A DNA stretch of 45,080 nucleotides from Mesoaciditoga lauensis cd-1655R = DSM 25116 (lineage in GTDB: Bacteria > Thermotogota > Thermotogae > Mesoaciditogales > Mesoaciditogaceae). Each line of letters starts with the position of its first letter. The first letter of the stretch is position 1. Of this stretch, positions 1-45,080 are shown in pieces. The notes beneath the pieces were generated by a model, which was not told the DNA's origin, made no database searches, and saw only the letters and a program-made list of their open reading frames with translations. The stretch spans positions 80,267 to 125,346 of the forward strand of contig NZ_KN050691.1 of the NCBI RefSeq assembly GCF_000745455.1. The letters run 5' to 3'. Made by a program: the position numbers and the translations under genes.

Positions 1-107
1 GCATGATATGTACGTAGCCTTGTAGGGCTGCCAGCGAGAGCATGTATTTAAAGGGTTTTAAGCGGTTTTTATACACCGCAACCAAAGAAATTTTACTCCC
101 TCGTTTC

Positions 108-137
108 AAAGAAAAATTCCCTCACTCATGAGGGAAT
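108..137 (-). terminator. Distal hairpin terminator of the late operon
   Basis: Positions 116-137 form a perfect 9-bp stem (ATTCCCTCA / TGAGGGAAT) with a CTCA loop. Read on the minus strand it is followed by TTTTCTTTG. It lies downstream of the last phage gene, so it can stop late transcripts. A further 9-bp complementary pair (91-99 TTTTACTCC with 145-153 GGAGTAAAA) encloses this hairpin, giving a larger nested structure. Confidence 0.6.
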
Positions 138-150
138 AAATGATGGAGTA

Positions 151-179
151 AAAAAATAACCCTCCCAATTAAGGGAGGG
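151..179 (-). terminator. Main terminator after the late operon
   Basis: CCCTCCC (160-166) pairs perfectly with GGGAGGG (173-179) across a 6-nt loop. On the minus strand the stem is followed by TTATTTTTT, a good intrinsic terminator about 65 bp after the stop of the holin-like gene. The plus strand also carries AATTTTTAT after the stem, so it may act in both directions. Confidence 0.75.
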
Positions 180-189
180 AATTTTTATA

Positions 190-245
190 GGGACAATTAT
201 AAGGACATTTTCATGGACAAATAAAGGGACATTTAACGGACATTT
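190..245. repeat. Five GGACA repeats with 12-bp period
   Basis: GGACA starts at 191, 203, 215, 227 and 238, giving spacings of 12, 12, 12 and 11 bp; three copies extend to GGACATTT. The array lies between the holin-like gene's stop codon and the terminators. Regular spacing near one helical turn resembles an iterated protein-binding site, but no binding protein can be named. Confidence 0.6.
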
Positions 246-601
246 CAGGCAACGTTTTGGACTTTCGATGGTGCTACAACTTTTAACCAATCTTTGCCAA
301 ATGTTTTGTTGAGATATTTTATCAATGCATCAAGTGCCCATTCAAGCCCCCAATCTAAAACAGGGTCAATAGCCTTTTCCACACTTTCGGGAATTAAACC
401 TGCTTCCACTATTCTCTTCTCAAATATATCAATGGCCATTTGCCTTTTCGCACTACCTTTCTCGGTTGTAGCAATTGTTTCTGCCATGCCGGCTGCCTGA
501 ATGAGCAGCACTTTTGCTTTGCCCCACCATGGGAAAGCTAATCCCAAAATCCAATCCGCAATTCCAAAAGCATCCTTCGCGACTTTCGTTAAATCCATCA
601 T
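245..601 (-). CDS. Putative holin, LLH-like
   Basis: This 118-residue protein is the last gene of the late operon. A hydrophobic, Trp-containing segment at about residues 13-40 could span the membrane. The C-terminal half is amphipathic and helical (AIDIFEKRIVEAGLIPESVE and onward), resembling the C-terminal region of LLH-type phage holins, in which short helices follow one membrane segment. Its ATG overlaps the stop of the patatin-like gene as ATGA, with GAGGAGGTAAT just upstream, so the two are probably translated together. A role in membrane permeabilisation at lysis is inferred from position and architecture, not from a decisive motif. Confidence 0.55.
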   Translation of the reverse strand: MMDLTKVAKDAFGIADWILGLAFPWWGKAKVLLIQAAGMAETIATTEKGSAKRQMAIDIFEKRIVEAGLIPESVEKAIDPVLDWGLEWALDALIKYLNKTFGKDWLKVVAPSKVQNVA

Positions 602-1383
602 ATTACCTCCTCAAAGAATTTTTTTGCATTTTGATAACCCAGCTCTATATTTTCATCCACATAAGAAAAATCAAGGAAATTCTGGATGTTATGCGAGCCG
701 GAATAAATCACCTTATAATCAATATTTCTTAGATCAGACTCTGATGCATCCTGAAACATAGTTTCTGCAAGTGCCATTCCGATTTCCAAAAGCCCGTGTG
801 GCTCGTGATACTTTGCAATTTCTTTCATGGGAGCCACAAGAATTCTGTTTTCTCCATTAAGAAGTTCAACCGGATTTTGGGATACTATCCCGCCATCAAA
901 GTACAAGCCCCCATTTTTCCTAAGACCTCTAAAAGCTAATGGAACAGCCATCGAAGCATAAACTGCTTCACATGGGGATAAGGTTGGATTAGTTTTGGAA
1001 AACACTTCCATTCTTTTTGTGGTAAGATTCGTGGTAGTAATAAAAAGAGGGATTCTGAACCTATCCCAAGTTTTAGGAAGATAAGGCTTCAATAACTCAT
1101 TCATTACGATATCTGTATCTGCTATGCCGCCTCTATCAAGAATGTCGGAAATTTCCCAGAATTGAACCGCCCAAATCCACCAATTGCGAATGTTTTCAAA
1201 AGCAAATCGCATTTCCTGCCAAGATAATCCTATACTCCAGAAAGAAGCTATGATAGCTCCCATGGAAGTGCCGGCCAACTCGTCTGGAACGATGGCATGC
1301 TGTTGAAAATATTTCACCACTCCTATATAAGAAAGCCCAAAAGCGCCCGCTCCGCCAAATGCTATAGATATAGGTTTGTTCAT
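598..1383 (-). CDS. Patatin-like phospholipase
   Basis: This 261-residue protein has the complete patatin signature. The oxyanion loop GGAGAFG is at 10-16, the nucleophile elbow GTSMG at 38-42 (Ser40), and the catalytic Asp in DGG at 163-165. Such enzymes hydrolyse acyl esters of membrane phospholipids with a Ser-Asp dyad. There is no signal peptide. Start: AGGAGGCTTTCAAA precedes the ATG. It sits between a DUF5317-like membrane protein and a holin-like gene, the usual place for lysis genes, so attack on host membrane lipids during lysis is an attractive inference. Bacterial patatins can also be effectors or housekeeping lipases. Confidence 0.85.
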   Translation of the reverse strand: MNKPISIAFGGAGAFGLSYIGVVKYFQQHAIVPDELAGTSMGAIIASFWSIGLSWQEMRFAFENIRNWWIWAVQFWEISDILDRGGIADTDIVMNELLKPYLPKTWDRFRIPLFITTTNLTTKRMEVFSKTNPTLSPCEAVYASMAVPLAFRGLRKNGGLYFDGGIVSQNPVELLNGENRILVAPMKEIAKYHEPHGLLEIGMALAETMFQDASESDLRNIDYKVIYSGSHNIQNFLDFSYVDENIELGYQNAKKFFEEVI

Positions 1384-1498
1384 TTTGAAAGCCTCCTAAA
1401 AAAGACCTGCAAAAACCAAGCAAATTAAAGAGATTTCTTGTCTCACGACAAATTACACACAAAGACACACAAAACTCTTAAATAGCCGTTTTTTCTTC

Positions 1499-1870
1499 TC
1501 AAAATCGATATTCGTATTTCAGGGTTATATTTTGCCCGTTTTTCACCAATTGAAAGCCCGTAATGTTGTAAAATGCGCCGAAAAGCATAAGAAGATCCCC
1601 TGGTGAAAAAACCGCATAACCAAAATTGAGCCAGTCGCATAAAATTTTGAATTTCGAATTCTCATTTCCTAATTTGTGAATATGAAACGGATCTCTTTCT
1701 TGAATTTTTTTCTCAGTCAATCCGGGGGCAAAAACCGGCATTTGAAATCCATTCGATACCAAAGCCGTGAGATTCATAGCCGCCCCTATGTAAGCCATTT
1801 GTGCCCCATCCCCCATCGGATTCATCCAAATTGAATATGCTACAAGCAATCCAAGAATAATATTGATCAT
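1499..1870 (-). CDS. DUF5317-like small membrane protein
   Basis: This 123-residue protein has hydrophobic segments at both ends. Its pattern resembles the C-terminal half of DUF5317 proteins: NLTAL..NGFQMPV in the middle and a C-terminal SPGDLLMLFGAF, compared with the family's NGG-MPV and SIGDVLI-LGIF. The biochemical role of DUF5317 is unknown. The start overlaps the stop of the preceding acidic protein as ATGA. Its place in the membrane/lysis cassette makes a holin or antiholin role possible, but nothing in the sequence proves it. Confidence 0.5.
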   Translation of the reverse strand: MINIILGLLVAYSIWMNPMGDGAQMAYIGAAMNLTALVSNGFQMPVFAPGLTEKKIQERDPFHIHKLGNENSKFKILCDWLNFGYAVFSPGDLLMLFGAFYNITGFQLVKNGQNITLKYEYRF

Positions 1871-2067
1871 TTGAACCGCTCCTCTAAATACTCTTCCTCT
1901 TCTTCATCTATGGGGGCATGCATATCTTCATAAGCATTTACAATCTGATCGAAAACTCTTTCAAGAGCATCGTTTAATGCTTCGTCTTCAAATTCAAATT
2001 CGTTTGAGGAAAGCACATAATAAAGAGCCTCGATTTGAGGCTCATCTAAATTTAAAAAGGCTTTCAT
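1867..2067 (-). CDS. Small acidic protein of unknown function
   Basis: This 66-residue protein is strongly acidic, with a run of Glu near the end (DEEEEEYLEER), and is predicted helical. No membrane segment or known motif is seen. It is coupled to both neighbours: its ATG overlaps the phosphoesterase stop, with GAGGTGTCGCA upstream, and its own stop overlaps the next ATG. The coupling supports real translation; the function is not recognised. Confidence 0.6.
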   Translation of the reverse strand: MKAFLNLDEPQIEALYYVLSSNEFEFEDEALNDALERVFDQIVNAYEDMHAPIDEEEEEYLEERFK

Positions 2068-2843
2068 TGCGACACCTCGCTGATTGTTATTTTCTTTTCA
2101 TTGCCAGATAAATAAACTAAATAATTTATCCTTGCGCTGGGAGGATATAAGCTTTGAACTGCATATAAAGCTTCTTCCTGATAAGCTCCCAAAACAACGC
2201 TTCGTATTTCGCTTATCTTCACACTTCCCGTTCTGCGATCGAATACATATCGTGCTTTTGGGATGCTCATTGGAGAATGCACATGACCTATCACAAATAG
2301 ATCTATTCCTTCCCATGTGTCCGCCCAATGAGTGATTTTGTTCGCCTTGGCACCGTAGGTTCGACCTCCGCCGTATCCGTGGGAGATCGCCACTGAGTAT
2401 TCGTATTTTCCAACACGTGGATTAGATGGATCTCTTTGACCTATTCTCAAATCCAAGACGGCTTGACCACGGGCGTATGGTATCCCTAAGTCGTCGGTGA
2501 ATTCTTCAACGATATCAAAGCCGGTCGCTTTGGAAATCCTTCTGTCATGGTTGCCCTCAACTACGCATAGGATTTTGTCTTTTATAGGTGTGAAGATTCC
2601 TTTTAAACTGCGCATTGCACTGTTCAGAGTCTGTTCCTTTTCTTCCATCGTTCGTACCTGATTGAAGAATCCCACATCGAAGAGGTCACCAATTAAGAGG
2701 GTATAAAAGCCGTTTTTCTGAATATACTCGACATCTTTTATCAAGCGCTCTACGTTGCAATCAGCGTCAAAGTGAATATCTCCCAAAGGCAAAATAAAAA
2801 GCCCTTCATCGAAGGACTTCTTGAATACCTCTATGCTTTTCAT
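2064..2843 (-). CDS. Calcineurin-like metallophosphoesterase
   Basis: With the ATG at 2843 the protein has 259 residues. All metal-binding motifs are present in order: GDIHFD (21-26), GDLFD (52-56), GNHD (97-100), SH (154-155) and GHVHS (186-190). Such enzymes use two metals to hydrolyse phosphomono- or diesters; the substrate here is unknown. A TTG four codons upstream (2855) is an alternative start; neither has a strong ribosome site, and the gene begins next to the XhlA-like stop. Phage relatives include phosphatases and nucleases, and its position among membrane and lysis genes rather than replication genes is notable. Confidence 0.8.
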   Translation of the reverse strand: MKSIEVFKKSFDEGLFILPLGDIHFDADCNVERLIKDVEYIQKNGFYTLLIGDLFDVGFFNQVRTMEEKEQTLNSAMRSLKGIFTPIKDKILCVVEGNHDRRISKATGFDIVEEFTDDLGIPYARGQAVLDLRIGQRDPSNPRVGKYEYSVAISHGYGGGRTYGAKANKITHWADTWEGIDLFVIGHVHSPMSIPKARYVFDRRTGSVKISEIRSVVLGAYQEEALYAVQSLYPPSARINYLVYLSGNEKKITISEVSQ

Positions 2844-2844
2844 G

Positions 2845-3159
2845 TCACATACCAAGAAGTTTTGTGATTATATCGCCGCCGAATACGATAAGAGTTATAA
2901 TAATGCCGAACCGCCACATAAAAGCACTTTTCTCCCGTTGTTCTTCTTTGATATGATTCTGAAATTCAGTCTCTAAATGAATGAGCCTTTCGTTTTGTGT
3001 GCCATTTGTCATTTTTGTTTTGTCACTACTGTTTTTCAGCTCTTCAATTGCAGAAATGATTTGTTGATGCTCCGCTTTGTTTTGATTTTCCATCGCTTCT
3101 TGCGAAGTTTCTATTCTTGCAAGTCTATCGATGATCTCTTTTTCAAATTGATCTGTCAT
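2845..3159 (-). CDS. XhlA-like membrane-anchored coiled-coil protein
   Basis: This 104-residue protein has a long heptad-rich helical region at about residues 5-78 and one C-terminal membrane segment (about 82-101, FGIIITLIVFGGDIITKLLG). This layout matches the XhlA/haemolysin family found beside holins in PBSX-type phages, which helps export or membrane disruption at lysis. GGAGGTAGAG precedes the ATG. It opens the membrane/lysis cassette downstream of the fibre genes. Confidence rests on architecture and context. Confidence 0.6.
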   Translation of the reverse strand: MTDQFEKEIIDRLARIETSQEAMENQNKAEHQQIISAIEELKNSSDKTKMTNGTQNERLIHLETEFQNHIKEEQREKSAFMWRFGIIITLIVFGGDIITKLLGM

Positions 3160-3173
3160 CTCTCTACCTCCGC

Positions 3174-3473
3174 TTATTTTCCCTCGTGATTTTGGATATC
3201 TAACACAATCACATCCTCTTCATGGTAATTTCCAAGAGAGGCTTTTAAATTTATGAAGTGTCTTCCAGCGTTTAGGTTCTGAGTATCGATCATAACTTTT
3301 AAGCTTCCGGTTTCAATCACATCATAATTTGTTATAGTTTGGACTTTTGTATCCGTGGCTTGTTCTGTAATTGTGGCTTCAAAACTATCCGGAGTTATGG
3401 GGTTTTTGTCTTTGTCGCTATAATCCAGATAAAGGCTTACGGTTTGCCCTTGCTCGACGATATATTTCAGCAT
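3174..3473 (-). CDS. Putative tail-tip accessory protein (BppU-like beta domain)
   Basis: This 99-residue, beta-rich protein (VEQGQTVSLYLDYSDKD at the N terminus, IVLDIQNHEGK at the end) resembles the N-terminal beta domains of baseplate upper proteins and other small receptor-binding accessories. AGAAGGTGTTAGC precedes the ATG, which lies two bases after the fibre stop. It is probably made with the fibre and attached to it; this is inference. Confidence 0.4.
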   Translation of the reverse strand: MLKYIVEQGQTVSLYLDYSDKDKNPITPDSFEATITEQATDTKVQTITNYDVIETGSLKVMIDTQNLNAGRHFINLKASLGNYHEEDVIVLDIQNHEGK

Positions 3474-3474
3474 G

Positions 3475-5244
3475 CTAACACCTTCTTATCGTGGCTTTCA
3501 ATTCTTCTACCCTTCTTATCGTGGTTAAACAGAAAGGCTTTGTATTTATCACAATTTGTTCAATTTCTTCCAACGCACTTGCTAAAGCTATATTTTCATT
3601 CGCTATTTTTTCTTCCACGCTTGCCAAGGATCGGACATTATTTCTTATCTCTTCAATGGCACCCCCAAAGAATTCGTATATGTTCATCATCTGTTCGTTT
3701 GTGGAAGCCTTGACGGTTGTTTGATTTGATATGCTTTCTTGTGTACCTGCTATGCTTTCAATTTGGTTGCGGACGCTTTCCAATGTGGATGCGTGAAATT
3801 CAAAGATGTTCATCATCTGCTCACAAGTGTTTATAAGAGTTTCTTTCAATTGAGTGTTCTCTTCTGCTACGCCGGCTTTTGATGTGATATCATTCTTGAT
3901 TGATTCCAGGAAGCTTGCCACAAAGTCGTATTCATTGATGATTTTTTCCTCTGTGTTAATGGTAACTTCGTTATCTTGGGTGATGGCTTCAAATGAAGAC
4001 GCTTTGCCGTCTTTTGTGTTAGATATTTGTTCAAGGTTAGAGGCTTTGAAATCATACTCTTTGATTATCTGTTCAAGTGAGTTAACAGCAACGGTAAGAG
4101 ATTGCGTGATTTGTTCATTTGCTGAAGAAACACCTTCTGAATTTTGAGTTATCAATTCTTCGTTTGAAACAGCGGATGAACGGCTTTGTGTGATAGCTTC
4201 TTGTGTATTTATTTTATTGGATAATTCATGGGTAACGGCTTCTTGTGTAGATGAAATATTATCTTGAACATGGGTTATCTTTTCAAACACGCCAGCGAAG
4301 AATTCTTTGATTATGCCACCTTGTTGTGCGAACAGCCACCATTTGTGATATGGTTTTATGTATGTGATTGTAGGATCAGTGGAGAGGTATTTGTGTATAA
4401 AGTAATATTCAAATTTTTCATATAATTGATCATCTGTATTTCTTACGTCTGCATAAATAACTGACATTGCTGCCGATGTGTTATTGGCAGTTGTAGATAT
4501 CAACGCACTGTTATCGACTTGTCCATAGATTGTAGCACCTGTTTTTATAAATTTAAATTTATGATATTCATTGGTTGCTAAATCCGTGGTAATTATATTT
4601 GTGTCATTAATACATGTATGTATATCAGAATCACTATGAAATACAGCAAAGAAATCACGAACCGTGCCACCATCATTCGTCAACTCACAGCCGAAACAAA
4701 ATCCATCGTCATCAGAGTTATTATTAATATATACAGTATTGTGAAAAAACTTTGTTTCAATAACTACATTGTCTACATATTGAAAAGATCGAATTGCATG
4801 ACCAAGCCATCCTACCGTTACACCATTAACTGTTGTTGTATCTACAGTTCCTGTCCCAGAGAAAATTGCTCCATTATTCACACTTAAATCAATAGCATCT
4901 CCTGCTGTGGAATAACTTCCTAACTGTTCACCACAATATAAAGTATATACCCACTTATTTGTATCCAATGCTGTTTCATTCCTAAAATCATCACCAAATA
5001 TCATCGTTTCATCTATATTACTCAAATCTTTGTTTGCAGAGTCATCTACATATATTTTAGTAGTCCCTTTTTGTAAAACAGGAACTTTTGCCCACGGTGT
5101 AGAGGCTTCTTCATTCCAATGTGGGGTGCTCCTTCCACCAAACCAAAATTTTCTTCTATCTACGGATATGGGGATATTAGGTATCTTGATTTGTGCATCG
5201 TGTTCTTTATCACCTGTGTATTTTATTCCTATCTCATACAGCAT
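3475..5244 (-). CDS. Tail fibre with jelly-roll head and 14-residue repeat stalk
   Basis: This 589-residue protein has three parts. Residues 1-65 have a short beta domain of DUF2341-like appearance. Residues about 80-285 read as a concanavalin/LamG-like jelly roll (FGDDFRNE..LDTNKW at 83-98, then alternating beta strands). Residues 319-570 consist of 18 consecutive 14-residue units with Glu invariant at position 3 and mostly Ile/Val/Met at position 5. The C terminus repeats the short motif TIRR (575-578, 585-588). GAGGCGATTATA precedes the ATG. It is probably a trimeric host-recognition fibre in which the repeat forms the shaft; the carbohydrate-binding role of the jelly roll is inferred. Confidence 0.75.
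   Translation of the reverse strand: MLYEIGIKYTGDKEHDAQIKIPNIPISVDRRKFWFGGRSTPHWNEEASTPWAKVPVLQKGTTKIYVDDSANKDLSNIDETMIFGDDFRNETALDTNKWVYTLYCGEQLGSYSTAGDAIDLSVNNGAIFSGTGTVDTTTVNGVTVGWLGHAIRSFQYVDNVVIETKFFHNTVYINNNSDDDGFCFGCELTNDGGTVRDFFAVFHSDSDIHTCINDTNIITTDLATNEYHKFKFIKTGATIYGQVDNSALISTTANNTSAAMSVIYADVRNTDDQLYEKFEYYFIHKYLSTDPTITYIKPYHKWWLFAQQGGIIKEFFAGVFEKITHVQDNISSTQEAVTHELSNKINTQEAITQSRSSAVSNEELITQNSEGVSSANEQITQSLTVAVNSLEQIIKEYDFKASNLEQISNTKDGKASSFEAITQDNEVTINTEEKIINEYDFVASFLESIKNDITSKAGVAEENTQLKETLINTCEQMMNIFEFHASTLESVRNQIESIAGTQESISNQTTVKASTNEQMMNIYEFFGGAIEEIRNNVRSLASVEEKIANENIALASALEEIEQIVINTKPFCLTTIRRVEELKATIRRC
3535..4290 (-). repeat. 18 tandem 42-bp units encoding a 14-residue repeat
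   Basis: These codons (residues 319-570 of the fibre) fall into 18 units of exactly 14 residues with no insertion or deletion. Glu occupies position 3 of each unit (321, 335, 349 ... 559). Typical units are TQEAITQSRSSAVS and NLEQISNTKDGKAS. The DNA has diverged between units while length is kept, which argues for structural selection rather than recent slippage. Confidence 0.9.
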
Positions 5245-5254
5245 TATAATCGCC

Positions 5255-5617
5255 TCATATGCTTGTCGTTATGGCATTCACCACCACGTCAACTGATTGA
5301 TCGGTGTTGTTTATCACATTTACCGCTATGTTCTTCAAAGCCACCGTGTCGAATTGAAAGGTAGCCCTTCCAGAAGCCGTCGGACTTGCGGAGTCAGAAT
5401 AGACAGGAAAATCAGAGTAGTTTGTGCCATCTTGAGAATCATATACTTCAATATCTATTGTGCCGGTTGTGGGATTTGTACCGTATGTGTAAACTATCTC
5501 AACTTCACAAGCCACGGCAGACGACACGTCCAAAGCGTTTGAAGAATAAGAAGCCCCGCCAGTAGCGAGGCCCGTTATACTCCCTATTTGAGAAGGTGTG
5601 CTTTTAGTAAGAGCCAT
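5255..5617 (-). CDS. Small beta-rich tail-fibre-associated protein
   Basis: This 120-residue protein is rich in Ser, Thr, Val and Asp with alternating beta strands (VEIVYTYGTNPTTGTIDIEV in the middle; TDQSVDVVVNAI near the end). It resembles single-domain beta-sandwich proteins of phage tail tips. It has no enzymatic motif. It lies between a coiled-coil protein and the main fibre, suggesting a fibre connector or decoration. The exact role is not recognised. Confidence 0.5.
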   Translation of the reverse strand: MALTKSTPSQIGSITGLATGGASYSSNALDVSSAVACEVEIVYTYGTNPTTGTIDIEVYDSQDGTNYSDFPVYSDSASPTASGRATFQFDTVALKNIAVNVINNTDQSVDVVVNAITTSI

Positions 5618-5623
5618 GTCTCA

Positions 5624-6184
5624 TCACTTCGCATCCAACGGATTCGTGCCACCCATATCTGAGAGTTCTTGCGTTACCTTTGCTTTTATGTTGGCCAAAT
5701 CCGTTTGATAAGTGCTAATTTGATTGTCTATCTCCGCTATCTGATTGTTTATCTGCGTTTTTTGATCATTCACACTCTTGATTTTATTATTTATCTCATT
5801 TTCTTTTTCTGTGAATGTTTGCTTGAGTGCCAAGCTCATAGCGTCTGTTTTTCCGTCTATATCCGTGAGAGCGTTTTCGATTATCGTTAATTGTTCAGTT
5901 AGAGGAGCTCCACCAGATACGGTTGAAGAATTGAGCATGGCATCTAAATTCGTTAATTGCGCTTGAAGTGTATCCTTTTGGCTTGCTAAGTTAGAGATTT
6001 CATCACTCTTTTTAAGAAGAGAGACATACTTTTTCCAGTCTACCCAGAAGCTCTCAAAGTTGGGATATTTAGCCTTCAAAGCATCATATTCCGCTTGTGT
6101 AAAAACAGTTTTATCTGCAAGTCCAAACATGGCATAGCGTTTATCGGTTATACTTCCTGGATTTATTCCCATGGATTTAATCAT
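5624..6184 (-). CDS. Coiled-coil tail-fibre region protein
   Basis: Starting at the ATG at 6184, which has AAGGAGG nine bases upstream, the product has 186 residues. The N-terminal 50 residues include aromatic-rich PNFESFWVDWKKY. The rest is a long Gln/Asn/Asp-rich coiled coil (IKSVNDQKTQINNQIAEIDN) ending in GGTNPLDAK. An ATG eight codons upstream (6208) lacks a ribosome site. It is probably a structural stalk or fibre-assembly component; no family is recognised. Confidence 0.55.
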   Translation of the reverse strand: MIKSMGINPGSITDKRYAMFGLADKTVFTQAEYDALKAKYPNFESFWVDWKKYVSLLKKSDEISNLASQKDTLQAQLTNLDAMLNSSTVSGGAPLTEQLTIIENALTDIDGKTDAMSLALKQTFTEKENEINNKIKSVNDQKTQINNQIAEIDNQISTYQTDLANIKAKVTQELSDMGGTNPLDAK

Positions 6185-6210
6185 ATTGATAATCCTCCTT
6201 ATACACATTT

Positions 6211-7098
6211 TTAATTAGTTGCTTCCTCCGTGGAGGTGGCTTTGATTTCAATATCTCTCAAGTTAGCGACAGGATCGTTCTCAGGAACGGTGCATTGTAC
6301 CCAGAAAGTTACGCTATCACCAGGAGCCATGGTTGCTAATCCAGATATATCTGAACTTGTCAAGGTTGCAGAAGTGTACGCCGTAACACTTTCACCGCTC
6401 GCAAGAGCATCTCCCAAATAAACAGTACCACCTGAGTATCCCCATTCACCCGCATTGGGAGTTGTGGGGGTTGAAGTGTTTTCGGTAAGCAAGAACCCAT
6501 TTGGTGCGCTTGCGGTTTTCTTTATCACACTAACGGGTTGTGCGGAAACAGTGAAAGAACTTCCAGTATCAGAGAGAGAGCCAACGCTTCCAACCAAAGT
6601 TCCCATCGAACCGGAGTTATCGGGGGCAAAGCCGTACCTTCCTACGTCCGAACCCGCACCAGAAACTAAATCCGCAAGCAAAATAGATACATTTGTGTAC
6701 TGCTTAGTAGTTTCAGTGTTCTTGAGAAAGAGTTGTTGCCGTTTAATTCTGTCATCAGCATTCGTGGTATTTGTGGCAAATTTAGCCTTTCCACTTAATG
6801 TATTCACATCTTCCAATACCCTTGTTCCAGCGGTGAATGCCACGGCTGTATCACCAGAAGCAAGAGCGTCTCCAAGATAGACAGTTCCAGAAGAATACCC
6901 CCATTCACCCGTGCCAGGAGAAGTTGGTGTAGATGTGTTCTTTGTGAGAAGATCGCCGTTAGGAGAAGATGTGTTATATTTTCTTACCTCATCAGGTTCT
7001 GCCGAAACAGCGAATGAACTACCACTATCTGACAAACTCCCTAAAACCATTCTTATTCGTTGTGTAAAACCACTATCTGCATAAAATACTAAGCCCAT
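6211..7098 (-). CDS. Duplicated beta-domain tail protein
   Basis: This 295-residue Ser/Thr/Gly-rich protein contains two copies of a domain of about 73 residues, at residues 20-92 and 173-245. Both copies read GSLSD.GSSF.VSA.P, then LLT.NTSTPT, then GEWGYS.GTVYLGDALASG. The linker between them is unrelated. The C terminus resembles a small Ig-like adhesion or structural domain (PGDSVTFWVQCTVPENDPVA). AAAGGAGGTTTTAAAAC precedes the ATG. It is probably a baseplate or fibre component, perhaps for receptor binding, inferred from position between tail hub and fibre genes. Confidence 0.55.
   Translation of the reverse strand: MGLVFYADSGFTQRIRMVLGSLSDSGSSFAVSAEPDEVRKYNTSSPNGDLLTKNTSTPTSPGTGEWGYSSGTVYLGDALASGDTAVAFTAGTRVLEDVNTLSGKAKFATNTTNADDRIKRQQLFLKNTETTKQYTNVSILLADLVSGAGSDVGRYGFAPDNSGSMGTLVGSVGSLSDTGSSFTVSAQPVSVIKKTASAPNGFLLTENTSTPTTPNAGEWGYSGGTVYLGDALASGESVTAYTSATLTSSDISGLATMAPGDSVTFWVQCTVPENDPVANLRDIEIKATSTEEATN
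6364..6582 (-). repeat. Second copy of internal domain duplication
   Basis: Codons for residues 173-245 of the tail protein. The paralogous copy lies at 6823-7041. The two are clearly alike in protein (GSLSD, NTSTPT, GTVYLGDALASG) and partly alike in DNA. Confidence 0.8.
6823..7041 (-). repeat. First copy of internal domain duplication
   Basis: Codons for residues 20-92 of the tail protein, duplicated at 6364-6582 with an offset of 153 residues. Confidence 0.8.
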
Positions 7099-7114
7099 GT
7101 TTTAAAACCTCCTT

Positions 7115-7357
7115 TTAAGCATTTAGACTTGATTTTGCAGTTATTTCCATTTCACCATTTCTGCCGTTGATATAGTTGAGAACTACGATATCTCCGACGT
7201 TGGCAGAGACAGAAGAACGTAAGTTTTTAACGATTGTATTGCTATCAATCAAAACAACGTTATATCTCCCAGAAGTTATTGAATCCACAATTCCAAGCAT
7301 AGGCTCGGAAAAATCATTTCTCCACGCATTCGCCAAGCTCTCAAGGATATCAAGCAT
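7115..7357 (-). CDS. Small baseplate protein, possible OB-fold spike component
   Basis: From the ATG at 7357 the protein has 80 residues. An amphipathic N-terminal helix (LDILESLANAWRN) is followed by a compact beta region containing GIVDSITSGRYNVVLIDS and NVGDIVVLNYINGRNGEM, the pattern of small OB-fold tail-spike proteins. AGAGGGTGAG lies upstream; the start is inside the end of the hub gene, so the two are coupled. Three residues upstream is a weaker alternative start (7366). Assignment is by fold impression and by position next to the hub. Confidence 0.5.
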   Translation of the reverse strand: MLDILESLANAWRNDFSEPMLGIVDSITSGRYNVVLIDSNTIVKNLRSSVSANVGDIVVLNYINGRNGEMEITAKSSLNA

Positions 7358-8639
7358 ACCACTCACCCTCTTTAATGCCCGTAACTGTTGTTGAAAAACC
7401 GGTAGCGGGAGTAAAATTCGTTGTTGTTCCAGTTATTATCAAGATTATAGGGATATTGAATTTTGGATGAGTTAATGTAAAAGAGTACCCTGGCAAGAAA
7501 TCATTGTAAATTGGCATTCCAGCGATTGAAAAAGAATAAGGATTTCTCTTAAACTTTGAAAATGCAAGTAATTTTTTGGCAAGTCTCAGAGCCGTATCGT
7601 TGTCTGTTATAACGTGATTGCTCACACTTTGGGGTAATTTACCACCGGCTTGTGTTTCGAGCTCGCTATCAGCGTATTTCGCACTATAAAACGGCGTCCC
7701 TCTGTTAATGACGGTAGCGGATAACGTAAAATCATAACCAAAATCTGCTCCTGTATCATTTGTAATGGTAACCGTGCAAAAGGTTTGTGAGGCATCGTTA
7801 ACTACGGAAAAATTAGTGAATCCGGATGGTGAGATCCAATTCACAACCGGATCTTTTGCTTTAATTGAATCATCTGTGGAATAATGAATTTCAATTGTGG
7901 TATCTGTCCCGTTAGTCGCCGTTCCCGTTTGCTCTCCAAAGTCTTGTGCCTGATTCAATTCGTCTTTGCTTTTCCCTTTCACATCCACTTCTGTATAAAT
8001 ATCCCATTGCGAATCCTGCGGTGAAAAGGATTTTATGTTGAATGTCGGGATTTCAAGTTGAACCGGTGTTCCAATAGCATAAGTTTTGAATTTTCCTTTC
8101 CCATCGAAAGCCCACGCCAAAAAGTTTACCTGTGTAATTTCATTCACGATATCTAAGATGGACTCCTTGACAAATTGAACACCGCTTACTTGTGAAATTA
8201 TAGGAGTGAGAGAATATTCTATTCCTTCATCATCCAGAATACTTGAAAGAATCGTGTTCGTATCTGTATTCTCAAAGTAATCCGTTGTTTTCTTGATTTT
8301 TGCCCACTTCCAAGCGTCCACAAATGTGATTTGTACGGTTTGAGCGGAGTTTGCATATGAAATTCCACCTATATGGTCAATCTTCCCTTGAAAGATATCA
8401 AAAATGCTCATCTTTCCATTTACGTAGTCAATCCTTTGAATTTTTATTTGTTGTCCACCAAAAAGCTCGGCTTCTTTGTTTGGGTTGTCTGGATCAAATT
8501 GTCCCCTCGCATTAGGAACCGTCAGCGTACCCGTGGAAATTCCGTTAAGTTTCCGTGAAATACTTAACTTATTGATAGCCGTTTGAAAAGGATTCCCATT
8601 TTTATCGTAAATGATAACTCTTAATTTTGTGTAATTCAT
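7350..8639 (-). CDS. Tail hub protein (gp27/Tal-like)
   Basis: This 429-residue protein resembles the hub proteins of long-tailed phages. The N-terminal part (about 1-200) has IKIQRIDYVNGKMSIFDIFQ, IDHIGG and VQITFVDAWKW, followed by a helical segment (TILSSILDDEGIEY, ILDIVNEITQVNFLAWAF). The C-terminal part has ALRLAKKLLAFSKFKRN and a second beta domain ending in FNIPIILIITGTTTNF. This is the usual two-barrel hub layout in which a trimer closes the tail tube. An extra beta insert of about 100 residues (TIEIHYSTDD to AKYADSELE) lies between. The ATG overlaps the stop of the previous gene as ATGA. No peptidoglycan hydrolase domain is seen. Confidence 0.65.
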   Translation of the reverse strand: MNYTKLRVIIYDKNGNPFQTAINKLSISRKLNGISTGTLTVPNARGQFDPDNPNKEAELFGGQQIKIQRIDYVNGKMSIFDIFQGKIDHIGGISYANSAQTVQITFVDAWKWAKIKKTTDYFENTDTNTILSSILDDEGIEYSLTPIISQVSGVQFVKESILDIVNEITQVNFLAWAFDGKGKFKTYAIGTPVQLEIPTFNIKSFSPQDSQWDIYTEVDVKGKSKDELNQAQDFGEQTGTATNGTDTTIEIHYSTDDSIKAKDPVVNWISPSGFTNFSVVNDASQTFCTVTITNDTGADFGYDFTLSATVINRGTPFYSAKYADSELETQAGGKLPQSVSNHVITDNDTALRLAKKLLAFSKFKRNPYSFSIAGMPIYNDFLPGYSFTLTHPKFNIPIILIITGTTTNFTPATGFSTTVTGIKEGEWYA

Positions 8640-8959
8640 GTAATCACCGGCAAGATCGTTGCCTCCACCTTATAGTAATCAGAAAAACCAAAAATAGGTT
8701 TCAAGATAGTGGACGTGAAAATCACATTTGCCTTCTTGTTTCCATATTCAAGAGAAACGATATCCGTAGAATAGTGTAATTGTTTGATATATTCGGCATC
8801 TTTGGCATTCAAAGTCCATATTATTTTAGGTTCACGATTTCTAAAAACGCCTTCTTGAAACTCACCAGCCCCCTGATTAGGAACGATAGCATAATCAAGG
8901 GACTCGTTGAATCCTTCAAAAGAATCGGGTTCTTGAAACTCTTTCCCATTTAATTTCAT
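8636..8959 (-). CDS. Small tail-tip protein
   Basis: From the ATG at 8959, which overlaps the previous stop as ATGA, the protein has 107 residues. It has the pattern of a small beta/alpha tail protein (NREPKIIWTLNAKDAEYIKQ, IVSLEYGNKKANVIFTSTIL). A TTG at 8974 is an alternative start. It sits between the large propeller-like tail protein and the hub, so a tail-tip adaptor role is likely. No known domain is recognised. Confidence 0.55.
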   Translation of the reverse strand: MKLNGKEFQEPDSFEGFNESLDYAIVPNQGAGEFQEGVFRNREPKIIWTLNAKDAEYIKQLHYSTDIVSLEYGNKKANVIFTSTILKPIFGFSDYYKVEATILPVIT

Positions 8960-11340
8960 GGTCTTTCGAGCCAAGAATAATCGACAGATGCCGACTTTCC
9001 AGCATCATCAGCGGAAAAAGTTAGAACTCCGGTGTCAAAATCTATCGCATATTGCCCCGCCGTTGGTGTGCCGGTTATCTGGCTCGCCTCCGTACCGTCA
9101 ATGGTAACCTTCATCAATTCATAATCACTATCTATTCTCACGTAACCTGTTGAAGTTGTGTTTAACAAAGTATAAGTGTAAGGGCTTGAAGATGGGATCG
9201 TAAACGCTTCCCCGGAAACGGCATTCATCTTCAAAATTCCAACTCTCAAATCCGCTTTGAATTGTGAGAGATTGTCTTTTACAATGCCCTCTGCTACACC
9301 AAAAATATATCTCTCAGTTGCCACAAATTGAGGAGCTTCTGTGCCATCTTGAAATGCAATCTGCACTCCGTCTTCAAGATCGATAGGAGTAGATGAAGTG
9401 GTTCTTGCTCCACCGTTTGTGTAGTCAACCCATACCGAGTTCGTAGAATCCCAGCCCTTCCAAGATGTATTATCATGATCGGCAAGAAAAGCGGTATATG
9501 CACGGTATTCGTCAGCGCTTCTTATTGGGATGTTGAATATTCCAAGATGTCTATAATAGTGTTCCTGATAAGCGTATCCGCCATACCTTGATTGAGAAAC
9601 TATGGGATAAATCAACCCGCTAAATCCATTAATTGTGTAATAGGAAGATTGAGGTATCGTTAAGTTTGACGATTGCGTAAGCATAAGATTTCCATCTAAA
9701 TCTCTAAAAGAAAATTTATCATCATTAGTGCCACATATAATCATATTTCCAAATGCCGTTACATGAGAAAAACTTTCCGGTATAGTCAAAATAACGCTTG
9801 AATCAGAAGAATTTATTTTTGAGTTTCTATTCCATACATTGCCCTCTGAATCAACGCTAAAATCTCTTTCATAGTCAAATACAGCATATTGCAAAGTAAC
9901 CGTTTGAAGAATGCTTCCGTCAGAGGGATCTATTTTTTTAGCGGTCGTACCTTCTGCAATCCAAAGATAACCACTATAAAATCCGATATTCTGAGGAGAT
10001 GAGCCCGTAAGCCCTATATCATATGATGTCTCTGTTCCACCGGAAATTTTGTAAATCTTGTTGTCAGCGCCTATACCCCAGATTGTACCGTCGTCTTGAA
10101 TCACGAATTTTTTTAATTGATTAGTGAGGTTTATTGTAGAATATTCCACAAGTACGAACGGGTCTGTCTCGGTTAAAGTCATGCCATCTGTTGAAAGAAT
10201 ATAGGTCTTAATTTCACCATTCACTATCTGTTGAGCTCCCCAGATGCCACTTAAAGAATGGTAGAACGAACCCACTTTGCCATTCGAGTAATACAATCCT
10301 GTAACATCTGGCAGGCAATAAGTCTCCGGAGGCCATCCTGATGTCGTGTAATATGACCAAATTTGTGCGTTTCTTTGTAAAGCTATGAAAAACTGTCTTC
10401 TTCTCCATTTGAATGTCGCAACTCCGGTTGCCCCACTATCTACGATCCCAATCTCATAGAACATTGCCCTCGTTCTACCGCCTTCATTCGCATAAGTCCA
10501 TGCGGAAGGTATTGTTGGAACGATTGTTGCATTTCCTGTTGCTTCGTTGTTTGAATCGAAAAAAGTTGAAGTAGAGCCAGAGGTGTGTGCGTATACCGTT
10601 CCGATCGAAACTCCTGTAATTTTTTTGAATACTCCATCAGCGCTCATAATTCCATTCCAAAGCCCCGTGTTATCGGTTACGGCATCGTAACTTCCAGCTC
10701 TTACAAGATCGTAGTTGCCATAGTTCTTCGTCAAAGACGATGTTAATCCAGAAGATGCTCCATGAATAAGTTTCTTGTCTACATTCGGCAAGTTAGTGCT
10801 CAAAGTAAGTCCGTATCCAAAGCTTCCACTATTTGTCAATCTGAACAATGCCAACTCGGTTAATGCGTTCGGATCGGAGTAATCCGTAGAATACGACAGC
10901 GTCAGGGTATAAGCCACTTCTAAGTATTGTGTTGAATCCTGAATAATAGCTTGTGTTAGAGCTTTGTAAGCTATAAGATAACTCCCGTATTTAAGCCCGA
11001 TCGCCGTAATTGTTCTGGTTGATGACGGTGGAGCAAAATACTTTCCATTCGCAGCGTTCGCAAGATAATAGTATTTATATAAAGTTCCATCGTATGTTTT
11101 AATGGGGGTGGTTTCCGCCACAACCGTAACGTCTGTAAGGTGTTTGTTAGCGTCTTCTGTAATACCTGTATCGGTAATTAATTCAATGTTTGGGGGATAG
11201 TTGAAGGTTGTGTTTCCGTTTTGTATAATGCTCTTATATCCATCATTTGTAAAAATATTATGCCCATCGACAACCTTTTTTCTGTGTTTTCCGTCTTTAT
11301 CACAAAGCCACGCTTCCACGTGCCCAATTATTCTTGACAT
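8956..11340 (-). CDS. Large tail-tip protein with propeller-like repeats
   Basis: This 794-residue protein begins with a domain typical of tail-tip proteins (IIGHVEAWLCDKDGKHRKKV, then an NDGY segment). The middle, about residues 320-560, has repeats of the kind found in beta-propellers (GTIWGIGADNKIYKISGG; GYLWIAEGTTAKKIDPSDG; SVDSEGNVWNRNSKI). The last 75 residues form a separate Ig-like/beta-sandwich domain (VTIDGTEASQITG, YAIDFDTGVLTFSADDAG). GAGGTGATGTGA precedes the ATG. It is probably a receptor-recognition or tail-tip component, inferred from position between the Dit-like and hub genes and from its architecture. Confidence 0.6.
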   Translation of the reverse strand: MSRIIGHVEAWLCDKDGKHRKKVVDGHNIFTNDGYKSIIQNGNTTFNYPPNIELITDTGITEDANKHLTDVTVVAETTPIKTYDGTLYKYYYLANAANGKYFAPPSSTRTITAIGLKYGSYLIAYKALTQAIIQDSTQYLEVAYTLTLSYSTDYSDPNALTELALFRLTNSGSFGYGLTLSTNLPNVDKKLIHGASSGLTSSLTKNYGNYDLVRAGSYDAVTDNTGLWNGIMSADGVFKKITGVSIGTVYAHTSGSTSTFFDSNNEATGNATIVPTIPSAWTYANEGGRTRAMFYEIGIVDSGATGVATFKWRRRQFFIALQRNAQIWSYYTTSGWPPETYCLPDVTGLYYSNGKVGSFYHSLSGIWGAQQIVNGEIKTYILSTDGMTLTETDPFVLVEYSTINLTNQLKKFVIQDDGTIWGIGADNKIYKISGGTETSYDIGLTGSSPQNIGFYSGYLWIAEGTTAKKIDPSDGSILQTVTLQYAVFDYERDFSVDSEGNVWNRNSKINSSDSSVILTIPESFSHVTAFGNMIICGTNDDKFSFRDLDGNLMLTQSSNLTIPQSSYYTINGFSGLIYPIVSQSRYGGYAYQEHYYRHLGIFNIPIRSADEYRAYTAFLADHDNTSWKGWDSTNSVWVDYTNGGARTTSSTPIDLEDGVQIAFQDGTEAPQFVATERYIFGVAEGIVKDNLSQFKADLRVGILKMNAVSGEAFTIPSSSPYTYTLLNTTSTGYVRIDSDYELMKVTIDGTEASQITGTPTAGQYAIDFDTGVLTFSADDAGKSASVDYSWLERP

Positions 11341-11350
11341 TCACATCACC

Positions 11351-12637
11351 TCATAAGTAGATAACACTCGAACCGCTAAATTGATAAGATGCAGAGTTTA
11401 AACCGTTTTCAAAGTTTGCGGTATCAATAGATGAAAAATCTCTTTTAACTGTAAATTGTTTTTTGTCATAGTTTCCACTCATAAAAAGTCCGCTTACAAA
11501 ATCCGCATTGTCATCAGCAGAAACTTTGAAAATGTAGAATTGCTTTTTGTCATGCCCTATAAAAGCCTCCCCATTGAAAGAAATGCCATCTCCAACGGCT
11601 TTTAAAAGGTCAGCGGGACTCTCCGCTATAACAGAAACGCCTTCACCCTCGCCGTGTTCGTTGATCGAATGGAAGATAAAGACTGCACCTGGATCAATAG
11701 ATGTATTGAAAACTCTCTCAGAACCCTCATAAACCTTTGTCCCTTTGTAGACGGAGTAAGCCGTGATAGCTAAAACGGGATAAGATACCGCCGGTGGGTA
11801 ATCTGGTTCATCCCATTTGAATTGAGTTCCCTCAATATAATCACCATCTACAAGGATTAATCCCACTGTTTGAGATATGTTCTTCGGTGGTGGTGGAGTA
11901 ATCAGATACTGATTGAGAGTTTCAACCTTCGTGCCCATTCCAATCCAAAATGTTGGAAAATCCCATGGATTATATGAACCTTCTATTCCCAGAGGCAAAA
12001 TGTCCTGTGTAATTGTTTCCCAATTATCCACACTTGAAATGAAAACCCCGTTTTCCGGCTCTACATCTGGTATAAATGGAGCTTCCGGTTGGGAGTATTC
12101 TATTCTGTATTTTAATCTCCCGTTCCATACGAAACCGGCATCTTCAAAGTGATTAACGCTCAACTCAGAAGATGCCAGTTGATAAGTATCTCCGTAGTCA
12201 AGAGAACGGTATATTTTAAAAACGGCAGCGGGATAAAATTTCGCATCGCATTTCCAATAATCGTCATATCCTTTGAGCGGTGTTAACTTTAAATCCACAA
12301 TTCTTGCGATGGTCGTGTCTCCCGCATCGTCTTCTAAAATCAGCAAAGCCCTTTTTCTGTAAGCTGAATAAAGAAAACCCGCCATAGTGTTGTCAATCAC
12401 GTTCCAGCCGATATCAATCGGATCTGGTATGTAATCGCCTCTGGCTATGCGCTCACCAAAAATAGTTTTTTGTCTCATTAGCTTTCGATGCGACTGGAAA
12501 CCCGAAAACTTTTCCGGATATGTCTCTATCATATAAGCCGAATCAGAGGTGAAACTCCATGAGAGCTCAACTAAATCCCCGTCTTGAACGTAAGTTCCAC
12601 CAGACGGCTCGGCTTTTGTAAAATAATAGATTTTCAT
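11351..12637 (-). CDS. Distal tail (Dit-like) protein
   Basis: This 428-residue protein is the first gene after the tape measure, the usual place for Dit. The N-terminal 160 residues have features of a distal tail ring domain (SFTSDSAYMIETYPEKF; ARIVDLKLTPLKGYDDYWKC). An Fn3-like segment follows at about 260-340 (DYPPAVSYPVLAITAYSVYK to FIFHSINEHGEGEGV). The C-terminal 80 residues have two similar beta stretches (AFIGHDKKQFYIFKVSADDN; MSGNYDKKQFTVKRDF). Dit connects the tube to the tip hub and may carry sugar-binding inserts. The call depends mostly on synteny. Confidence 0.55.
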   Translation of the reverse strand: MKIYYFTKAEPSGGTYVQDGDLVELSWSFTSDSAYMIETYPEKFSGFQSHRKLMRQKTIFGERIARGDYIPDPIDIGWNVIDNTMAGFLYSAYRKRALLILEDDAGDTTIARIVDLKLTPLKGYDDYWKCDAKFYPAAVFKIYRSLDYGDTYQLASSELSVNHFEDAGFVWNGRLKYRIEYSQPEAPFIPDVEPENGVFISSVDNWETITQDILPLGIEGSYNPWDFPTFWIGMGTKVETLNQYLITPPPPKNISQTVGLILVDGDYIEGTQFKWDEPDYPPAVSYPVLAITAYSVYKGTKVYEGSERVFNTSIDPGAVFIFHSINEHGEGEGVSVIAESPADLLKAVGDGISFNGEAFIGHDKKQFYIFKVSADDNADFVSGLFMSGNYDKKQFTVKRDFSSIDTANFENGLNSASYQFSGSSVIYL

Positions 12638-12639
12638 TT

Positions 12640-15600
12640 CTAACGCCTACCCAAAATTTGCCTTTGCTTTGTAATCTCCGTTGTCAATCTGTCAAGAATT
12701 TCATCCGCCGTTTGCGTTGGAGTTTGCGAACCGTTTACCTGTATAGCGCCTGGTGAAATGACAACTTGTGAATTATTAGTTGTTGACAGATTAGGAGAAG
12801 GTGTGGGCGAAATCGTTGGAGTAGTGATTTTTGGCGCATTAATTCCTATATCAATGGATGAATTATCCTTCATCTTGTCAATAAGTCGGTTAAACTTTCC
12901 CCAAATATTATTAAAAGCTGTTCCGGCGTTGTCATCCAACTTTTTAAATGGATTGAAATCGAATTTATGCTTGAAATTATCAACGAAAGTATCTATATAC
13001 CGATGAATTTTCCCGTTGTAACCAAATTCATCACTGAAAGATTCATCCAAACGGTTCGTAACTTCATCTGCTTTTAATGGCAAAAGCCCGAACTTTTCGA
13101 GCATTTTTTCAATCGCACCACTGACACTATCTCCAATTTTTTGAGCCATATCATCCCATCGCTTTGAATTTTCATCTGTGGTTTTCTTAGTATCATCTTC
13201 GGTTTCGCCAAGATAATCTTTTATCATCTTTTTCATCTTATCTGTGGAAGTCGTTCCTTTTGTTTCCAAATCGTCCATTGTTCCAGAAATAGCATCTCCA
13301 ACTGTTTTAGATTCTTTTTCTATTCCTTGCATCATATATTTGATAGTATCAAGCTCTCCCTTAGATAATCCATCTTTCATAGCAACTGAAATAAAAGCTG
13401 CAAGCTCTTGAACCTTTTTCCCAATTATTCCCTGAGTCACAAGCGATTGAATCAAGGAGTTTAGGATGGCTTTCTTCAAGGTTGAATCAAAGGCTTTTTT
13501 AAATGTGTCGTAACGCACTGTTTTGTTCAAATAATCATGTAACCCTTTATCGAGGGAATCTTTTTCGGATTTTCCAAGGCTATCGTAGTACTTTTTCATC
13601 TCTTCTGTGCTCTTGAATGTCATGTGTTTTACGTCTTCTAAGTACTTTTTCATGTAATCCATTTTCTGGGATTCTGACATATCTTTGAAAAAATTCACGT
13701 ACTTTGTTAAAGCGCTTTCGAGCCCAGAAGTTAACGTTTGTTGCCATTTGTCTATCTGCTCACCAAGTTTTTTGATGCCATCAATCTGTGATTCAATCCA
13801 CTCATTGGAAGCTTTATCACCCATTTTTTCAAGTTGCGCTTTGAATTCGGCATATTTTTTTCTCAGGACAGATGCTTTCGCTCCGTTTCCTTCCATTTCT
13901 TCATCTAAGCCATCGAACGCTTTGGAAAGCTTTTCAATTCCCTTTATCTGCCCTTCGATCCACTCCGGAGTAGCTTTGTCTCCCATCTGCTTTATCTGAC
14001 GTTGAAGCCTTTCAAATCTTTCTCTTGCGATTTCAGCGCCAGCTCCTGAACCTTCCATCACTTTCCCAAGTTCTTTGAACGAATTTGCAAGGTCATCAAG
14101 CGTTTGTTGTTGATCTTTTAATTTGGCAAGCTCATAGTTATACTGTTGGACACTTATCTTTCCATCTTCTAATTGTTTATTCAAAGTATCGATCTTATCT
14201 TTGATGGCTCTTGATTGAGTACCAAGGTTTTCAAAATCAGAGGCGAGATCTTTGAATTCCGGATGCAAACTTGAAAGATCTTCGAACTTTGAGTTGAGAA
14301 CATCCATATCCGTTGAAAAATCTTGAATGGAACTCTTAATAGAATCAGAAGACTTTATTATCTCATCTGCATACTCTTTCCACGCCTTCTTTAAATCTTC
14401 GGAGTTTGCGAGCGCTTCTTCACTTATTCCAAGCCATTTATACATTGCTTCGTTTCCTTTATAAACGCTCTTCACAAATTCATCATAACTTTGCGGTTTT
14501 ATGGCTTCCGCAAATTTTTTCATCGTTTCAATGTTTTTCTTCTCTTGTTCATTCATAAAATTAAGAGTGCTTGTTAAAAGTTGAATGCCAGCGATAATCC
14601 AGCCGATAGGTCCAGAGCCGGCTTCGATCGTAGTACTGAGAATTTGAATACCGTTTGCCACGAGTTGAAATCCATCTGCTATTCCGGAAAAATCCTGCCC
14701 TGACATGTTACCAATTGCATCTATCAAACCAGCAATTGCTCCTAATCCATTTTGGAGTTCTTGAAGGCTCTTTTTAGACGCTTCCCTTGCAGCTTTAATT
14801 GCTTTATTTTTTGTGTTTTCTATAGCATTATCTACTAAGCCAAGAGAAGCTTTCAACGCTACGGGATTATCCTTATAAATTTCTTGAAGTTTTGTTTTGA
14901 GAGCTGTTAACGCTTTCATTTGCTTGTCTGTGCTTCCTTGATACATCGTACCAATAGCATTCACAAGACTTTGAGTCGTGCTGTAAACGTCTTTTGTGAT
15001 TGAATTAAGTTGCGTCCTCAATTCATCTGGCTTTAAATTTATATATTTGATATCTTTCGTTTCTTGTGCCAATGTTTCGAGCTTTCGTTTTAAAAGTGGA
15101 ATTTGTTCATTAGCATTCGATGTGAGCGAAAGCTTAAAGTCTATGTTTTCAAGATCTTTCACGTCGTTGTTATATCTTTCCAACCGGCTTTCCATATTCT
15201 GAATGGCAATGTTCGTGTTATCCAATTGGGTTTGCCACTCTTTCAATTGCTCAATTTCGATCTTCGTTGCGCCATTCTTAGCGATGTTATCGTGTAATTT
15301 TGCGATTCCTTCAGAAAGCGCCTTGGCATTCATTTTCAGGGTTCCAAGAAGATCTCCTGTTTTCTCGTAGTATTTTCTTCCATCTGCCAGTGCCTTATTA
15401 GTTTCTTTGAGATCTTTTTGAAACGCTTTAAACCCTGTTTCCTTTGCGATATCCATCAGAAACGATTCTAATGGCTTTATAACGTTTTTAATCCCACTTT
15501 TGAGTGTATTTACACCCTTTGCCATTTCTGATACACTATGGGTAGTTTTTGCCGTGTTGGCTCCATAGTTTTTTATCTGTTTGGAAATAGCATCGATGAG

Positions 15601-18306
15601 AGGCTTCAATTTTTTGAATTCTTCAATTTCCTTATTTGTAAGCTTTTCACCTTTTGCTTTCTTCTCTGCCAAAGCATTGTAAGCGTTCGTGTAAAGCGTG
15701 TATTTTTTCCTTAAAAACTCCAAATCGTTTAATGTAACCCCATGTTCCATATTAAGTGCGTGCAAAGAATCGGTGAGTTGTTCCGATATATCCTTTGTTT
15801 TATCAATGCTTGTGTTCAATCCATCTTGTTCTTTTTGGAGTTTTGATACCTTTTCGCTTACCATAGAATATGAGCTCTTCAAAACATCAAGATATTTCTT
15901 GTCAGCATCTGAAAGCTCTCCGGATTTCGCTTGAAGTTTTGAAATATCCGTGATTGTTTGCTTTAAAAGGTTTTGCTTTGCCTTGTAATAATCAAGATCT
16001 GACATATTCAAATTTTGGCGTGCAAATTCAAGCTCTTTTCCCTGTTCTGCATACTTAGTAGCGATATCTTTCAATTGAGAGAGACTTGTAACGGTGTTTT
16101 TGACGGCTTCTGTAACTTTTTTCTGTGATTTTGCCTGTTCGTTTGTAGCGGCAGTAACCTTTTTCTGTATGCCGAGGACTTCGTTTAAGGCTTCCTGTGC
16201 CTGATTAACTACTTTTTGTTGCTTCTCAACTTCGGCGGTTTGTTCCTTTTGCTGCTTCGTGAGTTTTAAAAGCTCATTCTGGTATTTTGCCATCAATTCC
16301 TGTTTCTTTTTCTCATCCGCAAGTGCATTCGCTTCAAGATCTTTGTTTTGATTTCTCAAATGTCCTATCTTTACGAGGGCTTCGCTTTCTTTTATCGTGA
16401 GTTCGTGCCGCTTTTCCTCCAAATCTTTGAGAGAAATTAAGCCCTTGTTGTAATCGTTGTTGAGTTTCCATTCTTCCTTTTTGTAATCGTTGTAACTCTT
16501 TTGAAGCTTCGTTATTTCTTCCTGGTTTTTCTTTATTCTTTCCTGAGCAGTTGCCGTATTTTGCAATGCATCAATTTCTTTGAGTGTGTAGCTTATGCCT
16601 TCTTTTGTGAATTTCAACTCTTCTTTAGCAGCATCAAGCCTTTTTTGTGCCTCTTTTAAAGCTTTTTCGGCATTCATTTTTGCAAGTTCTTTTCGTTTTT
16701 CAATATCTTCTTGAATCGCTTTTGCATTCAAATTCCAGGCACCGGTTTCATCGTTAATTCCTTTTATTGATTGCGGTGCAAGTTCTGCCAAATCTTGTGA
16801 TATCTTTTTCAAACGTGCTTTTTCATCCGCAGTTTTATTGGCTTTATCTCTCAAGGCTTCATACTCACTTAGAAGAGCGCTTTCGTTATCTGCTTGTGCT
16901 TTCTGGGATTTCGCAAGCTTATCAGTGGATGCTATGAGATCATCATATGCCTTTTTTTGAGCTTGAATCCATCCAACAAGAGCCGTAATGCCTATGATAG
17001 CTCCAGCAACCCATCCAAAGGGGGAAGTGGCAAGAAGTGAAAAGCCTGCTATCAATCCAGGGAGCATTCCAACAAGCGATCCCAGAATCCCTACAAGCAA
17101 AGCACCGGCTCCACCAAAAGCGGTTATCATCACAATAGCTTGTTTCAAGTTAGGATTCAAATTGTTAAACCCATCAATTATGCCTTTCATAAAATCAATT
17201 ATCTGCTTTACAACAGGTAAAAGAATGCTTCCGACTTCCGCTCCAAGATCTTTTATGTTGTTCCATAAGATCTTCATTTGAGCGTTGAATCCTTTTTCTC
17301 TTGCTTCTGCCATTTCTGCAGCATTGTTGGATTCCACCAAGTATTTCGAATAATTTCTAATAGCATCCGTTTGATTCATCAAAATTTCAACAGCTTTGAT
17401 ACCTCTTATTCCAAAGGTTGTTTGCATCTTTGTCATTTCAGCTGTGGAATCTATCGCGCCACCAAGTTTTTGTTTCAATTCATCCAAAATATCCGCAAGG
17501 GGTCTCATATGTCCCGCAGCGTCAAGAGCATTTATGCCAAATTGCTTGAAAAGCTGAGGTGCAGCCATGTAAGCTCTGTTCAAAGCCGTGCCCGCTTCTT
17601 CTGCACTCATACCAGCGTTTTTCAATAAGCCAAGTTGTGTAACCACATCTTGCAAAGGTATATGCATTGCATAAGCCGTTGATGTAACGTTGGCAAGTCC
17701 TGCTCGTAACTCTGGAAGGATGATCTTGAACTCTTTAACAGCACCGGCAAAAATGTTCGTTACACGATTTGCTTTTTCTTGTGCACTAAGATAATCAGGC
17801 ATTTCCTTCACATAGGTGTTCATGGCATCTGTCATGATGTCCGTTGCTTCTGCCATGGAACCAAATGTTGCTATTGATAAAGTTGCGGTTTGTTCAACAG
17901 ATGAAACTATCTGTTCATAAGTCATTCCGGCGGATGCCATGTTGTAATACGCCTTCGTGATTTCACTTGCACTCGTCATGTGCGCTTTGGAATATTCGAT
18001 CGCTTTTTCTTTTAAGGTATCTATTTGATCAGCGTTTAATTTCATAACGCTTTGAAGATCTGCCATGGCTTGATTCAATTTTCCCGCTTGATAAACGGCA
18101 AGGCCAAAAACCCCTTCAATTGCTGCTCCGGCACCCAACAAAGCATGAGATGCCTCACCTATGGCGCTAAATGCGGTTTTCCAGCTTTTCTCGGCTTTGC
18201 CCGCTTCAACTGTTAAGCCATTTGCGGTTTGCCTTGCTTCAATCATTGATTCTTTAAATTGTCCTGTTCTTGCTTTAACATCTATCCAAAGCGATCCTAA
18301 GTTCAT
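12640..18306 (-). CDS. Tape measure protein, TP901-type
   Basis: This 1888-residue protein spans the tail lumen and sets tail length. The N-terminal TP901 core is clear at about 80-330 (ASEITKAYYNMASAGMTYEQ; GLLKNAGMSAEEAGTALN). Membrane-like segments lie at about 395-460 and again near 1210-1260 (GPIGWIIAGIQLLTSTLNF). Between them run long coiled coils rich in Lys, Glu and Gln. A tandem repeat of about 52 residues with the motif QMGDKA..EWIE lies near 1430-1530. The ATG at 18306 follows AAGAAGGTG; a GTG at 18312 is an alternative. At about 1.5 angstrom per residue the tail would be near 280 nm, an inference. No lysozyme or peptidase motif is seen. Confidence 0.9.
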   Translation of the reverse strand: MNLGSLWIDVKARTGQFKESMIEARQTANGLTVEAGKAEKSWKTAFSAIGEASHALLGAGAAIEGVFGLAVYQAGKLNQAMADLQSVMKLNADQIDTLKEKAIEYSKAHMTSASEITKAYYNMASAGMTYEQIVSSVEQTATLSIATFGSMAEATDIMTDAMNTYVKEMPDYLSAQEKANRVTNIFAGAVKEFKIILPELRAGLANVTSTAYAMHIPLQDVVTQLGLLKNAGMSAEEAGTALNRAYMAAPQLFKQFGINALDAAGHMRPLADILDELKQKLGGAIDSTAEMTKMQTTFGIRGIKAVEILMNQTDAIRNYSKYLVESNNAAEMAEAREKGFNAQMKILWNNIKDLGAEVGSILLPVVKQIIDFMKGIIDGFNNLNPNLKQAIVMITAFGGAGALLVGILGSLVGMLPGLIAGFSLLATSPFGWVAGAIIGITALVGWIQAQKKAYDDLIASTDKLAKSQKAQADNESALLSEYEALRDKANKTADEKARLKKISQDLAELAPQSIKGINDETGAWNLNAKAIQEDIEKRKELAKMNAEKALKEAQKRLDAAKEELKFTKEGISYTLKEIDALQNTATAQERIKKNQEEITKLQKSYNDYKKEEWKLNNDYNKGLISLKDLEEKRHELTIKESEALVKIGHLRNQNKDLEANALADEKKKQELMAKYQNELLKLTKQQKEQTAEVEKQQKVVNQAQEALNEVLGIQKKVTAATNEQAKSQKKVTEAVKNTVTSLSQLKDIATKYAEQGKELEFARQNLNMSDLDYYKAKQNLLKQTITDISKLQAKSGELSDADKKYLDVLKSSYSMVSEKVSKLQKEQDGLNTSIDKTKDISEQLTDSLHALNMEHGVTLNDLEFLRKKYTLYTNAYNALAEKKAKGEKLTNKEIEEFKKLKPLIDAISKQIKNYGANTAKTTHSVSEMAKGVNTLKSGIKNVIKPLESFLMDIAKETGFKAFQKDLKETNKALADGRKYYEKTGDLLGTLKMNAKALSEGIAKLHDNIAKNGATKIEIEQLKEWQTQLDNTNIAIQNMESRLERYNNDVKDLENIDFKLSLTSNANEQIPLLKRKLETLAQETKDIKYINLKPDELRTQLNSITKDVYSTTQSLVNAIGTMYQGSTDKQMKALTALKTKLQEIYKDNPVALKASLGLVDNAIENTKNKAIKAAREASKKSLQELQNGLGAIAGLIDAIGNMSGQDFSGIADGFQLVANGIQILSTTIEAGSGPIGWIIAGIQLLTSTLNFMNEQEKKNIETMKKFAEAIKPQSYDEFVKSVYKGNEAMYKWLGISEEALANSEDLKKAWKEYADEIIKSSDSIKSSIQDFSTDMDVLNSKFEDLSSLHPEFKDLASDFENLGTQSRAIKDKIDTLNKQLEDGKISVQQYNYELAKLKDQQQTLDDLANSFKELGKVMEGSGAGAEIARERFERLQRQIKQMGDKATPEWIEGQIKGIEKLSKAFDGLDEEMEGNGAKASVLRKKYAEFKAQLEKMGDKASNEWIESQIDGIKKLGEQIDKWQQTLTSGLESALTKYVNFFKDMSESQKMDYMKKYLEDVKHMTFKSTEEMKKYYDSLGKSEKDSLDKGLHDYLNKTVRYDTFKKAFDSTLKKAILNSLIQSLVTQGIIGKKVQELAAFISVAMKDGLSKGELDTIKYMMQGIEKESKTVGDAISGTMDDLETKGTTSTDKMKKMIKDYLGETEDDTKKTTDENSKRWDDMAQKIGDSVSGAIEKMLEKFGLLPLKADEVTNRLDESFSDEFGYNGKIHRYIDTFVDNFKHKFDFNPFKKLDDNAGTAFNNIWGKFNRLIDKMKDNSSIDIGINAPKITTPTISPTPSPNLSTTNNSQVVISPGAIQVNGSQTPTQTADEILDRLTTEITKQRQILGRR
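13750..14058 (-). repeat. Tandem repeat of about 52 residues in the tape measure
   Basis: Two adjacent units encode MEG.GA.A, then QMGDKATPEWIEGQIKGIEK or KMGDKASNEWIESQIDGIKK. The boundaries are approximate. Such duplications add defined increments to tape measure length. Confidence 0.65.
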
Positions 18307-18308
18307 TT

Positions 18309-18865
18309 TCACACCTTCTTTATCTTGACGATACTGCCCAGTTCTAACAAGTCATCTACACTTTTTTCCTCTTCTTCACCGCTCATTTTCTTATATCTTT
18401 CCGCAGCCTTTTCTAAATACAAATTCACCTGTTGAAAAGTCATTTTTTGGATCTCTTCGATTGTCCAACCGTATTCTTTCGAGAGGAATTCGAATGTGCT
18501 TGCGATGGCGCTACCTTCGGCATGTTCTCCGGCACCACCATCGCCACCGTGTTTTTTAGTGTTTTTTCAATCTGGTTTTGCTCAAGAATTTTTTTAACTC
18601 CATCTACAGCTTGAATGGGATATATTTCATCCATTATCTTTTTCTCATCTTCCCCTATGGCGATAGCAACTGCTTTAGCGGCTATTTCTGTTCCTTCCAC
18701 AATGTATTTAGATAGGTCTTCACCTTTTACCATTCTCTCAATGTAATCATTAAAAACTCTCATGAATTCTACATATTTCTTTATGTTCAATGGCGGCACT
18801 TCAACTGTTCTTTCGCCTACCGTGATTTTTATCTTTTTAGGTATCAGAATATCTAATTCTTCCAT
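18309..18865 (-). CDS. Tail assembly chaperone, frameshifted GT form
   Basis: This product needs a -1 ribosomal frameshift at 18551-18557. The first 105 codons are those of the short chaperone. After the slip, translation continues in the -1 frame for 80 codons to a TGA at 18309-18311, giving 185 residues. The extension begins HGGDGGAGEHAEGSAIA, a flexible Gly-rich linker, and continues STFEFLSKEYGWTIEEIQKM and QQVNLYLEKAAERYKKM, which is protein-like and typical of gpT-type extensions. It ends against the tape measure start. In lambda-like phages the GT fusion at low level chaperones the tape measure and tube. The reading frame and site are seen; frameshifting itself is inferred. Confidence 0.85.
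18440..18865 (-). CDS. Tail assembly chaperone, short G-like form
   Basis: This 141-residue in-frame product lies between the major tail protein and the tape measure, as does lambda gpG. It is a small acidic, helical protein (VPPLNIKKYVEFMRVFNDYI; AAKAVAIAIGEDEKKIMDEI). The last 36 residues, after the slippery site, are low-complexity Ser/Lys/Arg-rich (AHSNSSRKNTVGQSKRSKK) and overlap the better conserved-looking -1 frame, as expected for a shift region. It coats and folds the tape measure during tail assembly. Confidence 0.8.
   Translation of the reverse strand: MEELDILIPKKIKITVGERTVEVPPLNIKKYVEFMRVFNDYIERMVKGEDLSKYIVEGTEIAAKAVAIAIGEDEKKIMDEIYPIQAVDGVKKILEQNQIEKTLKNTVAMVVPENMPKVAPSQAHSNSSRKNTVGQSKRSKK
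18551..18557 (-). other. Programmed -1 frameshift slippery site A_AAA_AAC
   Basis: On the minus strand the codons CTA AAA AAC contain the canonical heptamer A AAA AAC in the correct phase. The -1 frame is open from here for 80 codons and carries the gpT-like extension. Placement between tail tube and tape measure genes is the classical position for tail chaperone frameshifting. Confidence 0.88.
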
Positions 18866-18884
18866 TTCTACACCTCCACAAAAG

Positions 18885-18909
18885 AAAAAGGGAGCTTAAA
18901 GCCCCCTTT
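18885..18909 (-). terminator. Hairpin terminator after the major tail gene
   Basis: AAAGGGaGC (87-95) pairs with GCcCCCTTT (901-909) across TTAAA, with one mismatch. On the minus strand it is followed by TTTTTC. It lies immediately after the major tail gene's stop and before the chaperone, so it may reduce expression of tape measure and tip genes relative to the tube. Confidence 0.65.
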
Positions 18910-18910
18910 C

Positions 18911-19924
18911 TCATTGCTCCGCTTCTATGCTCAACAGTTGATCGCCTTTTGGCCTTGTGGTATCGGCGACTGCTTTTATATCAATTGGAACGGTAACCCA
19001 GTCGGATTCGGCGAAACTCAAATCAAGCCCACCTACCCATTGAGCCTTGTAGAACATTATCGTGATTTTCTTTCCGTCCGGTTTCGTGTGAACGAATTTC
19101 ATTGGAACAGGATCTGGTAATCCAGCCTCTCCACCAAAAGTAAGCTTCTTAGTCGTAGCGGTTGCGTAATCGTATGAAATAAAGGTATCCGTGTTCAAAG
19201 CTATATTTGAACCAGAAGTCCTTGTGATTATTCCTTCATCCCATGCGACGGTATAGTCAGTTCCCTCCGTATAAGTCGTTCCCACTGGAGTGTAGATAAT
19301 TTTCAAAGCGCCGGTAATGTTCTTAGCGTTAGCATTCGTCCCGTCTCCTTCAAAGAATTGAAGGTTTCCGTTGGATGGATCAACTTCCACACTCAAAGTC
19401 CCACTTGTGGTAAGAGCCGATCCTTTCGCTTCAATAGGAACAGCCACGCCGTCCAAAGTAATTTGTGAGACGTCTCCAACCGCACTAATAGGATACGTAA
19501 GCTTGTAATCACCAGCGACAGCACCTTTTGTTCCATCTGCTACATATTCCTCGGTTTGCTCGGATGAAGGAGCATTTTTAACTACCACATTTGAAACTTT
19601 TTCGTGAAGCAGGTTTATACTTGCCGTTGCGCTTGCAAATTGATCGCTTTCATCTGCAATGTGCGCCGTGCCGGCTCCTACATTCTCAATAGCTATACCA
19701 AGAGCATCAGCCAAATTCTCAGCGGAAACCTCTGCGCTTGCGGCTTTGAGCTCCGCATTCTCTGCGGTCTTTGCACTTGCCAAAAGCACGGCAGGTAAGC
19801 CGGCGGTTAAATCGTTCGTTTCTTCTGAGATTGTAAGTGTAGCCCCACCTTTGAGATGTCCAACATTCCGGAAATTCTTCCCAAAGTAGAGCTCACCACT
19901 TCCGATCGTGTATTTTGTTGACAA
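18911..19924 (-). CDS. Major tail tube protein
   Basis: This 337-residue protein lies directly before the tail chaperone and tape measure. Residues 1-45 (YTIGSGELYFGKNF; LKGGATLTISEETNDL) and the C-terminal 75 residues (PVPMKFVHTKPDGKKITIMF; QWVGGLDLSFAESDWVTVPI) look like the two halves of a tail tube fold. Between them, at about residues 127-256, is a beta-rich insert (QITLDGVAVPIEAKG; GTDYTVAWDEGIITRTSG) resembling Ig-like surface domains of tube proteins. Hexameric rings stack to form the tail. A terminator-like hairpin follows. No sheath gene is present, supporting a siphovirus morphology. Confidence 0.8.
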   Translation of the reverse strand: MSTKYTIGSGELYFGKNFRNVGHLKGGATLTISEETNDLTAGLPAVLLASAKTAENAELKAASAEVSAENLADALGIAIENVGAGTAHIADESDQFASATASINLLHEKVSNVVVKNAPSSEQTEEYVADGTKGAVAGDYKLTYPISAVGDVSQITLDGVAVPIEAKGSALTTSGTLSVEVDPSNGNLQFFEGDGTNANAKNITGALKIIYTPVGTTYTEGTDYTVAWDEGIITRTSGSNIALNTDTFISYDYATATTKKLTFGGEAGLPDPVPMKFVHTKPDGKKITIMFYKAQWVGGLDLSFAESDWVTVPIDIKAVADTTRPKGDQLLSIEAEQ

Positions 19925-19941
19925 TTTTCACACCTCCATTT

Positions 19942-20328
19942 TTAATCAAAAATGTATTTGAATTCAAACACATAAGAGATCTCGTAAAACTCGATTCTGT
20001 CTCCTATTTGAGACATGTAAGGTTCTGCATCCGATTGAGTCAAGAGTTTAAACGGTGAAGTCCACAAGCCGTTCTTATTTATTGAATGATTTACCAAAAT
20101 ATTCAGCACTTGAAGCCCTTTTTGTTCAATCATGGATGCCGTTGTGGATGCCACGTAAATCTGCAACCTCGCCGATCCAGCGTTCCCAAGCTCTGGCTCC
20201 AGAGATAAAGAGTAAATAACAGTTTTTTCCGTTGGTGGCTTAGGCTCGGTTTCGTCGTGAACGTCAAAGTCTGGCAATGAATCTGATAAGAGATGATAAA
20301 TTTCAAGTTTCAGATCTTCAAAGGTCAC
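19942..20328 (-). CDS. Tail terminator/completion protein
   Basis: This 128-residue alpha/beta protein (MTFEDLKLEIYHLLSDSLPD at the start; FYEISYVFEFKYIFD at the end) has the length and layout of SPP1 gp17 / HK97 tail completion proteins, which cap the tail and join it to the head. It is directly upstream of the tail tube gene and overlaps the head closure gene by 11 bp. Assignment is mainly by position and size. Confidence 0.6.
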   Translation of the reverse strand: MTFEDLKLEIYHLLSDSLPDFDVHDETEPKPPTEKTVIYSLSLEPELGNAGSARLQIYVASTTASMIEQKGLQVLNILVNHSINKNGLWTSPFKLLTQSDAEPYMSQIGDRIEFYEISYVFEFKYIFD

Positions 20329-20620
20329 GACATCTCAACTCCTTGTAAACGCCCTTATCAAGAACAGCTACAACCTCAAAGTTTTCCAAGCGGTCGCCTT
20401 TTTGAATATTCTTGTCATGAGAAACAAAAATTCTTTTCTCTGTGTCTTGAATAAGGTTGCCGTTGTTATCAAAGGCTGAATAAGCTCTATCCACTACTAT
20501 GGCATGAACGAATCCATTTGAAATGTACGTTGCCTGTTCGTGTCCAAATTCATCTTTTGTTGTCTGTTTCTTGAGCCATTCAAGGTTCAAATTCTGCCTT
20601 TCAAACACTCCTGGATTCAT
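20318..20620 (-). CDS. Head closure protein, SPP1 gp16-like
   Basis: This 100-residue beta-barrel-like protein (WLKKQTTKDEFGHEQATY; KNIQKGDRLENFEVVAVLDK) resembles SPP1 gp16 / phage head closure proteins, which plug the portal-connector channel. It overlaps the gp10-like gene as a 4-bp coupling and the tail completion gene by 11 bp. Position within the connector cluster supports the call. Confidence 0.6.
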   Translation of the reverse strand: MNPGVFERQNLNLEWLKKQTTKDEFGHEQATYISNGFVHAIVVDRAYSAFDNNGNLIQDTEKRIFVSHDKNIQKGDRLENFEVVAVLDKGVYKELRCRDL

Positions 20621-21096
20621 AGTATCGCCTTCTTTAATTCCTCAAAAACGATCTTAGAGATATCTGCCTTTGAAATACTTTTAACAGCCGGCTTGAAAAA
20701 GGGCCTCGCCTTCGTTCCATGTTTCCCAATGTATTTTTGAAGCGCATATCCCCTTCTGACGGCCTCTTTCTGTGACAATTTATATTTCCTTCTCACATAC
20801 TTGATTAAAGGCTTAGAAGGGGGATAATGCGGTCTTGTACCAAATTCTACATATGCGGAATAGGGTGCACTCGATATAACAAAAATGCTTTTTCCTTTAG
20901 GAGTAACTTCAATCTTTTTTGCCAATTCTCCACTGTTAGAGGTAGGCAATGAGGCTTCCCCATGTGAAGTTGGCTTATTAAGATTCTCAATCGCTCTCGT
21001 TCGTATCATGTGGCCTACACGAAAGAGAGAATTCGTTATGAATTGCCCCGATGCCAGATAATCCAACCGCCTGAACAACTTCTCGTTAGATTCCAT
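20617..21096 (-). CDS. HK97 gp10-like head-tail joining protein
   Basis: This 159-residue protein has the family pattern: an N-terminal helix with a basic RTRAIENLNKPTSHGEA region, a central YSAYVEFGTRPHYPP motif, and a C-terminal KHGTKARPFFKPAVKS motif. These features are common in HK97 gp10-like proteins, which help complete the tail or head-tail joint. It overlaps the connector gene by 11 bp and the closure gene by 4 bp. Confidence 0.75.
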   Translation of the reverse strand: MESNEKLFRRLDYLASGQFITNSLFRVGHMIRTRAIENLNKPTSHGEASLPTSNSGELAKKIEVTPKGKSIFVISSAPYSAYVEFGTRPHYPPSKPLIKYVRRKYKLSQKEAVRRGYALQKYIGKHGTKARPFFKPAVKSISKADISKIVFEELKKAIL

Positions 21097-21421
21097 AGAG
21101 GTTTACCTCTATATCTTGGTTCATGTTCAAAATCAGAAGATTATCGATCTCCGGAACTCCATAAAGTGGTGAATGATGATACTGTACTCTATATTCCGCA
21201 AGGCTTTCACTGTCAAAATTGATTTGGCTTTTAAGCATCGGATCGTTTTCGTATTTTGCTATAAGGCGAGCAGCACGGTTGATCGTTGTTGGAGTTGGTA
21301 TGTATGCTCTTCCGGTTAGTTTCTCAATAATTTCTGTGGCGAGATCACATAAATATTGGAGTTCTTCCGTCGTGCCTGTTAAACCATCACTCGTTAATTC
21401 GTCAACCGTGCAATATGCCAT
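21086..21421 (-). CDS. Head-tail connector (YqbG/gp6-like)
   Basis: This 111-residue helical protein (TVDELTSDGLTG; LQYLCDLATEIIEKLTGRAY; RAARLIAKYENDPML) has the layout of phage connector proteins of the HK97 gp6 / SPP1 gp15 / YqbG class, which form a ring under the portal. The position two genes after capsid agrees. Confidence 0.65.
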   Translation of the reverse strand: MAYCTVDELTSDGLTGTTEELQYLCDLATEIIEKLTGRAYIPTPTTINRAARLIAKYENDPMLKSQINFDSESLAEYRVQYHHSPLYGVPEIDNLLILNMNQDIEVNLYGI

Positions 21422-21427
21422 GATTTA

Positions 21428-21661
21428 TCACCCTTTCTTATCTTTTACGCTCTTTTTGCCTTCTTTTACTTCGTCTTTTTCAACTTTAACTGCTTCTGGC
21501 TTTTGCACTTTTACCTTTTGAACTTTTCCGGCAAACAGAGGGCTTATAAGTCTCTTATAAGTTTCCTCATCAACTTCAAGAGTTTTTCCGCTCAGGAACG
21601 AACGCCCATTTACACTATAAGTTCCTTTTCCTTTGTAAGTGAGGTAATATTTATTGGCCAT
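21428..21661 (-). CDS. YqbF-like small head protein
   Basis: This 77-residue protein has an N-terminal beta domain of YqbF appearance (YKGKGTYSVNGRSFLSGKTL, then DEETYKRLIS) and a highly charged Lys/Glu/Val tail (VKVEKDEVKEGKKSVKDKKG). In skin/PBSX-type elements a YqbF gene also lies between capsid and connector. The role is unknown. The charged tail could bind nucleic acid or another head protein; that is speculation. Confidence 0.6.
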   Translation of the reverse strand: MANKYYLTYKGKGTYSVNGRSFLSGKTLEVDEETYKRLISPLFAGKVQKVKVQKPEAVKVEKDEVKEGKKSVKDKKG

Positions 21662-21672
21662 AACTAATCACC

Positions 21673-22869
21673 TCAAGACACGGTGAAGTTAGGGCACACA
21701 TTCGTTCCGAGAGCCACTGCGTTAGGATTCTCAAATGCAAAATCAACTGTAGTACTGAGGAAATAATCGGTTTTCAAAGCTTCAGGTATTCTCTTCTTCT
21801 CGGTTAATATGTTCTTTGAGATTCCATATATCAGATTTTCACGTGGAATAAGCATAACGAACGTTCTCTGATCAGCGAGAGAGGAAATATCACTTGCTAA
21901 GTATGTTGCCGTTATGGTGGCTCCGCTTGTGGGGGCAGTGGCAAATGTTATGGTTTTCGTGGATGGATCGTAAGTGTAATCTGCGCCTTGTGTTTTCTTG
22001 ACGCCATCAACATATACAATCAACACATATTTCCCATTGCCGTCTATTTCTTCCTCGGCAGTGTGAGCCGTTGTGAATGCCTTATTCGTTCCGTCAGCAG
22101 TACCGCTTACGCTTTCGCCATCTATGAACATATCAGGCAATGAAGGAACTGACACGAGAGGTTTTCCAAGTATGTTGATTTGTCCTTCTTTTATAATGAC
22201 GTTTCCAGAGAACAATGCCGTTCCGCCTTTATTTGCAAGGGCTCTTCTTATGGCAATTTCAAAGTTTGAAGAAGTGAACCATACAAGATTCAATTTTCTA
22301 AACTTTTGCGGCATTTGAATCAAGATCTGCGAGAAGATGTCCGTTAAATCCGTAGCGGTTATATGAGCGCCGGCTACATCCACAACGTGTCCGTTCGATT
22401 TTGCCAGGGAATAGAATCCATCATTTCCACCAAAGAGATCCCCATCGAAATCGGAATTATCAAGAAGCGAAAGCTCTTCGAGATCATTCTTAAATGCGTT
22501 TGCCATTCCTTGTGCTACCATGTTGGAAAAGTTCGTTCCTACAACATTTCTCAACGCTTTATCAGTGATGCTCCATGGCACCATGAAATCAGATGCATCA
22601 AGCGTTATTTTATCGCTTCCTACACCTCTTCTTGCAGTTACAGTGGCATCTTCAGCAACTCTTGTAGCTACCCTTCCACCAATATTAAATCTCACAATTT
22701 CTTCTTTATCCGTTGTCATATTTACAACACGTGCGAGTTTCAAGAGAGTGCCCGATTCTTGCACCATACTCAAAAATGCTTGCCTTTGTTGTGGGTTCAT
22801 CAATCCATTAGAAATGCTTGAAGATGTTATATCGGCTTTCTCCATTACAGCTTTGTTATCCATTCTCAT
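21673..22869 (-). CDS. Major capsid protein, HK97 fold, with inserted surface domain
   Basis: This 398-residue protein follows the protease/scaffold gene. It shows major-capsid features: N-terminal helix (QQRQAFLSMVQESG), VRFNIGGRVATRVAEDATVT near 59-78, DFMVPWSITDKALRN at 94-108, and a C-terminal TDYFLSTTVDFAFENPNAVA. An insert at about 251-325 (GTNKAFTTAHTAEEE; VYVDGVKKTQGADYTYDPST) looks like an independent beta-sandwich, probably exposed on the capsid. GGAGGTGAA precedes the ATG; another ATG two codons later is possible. HK97-fold capsids form the icosahedral shell. Confidence 0.85.
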   Translation of the reverse strand: MRMDNKAVMEKADITSSSISNGLMNPQQRQAFLSMVQESGTLLKLARVVNMTTDKEEIVRFNIGGRVATRVAEDATVTARRGVGSDKITLDASDFMVPWSITDKALRNVVGTNFSNMVAQGMANAFKNDLEELSLLDNSDFDGDLFGGNDGFYSLAKSNGHVVDVAGAHITATDLTDIFSQILIQMPQKFRKLNLVWFTSSNFEIAIRRALANKGGTALFSGNVIIKEGQINILGKPLVSVPSLPDMFIDGESVSGTADGTNKAFTTAHTAEEEIDGNGKYVLIVYVDGVKKTQGADYTYDPSTKTITFATAPTSGATITATYLASDISSLADQRTFVMLIPRENLIYGISKNILTEKKRIPEALKTDYFLSTTVDFAFENPNAVALGTNVCPNFTVS

Positions 22870-22880
22870 TTCACCTCCGA

Positions 22881-24230
22881 TTAAAATAAGCCTTCAAATA
22901 CAGATTTCTTTTCGCTTTTTGCTTCACTTTGAGCGTTTCCCACCGGAACGGTTTTCTCAAGCTTTTCGAGCCTCTTTGAAATATCTTCAAGAGTGTTTTT
23001 GAGTTCATCCGAGAGTTCCACTTTTACAGTCGTTTCTGCACTCTTGGTAACTTCTTTCGTTTCTTCTTTCTTTTCCTCTGGTTTCACCATCTTCTTGAGA
23101 TCTTCGAGTTCTTTCAAGATAGGGTCAACACTTTTCTTGACTTCCTCTTGTATCACGTTCATGACTTCTTCTTTCTCCATTTTTTGAACACCTCCACGTT
23201 CTTTTTCTGCTATCGTGATCACCTCATCCAACGCTTGACGTGCGGAAATTATCTTTTTTAAATTGGAATCTGAAATTGCACGTCCCGCTTTTTCAATACC
23301 AAGCATTTGCTTGATTTTGGTAAGCATTCCGTCTTTTTCTTCTTTCTGTTGCCAAGGAGCGGTTCTACCCATTTTCTTGTAAAGTGGTTCCAGTTTCTGC
23401 TTTGCCTCATCTATCACACTTTGAGGAACGTTCAATCCTCCTCGTGAGCCTTGAAGAACAGCTCCAGCAGCCATAACACCTCTGGGATATATCATCAGTT
23501 TCCCTTGATATACCTTGCCAATAGGCAACTTGTAAGCGTATCTTTGGTCTGAGTAACCATCTCCGTCAGCATCGAGAGTAGGATCGGCATTGTAGATCAC
23601 GTGAACATTCGCATATCCTTTCATTCCAAAGAGCTCAATTACCCTGTTTCCATCAGCAGGTGAGAAACCCCAAGGCTCCGTTTCTGGTGCAAGTGGAAGA
23701 TCTGAAACGTTCGCAACCCACTTTTCCGCTTTTTCCTCGGATTCTTGAACCGGTTCTTCTTTTGCAAAGCCCGCCATGCTCAATCCCGTTATGTTCCCGT
23801 TTTCAATCTCTTTCCATGTGTCGTCGTTGGTAACTTGTATTCCTACAGCCCACGCTCCAACCTCTTTGAACATCGGATCTCCATCTTTGACAATCCAAGA
23901 TTCCGCCACAAAGCCTTCGCCAGGATCGTAGTCATGTTGCTTATCAACGTTTGTGGTTAATCCGGCTTTCATAAACCTATAAGCCATCTTTTCAATTTCA
24001 TCAGCTGTCATCGTTGCGCCGTCAGTATCCACTTCATCTGGAGCATATACAATTCCATAAACACGATGCTTTTTGCTATCTTTTTGCACAATTGCGATCG
24101 TTTTGTGGAATGTGGCGTTATCTTGATCGAAATTTTCTGATTTCACGATGATCGTTTTTTTGTTGGCGCCTTTGTATACAAGAGAAATGAACGATACCAC
24201 AACGTCTTTTAGCATCACCTTTGGTTTCAC
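22881..24230 (-). CDS. XkdF-like prohead protease fused to scaffold
   Basis: This 449-residue protein has an N-terminal protease-like domain (about 1-160): YGIVYAPDEVDTDGATMT, His99 in KQHDYDPGEG, and Ser151 in GLSMAG, consistent with the XkdF/S78-like prohead protease group. A central segment (about 170-290) includes DADGDGYSDQRYAYKLP. The C-terminal 130 residues are Lys/Glu-rich coiled coil (ILKELEDLKKMVKPEEKKEE; DISKRLEKLEKTV), typical of scaffolding. The enzyme would cleave scaffold and capsid delta regions during head maturation. Start: GTG overlapping the prior stop (GTGA), with AAAGGAGG nine bases upstream. Confidence 0.75.
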   Translation of the reverse strand: MKPKVMLKDVVVSFISLVYKGANKKTIIVKSENFDQDNATFHKTIAIVQKDSKKHRVYGIVYAPDEVDTDGATMTADEIEKMAYRFMKAGLTTNVDKQHDYDPGEGFVAESWIVKDGDPMFKEVGAWAVGIQVTNDDTWKEIENGNITGLSMAGFAKEEPVQESEEKAEKWVANVSDLPLAPETEPWGFSPADGNRVIELFGMKGYANVHVIYNADPTLDADGDGYSDQRYAYKLPIGKVYQGKLMIYPRGVMAAGAVLQGSRGGLNVPQSVIDEAKQKLEPLYKKMGRTAPWQQKEEKDGMLTKIKQMLGIEKAGRAISDSNLKKIISARQALDEVITIAEKERGGVQKMEKEEVMNVIQEEVKKSVDPILKELEDLKKMVKPEEKKEETKEVTKSAETTVKVELSDELKNTLEDISKRLEKLEKTVPVGNAQSEAKSEKKSVFEGLF

Positions 24231-25321
24231 ATTCTTAATCCTCCTTTCAATAATTTCAAAGCATTCCTTTTACCGCTTTCATTCTCACGTCGGAATAAAG
24301 GATGAGATCTGAGTGTTTTCTCCGCCATTTTCATGCTCAAACGCCCCACGTTAACCAAATAGGCAAGCGAAATTATTTCCTCTTCTAAGGGACGTTTAAT
24401 AGCTTTTAATGAATACTCTATTTTCAAAGGTCTATCAACCGTAACGTATGTTGTCCGGCAAAAATGGTGATAAGGTGGCAAAGCATACACCGCTGGGATT
24501 TCACTTCCACTCAATCCTTGAATTGGAGATGGATCGTTAGGATTAGGAAAAGGCAATTTGCTTTTTATCTGCGTTGGCGAATCCATGCTCATCCATTCAT
24601 TTAGCCAATCGTAAGCCGTTGATATAGGGATTATTTTTCCGTTCATAGCCTGGCAAAATGGAGTAGTTCTTTTGTCTAAAACAGCAACAATTCTATAAGC
24701 CGTAACACCCATTCTGATCATTGTGGCAGCGCCTGCCACGTTTCTAAGCCTTGTCGTTGTATTTCTGGCCACAAGTTCCCAGTAAGTTTCTGGATGCATG
24801 CGGATAGGTGGCAAATCGTAGTTAGTGAAAAGATCTTGAAGCCGTTTTTGCAAGCCTGCTATTCCTTCTCGTTGCAAAGTAGATTCTTTGATAGCCTTCA
24901 ACATTGCCACTCTAACTTTCGTATCATAATAGCGATGAAACCACACGAAAGGCTCATATGTTACACCATCAGATAATTCACGGTCAAATTCGTTGAATCT
25001 AAACGTTTTTAAGTGCATTTGAATGGATTTTCGGTAAGTTATAAAACCTAAGTTGAGTGCCATGGCGTATTTATCGTTTCCAGCTTGCAGAAATGTATCA
25101 TCTACGATTCGAATGATCTTTTCCCTATTTACACGATCGAGTTTTGAGATCCTGGATATGATTTCCTGTGCAGCCTCTAACCACGCATCGCTTAAAATCG
25201 ATCGCAAGTCATCAAAAAAGCCCTCAAAGAGGGCATCTCGGTTTGAACCTTTTATGAATGTATTTATATATTCAAGCTTTGAATGGATATCACGGGCGAT
25301 CCTCTTCTTGGCGTAAAGCAT
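24227..25321 (-). CDS. Minor head protein, SPP1 gp7/Mu F-like
   Basis: This 364-residue protein follows the portal. The C-terminal region has the hallmark of phage head morphogenesis proteins: ARNTTTRLRNVAGAATMI, then TAYRIVAVLDKRTTPFCQAM near 210-230, and the terminal PPYHHFCRTTYV motif around 285-297. The N-terminal half is helical. A few copies enter the prohead at the portal vertex and influence DNA delivery in relatives. It overlaps the portal gene by 32 bp. GAGGTGAAAA precedes the ATG. Confidence 0.85.
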   Translation of the reverse strand: MLYAKKRIARDIHSKLEYINTFIKGSNRDALFEGFFDDLRSILSDAWLEAAQEIISRISKLDRVNREKIIRIVDDTFLQAGNDKYAMALNLGFITYRKSIQMHLKTFRFNEFDRELSDGVTYEPFVWFHRYYDTKVRVAMLKAIKESTLQREGIAGLQKRLQDLFTNYDLPPIRMHPETYWELVARNTTTRLRNVAGAATMIRMGVTAYRIVAVLDKRTTPFCQAMNGKIIPISTAYDWLNEWMSMDSPTQIKSKLPFPNPNDPSPIQGLSGSEIPAVYALPPYHHFCRTTYVTVDRPLKIEYSLKAIKRPLEEEIISLAYLVNVGRLSMKMAEKTLRSHPLFRRENESGKRNALKLLKGGLRM

Positions 25322-26729
25322 TTTTCACCTCTTCCAGCATTTTGGAAAACTTCTCCGCTGTTCCCACATAACCACCATTAGCAAGAATGGCAAGAATATT
25401 GGATGGAAGATCTCCCCATGGTTGCGAAAATTTCTCGTACTTTTTCCCAAAGTATTCGCTCATGATATCCGTTGCAATGTTAGGCGTCGCAGCGCCGGCA
25501 GTAACGAACGTTTCTAAAGCTTTGACTTTCTCGGAAGGATCGGAAAGATCATAAGATTTAAATTTCATCTCATACGCTGTAATCCCTTCCATTTTAAGCA
25601 TTTGATTGAACACTCTTTCAAGCTCTCTTCTTTCTGGCTGAAATACTTGTTCATCAGCGTATTTGTAAGCTGTTTCTGCCGTTGCCCTGTTGTAATCTGA
25701 GCTTTCACCCGTAAGTAAAGGCGGCAATCTGAAAGCAGATCTTATCTTATCCCTATTAACCTTGTTGTAGTTCATGAAAAGCGCATCGCTTTGCAGAGTT
25801 TCCGTGAGTGGTTTGATATCAATTTTCACATTGCTTGCTTTTTCCTTCGATAATGGATTTTCTTCTTCTGGTTCAGCCTCCAGTACCATGTATTTGAAAG
25901 CGTTATCTGTACCTTTGAGATCATCAACATAACCTTGTAATAAATCAAGTGAGGTCTGTGTCAAGTACCCACCTTGAACTACTATAGCAGCGGGGATATG
26001 CTTACCGTTGAGAAAGTAATTGTAATTCAATTCAGCGGCTTTCCTTGAGCCAAGGATTTCAACGATATTTCCTATGTATCGAGGAATGCCATAAGGTGTT
26101 GTTGGATCGAGATCAAGTTTGAAATGAATAATTTCCGATGCAGGTGTAGAAGTTTTCTTATATTCTCCAGTGAACTTATCCATGGAGCGTGGATCTCCGA
26201 ACTCTTTGAAGTAAATTGGTTCACCGTTTACCACCTGAATGTATTTATTGAATTTTCTTCGGAATGTTTTTCCACCTATGGTAACCTCTATATACTCCTT
26301 AGATAATTCACCTACCCTGAATGTATGAGCCGGAGCGTAATAAAAACCCGCAATTTTTCCGCTTAGATCTCGCACCACTTCCAGATAGGCGTTTCCTGTC
26401 CTCTCTCGATCCCCAATGATTTTTTTCATTATTCCGATAAAGCTATCGTGTGCGGAACAGGTATCAAAGAATTCTTTTGCCTGGTTCAATTGAGCTTCGT
26501 CGTCTTCTTCGCTCGTTTTTATGAGATCTATTCCAAAGCCCACAATATTTTGTTGATAAGCCCCTATGCATTGTAGAAGAATATCTGAGTATTGTGGCAT
26601 CTGTTGAAGCTGTTCGAGATCATAAGGAGGCTCAAAATATTTAATCGACATTTCAGCGTATTTGTCAGCTTGATTTGAAACCAGGTCATTTGCCGCATTC
26701 TTAATAACAAAAGCTTTTACTTTCTTCAT
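25290..26729 (-). CDS. Portal protein, PBSX type
   Basis: This 479-residue protein matches PBSX-family portal proteins: N-terminal KYFEPPYDLEQLQQM and DILLQCIGAYQQNIVGFG; ASEIIHFKLDLDPTTPYGIP at about 196-215; then AELNYNYFLNGKHIPAAIVV; and C-terminal KIRSAFRLPPLLTGES. It forms the dodecameric DNA channel at one head vertex and docks terminase. Its ATG overlaps the terminase stop as ATGA, with GGGAGGCAATC upstream. Normal length for the family. Confidence 0.92.
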   Translation of the reverse strand: MKKVKAFVIKNAANDLVSNQADKYAEMSIKYFEPPYDLEQLQQMPQYSDILLQCIGAYQQNIVGFGIDLIKTSEEDDEAQLNQAKEFFDTCSAHDSFIGIMKKIIGDRERTGNAYLEVVRDLSGKIAGFYYAPAHTFRVGELSKEYIEVTIGGKTFRRKFNKYIQVVNGEPIYFKEFGDPRSMDKFTGEYKKTSTPASEIIHFKLDLDPTTPYGIPRYIGNIVEILGSRKAAELNYNYFLNGKHIPAAIVVQGGYLTQTSLDLLQGYVDDLKGTDNAFKYMVLEAEPEEENPLSKEKASNVKIDIKPLTETLQSDALFMNYNKVNRDKIRSAFRLPPLLTGESSDYNRATAETAYKYADEQVFQPERRELERVFNQMLKMEGITAYEMKFKSYDLSDPSEKVKALETFVTAGAATPNIATDIMSEYFGKKYEKFSQPWGDLPSNILAILANGGYVGTAEKFSKMLEEVKNALRQEEDRP

Positions 26730-27928
26730 GATTGCCTCCCTTTAATAATTCTTGCTCTTCCTTCTTTTCGCTTGCCTCTATGCACTCTCTGAACCAACGA
26801 ATGCGAATAGATAGCATATCTCGTGGCGTCCATTGCGTGGTCGTTGAATTTCACTGGCTCTTCCAAAACATTGCCGTTTTTGTCTTGCTTCCATTTGTAA
26901 GATTCGATTTCCTTGATTGTGTTTACACAATTTTGATTGATGAACAACTTTTTCCTTTTAACGAAATCAATCCCATCTTTCACACTCTTATTAGCTGGAT
27001 AAATGTTGAAGCCAGCACGCCTTATCTCTTCAATCCTGTTCGGTTCGGCGGAATCAGCATATATGCTCGAATTCGTGGATTCTACAATACGTCTCAGCTG
27101 ATCGATAAGATCGGCATTGGTTAGACCACGTTCGTACATCTCATCAAGGATGTAGAGGCGCTCGTCTAAAATGCCAATCTTGATCAAGGCCGTGGGATTG
27201 TTATATCCGAAATCCAAGCCATAGATGACTTCGTCGAAATGATCAGGAATTTCAGAGATAATTTCATAGTTGGAATAAATCATGCCTTTGAGAGAAACAA
27301 ATTCTCCGAGGGCATAAACTCTGTAATAAGCTTCATCTTCATTGATTAGGTTTTCAAGTGTTTGAACGTATTCTTTGTCTAAGAACCCATTATCTTTGTA
27401 GGTTGTTTTTAGTATTGCCACATCTTTATGCTTAGTTTCGAAGAATTCTTTATAAACCCAGTTGTTTTTGGAAATTGGATTGAAAGTCAAAAACATTTGA
27501 TTTTTCTTATCTGTTTGCCTTCTAAGTCTTAAACGCAATTGTCTGTAATCATCCAGAGTAAATTCTGTCGCTTCTTCCATCCAAATGTAATTGAATTCAG
27601 CAGACTTTATTTTTTCTGGATCATCCATTGATTTGAACAAGATCTCACTTGAGCCCACTTTGACTGTCTGATCAGCTTTGTTCAAAGCAAAGGGAATGTT
27701 GTATTCCCTTAAAAAGGAAATGATAAGCTGGTAAGCGGATATCTTCAAAGCTGGATTAGTTTTCCTCGTAATGAGAATTCTCTTATTCCCCTCTGCAAGC
27801 TTGTAAAAGATGAGAAATTGTGCCATTGTATAAGACTTTCCGGATCCAGCACCACCGTATAAAACATTTACAGTGCTTTTGGATTTTTTTAACCATCGTC
27901 GAATCTTTCCAACAAATTCAACGTCCAT
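26726..27928 (-). CDS. terL: Terminase large subunit
   Basis: This 400-residue ATP-driven packaging motor and nuclease has Walker A GGAGSGKS (25-32), Walker B YIWMEEAT (114-121), the coupling motif FLTFNP (146-151), and nuclease acidic residues in LDFGYNNPTALIK (Asp239), YADSAEP (Asp292) and FNDHAMDATRYA (Asp363/Asp367). It belongs to the Terminase_3/PBSX-like group. It cuts concatemeric DNA and pumps it through the portal. It overlaps the small subunit gene by 11 bp. Confidence 0.95.
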   Translation of the reverse strand: MDVEFVGKIRRWLKKSKSTVNVLYGGAGSGKSYTMAQFLIFYKLAEGNKRILITRKTNPALKISAYQLIISFLREYNIPFALNKADQTVKVGSSEILFKSMDDPEKIKSAEFNYIWMEEATEFTLDDYRQLRLRLRRQTDKKNQMFLTFNPISKNNWVYKEFFETKHKDVAILKTTYKDNGFLDKEYVQTLENLINEDEAYYRVYALGEFVSLKGMIYSNYEIISEIPDHFDEVIYGLDFGYNNPTALIKIGILDERLYILDEMYERGLTNADLIDQLRRIVESTNSSIYADSAEPNRIEEIRRAGFNIYPANKSVKDGIDFVKRKKLFINQNCVNTIKEIESYKWKQDKNGNVLEEPVKFNDHAMDATRYAIYSHSLVQRVHRGKRKEGRARIIKGRQS

Positions 27929-28253
27929 CTCTATCTACAACCCTGAATGTCAATGAGCCTTGAAGATCCACATTTTTCTTTTCAGTCCAGCCAAGTTGCT
28001 TAAGTGAGAAGATGGCCATGGTAACATTTATCTTTCCTTCGAGTGCCAATCTTTCAAGCTGTGCCATTTTCTTAGACCTTGCTTTTTTTAATAGAGCGGA
28101 AAACTCATCATGATCATAGAAAAATTGATGATACACATTATGTTGATAAGCGAATTCGGCAGGGATCGGGATTTCAGTGTTTTCTATATACTCATCGAAT
28201 TCCTTCGCCAACTTTTTCAGAAACTGCTTTGAATATTTTCTTGGTCTCGCCAT
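27918..28253 (-). CDS. terS: Terminase small subunit
   Basis: From the ATG at 28253, which has AGGAGATG nine bases upstream, the protein has 111 residues. It starts MARPRKYSKQFLKKLAKEF, has an N-terminal helix-turn-helix-like region, a central helical YHQFFYDHDEFSALLKKARS, and ends with a C-terminal QLGWTEKKNVDLQ motif usual in small terminases of this class. It recognises the packaging site and recruits TerL. An upstream ATG at 28262 is an alternative start. Confidence 0.85.
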   Translation of the reverse strand: MARPRKYSKQFLKKLAKEFDEYIENTEIPIPAEFAYQHNVYHQFFYDHDEFSALLKKARSKKMAQLERLALEGKINVTMAIFSLKQLGWTEKKNVDLQGSLTFRVVDRDGR

Positions 28254-28271
28254 CCCGATCATCTCCTTTCT

Positions 28272-28457
28272 TTATTCATCAACTTCAATAATCACTCTGA
28301 ATATTTTTCCAGAACAATAAGCTGGCACTTTGATAAGCTCAGGCATTTCACTCGCCGGCACATCTAATTGGACTCTCGCATTACCTTCGCTTCCATCTAT
28401 TTTTACAGCACTTTGTATTGGCGGTAGGCTCGCTTGAAATTCTATTCTCATTTTCAT
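28272..28457 (-). CDS. Small conserved-looking protein, unknown
   Basis: This 61-residue protein starts MKMRIEFQASLPPIQSAVKI and contains a compact beta region (ARVQLDVPASEMPELIK; FRVIIEVDE). It may be a small beta protein of the OB or barrel type, but the family is not recognised. Its start overlaps the HNH stop (ATGA), which supports coupled expression in the packaging cluster. Confidence 0.6.
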   Translation of the reverse strand: MKMRIEFQASLPPIQSAVKIDGSEGNARVQLDVPASEMPELIKVPAYCSGKIFRVIIEVDE

Positions 28458-28795
28458 ACCTTCCCTTTTAATTTTTCCAATTCTTTCTTCACTTTCTTTT
28501 CTAATTCCTCATTAAAATGCAAATAACTAAGATTCTTATTTGTTTTCACGAGTACCTCTTTTAATCCTTGTCTCATCCCATGGTCATGTATATATCTGTG
28601 ATGTTTTTTGCAGAGAGAAACCAGATTCCACGGATGCATATTTTTCTTTATATGTGGCACCCCTAAATACTCTGGAATCCACGAATTTCTTGAAAAGATA
28701 TGATGCACTTCCTCTGCTTCTGCCCCGCATATAACACACTTGTGGTGATCTCTTTCCAAAACGTATTCTCTTATCGCAGGGGGAATTGGCATCAT
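28454..28795 (-). CDS. HNH endonuclease
   Basis: With the ATG at 28795, overlapping the preceding stop as ATGA, the protein has 113 residues. The beta-beta-alpha-metal nuclease motif is clear: CVICGAEAEEVHHIFSR, NLVSLCKKHHRYIHDHG. Two Cys pairs (CVIC and LC..) bind a structural zinc, and the HH/H residues the catalytic metal. HNH proteins beside terminase genes act with TerS/TerL in DNA cutting for packaging. An upstream ATG at 28840 would add a basic extension of 15 residues that overlaps the previous gene. Confidence 0.88.
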   Translation of the reverse strand: MMPIPPAIREYVLERDHHKCVICGAEAEEVHHIFSRNSWIPEYLGVPHIKKNMHPWNLVSLCKKHHRYIHDHGMRQGLKEVLVKTNKNLSYLHFNEELEKKVKKELEKLKGKV

Positions 28796-28935
28796 TCCTC
28801 TTTTTTTCGTTTTATGTCGTACTGCTTGACTTCGTCCCATTTGCCCCGCCTCACAAGCTTATAAATAATCGCATAGCTCGCTATATCGTCCAGCGTGTCT
28901 TCTATGCTTTCATTTGACACTTCTAAGCCGTTCAA
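28792..28935 (-). CDS. Short EDTLxDxAxYA-type protein, possibly truncated
   Basis: This 47-residue ORF starts at TTG, overlapping the prior stop (TTGA), or at GTG 28920. It contains SIEDTLDDIASYAIIYKLV, a motif common at the C terminus of phage proteins in the DUF1599/nucleotide-modification neighbourhood, where EDTL.D.A.YA is typical. The usual N-terminal part is absent. It may be a remnant, a stand-alone domain, or a start upstream joined by an unseen frameshift. Its stop overlaps the HNH start. Confidence 0.45.
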   Translation of the reverse strand: MNGLEVSNESIEDTLDDIASYAIIYKLVRRGKWDEVKQYDIKRKKEE

Positions 28936-29315
28936 GAAGTGTATTCATCTTCATTATGAAAGAACTCAAATTTTTCACATAATCCTTCTGACGTAGTGGC
29001 ATGCTCTTTTATGTCTTTTGTCAACTGCAATCTTTCTTTCTCGCTTAATTGTTTAGGGACAAAATCGTACTCAAAGACAATATCAAAATAACTGCCAAAC
29101 ATCATATCTTCTCCAAATTGTGGATGCCAACCTTTAGCGCCCGTTTTTCCACATATAAACACAATAAGCTCTCTAAATTCTTTTGAAATAGAATCGATAT
29201 GAGTGTATTCATCTTCATTTGGAGAATAAATCAGTTCATTTAGGAACTTTGTATCTTCATCTGAATAACGATACAAAGCCGCTTGTTTCAATCCGAGGCT
29301 AATTTCTACTTTCAT
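28932..29315 (-). CDS. Unknown protein between regulatory region and HNH
   Basis: This 127-residue acidic protein reads MKVEISLGLKQAALYRYSDE at the start and has FGSYFDIVFEYDFVPKQLSE in the middle. A mixed alpha/beta fold is likely, but no family is recognised. It is the first long gene of the late transcript after the 39-residue ORF. Its stop overlaps a TTG start of the next small gene. Confidence 0.65.
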   Translation of the reverse strand: MKVEISLGLKQAALYRYSDEDTKFLNELIYSPNEDEYTHIDSISKEFRELIVFICGKTGAKGWHPQFGEDMMFGSYFDIVFEYDFVPKQLSEKERLQLTKDIKEHATTSEGLCEKFEFFHNEDEYTS

Positions 29316-29321
29316 AACTTT

Positions 29322-29441
29322 TTAGTCCCCTATTACACGTATAATCAATTTTTTCAGCGTGTCATAATCCGGCTTTTCTATCTCAATTCTCATATCACCA
29401 AAATATATAACCCTGACCACTTCCCAAAACTTCACCGTCAT
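29322..29441 (-). CDS. Small 39-residue protein
   Basis: The ATG at 29441 has TTGGAGGTG just upstream. The product reads MTVKFWEVVRVIYFGDMRIE, then KPDYDTLKKLIIRVIGD. The reading frame is open further upstream, but that part crosses a terminator hairpin and lacks a good ribosome site. The function is unknown. It lies immediately after the hairpin at 29461-29483, so it could be the leader gene of the late operon. Confidence 0.5.
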   Translation of the reverse strand: MTVKFWEVVRVIYFGDMRIEIEKPDYDTLKKLIIRVIGD

Positions 29442-29460
29442 TTTGCACCTCCAAGGCATA

Positions 29461-29483
29461 ATAAAAGCCCCGACAAGCGGGGC
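29461..29483 (-). terminator. Hairpin terminator at the early/late boundary
   Basis: GCCCCG (467-472) and CGGGGC (478-483) form a perfect 6-bp stem with a 5-nt loop. On the minus strand it is followed by TTTTATTAT. It lies between a 44-residue ORF and the 39-residue ORF that begins the packaging cluster. Confidence 0.8.
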
Positions 29484-29505
29484 AAACAAAGAAAAGGAGG
29501 AGATA

Positions 29506-29535
29506 AGTATATCAATAATCAAATTGTTTTTTCAA
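29506..29535 (-). promoter_or_regulatory. Candidate late promoter
   Basis: On the minus strand TTGAAA (29535-29530) is followed after 18 bp by TATACT (29511-29506), a fair sigma-70-type promoter. Its expected start is about 16 bp before the hairpin terminator at 29461-29483, so expression of late genes would require readthrough. Confidence 0.45.
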
Positions 29536-29646
29536 TTGCTCTTTCATTCTTCTTCTAAACGGCTTGTTATGAGCTTTTCTATCATACCTATGCCCATAAC
29601 CTCCAAACCAAGCATTTGAAAGCCTTTTCTCAGTGTTTCTCTTCAT
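29512..29646 (-). CDS. Small basic 44-residue protein
   Basis: The ATG at 29646 follows AAAGAGGTGATGTGAA. The product MKRNTEKRLSNAWFGGYGHR, then YDRKAHNKPFRRRMKEQLKK, is rich in Arg/Lys and aromatic residues and could bind nucleic acid. No family is recognised. It lies between two terminators. Confidence 0.5.
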   Translation of the reverse strand: MKRNTEKRLSNAWFGGYGHRYDRKAHNKPFRRRMKEQLKKQFDY

Positions 29647-29689
29647 TTCACATCACCTCTTTGAGTTTAACCACCTCCTTTCTGGCATG

Positions 29690-29712
29690 AAAAAAGGGCG
29701 ATTTCTCGCCCT
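29690..29712 (-). terminator. Terminator after the toxin-antitoxin-like pair
   Basis: AGGGCGA (695-701) pairs perfectly with TCGCCCT (706-712) across TTTC. On the minus strand the stem is followed by TTTTTTC. It overlaps the stop of the 256-residue gene, so it closes that transcript. Confidence 0.88.
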
Positions 29713-30481
29713 ATTTGACATTTATAAATTTTTTTATCTTACTTATAAGCTCCTCCCATTTTTTTCTTATTCTTTCTTCTAAATTGGGCTGCAAGAAAAA
29801 ATCAATAATTTTTTCTCTGTCTAAAATGATTTTACCTTTGCTGTATTCTTTTAAAAAATCCAAATCAAAGAAAGAAAAGAATGAGAAGTTTTCATTTTCC
29901 CTATACATTTCTTCAATGGGATATAAGGATATATGCATGAATTTCTCTATACTTATGTCTCTAAAAACCGCTTCTGATTCACTGCCTTTTTTCTCGTCAA
30001 AAACTTTTTCTTTCACTTTCTCCATTTTCAGAAGCTTTGCTAAATAAATTTGTCCCAGTTTCTCCAACACATGTCTCTTTAGCTTATTCTTCGATGTTGT
30101 AAACTCAATCCAAACCCCTTTATCCACCCTTTCTTGCTTAGAAATATAAAGATCCATATCTGGAGGATTTTTAATTGGCATCTCTAATTTTATGTTTGTC
30201 CATCCATTCACTCCTATTTTTTTCAAGATGGACTTACCTAAATCAATGTCCACGTTTTTTTGTGCCGCTGAATTCTTTTGTCTGCTTGAACGAAGAAAAT
30301 CACTGACTTGATCAAATCCTTGAAAAGCCCCTGAAGCCATAAGCACTTTCTTATGATTTGGAAGAAAAAAGTGTAAAACTATATCATTATTTTCATCATC
30401 TAAATGAATATCCAATTCTTCATTGTGAGCTAAACCAAAAGCAATCCACCTTTCAAACGCTTTTAGGCCGTTATCGCTCAC
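29711..30481 (-). CDS. Panacea-linked candidate toxin or effector
   Basis: This 256-residue protein starts at GTG overlapping the antitoxin-like stop (GTGA). The N-terminal 100 residues are of mixed fold (AFERWIAFGLAHNEELDIHL). The central part has PPDMDLYIS (106-114), VWIEFTTSKNK (123-133) and a helix LEKLGQIYLAKLLK (139-152), an arrangement like a PD-(D/E)xK nuclease core, except that the usual catalytic Lys position is Thr128. The C-terminal third is helical, Lys/Phe-rich. No known family is certain. Coupling to a Panacea/SocA-like gene suggests it is the toxin or effector neutralised by it. It could also be a degenerate nuclease-fold partner with another function. Confidence 0.55.
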   Translation of the reverse strand: MSDNGLKAFERWIAFGLAHNEELDIHLDDENNDIVLHFFLPNHKKVLMASGAFQGFDQVSDFLRSSRQKNSAAQKNVDIDLGKSILKKIGVNGWTNIKLEMPIKNPPDMDLYISKQERVDKGVWIEFTTSKNKLKRHVLEKLGQIYLAKLLKMEKVKEKVFDEKKGSESEAVFRDISIEKFMHISLYPIEEMYRENENFSFFSFFDLDFLKEYSKGKIILDREKIIDFFLQPNLEERIRKKWEELISKIKKFINVK

Positions 30482-30930
30482 AGTAATGCATCTCCGGGGG
30501 CATGTTCTTTCATAGGTCTTGTGCTATATACTATATCTAACAACTTGTCTAACCTTATAGCACCATATTTCTTTATCACTTCATCGATTATTTCTTTTTG
30601 CTTTTTATCTATTTCAGGAGGATTTTTGTTAACTTTTTCCCACATTTCATCACTTAATCTGTAATCATGAGCTATCCCAGAATTTGTAGGAAATGCATAA
30701 TCTCTTACAACTTCTTTATGAACGAGTGTATCAAGCGTTTCTATTATATCGTTAGAATAAGGGCCATAAAAATAATATTGATATTTGACTTTCGTTATTT
30801 TTTCTCCTGCCCTTGCTGAAGAAATCAAATCAGACAGGTATAGAAGTTTTACTATTCTTGTTCTTCCAATGGTAGGCCGAATATTTTTGAGTTTATACAA
30901 AATATAAATGATTATCTTCTCCAGCTCCAC
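30478..30930 (-). CDS. Panacea/SocA (DUF4065)-like antitoxin
   Basis: From the GTG at 30930, which has AGGGGGTGG seven bases upstream, the protein has 150 residues. It matches the SocA/Panacea pattern: TRIVKLLYLSDLIS near the N terminus, YQYYFYGPYSNDII in the middle, and a C-terminal helical IDKKQKEIIDEVIKKYGA. Such proteins neutralise diverse partner toxins. The frame is open to a TTG at 30984, but that segment contains the likely promoter, so translation from 30930 is preferred. It overlaps its partner gene by 4 bp, typical of antitoxin-first TA operons. Confidence 0.75.
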   Translation of the reverse strand: MELEKIIIYILYKLKNIRPTIGRTRIVKLLYLSDLISSARAGEKITKVKYQYYFYGPYSNDIIETLDTLVHKEVVRDYAFPTNSGIAHDYRLSDEMWEKVNKNPPEIDKKQKEIIDEVIKKYGAIRLDKLLDIVYSTRPMKEHAPGDALL

Positions 30931-30955
30931 TTTTTGCCACCCCCTTGCATTTTCA

Positions 30956-30984
30956 ATAATACCGCTTATTACAATATAAATCAA
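30956..30984 (-). promoter_or_regulatory. Promoter and operator of the Panacea-like operon
   Basis: TTGATT (30984-30979) and TATTAT (30961-30956) are separated by 17 bp on the minus strand. A perfect inverted repeat TAATA-AGCGG-TATTA spans 30971-30957 and overlaps the -10 box, a likely autoregulatory operator. The start codon GTG 30930 lies about 26 bp downstream of the -10. Confidence 0.6.
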
Positions 30985-30993
30985 GGGGGAATG

Positions 30994-31015
30994 ATAAAAG
31001 CGGGTTCTACCCGCT
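30994..31015 (-). terminator. Terminator closing the early region
   Basis: AGCGGG (30999-31004) pairs with CCCGCT (31010-31015) across TTCTA. On the minus strand it is followed by TTTATC. It lies 29 bp after the 167-residue gene and just before the promoter of the TA-like pair. Confidence 0.8.
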
Positions 31016-31043
31016 CCTCATACTTTTCCCATTCAATCATATT

Positions 31044-31547
31044 TTAGCACATAGTCGTCCGTTTTGTCAAAAGTTGTAACGTTCTTAATCGAATTTTTAC
31101 AATTGCTCTTGCTGCTCTCTTTAACATGTTAGGAATTTGCGAATGCTCAATGTAATAGATTTTATCTGGTCCATCATCTGCCGCAATCAACCCTAACTTC
31201 TCAGCGATATCAATGCTTTTTTCTCTATTCATCACCGCCATGAGCCATACATTTGATAAAGTTCTATCTTGTTCTCTAAGCCTATAAAACCAATACTCCA
31301 TTTCTCCGACAAGTTCTGCCGTATTAAAAACCTCTTCATCCGACGGCTCAGGCTTTTCTCCGCTTCTTAGAAGAATGCTCCCCGTCGCAAATGCCGTTTC
31401 CCACTCAATAAGTTCGTCAACAACAGATAAATCAAGAACTCCTATCCCCAAAGTATGGCAATAATTCTTATAATGACGATATAATTTCTTCATTTCATAC
31501 CATTTCATCGGTACTCCTGTTAAAAACTTCTTAGCCAAATAATCCAT
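31044..31547 (-). CDS. End-of-early-operon protein, possible late regulator
   Basis: This 167-residue protein starts at an ATG with AGGAGGTAGAGA upstream. It is largely helical, with conserved-looking segments WYEMKKLYRHYKNYCHTLG, SVVDELIEWETAFATG and YWFYRLREQDRTLSNVWLMA, and a basic C terminus (MLKRAARAIVKIRLRTLQ). It lies last in the early operon, where ArpU/RinA-like or Q-like late regulators usually lie. I see no clear helix-turn-helix or other diagnostic motif, so the regulatory role is inferred from place only. Confidence 0.55.
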   Translation of the reverse strand: MDYLAKKFLTGVPMKWYEMKKLYRHYKNYCHTLGIGVLDLSVVDELIEWETAFATGSILLRSGEKPEPSDEEVFNTAELVGEMEYWFYRLREQDRTLSNVWLMAVMNREKSIDIAEKLGLIAADDGPDKIYYIEHSQIPNMLKRAARAIVKIRLRTLQLLTKRTTMC

Positions 31548-31550
31548 TCT

Positions 31551-31724
31551 CTACCTCCTCAACTTTTTAGCCAGCATTTCGTTGAGTTCGTCTCGGATTT
31601 GTTTTAATCTTTTTTTCTCGTCCTCAGTAAAAACGGACTTACAGGAGCTAATTGCCCTCGTAAGCCCATCCGCTAATTTGCCAAGCGCTTTAACGTCCTC
31701 AGAAGGGGATATCGTCTTCTTCAT
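31551..31724 (-). CDS. Small 57-residue helical protein
   Basis: The ATG at 31724 lies inside the 3' end of the SSB gene (26-bp overlap). The product reads MKKTISPSEDVKALGKLADG, followed by TRAISSCKSVFTEDEKKRLK and a basic coiled coil. Its stop TAG lies within the ribosome site of the next gene. No strong ribosome site precedes its ATG, so translation may be coupled to SSB. The family is not recognised. Confidence 0.5.
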   Translation of the reverse strand: MKKTISPSEDVKALGKLADGLTRAISSCKSVFTEDEKKRLKQIRDELNEMLAKKLRR

Positions 31725-32082
31725 TGACAAGCTCGCTTTCGGTGGTGCCAGAAGTTACTTCTGCCCCCGGGAGTTCATTTTTCTTTCTCAGCAGTTGAAC
31801 GCTTTTCGCAATTACCGACAAGTCGCTATGTTTAATCCCGTTTTGATCTACCCATTTGTTCTGGCTTAAACTGCCCTCTACCAACACAAGATCGCCTTTT
31901 TCTGCGTGTTCTCCTAAAAATTCAGCCGTTTTATTAAACGCCGTTACCCTTACGAAATCCACCCTGTCGTTATAACCGTTTACCGCCACATCAAACGTGG
32001 CATAAATTTTTTCACTTTGGCTCGCTTTCGCTTCAACATCTTTTGTCAATCTCCCAGTTAGAACTACCAAATTAACATTCAT
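31699..32082 (-). CDS. ssb: Single-stranded DNA-binding protein
   Basis: This 127-residue OB-fold protein begins MNVNLVVLTGRLTKDVEAKA and has VDFVRVTAFNKTAEFLGEHA and KGDLVLVEGSLSQNKWVDQN, all usual in SSB. It ends with the acidic tip DDIPF, the signature tail that binds partner proteins. It is a shorter-than-host phage SSB with a brief linker. It works with the YqaJ-type exonuclease, RecT and replication proteins. GGGAGGCAATAGT precedes the ATG. Confidence 0.95.
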   Translation of the reverse strand: MNVNLVVLTGRLTKDVEAKASQSEKIYATFDVAVNGYNDRVDFVRVTAFNKTAEFLGEHAEKGDLVLVEGSLSQNKWVDQNGIKHSDLSVIAKSVQLLRKKNELPGAEVTSGTTESELVNEEDDIPF

Positions 32083-32297
32083 ACTATTGCCTCCCTATAA
32101 TGTACTCCTGCAGGCACAACTCCATAATTCTCCAAGCGTGTTCTTAAAACCCTAACGCTCATCCCTGAGACTTTCGCAGCATGCTCCAAAGGCGGACGAT
32201 CTCTCATGAGCTCTTCAAAATACGCTCTTCGCACATCCTCCATAACATCTGCATATTTGCGCATGTCTCCATTCTCATCAAAGAGATCCACTCTCAT
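32079..32297 (-). CDS. Small helix-turn-helix-like protein
   Basis: From the ATG at 32297, preceded by GGGGGTGG, the protein has 72 residues. A probable DNA-binding unit lies at about 40-63 (LEHAAKVSGMSVRVLRTRLE). It is too small for a separate effector domain. The frame extends to a TTG at 32327, which would overlap the previous small gene further. It overlaps the SSB start by 4 bp, suggesting coupling. The function is not identified; a small regulator is possible. Confidence 0.55.
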   Translation of the reverse strand: MRVDLFDENGDMRKYADVMEDVRRAYFEELMRDRPPLEHAAKVSGMSVRVLRTRLENYGVVPAGVHYREAIV

Positions 32298-32445
32298 CTT
32301 TGCCACCCCCGTGCAATCTGAATTCAAGTTTTTTTCTCAAATATTCTTCGTGATTCTCACAATCTGAAATCTTTCCAACCGTAAGAATAGATATCAAAAA
32401 TACTCCTAAAATCCCGCCTATAAACATGCCAAGAAGAAAAATCAT
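32278..32445 (-). CDS. DUF3789-like single-pass membrane protein
   Basis: This 55-residue ORF has MIFLLGMFIGGILGVFLISI at the N terminus, a strong membrane segment with Gly motifs like the small phage DUF3789 proteins, then a soluble charged tail with DCENHEEYLRKKLEF. Its ATG overlaps the stop of the previous gene as ATGA, and GGAGGATGATGAA precedes it. Function is unknown. Confidence 0.65.
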   Translation of the reverse strand: MIFLLGMFIGGILGVFLISILTVGKISDCENHEEYLRKKLEFRLHGGGKDESGSL

Positions 32446-32669
32446 TCTTCATCATCCTCCTTCACAAAGACCTCTAACTCTTTTATGCCCGATTCAAGCC
32501 AATCTTGCATGTATTTGTAGGAATTCAGCACGTACTCAACCAGATTCTCATGGCAGTGGGCATGCTTGCAAAAATTCTCGACTTGCTCACGGACACCATC
32601 AATATATCCATGCACATGGTTCATAGCAGAATAAGCACCCAAAATGCGTTGTTCGTCAATTTTTATCAT
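32442..32669 (-). CDS. Small helical protein, unknown
   Basis: This 75-residue protein (MIKIDEQRILGAYSAMNHVH; NFCKHAHCHENLVEYVLNSY) has a His/Cys-rich CKHAHCH segment that might bind metal. The acidic C terminus ends VKEDDEE. It is coupled to the DUF3789-like gene by ATGA. No family is recognised. Confidence 0.55.
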   Translation of the reverse strand: MIKIDEQRILGAYSAMNHVHGYIDGVREQVENFCKHAHCHENLVEYVLNSYKYMQDWLESGIKELEVFVKEDDEE

Positions 32670-32684
32670 TTCTCATCATCTCCT

Positions 32685-32885
32685 TTAATCAACACCTTTT
32701 TCTTTGACCCGTCTATCAATTTCATCAAGATATCCCTTTATATCACCGAGTAAGTTGTTTAAATGTACTGAAATCACATAATAAATCGTCTCATGCTCCT
32801 TTTGCGCTTGATATTCAAACGCATCTATCACCTCTTTTGCTTCCTCAACTTTCTCTTTGGCAAATTCAATCGCATCACTAATCAT
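32685..32885 (-). CDS. Small helical protein, unknown
   Basis: This 66-residue protein is predicted fully helical (IEFAKEKVEEAKEVIDAFEY; HLNNLLGDIKGYLDEIDRRV). The start overlaps the stop of the small Cys-rich gene as ATGA. It may form a coiled coil with its helical neighbour. No family is recognised. Confidence 0.55.
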   Translation of the reverse strand: MISDAIEFAKEKVEEAKEVIDAFEYQAQKEHETIYYVISVHLNNLLGDIKGYLDEIDRRVKEKGVD

Positions 32886-33031
32886 TTCTCATCATCTCCA
32901 AATTCTTCGTACTCCTCACACTCTACTTCTTTTTCCCAATTGTCTGTCATCCAACTATCGTTTCCTCTCATACAGTGCCCAATATTTATTCGATAATTTT
33001 TACACTTTAAACATTGCTCTTTAAGTTTCAC
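32882..33031 (-). CDS. Small Cys-rich (zinc-ribbon-like) protein
   Basis: This 49-residue ORF starts at GTG 33031 with GGGAG ten bases upstream. It reads MKLKEQCLKCKNYRINIGHC, then MRGNDSWMTDNWEKEVECEE, and ends acidic. Four Cys residues (CLKC, HC, EC) suggest a small zinc-binding knuckle, common in short phage proteins. Its stop overlaps the next ATG. The function is unknown. Confidence 0.6.
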   Translation of the reverse strand: MKLKEQCLKCKNYRINIGHCMRGNDSWMTDNWEKEVECEEYEEFGDDEK

Positions 33032-33037
33032 CCTTCA

Positions 33038-33460
33038 TCATCTCCCAGTGCTCCCAAAACCATCTTCTCCACGGTTGGAGTCCGGCAACTCATCTTTCAC
33101 CATCACGGCTGAACACGGAAGAATTATCAACTGAGCTATCCTATCTCCGGACTGAATTTCGTAATCGTAGCCGCCTATATTCGCCAAATTCACCATGATT
33201 TCTCCTCTATATCCTGAATCTATAACCCCACCCATTACAAAAATCCCCTTTGCCGCCATTGAAGAACGTTCTTTGACAAGTCCAAAATAGCCTTCTGGGA
33301 TTGCAACTTTTACACCAGTATGGATCATGGGTGTGAATTCTTGAGCCGGTACTATTACATCTTCGATGCTTTCTAAATCCCATCCAGCGTCTGTGTAGTG
33401 TTTATGAAAAAGCATCTTATTCGTTTTTACCTCTGGATATTCTTTTTCAGTTGTGTTCAT
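33038..33460 (-). CDS. dut: dUTPase
   Basis: This 140-residue trimeric dUTPase has all five motifs: AGWDLES (25-31), ERSSMA (64-69), GVIDSGYRGE (78-87), a region ending GDRIAQLI (104-111), and C-terminal RGEDGFGSTG (130-139). It hydrolyses dUTP to dUMP and PPi, keeping uracil out of phage DNA. Motif 1 has Trp where Tyr is commoner. It is next to small replication-associated genes. Normal family length. Confidence 0.95.
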   Translation of the reverse strand: MNTTEKEYPEVKTNKMLFHKHYTDAGWDLESIEDVIVPAQEFTPMIHTGVKVAIPEGYFGLVKERSSMAAKGIFVMGGVIDSGYRGEIMVNLANIGGYDYEIQSGDRIAQLIILPCSAVMVKDELPDSNRGEDGFGSTGR

Positions 33461-33663
33461 TTTTGCTCCCCCTTTTTATGATCCTTTCTCCATTTCTCCT
33501 CGTCAATTTTGTAGTAATCTCTGAACTCCCACATCTTAAGTAGTTTCCTTACATCCATTGATTCTTTTACAAGCTCTTTCTTGGCTTCTAAATCATGAAC
33601 AGAAAGCATTTTCTCTTCAAGAAATTTCAAATAACTTCCCAAAACAGCTGTTACTCCATCCAT
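33457..33663 (-). CDS. Small helical protein coupled to helicase loader
   Basis: From the ATG at 33663 the protein has 68 residues; AAAGGAGG lies seven bases upstream. Its earlier ATG (33669) overlaps the helicase loader stop as ATGA and is an alternative. It is helical and charged (LKFLEEKMLSVHDLEAKKEL; KMWEFRDYYKIDEEKWRK). No family is recognised. A role with the loader is suggested only by coupling. Confidence 0.55.
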   Translation of the reverse strand: MDGVTAVLGSYLKFLEEKMLSVHDLEAKKELVKESMDVRKLLKMWEFRDYYKIDEEKWRKDHKKGEQK

Positions 33664-33665
33664 TT

Positions 33666-34511
33666 TCATTCCTCCTTTAACCATTCAAGGTTTTTGTCTC
33701 TCAACGTTTTTCGGTAATCGTCTACATCTTTGATTTCAATGGTTAGTAAGCTTTCATACAACCTTGAGAACATTTTGCTTCCTAACGCATTCATGAAGTC
33801 TCTCATGGGTAAGTTTGTTGTGAAAACTGTTCCTCTCTTTTGCCGATAACGATGTTCGATCAATTCAAAAGCACGTTGGAGAAAATATTTATTCTCAAAC
33901 TCTGTAGTAAGATCATCAATCACCAATAAATCCACCCCACGCAAGGCTTCGAAGCGCTCATCAATGGCTTGAAAACCGCCATGGAGCAAATCAACCGCCA
34001 AAACAAGCGCCGCTGTATCTCCGACTTCTATCGCTTTTCGTATGGTCGCAATCGCTAAATGAGTCTTACCAGCTCCATAAGGGCCCGTTATCAAGATGTT
34101 CGCACCCTGTTCCCATGCACGTGCTTTGACATATTTTTTCATCAGTTTAAGCGCTTCTCCGCTGCTTGCGCTTCGTATCATGAAATTTTCAAAGCTTTTA
34201 TCTGCCAAATTATCTGGTACAATTTCTCTCAATTTGTGCTCTAATTCAACCTGTTTCAGCCACGATTGATATCTTGGACAAACTATGGGAATTGGTTGCT
34301 CAGTCGGGCTTGATTCAAATATAAGAACACCGCCATATGGGCACTCGTAAGGCCCCGGACACTTTTCAAGACAGTTATCCAACATCTCCCTTGGAGTGGT
34401 AAAGCGTCTTTGCGAGATCTTCTTCTGTGAATCCTGTGCCCGCTGGGCTCTTGTAGAGTTCAGCTTCATCTCTTCTTCGATCTTGCTTATCTTGTCTCTT
34501 AACGGTTTCAT
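33666..34511 (-). CDS. DnaC/DnaI-like helicase loader
   Basis: From the ATG at 34511, which has the near-perfect ribosome site AAGGAGGTG, the protein has 281 residues. It is an AAA+ ATPase with Walker A GPYGAGKT (143-150), Walker B LLVIDDL (195-201), and a sensor-like VFTTN. Four Cys residues at about 47, 51, 57 and 78 could form an N-terminal zinc site, as in DnaI-type loaders. It would load the host replicative helicase at the phage origin. The first 46 codons overlap the initiator gene by 137 bp in another frame. Confidence 0.88.
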   Translation of the reverse strand: MKPLRDKISKIEEEMKLNSTRAQRAQDSQKKISQRRFTTPREMLDNCLEKCPGPYECPYGGVLIFESSPTEQPIPIVCPRYQSWLKQVELEHKLREIVPDNLADKSFENFMIRSASSGEALKLMKKYVKARAWEQGANILITGPYGAGKTHLAIATIRKAIEVGDTAALVLAVDLLHGGFQAIDERFEALRGVDLLVIDDLTTEFENKYFLQRAFELIEHRYRQKRGTVFTTNLPMRDFMNALGSKMFSRLYESLLTIEIKDVDDYRKTLRDKNLEWLKEE

Positions 34512-35232
34512 GGCGCACCTCCTTGTCATCGTATTTCCCTTCTAACACCTTCACGAAATTGTCTTCGTTCTTGAAAACCCAATCAAAGCTTGCTTGCCAG
34601 CCACGATTGTTATCGCCCTTTAAGAAACTCGAAGCCTCCATTTTTTTAAAAACAGTTAGAATCTCATCTAAGGGATGTTTGGCATACCTTGCCCTTATAT
34701 GCTTTTTTCTTTTATCCGTTAGTTGCTTAACCGGAGAAAAAGATTTGCAAATTTCGTTGAAGGATTCGACAACCTTTTTGAAGGGAATGTCTTCGGTAGA
34801 AGACTTAGTAGATACGTTAGTATCTACAATAATATTCTTGTCTTTATCTAACTCTTGTCTTTGTCTTATATATGGTACTGCGATTAGTCTCTCTATTAGT
34901 CCATTATTAGTCTTCGATTGGCCTTCGATTAGTTTTTGATTAGTGTCTGTGGTGGACCAATCCATGTAATAATATTTGCCAGCCGTTCTTGTTGTCCCTT
35001 TTTGATATCTTATTGCTCCACTATCATTAAGCCTTTGTCTCGCTCGAATGAATGCCGTTTTTGAGCATCCCATCCGTGCAATCAACCGATTATTGGGTAG
35101 ATACAGCGGCTCTTTCCAACCGCTTTTGTTGGCATAGTCCAACAAAATAAAGTACAACTGTACTTCATACGGGGAAAAAGAATACGCCACATCTAACTCC
35201 CAAAATCGATTTATCAGCTCAATATATGTCAT
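34375..35232 (-). CDS. Replication initiator / DnaD-like protein
   Basis: This 285-residue protein has an N-terminal winged-helix region (about 1-95) with FSPYEVQLYFILLDYANKSG and NNRLIARMGCSKTAFIRARQ. A linker follows, then a C-terminal DnaD/helicase-loader-associated region with FKKVVESFNEICKSFSP, ARYAKHPLDEILTVFKKMEA and FLKGDNNRGWQASFDWVFKN. Such proteins bind the phage origin and recruit the helicase loader, whose gene follows. GGAGGC precedes the ATG. The C-terminal 45 residues are polar and overlap the loader gene. An origin is probably within or near this gene, but none could be identified by repeats. Confidence 0.75.
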   Translation of the reverse strand: MTYIELINRFWELDVAYSFSPYEVQLYFILLDYANKSGWKEPLYLPNNRLIARMGCSKTAFIRARQRLNDSGAIRYQKGTTRTAGKYYYMDWSTTDTNQKLIEGQSKTNNGLIERLIAVPYIRQRQELDKDKNIIVDTNVSTKSSTEDIPFKKVVESFNEICKSFSPVKQLTDKRKKHIRARYAKHPLDEILTVFKKMEASSFLKGDNNRGWQASFDWVFKNEDNFVKVLEGKYDDKEVRHETVKRQDKQDRRRDEAELYKSPAGTGFTEEDLAKTLYHSKGDVG

Positions 35233-35260
35233 GTTTTTTTGCCTCCAATCAAAATCTGTA

Positions 35261-35286
35261 AAAACCCCGCACCCGTCGATGCGGGG
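35261..35286 (-). terminator. Strong terminator inside the early operon
   Basis: CCCCGCA (265-271) pairs perfectly with TGCGGGG (280-286). On the minus strand it is followed by TTTTTAC. It separates recT from the replication initiator, so downstream genes need either antitermination or their own promoter. Confidence 0.88.
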
Positions 35287-35304
35287 AAAAGAGAAGGGGG
35301 ATGG

Positions 35305-36294
35305 TCAGCTGAGACTGGTCAATATTTCTTTTGCCTGTTCTTCGCTCAAAAGGGCAAGGGATTTCACGCTGTATTTGGCTTTTATCATTTCAATGGTTTC
35401 TTTCTTTTTGTTCTCATCGTATTCTTCGAGTTTCTTATAAAGCTGTTTTATATGGGTAACGGATTCAGATGGTGAAACTTCTTCTTCGCTTTCATCCGGA
35501 GGAATTTCCTGGTAATCTGTATCTATCCAGTCGGTCTCATCCGGTACTTCTTCCACCATGTCTTCTCTTATTTCCTGCTTGGTGGTTTCATCCGCCGCAA
35601 TTGCTTTTTGAACTTCGATGCTCATCGGAAGATATTTGCAAAGTTGCTTTATCACCGTTTTCTTTGCCATAGCATCGTAATCCGTAACCCAAGGCCCAGA
35701 GTTGGGGGATTTAGAGCGACTTCTTATCTTTTCAACATCTTCCTTTGACATAACCAAGAAAGAATATTGGCCATCCTTGAATTTTGCAACGGCGTAATAC
35801 GCATATGCTTTTCCTCTATCTTTAAGAGCTGGTTTGTGTCGAAGCTTTGGCTCAAGCCCGTATTCGTATTCAAACTCATCGTTATCACAAACCTCATGCA
35901 CGTCTATGTTCTGAATTTCTCCAGAACGTCTAACGAGATCAAGAAGGCCTTTGTATCCTATTTGAAACTGAACCTCTGTTGAATTGGTTTTTCTGTTGTA
36001 ATAAGGAATTAAGTAAGCGTGACCTAAAACTCCAGGCTCCAAGCCAAGTTGTGCCGCCGTCATTATGGCTCCGAGAAGCGAAGCTTGAGATGCTTGAAGG
36101 AGCTTTGGATTCTTTCTCATTTCAGTTAAAGCAATTCTCGCTATTCTATCTGCATCCATATGCTTCGGTAATGCTTTCTGGATTTCTGGTTGCATTCTTT
36201 TCAGCAAGTCCTGGATTGTTTTATACGGGCTTGGTTTTATTCCTTGTTTTGCCTTTGCAGACAATTTATTCTTAACCTCACTTGTTGTTGACAT
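35305..36294 (-). CDS. recT: RecT-like single-strand annealing protein
   Basis: From the ATG at 36294 the protein has 329 residues; AAGGAGGGG lies upstream and overlaps the exonuclease stop. It matches the RecT family: LLKRMQPEIQKALPKHMDAD, ASLLGAIMTAAQLGLEPGVL, EVQFQIGYKGLLDLVRRSGE and PWVTDYDAMAKKTVIKQLCK. The C-terminal third is acidic. It anneals ssDNA made by the adjacent exonuclease. A further upstream start (36345) has no good ribosome site. Confidence 0.95.
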   Translation of the reverse strand: MSTTSEVKNKLSAKAKQGIKPSPYKTIQDLLKRMQPEIQKALPKHMDADRIARIALTEMRKNPKLLQASQASLLGAIMTAAQLGLEPGVLGHAYLIPYYNRKTNSTEVQFQIGYKGLLDLVRRSGEIQNIDVHEVCDNDEFEYEYGLEPKLRHKPALKDRGKAYAYYAVAKFKDGQYSFLVMSKEDVEKIRSRSKSPNSGPWVTDYDAMAKKTVIKQLCKYLPMSIEVQKAIAADETTKQEIREDMVEEVPDETDWIDTDYQEIPPDESEEEVSPSESVTHIKQLYKKLEEYDENKKKETIEMIKAKYSVKSLALLSEEQAKEILTSLS

Positions 36295-36295
36295 C

Positions 36296-37222
36296 TTACA
36301 TCCCCTCCTTAATTGTGAGTCTTCTATAGGAAGACTCTTTCGCATATTGTTCGTATAAATCAGAATGTTCTTTCTTGAAAGTTTTAGAATCGAATCTCTT
36401 AGTTTTTACTTGTTTCCAAGAAACGAAGTATTTATCTGTTCTTCCACTTTCGTGTTCTCCCAAAAGAGCCTTTATTCTGTTTTCTTTCTCAGTTTTCATC
36501 TCATCCAATTGCTTAATCTGTTCTACAAGGGCATTTCTTTCCTCAATGAGTTTATTTGCTTCGCCTGGAAGAGAAAGAATATCATCCGTTGTAGAAGATG
36601 GATACAAAATATTGAGTATCTCCGTTGAATTTTTTGAACCATCTATATCTGGAGGCGTTTTTGATTCAACACAATCCCAGAATTCTTTCTCAATTTTGAT
36701 AAGATTCTGAATGAGTTCCTCATCTCTTTCCACCTTTTTCCAAACAAATTTGTTTCCACCAATCAAAACCGCTATGTATGCATAGTCGGTGTTCGTAACC
36801 GCCATGTAGTGTTGAACTTGAATGATATACTCTTGAGGGATTTCGTCATCCTTCCATTCTTTGGCGTTGTAGGCTGACGTGGTTTTACACTCCAGAATGG
36901 CATTTTCTCCAACTACTTTCCTATCTATGTTTGCGATCATGAAATCATATTCAGGATGAATGAGAATTGCATTAACTCTATGCACACGTTTGCCTGTTCT
37001 TTTCTCAAATTCTTTAGCAACGAGATCCTCAAGAATGTTTCCCCAATATGTGTATTCGTTATTAACATCTTTCTTGATTTCACCTATCTTTTCAAGATAA
37101 ACCGCGAGCGGGGACTTAAAGCGGTTTAATCCCGCTATGGCCGCCGCATCAGAACCACCTATGCCTTTTCTTCTCGTTTCTTTCCATTCCTCGTAACTCA
37201 TGCTCTTCGTATCAATTCTCAT
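36296..37222 (-). CDS. YqaJ-family viral recombinase exonuclease
   Basis: Start at the ATG at 37222, which overlaps the previous stop as ATGA, gives 308 residues. It has the lambda-exonuclease/YqaJ core: RKGIGGSDAAAIAGLNRFKS, WGNILEDLVAKEFEKRTG, ANIDRKV, ILECKT and IIQVQHYMAVT. The acidic and Lys residues of ECK form the nuclease metal site. It degrades duplex ends to give ssDNA for RecT, whose gene follows directly. The C-terminal coiled coil (LIEERNALVEQIKQLDEMKT) is typical of the family. Confidence 0.92.
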   Translation of the reverse strand: MRIDTKSMSYEEWKETRRKGIGGSDAAAIAGLNRFKSPLAVYLEKIGEIKKDVNNEYTYWGNILEDLVAKEFEKRTGKRVHRVNAILIHPEYDFMIANIDRKVVGENAILECKTTSAYNAKEWKDDEIPQEYIIQVQHYMAVTNTDYAYIAVLIGGNKFVWKKVERDEELIQNLIKIEKEFWDCVESKTPPDIDGSKNSTEILNILYPSSTTDDILSLPGEANKLIEERNALVEQIKQLDEMKTEKENRIKALLGEHESGRTDKYFVSWKQVKTKRFDSKTFKKEHSDLYEQYAKESSYRRLTIKEGM

Positions 37223-37527
37223 ACGCCTAACCTCTCTTTCATGATTTCTTCTATTTCCCATAACCCGTAACCACGTTCTTTCTTTTTCTCCAAAACTTCT
37301 TTGAGGATATGTATTTTTCTCTTTTGATTTGCCAGCGCCCACATACGAGGATAAGCATTAGCGAGATAGTCAATAGCAAGAACAACGTCCATCTTTGAAT
37401 ATTTTCTGATGAGAGTTTTGATTTTTGCGTTTCCTTGTAGCTCTGTGATATACTTAGTTGTGATATTCTTATTTCGGGTTGTGGGCTCCTTCGTGGAGCT
37501 TCTTTTTTTACCCATTTTTCTTGCCAC
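37219..37527 (-). CDS. Small basic protein upstream of exonuclease
   Basis: This 102-residue protein has a strongly basic N terminus (MARKMGKKRSSTKEPTTRNK) and a helical C-terminal half (KMDVVLAIDYLANAYPRMWA; LWEIEEIMKERLGV). It overlaps both neighbours and is coupled to the exonuclease. No family is recognised; DNA binding is possible from its charge. Confidence 0.55.
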   Translation of the reverse strand: MARKMGKKRSSTKEPTTRNKNITTKYITELQGNAKIKTLIRKYSKMDVVLAIDYLANAYPRMWALANQKRKIHILKEVLEKKKERGYGLWEIEEIMKERLGV

Positions 37528-37594
37528 CTTTCTTTTTAAGTGCGCCTTTTACAAGCTGCTTACTGAATTTCTTCCACCAAGGTTTTTTTCTCAT
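37508..37594 (-). CDS. Tiny basic protein
   Basis: This 28-residue ORF starts at the ATG at 37594 with GAGAGGAGTGAG upstream. The product MRKKPWWKKFSKQLVKGALK, then KKGGKKNG, is extremely basic. It overlaps both adjacent genes and has its own ribosome site, so translation is plausible; it could bind nucleic acid or membranes, but this is not proven. Confidence 0.4.
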   Translation of the reverse strand: MRKKPWWKKFSKQLVKGALKKKGGKKNG

Positions 37595-37919
37595 CTTTTC
37601 TCACTCCTCTCCAGAGGCCATTACTGAGCCAGTTTTCGTTTTTAATCTGCCGAACAAGCCGTGTTATTTGGGATTCGATAGCGTCCTGAGCTGAATCAAT
37701 GTCTAAAATCTTTTTCAGGATTCCTTTAAGCTCAAGAGCAAATTCCATTTCTCCACGCATATTGTGAATCGTAATCAGGTTTTCTAAATGCCTTTTGAGA
37801 TCGTCTTCTTCGGATTCGTATTTATCAAAATCCGATATGAGCTCGAATATCATTCGTGATGCTGCAATCGAATCGCAATTCTCAGCAAGCTGTTTACCTA
37901 TCACCTCTTTTAATTTCAT
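37560..37919 (-). CDS. Helical protein, unknown
   Basis: This 119-residue protein is helical throughout (VIGKQLAENCDSIAASRMIF; LENLITIHNMRGEMEFALEL). The last part overlaps a tiny ORF. No membrane segment or catalytic motif is evident. It overlaps the stop of the upstream gene by 26 bp. No family is recognised. Confidence 0.6.
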   Translation of the reverse strand: MKLKEVIGKQLAENCDSIAASRMIFELISDFDKYESEEDDLKRHLENLITIHNMRGEMEFALELKGILKKILDIDSAQDAIESQITRLVRQIKNENWLSNGLWRGVRKDEKKTLVEEIQ

Positions 37920-38127
37920 TTCTTTTCCTCCTTATCTCTTGTAAGTCGTACCAATCTTTTTCTCCGTGTCGAACGGGTGGTAATCCCCATTCTTTCTCCA
38001 TCGAGCCTCGCTTAACAGCAATAAGGCATCCCATCTTGTCGATGATTGGAGCTTTTAACTCTCGCCGTAATTTGTGAATCTTTTTCTCCTGTGTAAGCAT
38101 TTCTTTCAGAACTTCTGCAAACTTCAT
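37894..38127 (-). CDS. Small protein, unknown
   Basis: This 77-residue protein starts at an ATG overlapping the previous stop (ATGA). It has a helical N-terminal part (FAEVLKEMLTQEKKIHKLRR) and a basic C-terminal part (DWYDLQEIRRKRNEIKRG). No family is recognised. The coupling to neighbours supports expression in the early operon. Confidence 0.55.
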   Translation of the reverse strand: MKFAEVLKEMLTQEKKIHKLRRELKAPIIDKMGCLIAVKRGSMEKEWGLPPVRHGEKDWYDLQEIRRKRNEIKRGDR

Positions 38128-38300
38128 TTAGGATCGCCTCCCACCATAACCTTCTCTGTTTCGCTGTGTGATTGAATGCCCTTTGAAACTGCATCTTGAA
38201 CGCCGTGCTCCACATTCTTTCCACCTCCTCTCAGAATTGCCATTATCTCTGGATCATTAACCATAACTTTTGCCAACTGTTGAATCTGCCTTGGTGACAT
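38124..38300 (-). CDS. Small 58-residue protein
   Basis: The ATG at 38300 follows GTGAGGTGAAAGC. The product starts MSPRQIQQLAKVMVNDPEIM and ends SETEKVMVGGDPK. It is the first gene after the second boxA-like element and overlaps the next gene as ATGA. Family is not recognised. Confidence 0.55.
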   Translation of the reverse strand: MSPRQIQQLAKVMVNDPEIMAILRGGGKNVEHGVQDAVSKGIQSHSETEKVMVGGDPK

Positions 38301-38335
38301 GCTTTCACCTCACATTCTTCTTTTTCTTGTCACGC

Positions 38336-38355
38336 TATTCAATTGTCAAAGACCT
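38336..38355 (-). promoter_or_regulatory. boxA-like element, copy 2
   Basis: The minus strand reads AGGTCTTTGACAATTGAATA, identical over 20 bp to 39790-39809. It resembles boxA antitermination elements of rRNA operons (TCTTT-ACAA core). A GC-rich hairpin (38373-38391) lies 17 bp upstream in transcription direction. A similar order hairpin-boxA occurs at copy 1. It is followed by a coupled early gene cluster. Confidence 0.65.
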
Positions 38356-38395
38356 TCACTCCCCATCCAAGTGGGCGGCGCTTAACCGCCCGCTT

Positions 38396-38848
38396 TTAGA
38401 ATGCCCCTGCTAAGATGGTTTGCTTTGAACCGTATTTCGCTTCAAGCCTGCCAAGCGTGCGATTCAAATCATTCAAGCGCTTCTGGGATTTGTTGAATTT
38501 AATTCTTTCGTTGAAAATGAGCCATCTTGTTTCTTCGATTGTGAGCTCATCCAGCTTTTTATACGTTCTATGGCTGAACAAATTGCCTTTTTGTTGAACT
38601 ACTCCTACGAGACCACTTTTTCTACTTGCCCTCACGGCATACTTTCCAAGAGCTGCACGCCATACCGTTGAAATGTTTGGAATCCTGCCGTGAACATCAT
38701 AGGATTTTGCGAGGCTCTTAAATCTTTCATTCACAATTTCAAGCTGGGAAAGGGTAGCATTCACAAATTCATCTCCGTAATAACTGCGAATGAGTTCGCC
38801 CTTGGTTGCGTTTTTTAGGAGTGCCAACTGTTCAGAACGTGTTGTCAA
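38396..38848 (-). CDS. Unknown basic protein after ParB-like gene
   Basis: This 150-residue basic protein starts at TTG, 17 bp inside the ParB-like gene, with AAAGGCGGTG upstream. It is helical (TLSQLEIVNERFKSLAKSYD; ISTVWRAALGKYAVRASRKS; RLNDLNRTLGRLEAKYG). No known family is recognised. Coupling with the ParB-like gene suggests a shared role, perhaps in DNA binding. Confidence 0.6.
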   Translation of the reverse strand: MTTRSEQLALLKNATKGELIRSYYGDEFVNATLSQLEIVNERFKSLAKSYDVHGRIPNISTVWRAALGKYAVRASRKSGLVGVVQQKGNLFSHRTYKKLDELTIEETRWLIFNERIKFNKSQKRLNDLNRTLGRLEAKYGSKQTILAGAF

Positions 38849-39764
38849 CTTTTTTCACCGCCTTTCCTTTTAAAGTGGAGAAAAACATCTTTAGAAGGGG
38901 CTCGGTTCTTTCAAAATCCTCAATGACCATGCCAAAAATGTTTATGCTATCTTCGTTCCAATCAAATGGATCGTTGATCGCCTTCGGTAATAACGGCCTA
39001 AGAGATACCAGAACTTTTCCTAAATCAAGAATGCAATTCTCCAATTGAATCCTTTCGTTTTCCCTAATCGCTTCTGGATCGTTTTTAACTTCTTCTATTG
39101 CTTGAGCCATTAAGGAAGGTTTTTGGGTTGTGGGCACCTCGATGATTTCTGGCTCAGATGGTTCGCTTTGAGAAGTTTTAGCCATTTCGGCAACTTTGCC
39201 GTTTTGGCTAAAATCATCATTGAGAATATGGGACACTGTTCGCTGAGGAATTTTCACTTCTTCTGCAATTTCTTGTTGTGTTTTCCCTTGTTGGCGAAGT
39301 TCTACTATCTTTTGCCTGTCTTCCTCGTCCCATTTTTTTCTCAAATCTTCCGTCCAATAACGAATGGTTCTCAAAGGTACTTTTGCCATCTCAGCCCATT
39401 TCTTGAGGTCATCGCCTTTTTTAATTTGCTTTAGGATGTACTCTTTCTTTTCTCTGTTTGAAAGAAAAACGCCGTGGCCCGCATTAAGGGAAACCGGCAA
39501 CGCACGTGCTTCAAAGTCAGTCATTTCCTCAATGTCCGCTTCGATCTTTTTGTATCCAAGGGACTTATTGGCTTGTAATCTGTGATATCCATCTATTAGG
39601 AGATATCTGCCGTTTGGTTTCTTTTTAACGATGATTGCCGGTAGTACTTGGCCGCTTGAAAGCGTATCAGCGTACTGCTCAATGGCTTCCCTGTTTTCGT
39701 GGAAACGGGGCCAAAAAGATTCGTCGAAATCTACCTTGTCGATCTCTATTGCAAGAACTGCCAT
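38832..39764 (-). CDS. ParB/Srx-domain DNA-binding protein
   Basis: This 310-residue protein has a ParB-type N-terminal domain: IIVKKKPNGRYLLIDGYHRL at about 44-63 contains the conserved GxHR phosphate-binding motif of ParB/sulfiredoxin-like folds. A helix-turn-helix region follows (KTQQEIAEEVKIPQRTVSHI). A linker leads to an acidic C terminus. No ParA gene adjoins, so this is not a clear partition system; stand-alone ParB-like proteins act in phage regulation or as nucleases. It is the first longer early gene after boxA copy 1. Confidence 0.8.
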   Translation of the reverse strand: MAVLAIEIDKVDFDESFWPRFHENREAIEQYADTLSSGQVLPAIIVKKKPNGRYLLIDGYHRLQANKSLGYKKIEADIEEMTDFEARALPVSLNAGHGVFLSNREKKEYILKQIKKGDDLKKWAEMAKVPLRTIRYWTEDLRKKWDEEDRQKIVELRQQGKTQQEIAEEVKIPQRTVSHILNDDFSQNGKVAEMAKTSQSEPSEPEIIEVPTTQKPSLMAQAIEEVKNDPEAIRENERIQLENCILDLGKVLVSLRPLLPKAINDPFDWNEDSINIFGMVIEDFERTEPLLKMFFSTLKGKAVKKVDNTF

Positions 39765-39789
39765 TTTTTCACCTCCTATTCGTAAGATT

Positions 39790-39809
39790 TATTCAATTGT
39801 CAAAGACCT
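39790..39809 (-). promoter_or_regulatory. boxA-like element, copy 1
   Basis: This is the same 20-bp minus-strand sequence as 38336-38355. It lies in the leader between the Cro-like and ParB-like genes. A short CCCC/GGGG hairpin (39820-39830) lies 10 bp upstream in transcription direction. The TTGACA core can be mistaken for a -35 box, but neither copy has a good -10 at 16-18 bp. Confidence 0.65.
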
Positions 39810-39814
39810 ATTCG

Positions 39815-40039
39815 TTACACCCCAGCGGGGGTTTTCTTTTTCGTGCTATCCTTTGATTGAGGAAACAAATCCTCAACTTTTACGTTGAAAAAGTCGGCAA
39901 GCTTGAAAGCAACGTTCATGGAGGGATTGCGATGTCCGTTTTCAATCATTGAAAGAGCAGGTTGTGTAATACCAATAGCTTTGGCCACTTCTTCAACCGT
40001 CAAATTTCGTTGTTTTCTCATAACTTTTAGTTTATTCAT
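39815..40039 (-). CDS. Cro-like XRE regulator
   Basis: From the ATG at 40039, which follows GGAGGTGAGACGA, the protein has 74 residues. The XRE helix-turn-helix covers most of it: TVEEVAKAIGITQPALSMIE, then HRNPSMNVAFKLADFFNV. It lacks a protease domain and is the first gene of the leftward early operon, opposite the S24 repressor, the usual Cro position. It likely binds operators in the divergent region and favours lytic growth. Confidence 0.85.
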   Translation of the reverse strand: MNKLKVMRKQRNLTVEEVAKAIGITQPALSMIENGHRNPSMNVAFKLADFFNVKVEDLFPQSKDSTKKKTPAGV

Positions 40040-40062
40040 TCGTCTCACCTCCATATCTCAAA

Positions 40063-40075
40063 GTTATTATATAAC
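40063..40075. promoter_or_regulatory. Candidate repressor/Cro operator palindrome
   Basis: GTTATTATATAAC is a perfect palindrome with 5-bp arms overlapping the -10 of the leftward promoter. Further GTTAT or ATAAC half-sites occur at 40081, 40120 and 40136 in the divergent region. Their number and place fit regulator binding at a lysogeny switch. Confidence 0.55.
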
Positions 40076-40094
40076 ATTCAGTTATAGAAGTCAA
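40066..40094 (-). promoter_or_regulatory. Leftward early promoter
   Basis: TTGACT (40094-40089) and TATAAT (40071-40066) are separated by exactly 17 bp on the minus strand. It is the strongest promoter-like sequence seen here. It drives the Cro-like and early genes. Confidence 0.85.
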
Positions 40095-40150
40095 CTTGTT
40101 AGTGTTTAAATATCTTTAAGTTATGTTTTCATTTTTATAACAACAGGTGA

Positions 40151-40156
40151 TATAAT
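40151..40156 (+). promoter_or_regulatory. Candidate -10 of repressor promoter
   Basis: TATAAT lies just upstream of the repressor start. No good -35 is seen at 17 bp. Expected transcription start near 40163-40166 would fall at the ATG at 40166, leaving little or no leader. Confidence 0.4.
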
Positions 40157-40840
40157 TTGGATACAATGTTGGTAGATAAAAGAGTGATTGGTGAAAGAAT
40201 AAAAAAATTAAGAGCTTCTAAAAAGCTTAAAGTTAGAGAACTTGCAGATATGTTAGGAATTACTCAACCCGCTTTGTCGATGATAGAAGCTGGGAGGCGT
40301 GGCATTTCTATTGAAATTGCGAGAAAACTCTCAGACATATTCAATGTCTCTATTGATTACATACTCGGCAACACAGACGATCCCACTCCTCCCAAAAAGA
40401 TAGAAGACAAAGTGAAACTTTCCGGAGGAAGCTCGACCTTTTCTTTTGAAAAAATCCAACTCAAACCCATTCCTGTATACGACGGTGCTTCTGCTGGGAA
40501 AATAGGAATGTTTCCAAATGAAAATGAGATTGTTGAATATGCAACTATTCCCGTAGATTCACCAGGGAAATATGGTGTAATAGTCCATGGAAACTCTATG
40601 GAACCCGAAATATCTGATGGAGATATCGTTATTGTAGATGCAGAACAAGATGTTCCTAACGGGAAAAAAGCGGTTGTATGTGTAGATGGCGGAATTTTAG
40701 TAAAGGTACTCTACAGACAAAATGGAACAGCCACGCTTGTGAGCTTAAATCCAAAATATCCGCCAATAATAATAAAATCTTCCGAGATCCCATCTTATAT
40801 TTTGGGAAAGGTTATATTGATAATTAAGAAAGTAAAATGA
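40157..40840 (+). CDS. S24-type phage repressor (CI/LexA-like)
   Basis: This 227-residue repressor has an N-terminal XRE helix-turn-helix (about 10-70; VRELADMLGITQPALSMIEA) and a C-terminal S24 autoprotease domain with Ser147 in HGNSMEP and Lys183 in ILVKVLYR. A probable self-cleavage Ala-Gly lies at 113-114 in GASAGK. RecA-stimulated self-cleavage would link induction to DNA damage. A TTG at 40157 has AGGTGAT upstream; an ATG three codons later (40166) is an alternative. It faces the Cro-like gene across the divergent operators. Confidence 0.92.
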   Translation: MDTMLVDKRVIGERIKKLRASKKLKVRELADMLGITQPALSMIEAGRRGISIEIARKLSDIFNVSIDYILGNTDDPTPPKKIEDKVKLSGGSSTFSFEKIQLKPIPVYDGASAGKIGMFPNENEIVEYATIPVDSPGKYGVIVHGNSMEPEISDGDIVIVDAEQDVPNGKKAVVCVDGGILVKVLYRQNGTATLVSLNPKYPPIIIKSSEIPSYILGKVILIIKKVK

Positions 40841-40862
40841 GTCAAATGGTTTAATAAAAAAA

Positions 40863-40870
40863 GGGGGGGG
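40863..40870 (+). repeat. Poly(G)8 tract in a ribosome-binding region
   Basis: A run of eight G after seven A lies 6 bp upstream of the GTG start of the Fn3 lipoprotein. Slippage of this homopolymer could change spacing or strength of the ribosome site. Confidence 0.7.
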
Positions 40871-40876
40871 AAGAAA

Positions 40877-42373
40877 GTGAAAAATTATGCTTTGCTTATA
40901 GTTTTTAGCATCGTACTGGCATTAATTCTTTCCAGCTGTTTGAAATTTGTTCCTCCAAAACCTCAAATACCCACGAATCTAAAAGTTATTTCTTACACAT
41001 CTAATACAATATCTATTTCATGGTCAGAAGACAATTCAAGTAATAATGTTTCATTTGAAGTATGGCATTCAATGGATGGAAGCGATTTTACTTTAGCAGC
41101 CACTACATCTTCTGATAATTATACAGATATCAATCTCTCTCCAAATACAATGTACTACTATAAAGTAAGAGCTCATAACGACGGAGGATATTCAAATTTT
41201 TCAAATGTAATATCACAGAAAACAAAAGATGTTTCTCCTATTGCTCCATCTAATCTTTATGTAAGTTCTTATTCAACTAATACAATAACTCTTTCGTGGA
41301 ATGATAACTCAAACAATGAAACTGGATTTGAAATATGGAGATCATTGGATGGTTATTCTTTCTCAAAAATAAAGGATTTGAGCGCTAATACCACTTCTTA
41401 TACAGATATAGGTCTATCACCAGATACAACATATTATTATAAAGTAAGAGCTTATAATGATGTGGGATATTCGAGTTATTCGAATATGGCTTACCAAACA
41501 ACTGACACTGTTATCACAATTCCAACAGCTCCAACTAATTTAAAAGTTACAGGTTCTGATTCTGATAGTATTAGTCTTAGGTGGGATGATAATTCAGATA
41601 ATGAAGATGGTTTTAAGATATATCGCTCATCTTCTTATTATGGAACTTATAGCTTGATAGGTACAAATATAGATGATGACAACTATTATACTGATAAAGG
41701 TTTAGATTCAAATACAACGTACTATTACAAGGTAACTGCCTATAATTCAGCAGGGGAATCTTCGTACTCCAATATAGTTTCAGGAACCACTTCGGCACCA
41801 TCTTATGCTCATGCCAAAATATTGCAAACCAATTCTTATGTAGATAGTATTGGGTATCTCAATGTAATTGGCGTTGTTCAAAATGATGGCACAGAAAACT
41901 TAAAATATGTAGAAATAGATGCTACGTTCTACGATAAGAATAATAATGTTGTTGGGAGCAATTTTACTTACACATATATGGATATACTCACGCCTGGTCA
42001 GAAATCCCCATTTGATGTTTTTATCTCTAAACCTGCAAATTATGATCACTATAAGCTTTCTCTCTCTTATGAGGAAACAACTGATGAACCATTCCAAGGA
42101 TTGAAAATCCAAGGAGTAACTCATCATACGGATAATTACGGGTATTACTATATTGATGGTGAAGTGAAAAATACAAACACAACTAAAGCAAAATATGTGG
42201 AAGTTGTTGCAACGCTCTACGATTCAACAGGCAAAATAGTATATGCCAAGTTTACCTATACAAATTCCGATATATCTTATGGCCAAACATCTTCATTTGA
42301 GGTTATAGTAAATACCTCTGAAGTGCCTGGAAATATCGTAAGTTTTGATTTACAAGTCCAAGCTTCAGATTAG
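40877..42373 (+). CDS. Fn3-domain lipoprotein with FxLYD-like C-terminal domains
   Basis: This 498-residue protein has a signal peptide with lipobox LILSSC (about 16-21), so it is probably lipid-anchored and exposed. Three Fn3 domains follow (about 30-115, 120-212, 214-305), with repeated motifs like NTISISW, TYYYKVRAYND and YSNI. Two tandem C-terminal domains (about 308-395, 400-495) share YLNVIGVVQNDGTENLKYVE / YYIDGEVKNTNTTKAKYVEV and resemble FxLYD domains. Start GTG at 40877 follows a poly(G) tract. Such proteins bind surfaces or proteins. It could be lysogenic cargo or a host gene beside the prophage. Confidence 0.8.
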   Translation: MKNYALLIVFSIVLALILSSCLKFVPPKPQIPTNLKVISYTSNTISISWSEDNSSNNVSFEVWHSMDGSDFTLAATTSSDNYTDINLSPNTMYYYKVRAHNDGGYSNFSNVISQKTKDVSPIAPSNLYVSSYSTNTITLSWNDNSNNETGFEIWRSLDGYSFSKIKDLSANTTSYTDIGLSPDTTYYYKVRAYNDVGYSSYSNMAYQTTDTVITIPTAPTNLKVTGSDSDSISLRWDDNSDNEDGFKIYRSSSYYGTYSLIGTNIDDDNYYTDKGLDSNTTYYYKVTAYNSAGESSYSNIVSGTTSAPSYAHAKILQTNSYVDSIGYLNVIGVVQNDGTENLKYVEIDATFYDKNNNVVGSNFTYTYMDILTPGQKSPFDVFISKPANYDHYKLSLSYEETTDEPFQGLKIQGVTHHTDNYGYYYIDGEVKNTNTTKAKYVEVVATLYDSTGKIVYAKFTYTNSDISYGQTSSFEVIVNTSEVPGNIVSFDLQVQASD

Positions 42374-42444
42374 GAGAAAAAGATCTTTATATTTCTGGTA
42401 AAGTTGTCTATATAATCAAATTTCCAAAATAGGGGGATAGAACT

Positions 42445-43584
42445 ATGAAGAAGATCATATTTGTGGTGATTGGGGTATTACTTTTGTCAATGTTGCTTAC
42501 GGGATGTTCGCCAGTAGAGGTTGCAAAAAATGTTAAGTCATCCTCTTCTTTGGATAAAGCATCTCTTGAGATTATAGGCGATACTTTGAATTCCCACAAC
42601 GATAGCATTTCATTTGTAGCAGAAGAGGTAGCCAAAAATTTCAGCGCATTAAATATGGAAGAACAATTCATACCTTCATTTAATCTTTCCAAACTTATAG
42701 ATAAAATGGAGGAAGAGGGAAATTCTTTCTTACCAACGCTTGCTTTAAATGAACTTTTTTCATTAAAGGTTTCAACGGGAAAAAACAAATATGGTGATAA
42801 AATACTTCTTTTCAAGCTTACCCCAGCATTATATGATTTTGATACTTTAAATGCGGAAAGAGTATTTTATCTTATTTTAAAGGTCTTTAATAATAACTTT
42901 GAGGATAAATTTGATTATGTAAGTTTGATCATATCTCCGAGTGAAACAGGTGCTTTATCCTCAATAGAACAGAATGACAATTCAAATATCCTAAAAAACT
43001 TCTACTTCTTTTCTATACCTTCTAAAGAGATTCCTTTGAGTTTAAGCGAAGACGGATTTCACAACAATGTATTTATGATAGGTACCGATTGGAAAGTGAA
43101 ACATTCCTTTCCATTGCATTCACTTGGCCTATTCTCGGTGCTCAATGAATCATCAGAAAAAGTAGGAGAAGAAAGCATAAATTGGGGTTGGACTTTTTTT
43201 CAGCATCATCGATTTGATAGTTCTTTACTAAGTTACTATTGCGGGATGAAAAGTTTCCCGATTCTTTCTAACAATTTCAAAGCTCTTTATCTGAATGATT
43301 TAGCAGTTCTTTACCATGAAGGATTTGCTGATTTTCAGAGTTATGAAGGGCTAATATTACAGGCATTCAAATATAAGCCCACTGATAATGAGATACTAAG
43401 CTATTTGTATTGGAATAAGGCGGTCATAGATATCCATAATAATGATATAGATTTAGCCATATCTGATATAAAAAAGTGTATTACTTTAGATAAAAGGCAA
43501 TTAAAAGATGTGGAAGAGTCCGCTGATTTTAAAGTCTTAAAAGACAATCCAAAATTTCAACAAATGCTTCAGCAATTTAAATAA
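42445..43584 (+). CDS. Lipoprotein with C-terminal TPR-like segment
   Basis: This 379-residue protein has a signal peptide (KKIIFVVIGVLLLSMLLTGC) with lipobox LLTGC. The middle region is of mixed fold without a recognised domain. The C-terminal 70 residues look like TPR helices (SYLYWNKAVIDIHNNDIDLA, DIKKCITLDKRQ, then FKVLKDNPKFQQMLQQF). It is probably an envelope protein with a protein-binding end. AGGGGGATAGAACT precedes the ATG. It may be cotranscribed with its plus-strand neighbours. Confidence 0.6.
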   Translation: MKKIIFVVIGVLLLSMLLTGCSPVEVAKNVKSSSSLDKASLEIIGDTLNSHNDSISFVAEEVAKNFSALNMEEQFIPSFNLSKLIDKMEEEGNSFLPTLALNELFSLKVSTGKNKYGDKILLFKLTPALYDFDTLNAERVFYLILKVFNNNFEDKFDYVSLIISPSETGALSSIEQNDNSNILKNFYFFSIPSKEIPLSLSEDGFHNNVFMIGTDWKVKHSFPLHSLGLFSVLNESSEKVGEESINWGWTFFQHHRFDSSLLSYYCGMKSFPILSNNFKALYLNDLAVLYHEGFADFQSYEGLILQAFKYKPTDNEILSYLYWNKAVIDIHNNDIDLAISDIKKCITLDKRQLKDVEESADFKVLKDNPKFQQMLQQFK

Positions 43585-43661
43585 AAAACTCCAATACAAT
43601 TTTATAAAGCAACTAAAAATTATGAGAGAAATTTTAATATTTAAATTAAGGGGGTATTCAC

Positions 43662-43862
43662 ATGTTAAATGCTTACGATGCTGGTAAAGAGCACGAACGG
43701 TTGTATGGCAAAGACAATGAGGTTCAAGCAAAATTAAGTGTCGGTTCTGGATTCAAATTTGGCTTTGGATTTGGAGCCGGAGTATTCATCTGGGGGTTAC
43801 TTCTAACATTAATTATGCTTGCAATATTTGGAGCAATAGGCGCATCTGTTCCGAGAATGTAA
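43662..43862 (+). CDS. Small single-pass membrane protein
   Basis: This 66-residue protein has a charged N-terminal part (MLNAYDAGKEHERLYGKDNE), a Gly/Phe stretch and one strong membrane segment (about 40-62, VFIWGLLLTLIMLAIFGAIG). AAGGGGGTATTCAC precedes the ATG. The function is unknown. It lies between a lipoprotein and a DUF3800 gene on the same strand. Confidence 0.6.
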   Translation: MLNAYDAGKEHERLYGKDNEVQAKLSVGSGFKFGFGFGAGVFIWGLLLTLIMLAIFGAIGASVPRM

Positions 43863-43874
43863 TGAGGTGAAACA

Positions 43875-44714
43875 TTGAAACGAGCGGGAGAAGAGTACAT
43901 GGCATTCTTAGATGAAAGCGGTTCTCATGAATATAAAACTTTGAGGGAGAGAACTAAAAAAGTAGGCAATCGTTATTTTGTTCCTTTAGAAGGTTCAAAT
44001 TTGTCAAGCTTAACGCTTATCTTCGTGCTTGTAAAGCTTTCGGATTATATAAACAAGGTTATCCCTTCTATAATTCAGTGGAAGTATAAAACTTTCAAAT
44101 ATGGAGAAAGTGTAATTTTGCACTTTGCGGATATGAAATCCCATAAAAATGGGTTTGAAAAAATAGATACCCCAGAAAAATTGGAGCATGTTGTAAGCTC
44201 ATTTGCAGAAGTGATCAGCAAGCTTCCTATAGAGTTCATTGTTTTATCTATAGATAAAGTTGAAATGCTGAACAAATATTCGCGTCCAGCTCACCCCTAT
44301 CTATTCGCCTCAGAGATTTTCTTACAAAGGATGGGCTATATAGTAGAACAGCACAAAATTCCCAAAATTCGCGTTCTTTTTGAATCAAGAAACAAAGGGG
44401 CAGATACGATTCTTAAGAAAAGGTGGGTAGAGTCAATTAAAAACCCATCAAATAAAAATTACAATATAGAAGACTTAAAAAAAGCTCAAAAAGCAGAATG
44501 GCATTTTCACCGAGCCAGTAAGCAAAAAAATATTATCGGTCTTCAAATTGCTGATATGTTTGCAACAGCACTGGCAAGAAAGAGCGAAGAATATTTTTAT
44601 AATAAAGTTTCTCGTTCTCCATTTAAAAAAAGTTTGGATATTCTATACAAGTGTGCCACGGGAAAAATTGCTAATAAATATGAAGGAAATCACGTTTTTT
44701 TCCCCAAAAAATAA
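43875..44714 (+). CDS. DUF3800 protein
   Basis: This 279-residue protein has the DUF3800 signatures: N-terminal AFLDESGSHE and C-terminal IIGLQIADMFATALARK. The acidic Asp/Glu residues of these motifs fit the RNase H-like fold proposed for DUF3800. The biological role is unknown; family members occur in mobile islands and near defence genes. TTG at 43875 has GAGGTGAAACA upstream; ATG 43899 is an alternative and would begin MAFLDESG. Confidence 0.85.
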   Translation: MKRAGEEYMAFLDESGSHEYKTLRERTKKVGNRYFVPLEGSNLSSLTLIFVLVKLSDYINKVIPSIIQWKYKTFKYGESVILHFADMKSHKNGFEKIDTPEKLEHVVSSFAEVISKLPIEFIVLSIDKVEMLNKYSRPAHPYLFASEIFLQRMGYIVEQHKIPKIRVLFESRNKGADTILKKRWVESIKNPSNKNYNIEDLKKAQKAEWHFHRASKQKNIIGLQIADMFATALARKSEEYFYNKVSRSPFKKSLDILYKCATGKIANKYEGNHVFFPKK

Positions 44715-44715
44715 A

Positions 44716-44739
44716 GGGAAGAGCAAATTACCTCTTCCC
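44716..44739. terminator. Hairpin after DUF3800 gene
   Basis: GGGAAGAG (716-723) pairs perfectly with CTCTTCCC (732-739) across an 8-nt loop. The T-rich flank is on the left (TTTATTTTTT on the minus strand), so it would work best for minus transcription, but it lies directly after the plus-strand gene. Confidence 0.5.
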
Positions 44740-44810
44740 TGCATGACCACAATGGGCCTATTCGTATTTAGATGATACCATATAGTTTCATAACATGTCA
44801 AGCAACCGAA

Positions 44811-44853
44811 TTGACTCATAAAAAATCTACATGAAATCGAGTCGATGAGTCAA
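44811..44853. repeat. IS left-end inverted repeats
   Basis: TTGACTCAT (44811-44819) and ATGAGTCAA (44845-44853) are perfect inverted 9-mers. They enclose the first of two nearly identical 18-bp segments (AAAAATCTACATGAAATC at 44821-44838; AAAAATCTACACGAAATC at 44857-44874). This arrangement is expected for transposase-binding ends. Confidence 0.7.
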
Positions 44854-44933
44854 AATAAAAATCTACACGAAATCATGAATGAATGACGGATAATCTTCTA
44901 AAACACCTTATCAATTTCAAAGTGGGTGAGAAG

Positions 44934-45080
44934 ATGAAAGAGCTGAAAATGAATGAGAGAAAAAAGCTGGTGAATATCTTGCATAAGCGTTATGTGAGAG
45001 CATCTAAGAAGGATAAAACAAAGATATTGGATGAGTTCATTCAAACAACGGGTTATAATCGAAGTTACGCGGCTCATATT
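44934..45080 (+). CDS. Transposase N-terminal fragment, DDE/integrase type
   Basis: The ATG at 44934 has GTGGGTGAGAAG upstream. The 49 visible residues (MKELKMNERKKLVNILHKRY; ILDEFIQTTGYNRSYAAHI) match the N-terminal helix-turn-helix of ISNCY-like transposases with a downstream rve catalytic domain, in which KKKILDEF..TTGY.R.YA is common. The catalytic part lies beyond the window. Confidence 0.75.
   Translation, partial: MKELKMNERKKLVNILHKRYVRASKKDKTKILDEFIQTTGYNRSYAAHI

Follow-up and report, generated by a model that had tools for sequence, protein, structure and literature searches.

A 14-residue repeat in a candidate prophage tail fibre of Mesoaciditoga lauensis is predicted to be an ordinary heptad coiled coil made of 42-residue modules

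A putative tail fibre protein encoded in the genome of Mesoaciditoga lauensis cd-1655R = DSM 25116 carries eighteen consecutive units of 14 residues each, and the question raised by this locus is whether so exact a repeat represents an unusual kind of fibre shaft, as a preliminary description of the sequence had proposed, or a familiar one. We analysed a window of 45,080 nucleotides (assembly GCF_000745455.1, contig NZ_KN050691.1, positions 80,267 to 125,346 of the forward strand), to which all coordinates below refer. The terminase, portal, protease, head, major tail and tape measure genes of the prophage lie upstream of the fibre open reading frame (ORF) and run in the same direction, and the gene order leads from the tape measure protein (12640-18312) through a tail protein (7350-8639) towards the fibre ORF, which is downstream of both on the same strand and thus within the tail module. 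On its 3' side are a 99-residue protein, a protein that weakly matches holins, and one that resembles metallophosphoesterases. Identification of the ORF as a tail fibre rests on this position and on a sub-threshold match to DUF2341, and no virion protein family was matched by it. Its parts are as follows.

3475-5244, minus strand: ORF of 589 amino acids in late (tail) module position, putative tail fibre or appendage protein
4357..5103, minus strand: N-terminal globular region, residues 48-296, with kinship to a DUF2341-containing protein from another genome of the class
3535..4290, minus strand: eighteen 14-residue units, residues 319-570, in the register of the preliminary description (autocorrelation and unit tabulation)
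3478..3558, minus strand: short C-terminal tail, residues 563-589, with no recognised domain and containing a 14-nt direct repeat

The N-terminal region (residues 48-296) is 26% identical (E = 1e-5) to a relative in another genome of the same class (L003) that passes the DUF2341 model strongly (7.4e-26), while the fibre ORF itself scores 22.7 bits against DUF2341 (Pfam PF10102), just under the gathering cut-off of 23.4. Judged by sequence similarity, this domain may be described as DUF2341-like. A search of the PDB with the N-terminal part returned nothing significant, and a lectin-like fold or role for the region is only a guess.

The repeat itself was described accurately, to the base: residues 319-570 correspond exactly to window positions 3535-4290, and all 18 units are 14 residues long with no insertion or deletion between them, as had been claimed. 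Glutamate occupies position 3 in every one of the 18 units, and the branched hydrophobic residue said to be usual at position 5 is Ile, Val or Met in 17 (I 13, V 2, M 2, N 1). In a BLOSUM62 autocorrelation, none of 2000 shuffles exceeded z = 4.7 at any lag, and the protein scored 10.4 for lag 14 and 8.4 for lag 28. At the DNA level, a degenerate pattern for five E-x-I units spaced 42 nt apart was found four times in the window and in 0 of 100 shuffles.

The autocorrelation maximum, however, was not at lag 14 but at lag 42 (z = 14.5), and it recurred at lag 84 (z = 9.7). Adjacent units had been thought to alternate in style, and a two-type alternation was rejected by label permutation (1852 of 2000 permutations). 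The unit types instead cycle every three, with a score of 16.0 for units of the same type versus 9.6 for units of different types, a difference matched by only 2 of 2000 label permutations. The region (residues 311-562) is thus made of six copies of a 42-residue module that contains three unit types, with the approximate consensus NxYxFxASxLExIx-NxxxxxASxxExIT-QxxxVxINTxEQIx. Units three apart share only about 47% DNA identity, indicating that the duplications are old.

4189..4314, minus strand: 42-residue super-repeat 1, residues 311-352
4063..4188, minus strand: 42-residue super-repeat 2, residues 353-394
3937..4062, minus strand: 42-residue super-repeat 3, residues 395-436
3811..3936, minus strand: 42-residue super-repeat 4, residues 437-478
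3685..3810, minus strand: 42-residue super-repeat 5, residues 479-520
3559..3684, minus strand: 42-residue super-repeat 6, residues 521-562

A repeat of 14 residues can place hydrophobic power at any harmonic 14/k, and k = 4 gives the period of 3.5 that is the signature of heptads, while a period of 2 is the signature of beta structure. In the fibre ORF the period of 3.5 was dominant: its power of 14.1 compares with a mean of 0.9 for the shuffles and is twice their 99.9% level (7.1). Half-unit similarity, seen as weaker autocorrelation peaks at lags 7, 21, 35 and 49 (z about 4-5; 4.8 at lag 7), also points to heptads. When the register f-g-a-b-c-d-e is laid from residue 311, the residues I, L, V, M and F make up 72% of d positions and 39% of a positions, compared with 3% each at f and b; position b is 83% charged, and position e is largely Ala, Ser or Thr. 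The glutamate of the 14-residue unit falls at heptad b and its branched residue at heptad d. Across residues 297-576, every stretch of 42 residues kept the heptad phase between about -34 and +19 degrees, a drift of no more than about 50 degrees, which amounts to an unbroken register, so the observation that 14 equals two heptads was borne out along the whole array. One point against the coiled-coil reading is that, by coiled-coil standards, the core is polar: Q, N, E, T or K is common at a, and several units have Lys at the alternate d position.

Profile searches and structure prediction agreed with the periodicity. In a scan of NCBIfam, the repeats matched the Rad50 (2.9e-6) and SMC (0.005) profiles, which represent long coiled coils, over their full length, with scores so far under the family cut-offs (22.9 bits versus 1087) that they indicate a type of structure, shared through heptad pattern and composition, and not family membership. 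Neither a plain shuffle nor a 14-column-permuted version, which retained period and composition but scrambled the heptad, matched anything. AlphaFold2 run on residues 299-589 as a monomer from a single sequence gave three helices that took in almost all residues, with a pLDDT of 61 (70-80 near the C-terminus) and brief interruptions at two places, around residues 409-415 and 456-460. For residues 437-562, also as a monomer, a two-row self-alignment in which the second row was residues 311-436 (A4, gapless, 25% identity) gave one helix of 124 residues with a pLDDT of 94.7. There were no strands in either model; AlphaFold2 given one or two sequences leans to helix, and we weighed these models jointly with the sequence tests and not alone. 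Residues 311-576 contain one proline.

The preliminary description had held that the hydrophobic pattern is not that of a simple coiled coil. A 14-residue unit that equals two heptads in one register, coiled-coil profiles that match only the unscrambled repeat, and a helix in AlphaFold2 together contradict this central point: the 3.5 periodicity, the a/d core and the unbroken register are present in the sequence, and the helicity is predicted. The outcome that had been expected to tell against an unusual shaft, an ordinary heptad coiled coil, is what we found, here from single-chain predictions. We consider it very probable that the repeats form the continuous heptad coiled-coil shaft of a siphovirus-type prophage tail fibre or appendage. 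Of the earlier proposal, the fibre shaft remains plausible from the tail-module context, and its unusual build gives way to ordinary two-heptad units.

A beta-structured shaft, either a beta-solenoid or a triple beta-spiral to which each unit would contribute a single short strand or a pair of strands, deserves consideration because stretches such as NEYDFVAS and QSLTVAVN, and the alternating hydrophobic residues of the type A units (Y-x-F-x-A), resemble strands, and because other phage proteins with 14-residue repeats (L045, L021 and L078) show strong period-2 signals. In the fibre ORF, however, the power at period 2 was 4.4 against a shuffle level of 8.8 and was not significant, whereas that at 3.5 was; the repeats match coiled-coil profiles, and strands are absent from the AlphaFold2 models. 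We therefore set aside the solenoid or spiral on periodicity and prediction, and regard a beta shaft as highly improbable.

It is also conceivable, though unlikely, that the helices pack otherwise than in a parallel trimeric shaft, as an antiparallel hairpin or a chemoreceptor-style dimer in which the small residues at e and the invariant glutamate at b would serve helix packing. The prevalence of Ala, Ser and Thr at e fits such a bundle, as does the finding that, among 102 other genomes of the phylum, the 42-residue profile drew only chemoreceptor-like coiled coils, with weak E values of 0.002 and 0.007 (L005 and L006). Against this, the heptad phase runs on without a break or turn at which the chain could fold back, and the confident model of residues 437-562 likewise has no turn, although the low-confidence model has its two short breaks. 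Phage fibre coiled coils of known structure, moreover, are parallel trimers (PMC4786415).

Searches for relatives yielded little. Apart from a single viral-contig match that is 100% identical and apparently a record of the same prophage, searches of viral contigs, genome contigs, the 102 other phylum genomes, phages, plasmids and the PDB gave no homologue of the repeats; PHROGs, Pfam, NCBIfam, the PDB, phages and viral contigs revealed no homology to a known fibre family, and a literature search on 14-residue repeats in tail fibres found nothing. The neighbouring tail gene was likewise an orphan in the homologue search. The unit pattern had been suggested as a probe for phage fibres, and scans of viral and genome contigs for E-x-I and E-x-[IVM] at a spacing of 14 yielded numerous low-complexity or coiled-coil repeats that are unrelated to it. 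As the 42-residue profile gave no score for any of them, the motif by itself has no diagnostic value. The closest in motif was L078, a phage contig protein in which, as in the fibre ORF, a globular N-terminal part is followed by 14-residue units that show S-x-x-E-x-[IV]-x-[DN] with identical spacing. Its strongest hydrophobic period, however, is 2, with 3.5 second, whereas the fibre ORF is dominated by 3.5. It was rejected as a homologue when profile-profile comparison was not significant (probability 0.6%), and the likeness is probably convergent. The 5' part of L078 holds a 793-aa ORF on the minus strand with 23-24 units of SDxExVYDxxNKIx, 14 residues each. The scans also brought up a widespread phage protein (L024, L025, L065 and many similar viral contigs), whose ORFs of some 700-830 residues contain the 14-residue repeat ENLDKNIAYSEYIAE, and phage proteins (L045 and L167) with 14-residue units of ETIxDxDFELxVQx, whose strongly alternating hydrophobicity suggests that they are probably beta-structured.

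Returning to the heptad coiled-coil shaft, parallel trimeric coiled coils form the fibre shafts of T4 fibritin, the P22 gp26 needle, the phi29 head fibre, T7 gp17 and the SF370.1 tail-fibre hyaluronidase, and insertions of 2 or 6 residues break the coiled coil into beta layers (PMC4786415). The repeats of the fibre ORF contain no such insertions. Like these shafts, the protein, which is encoded in a phage tail module, has a heptad helical segment whose phase fits a rod. It differs from them in its 18 equal-length units, invariant glutamate and 42-residue super-period, in having its globular part at the N-terminus with no recognised C-terminal tip domain, and in showing no detected sequence homology; by analogy with T4 fibritin, the P22 needle and the phi29 head fibre, the rod is probably trimeric.

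We envisage a continuous left-handed heptad coiled coil, with two heptads per 14-residue unit, that would have grown by 42 residues, or six heptads, at a time. In this picture several parallel chains, three if phage fibres are a guide, would wind together around a core of Ile at alternate d positions, and the polarity of the chains and the location of the rod protein in the virion are likewise inferred. The rod would be stiff and, if continuous, would span about 37 nm (252 x 0.1485 nm), and it could keep the N-terminal DUF2341-like domain apart from the other end. Gapless units would keep the register, as the core would be disrupted by any change in length other than by multiples of 7, and because 14 is a multiple of seven, copies could be gained or lost without disrupting the supercoil.

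It could be argued that the 18 invariant glutamates at the exposed b position, together with the 42-residue super-period, form a functional surface along the rod that goes beyond helix stability, for example in ion binding, in lateral assembly or as a series of regularly spaced docking sites for a further tail protein, but we think this very unlikely. The pattern is real, and it does not call for a new category: however striking its exactness, the repeat of this orphan prophage protein comes down to a standard structural solution, a coiled-coil rod in which a module of 42 residues is repeated. For work on how fibre length evolves and on natural coiled-coil design, growth by whole modules and an invariant glutamate at an exposed position are small points of interest.

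Several other features of the window were recorded. The C-terminal end of the fibre gene contains a 14-nt direct repeat, CCTTCTTATCGTGG, at 3481-3494 and 3511-3524, one copy of which includes what is probably the ribosome-binding site of the gene that follows (3174-3473). A 295-residue protein encoded at 6211-7098 on the minus strand has two similar halves (VLGSLSDSGSSFAVSAEP... and SVGSLSDTGSSFTVSAQP...), an internal domain duplication, and both halves finish in the motif WGYSxGTVYLGDALASG. Adjoining the prophage late genes, at 598-1383 on the minus strand, is a patatin-like phospholipase (Pfam 4.9e-26). A 498-residue protein at 40877-42373 on the plus strand, opposite to the phage late genes, contains fibronectin type III domains, through which it matches phage tail-tip profiles.
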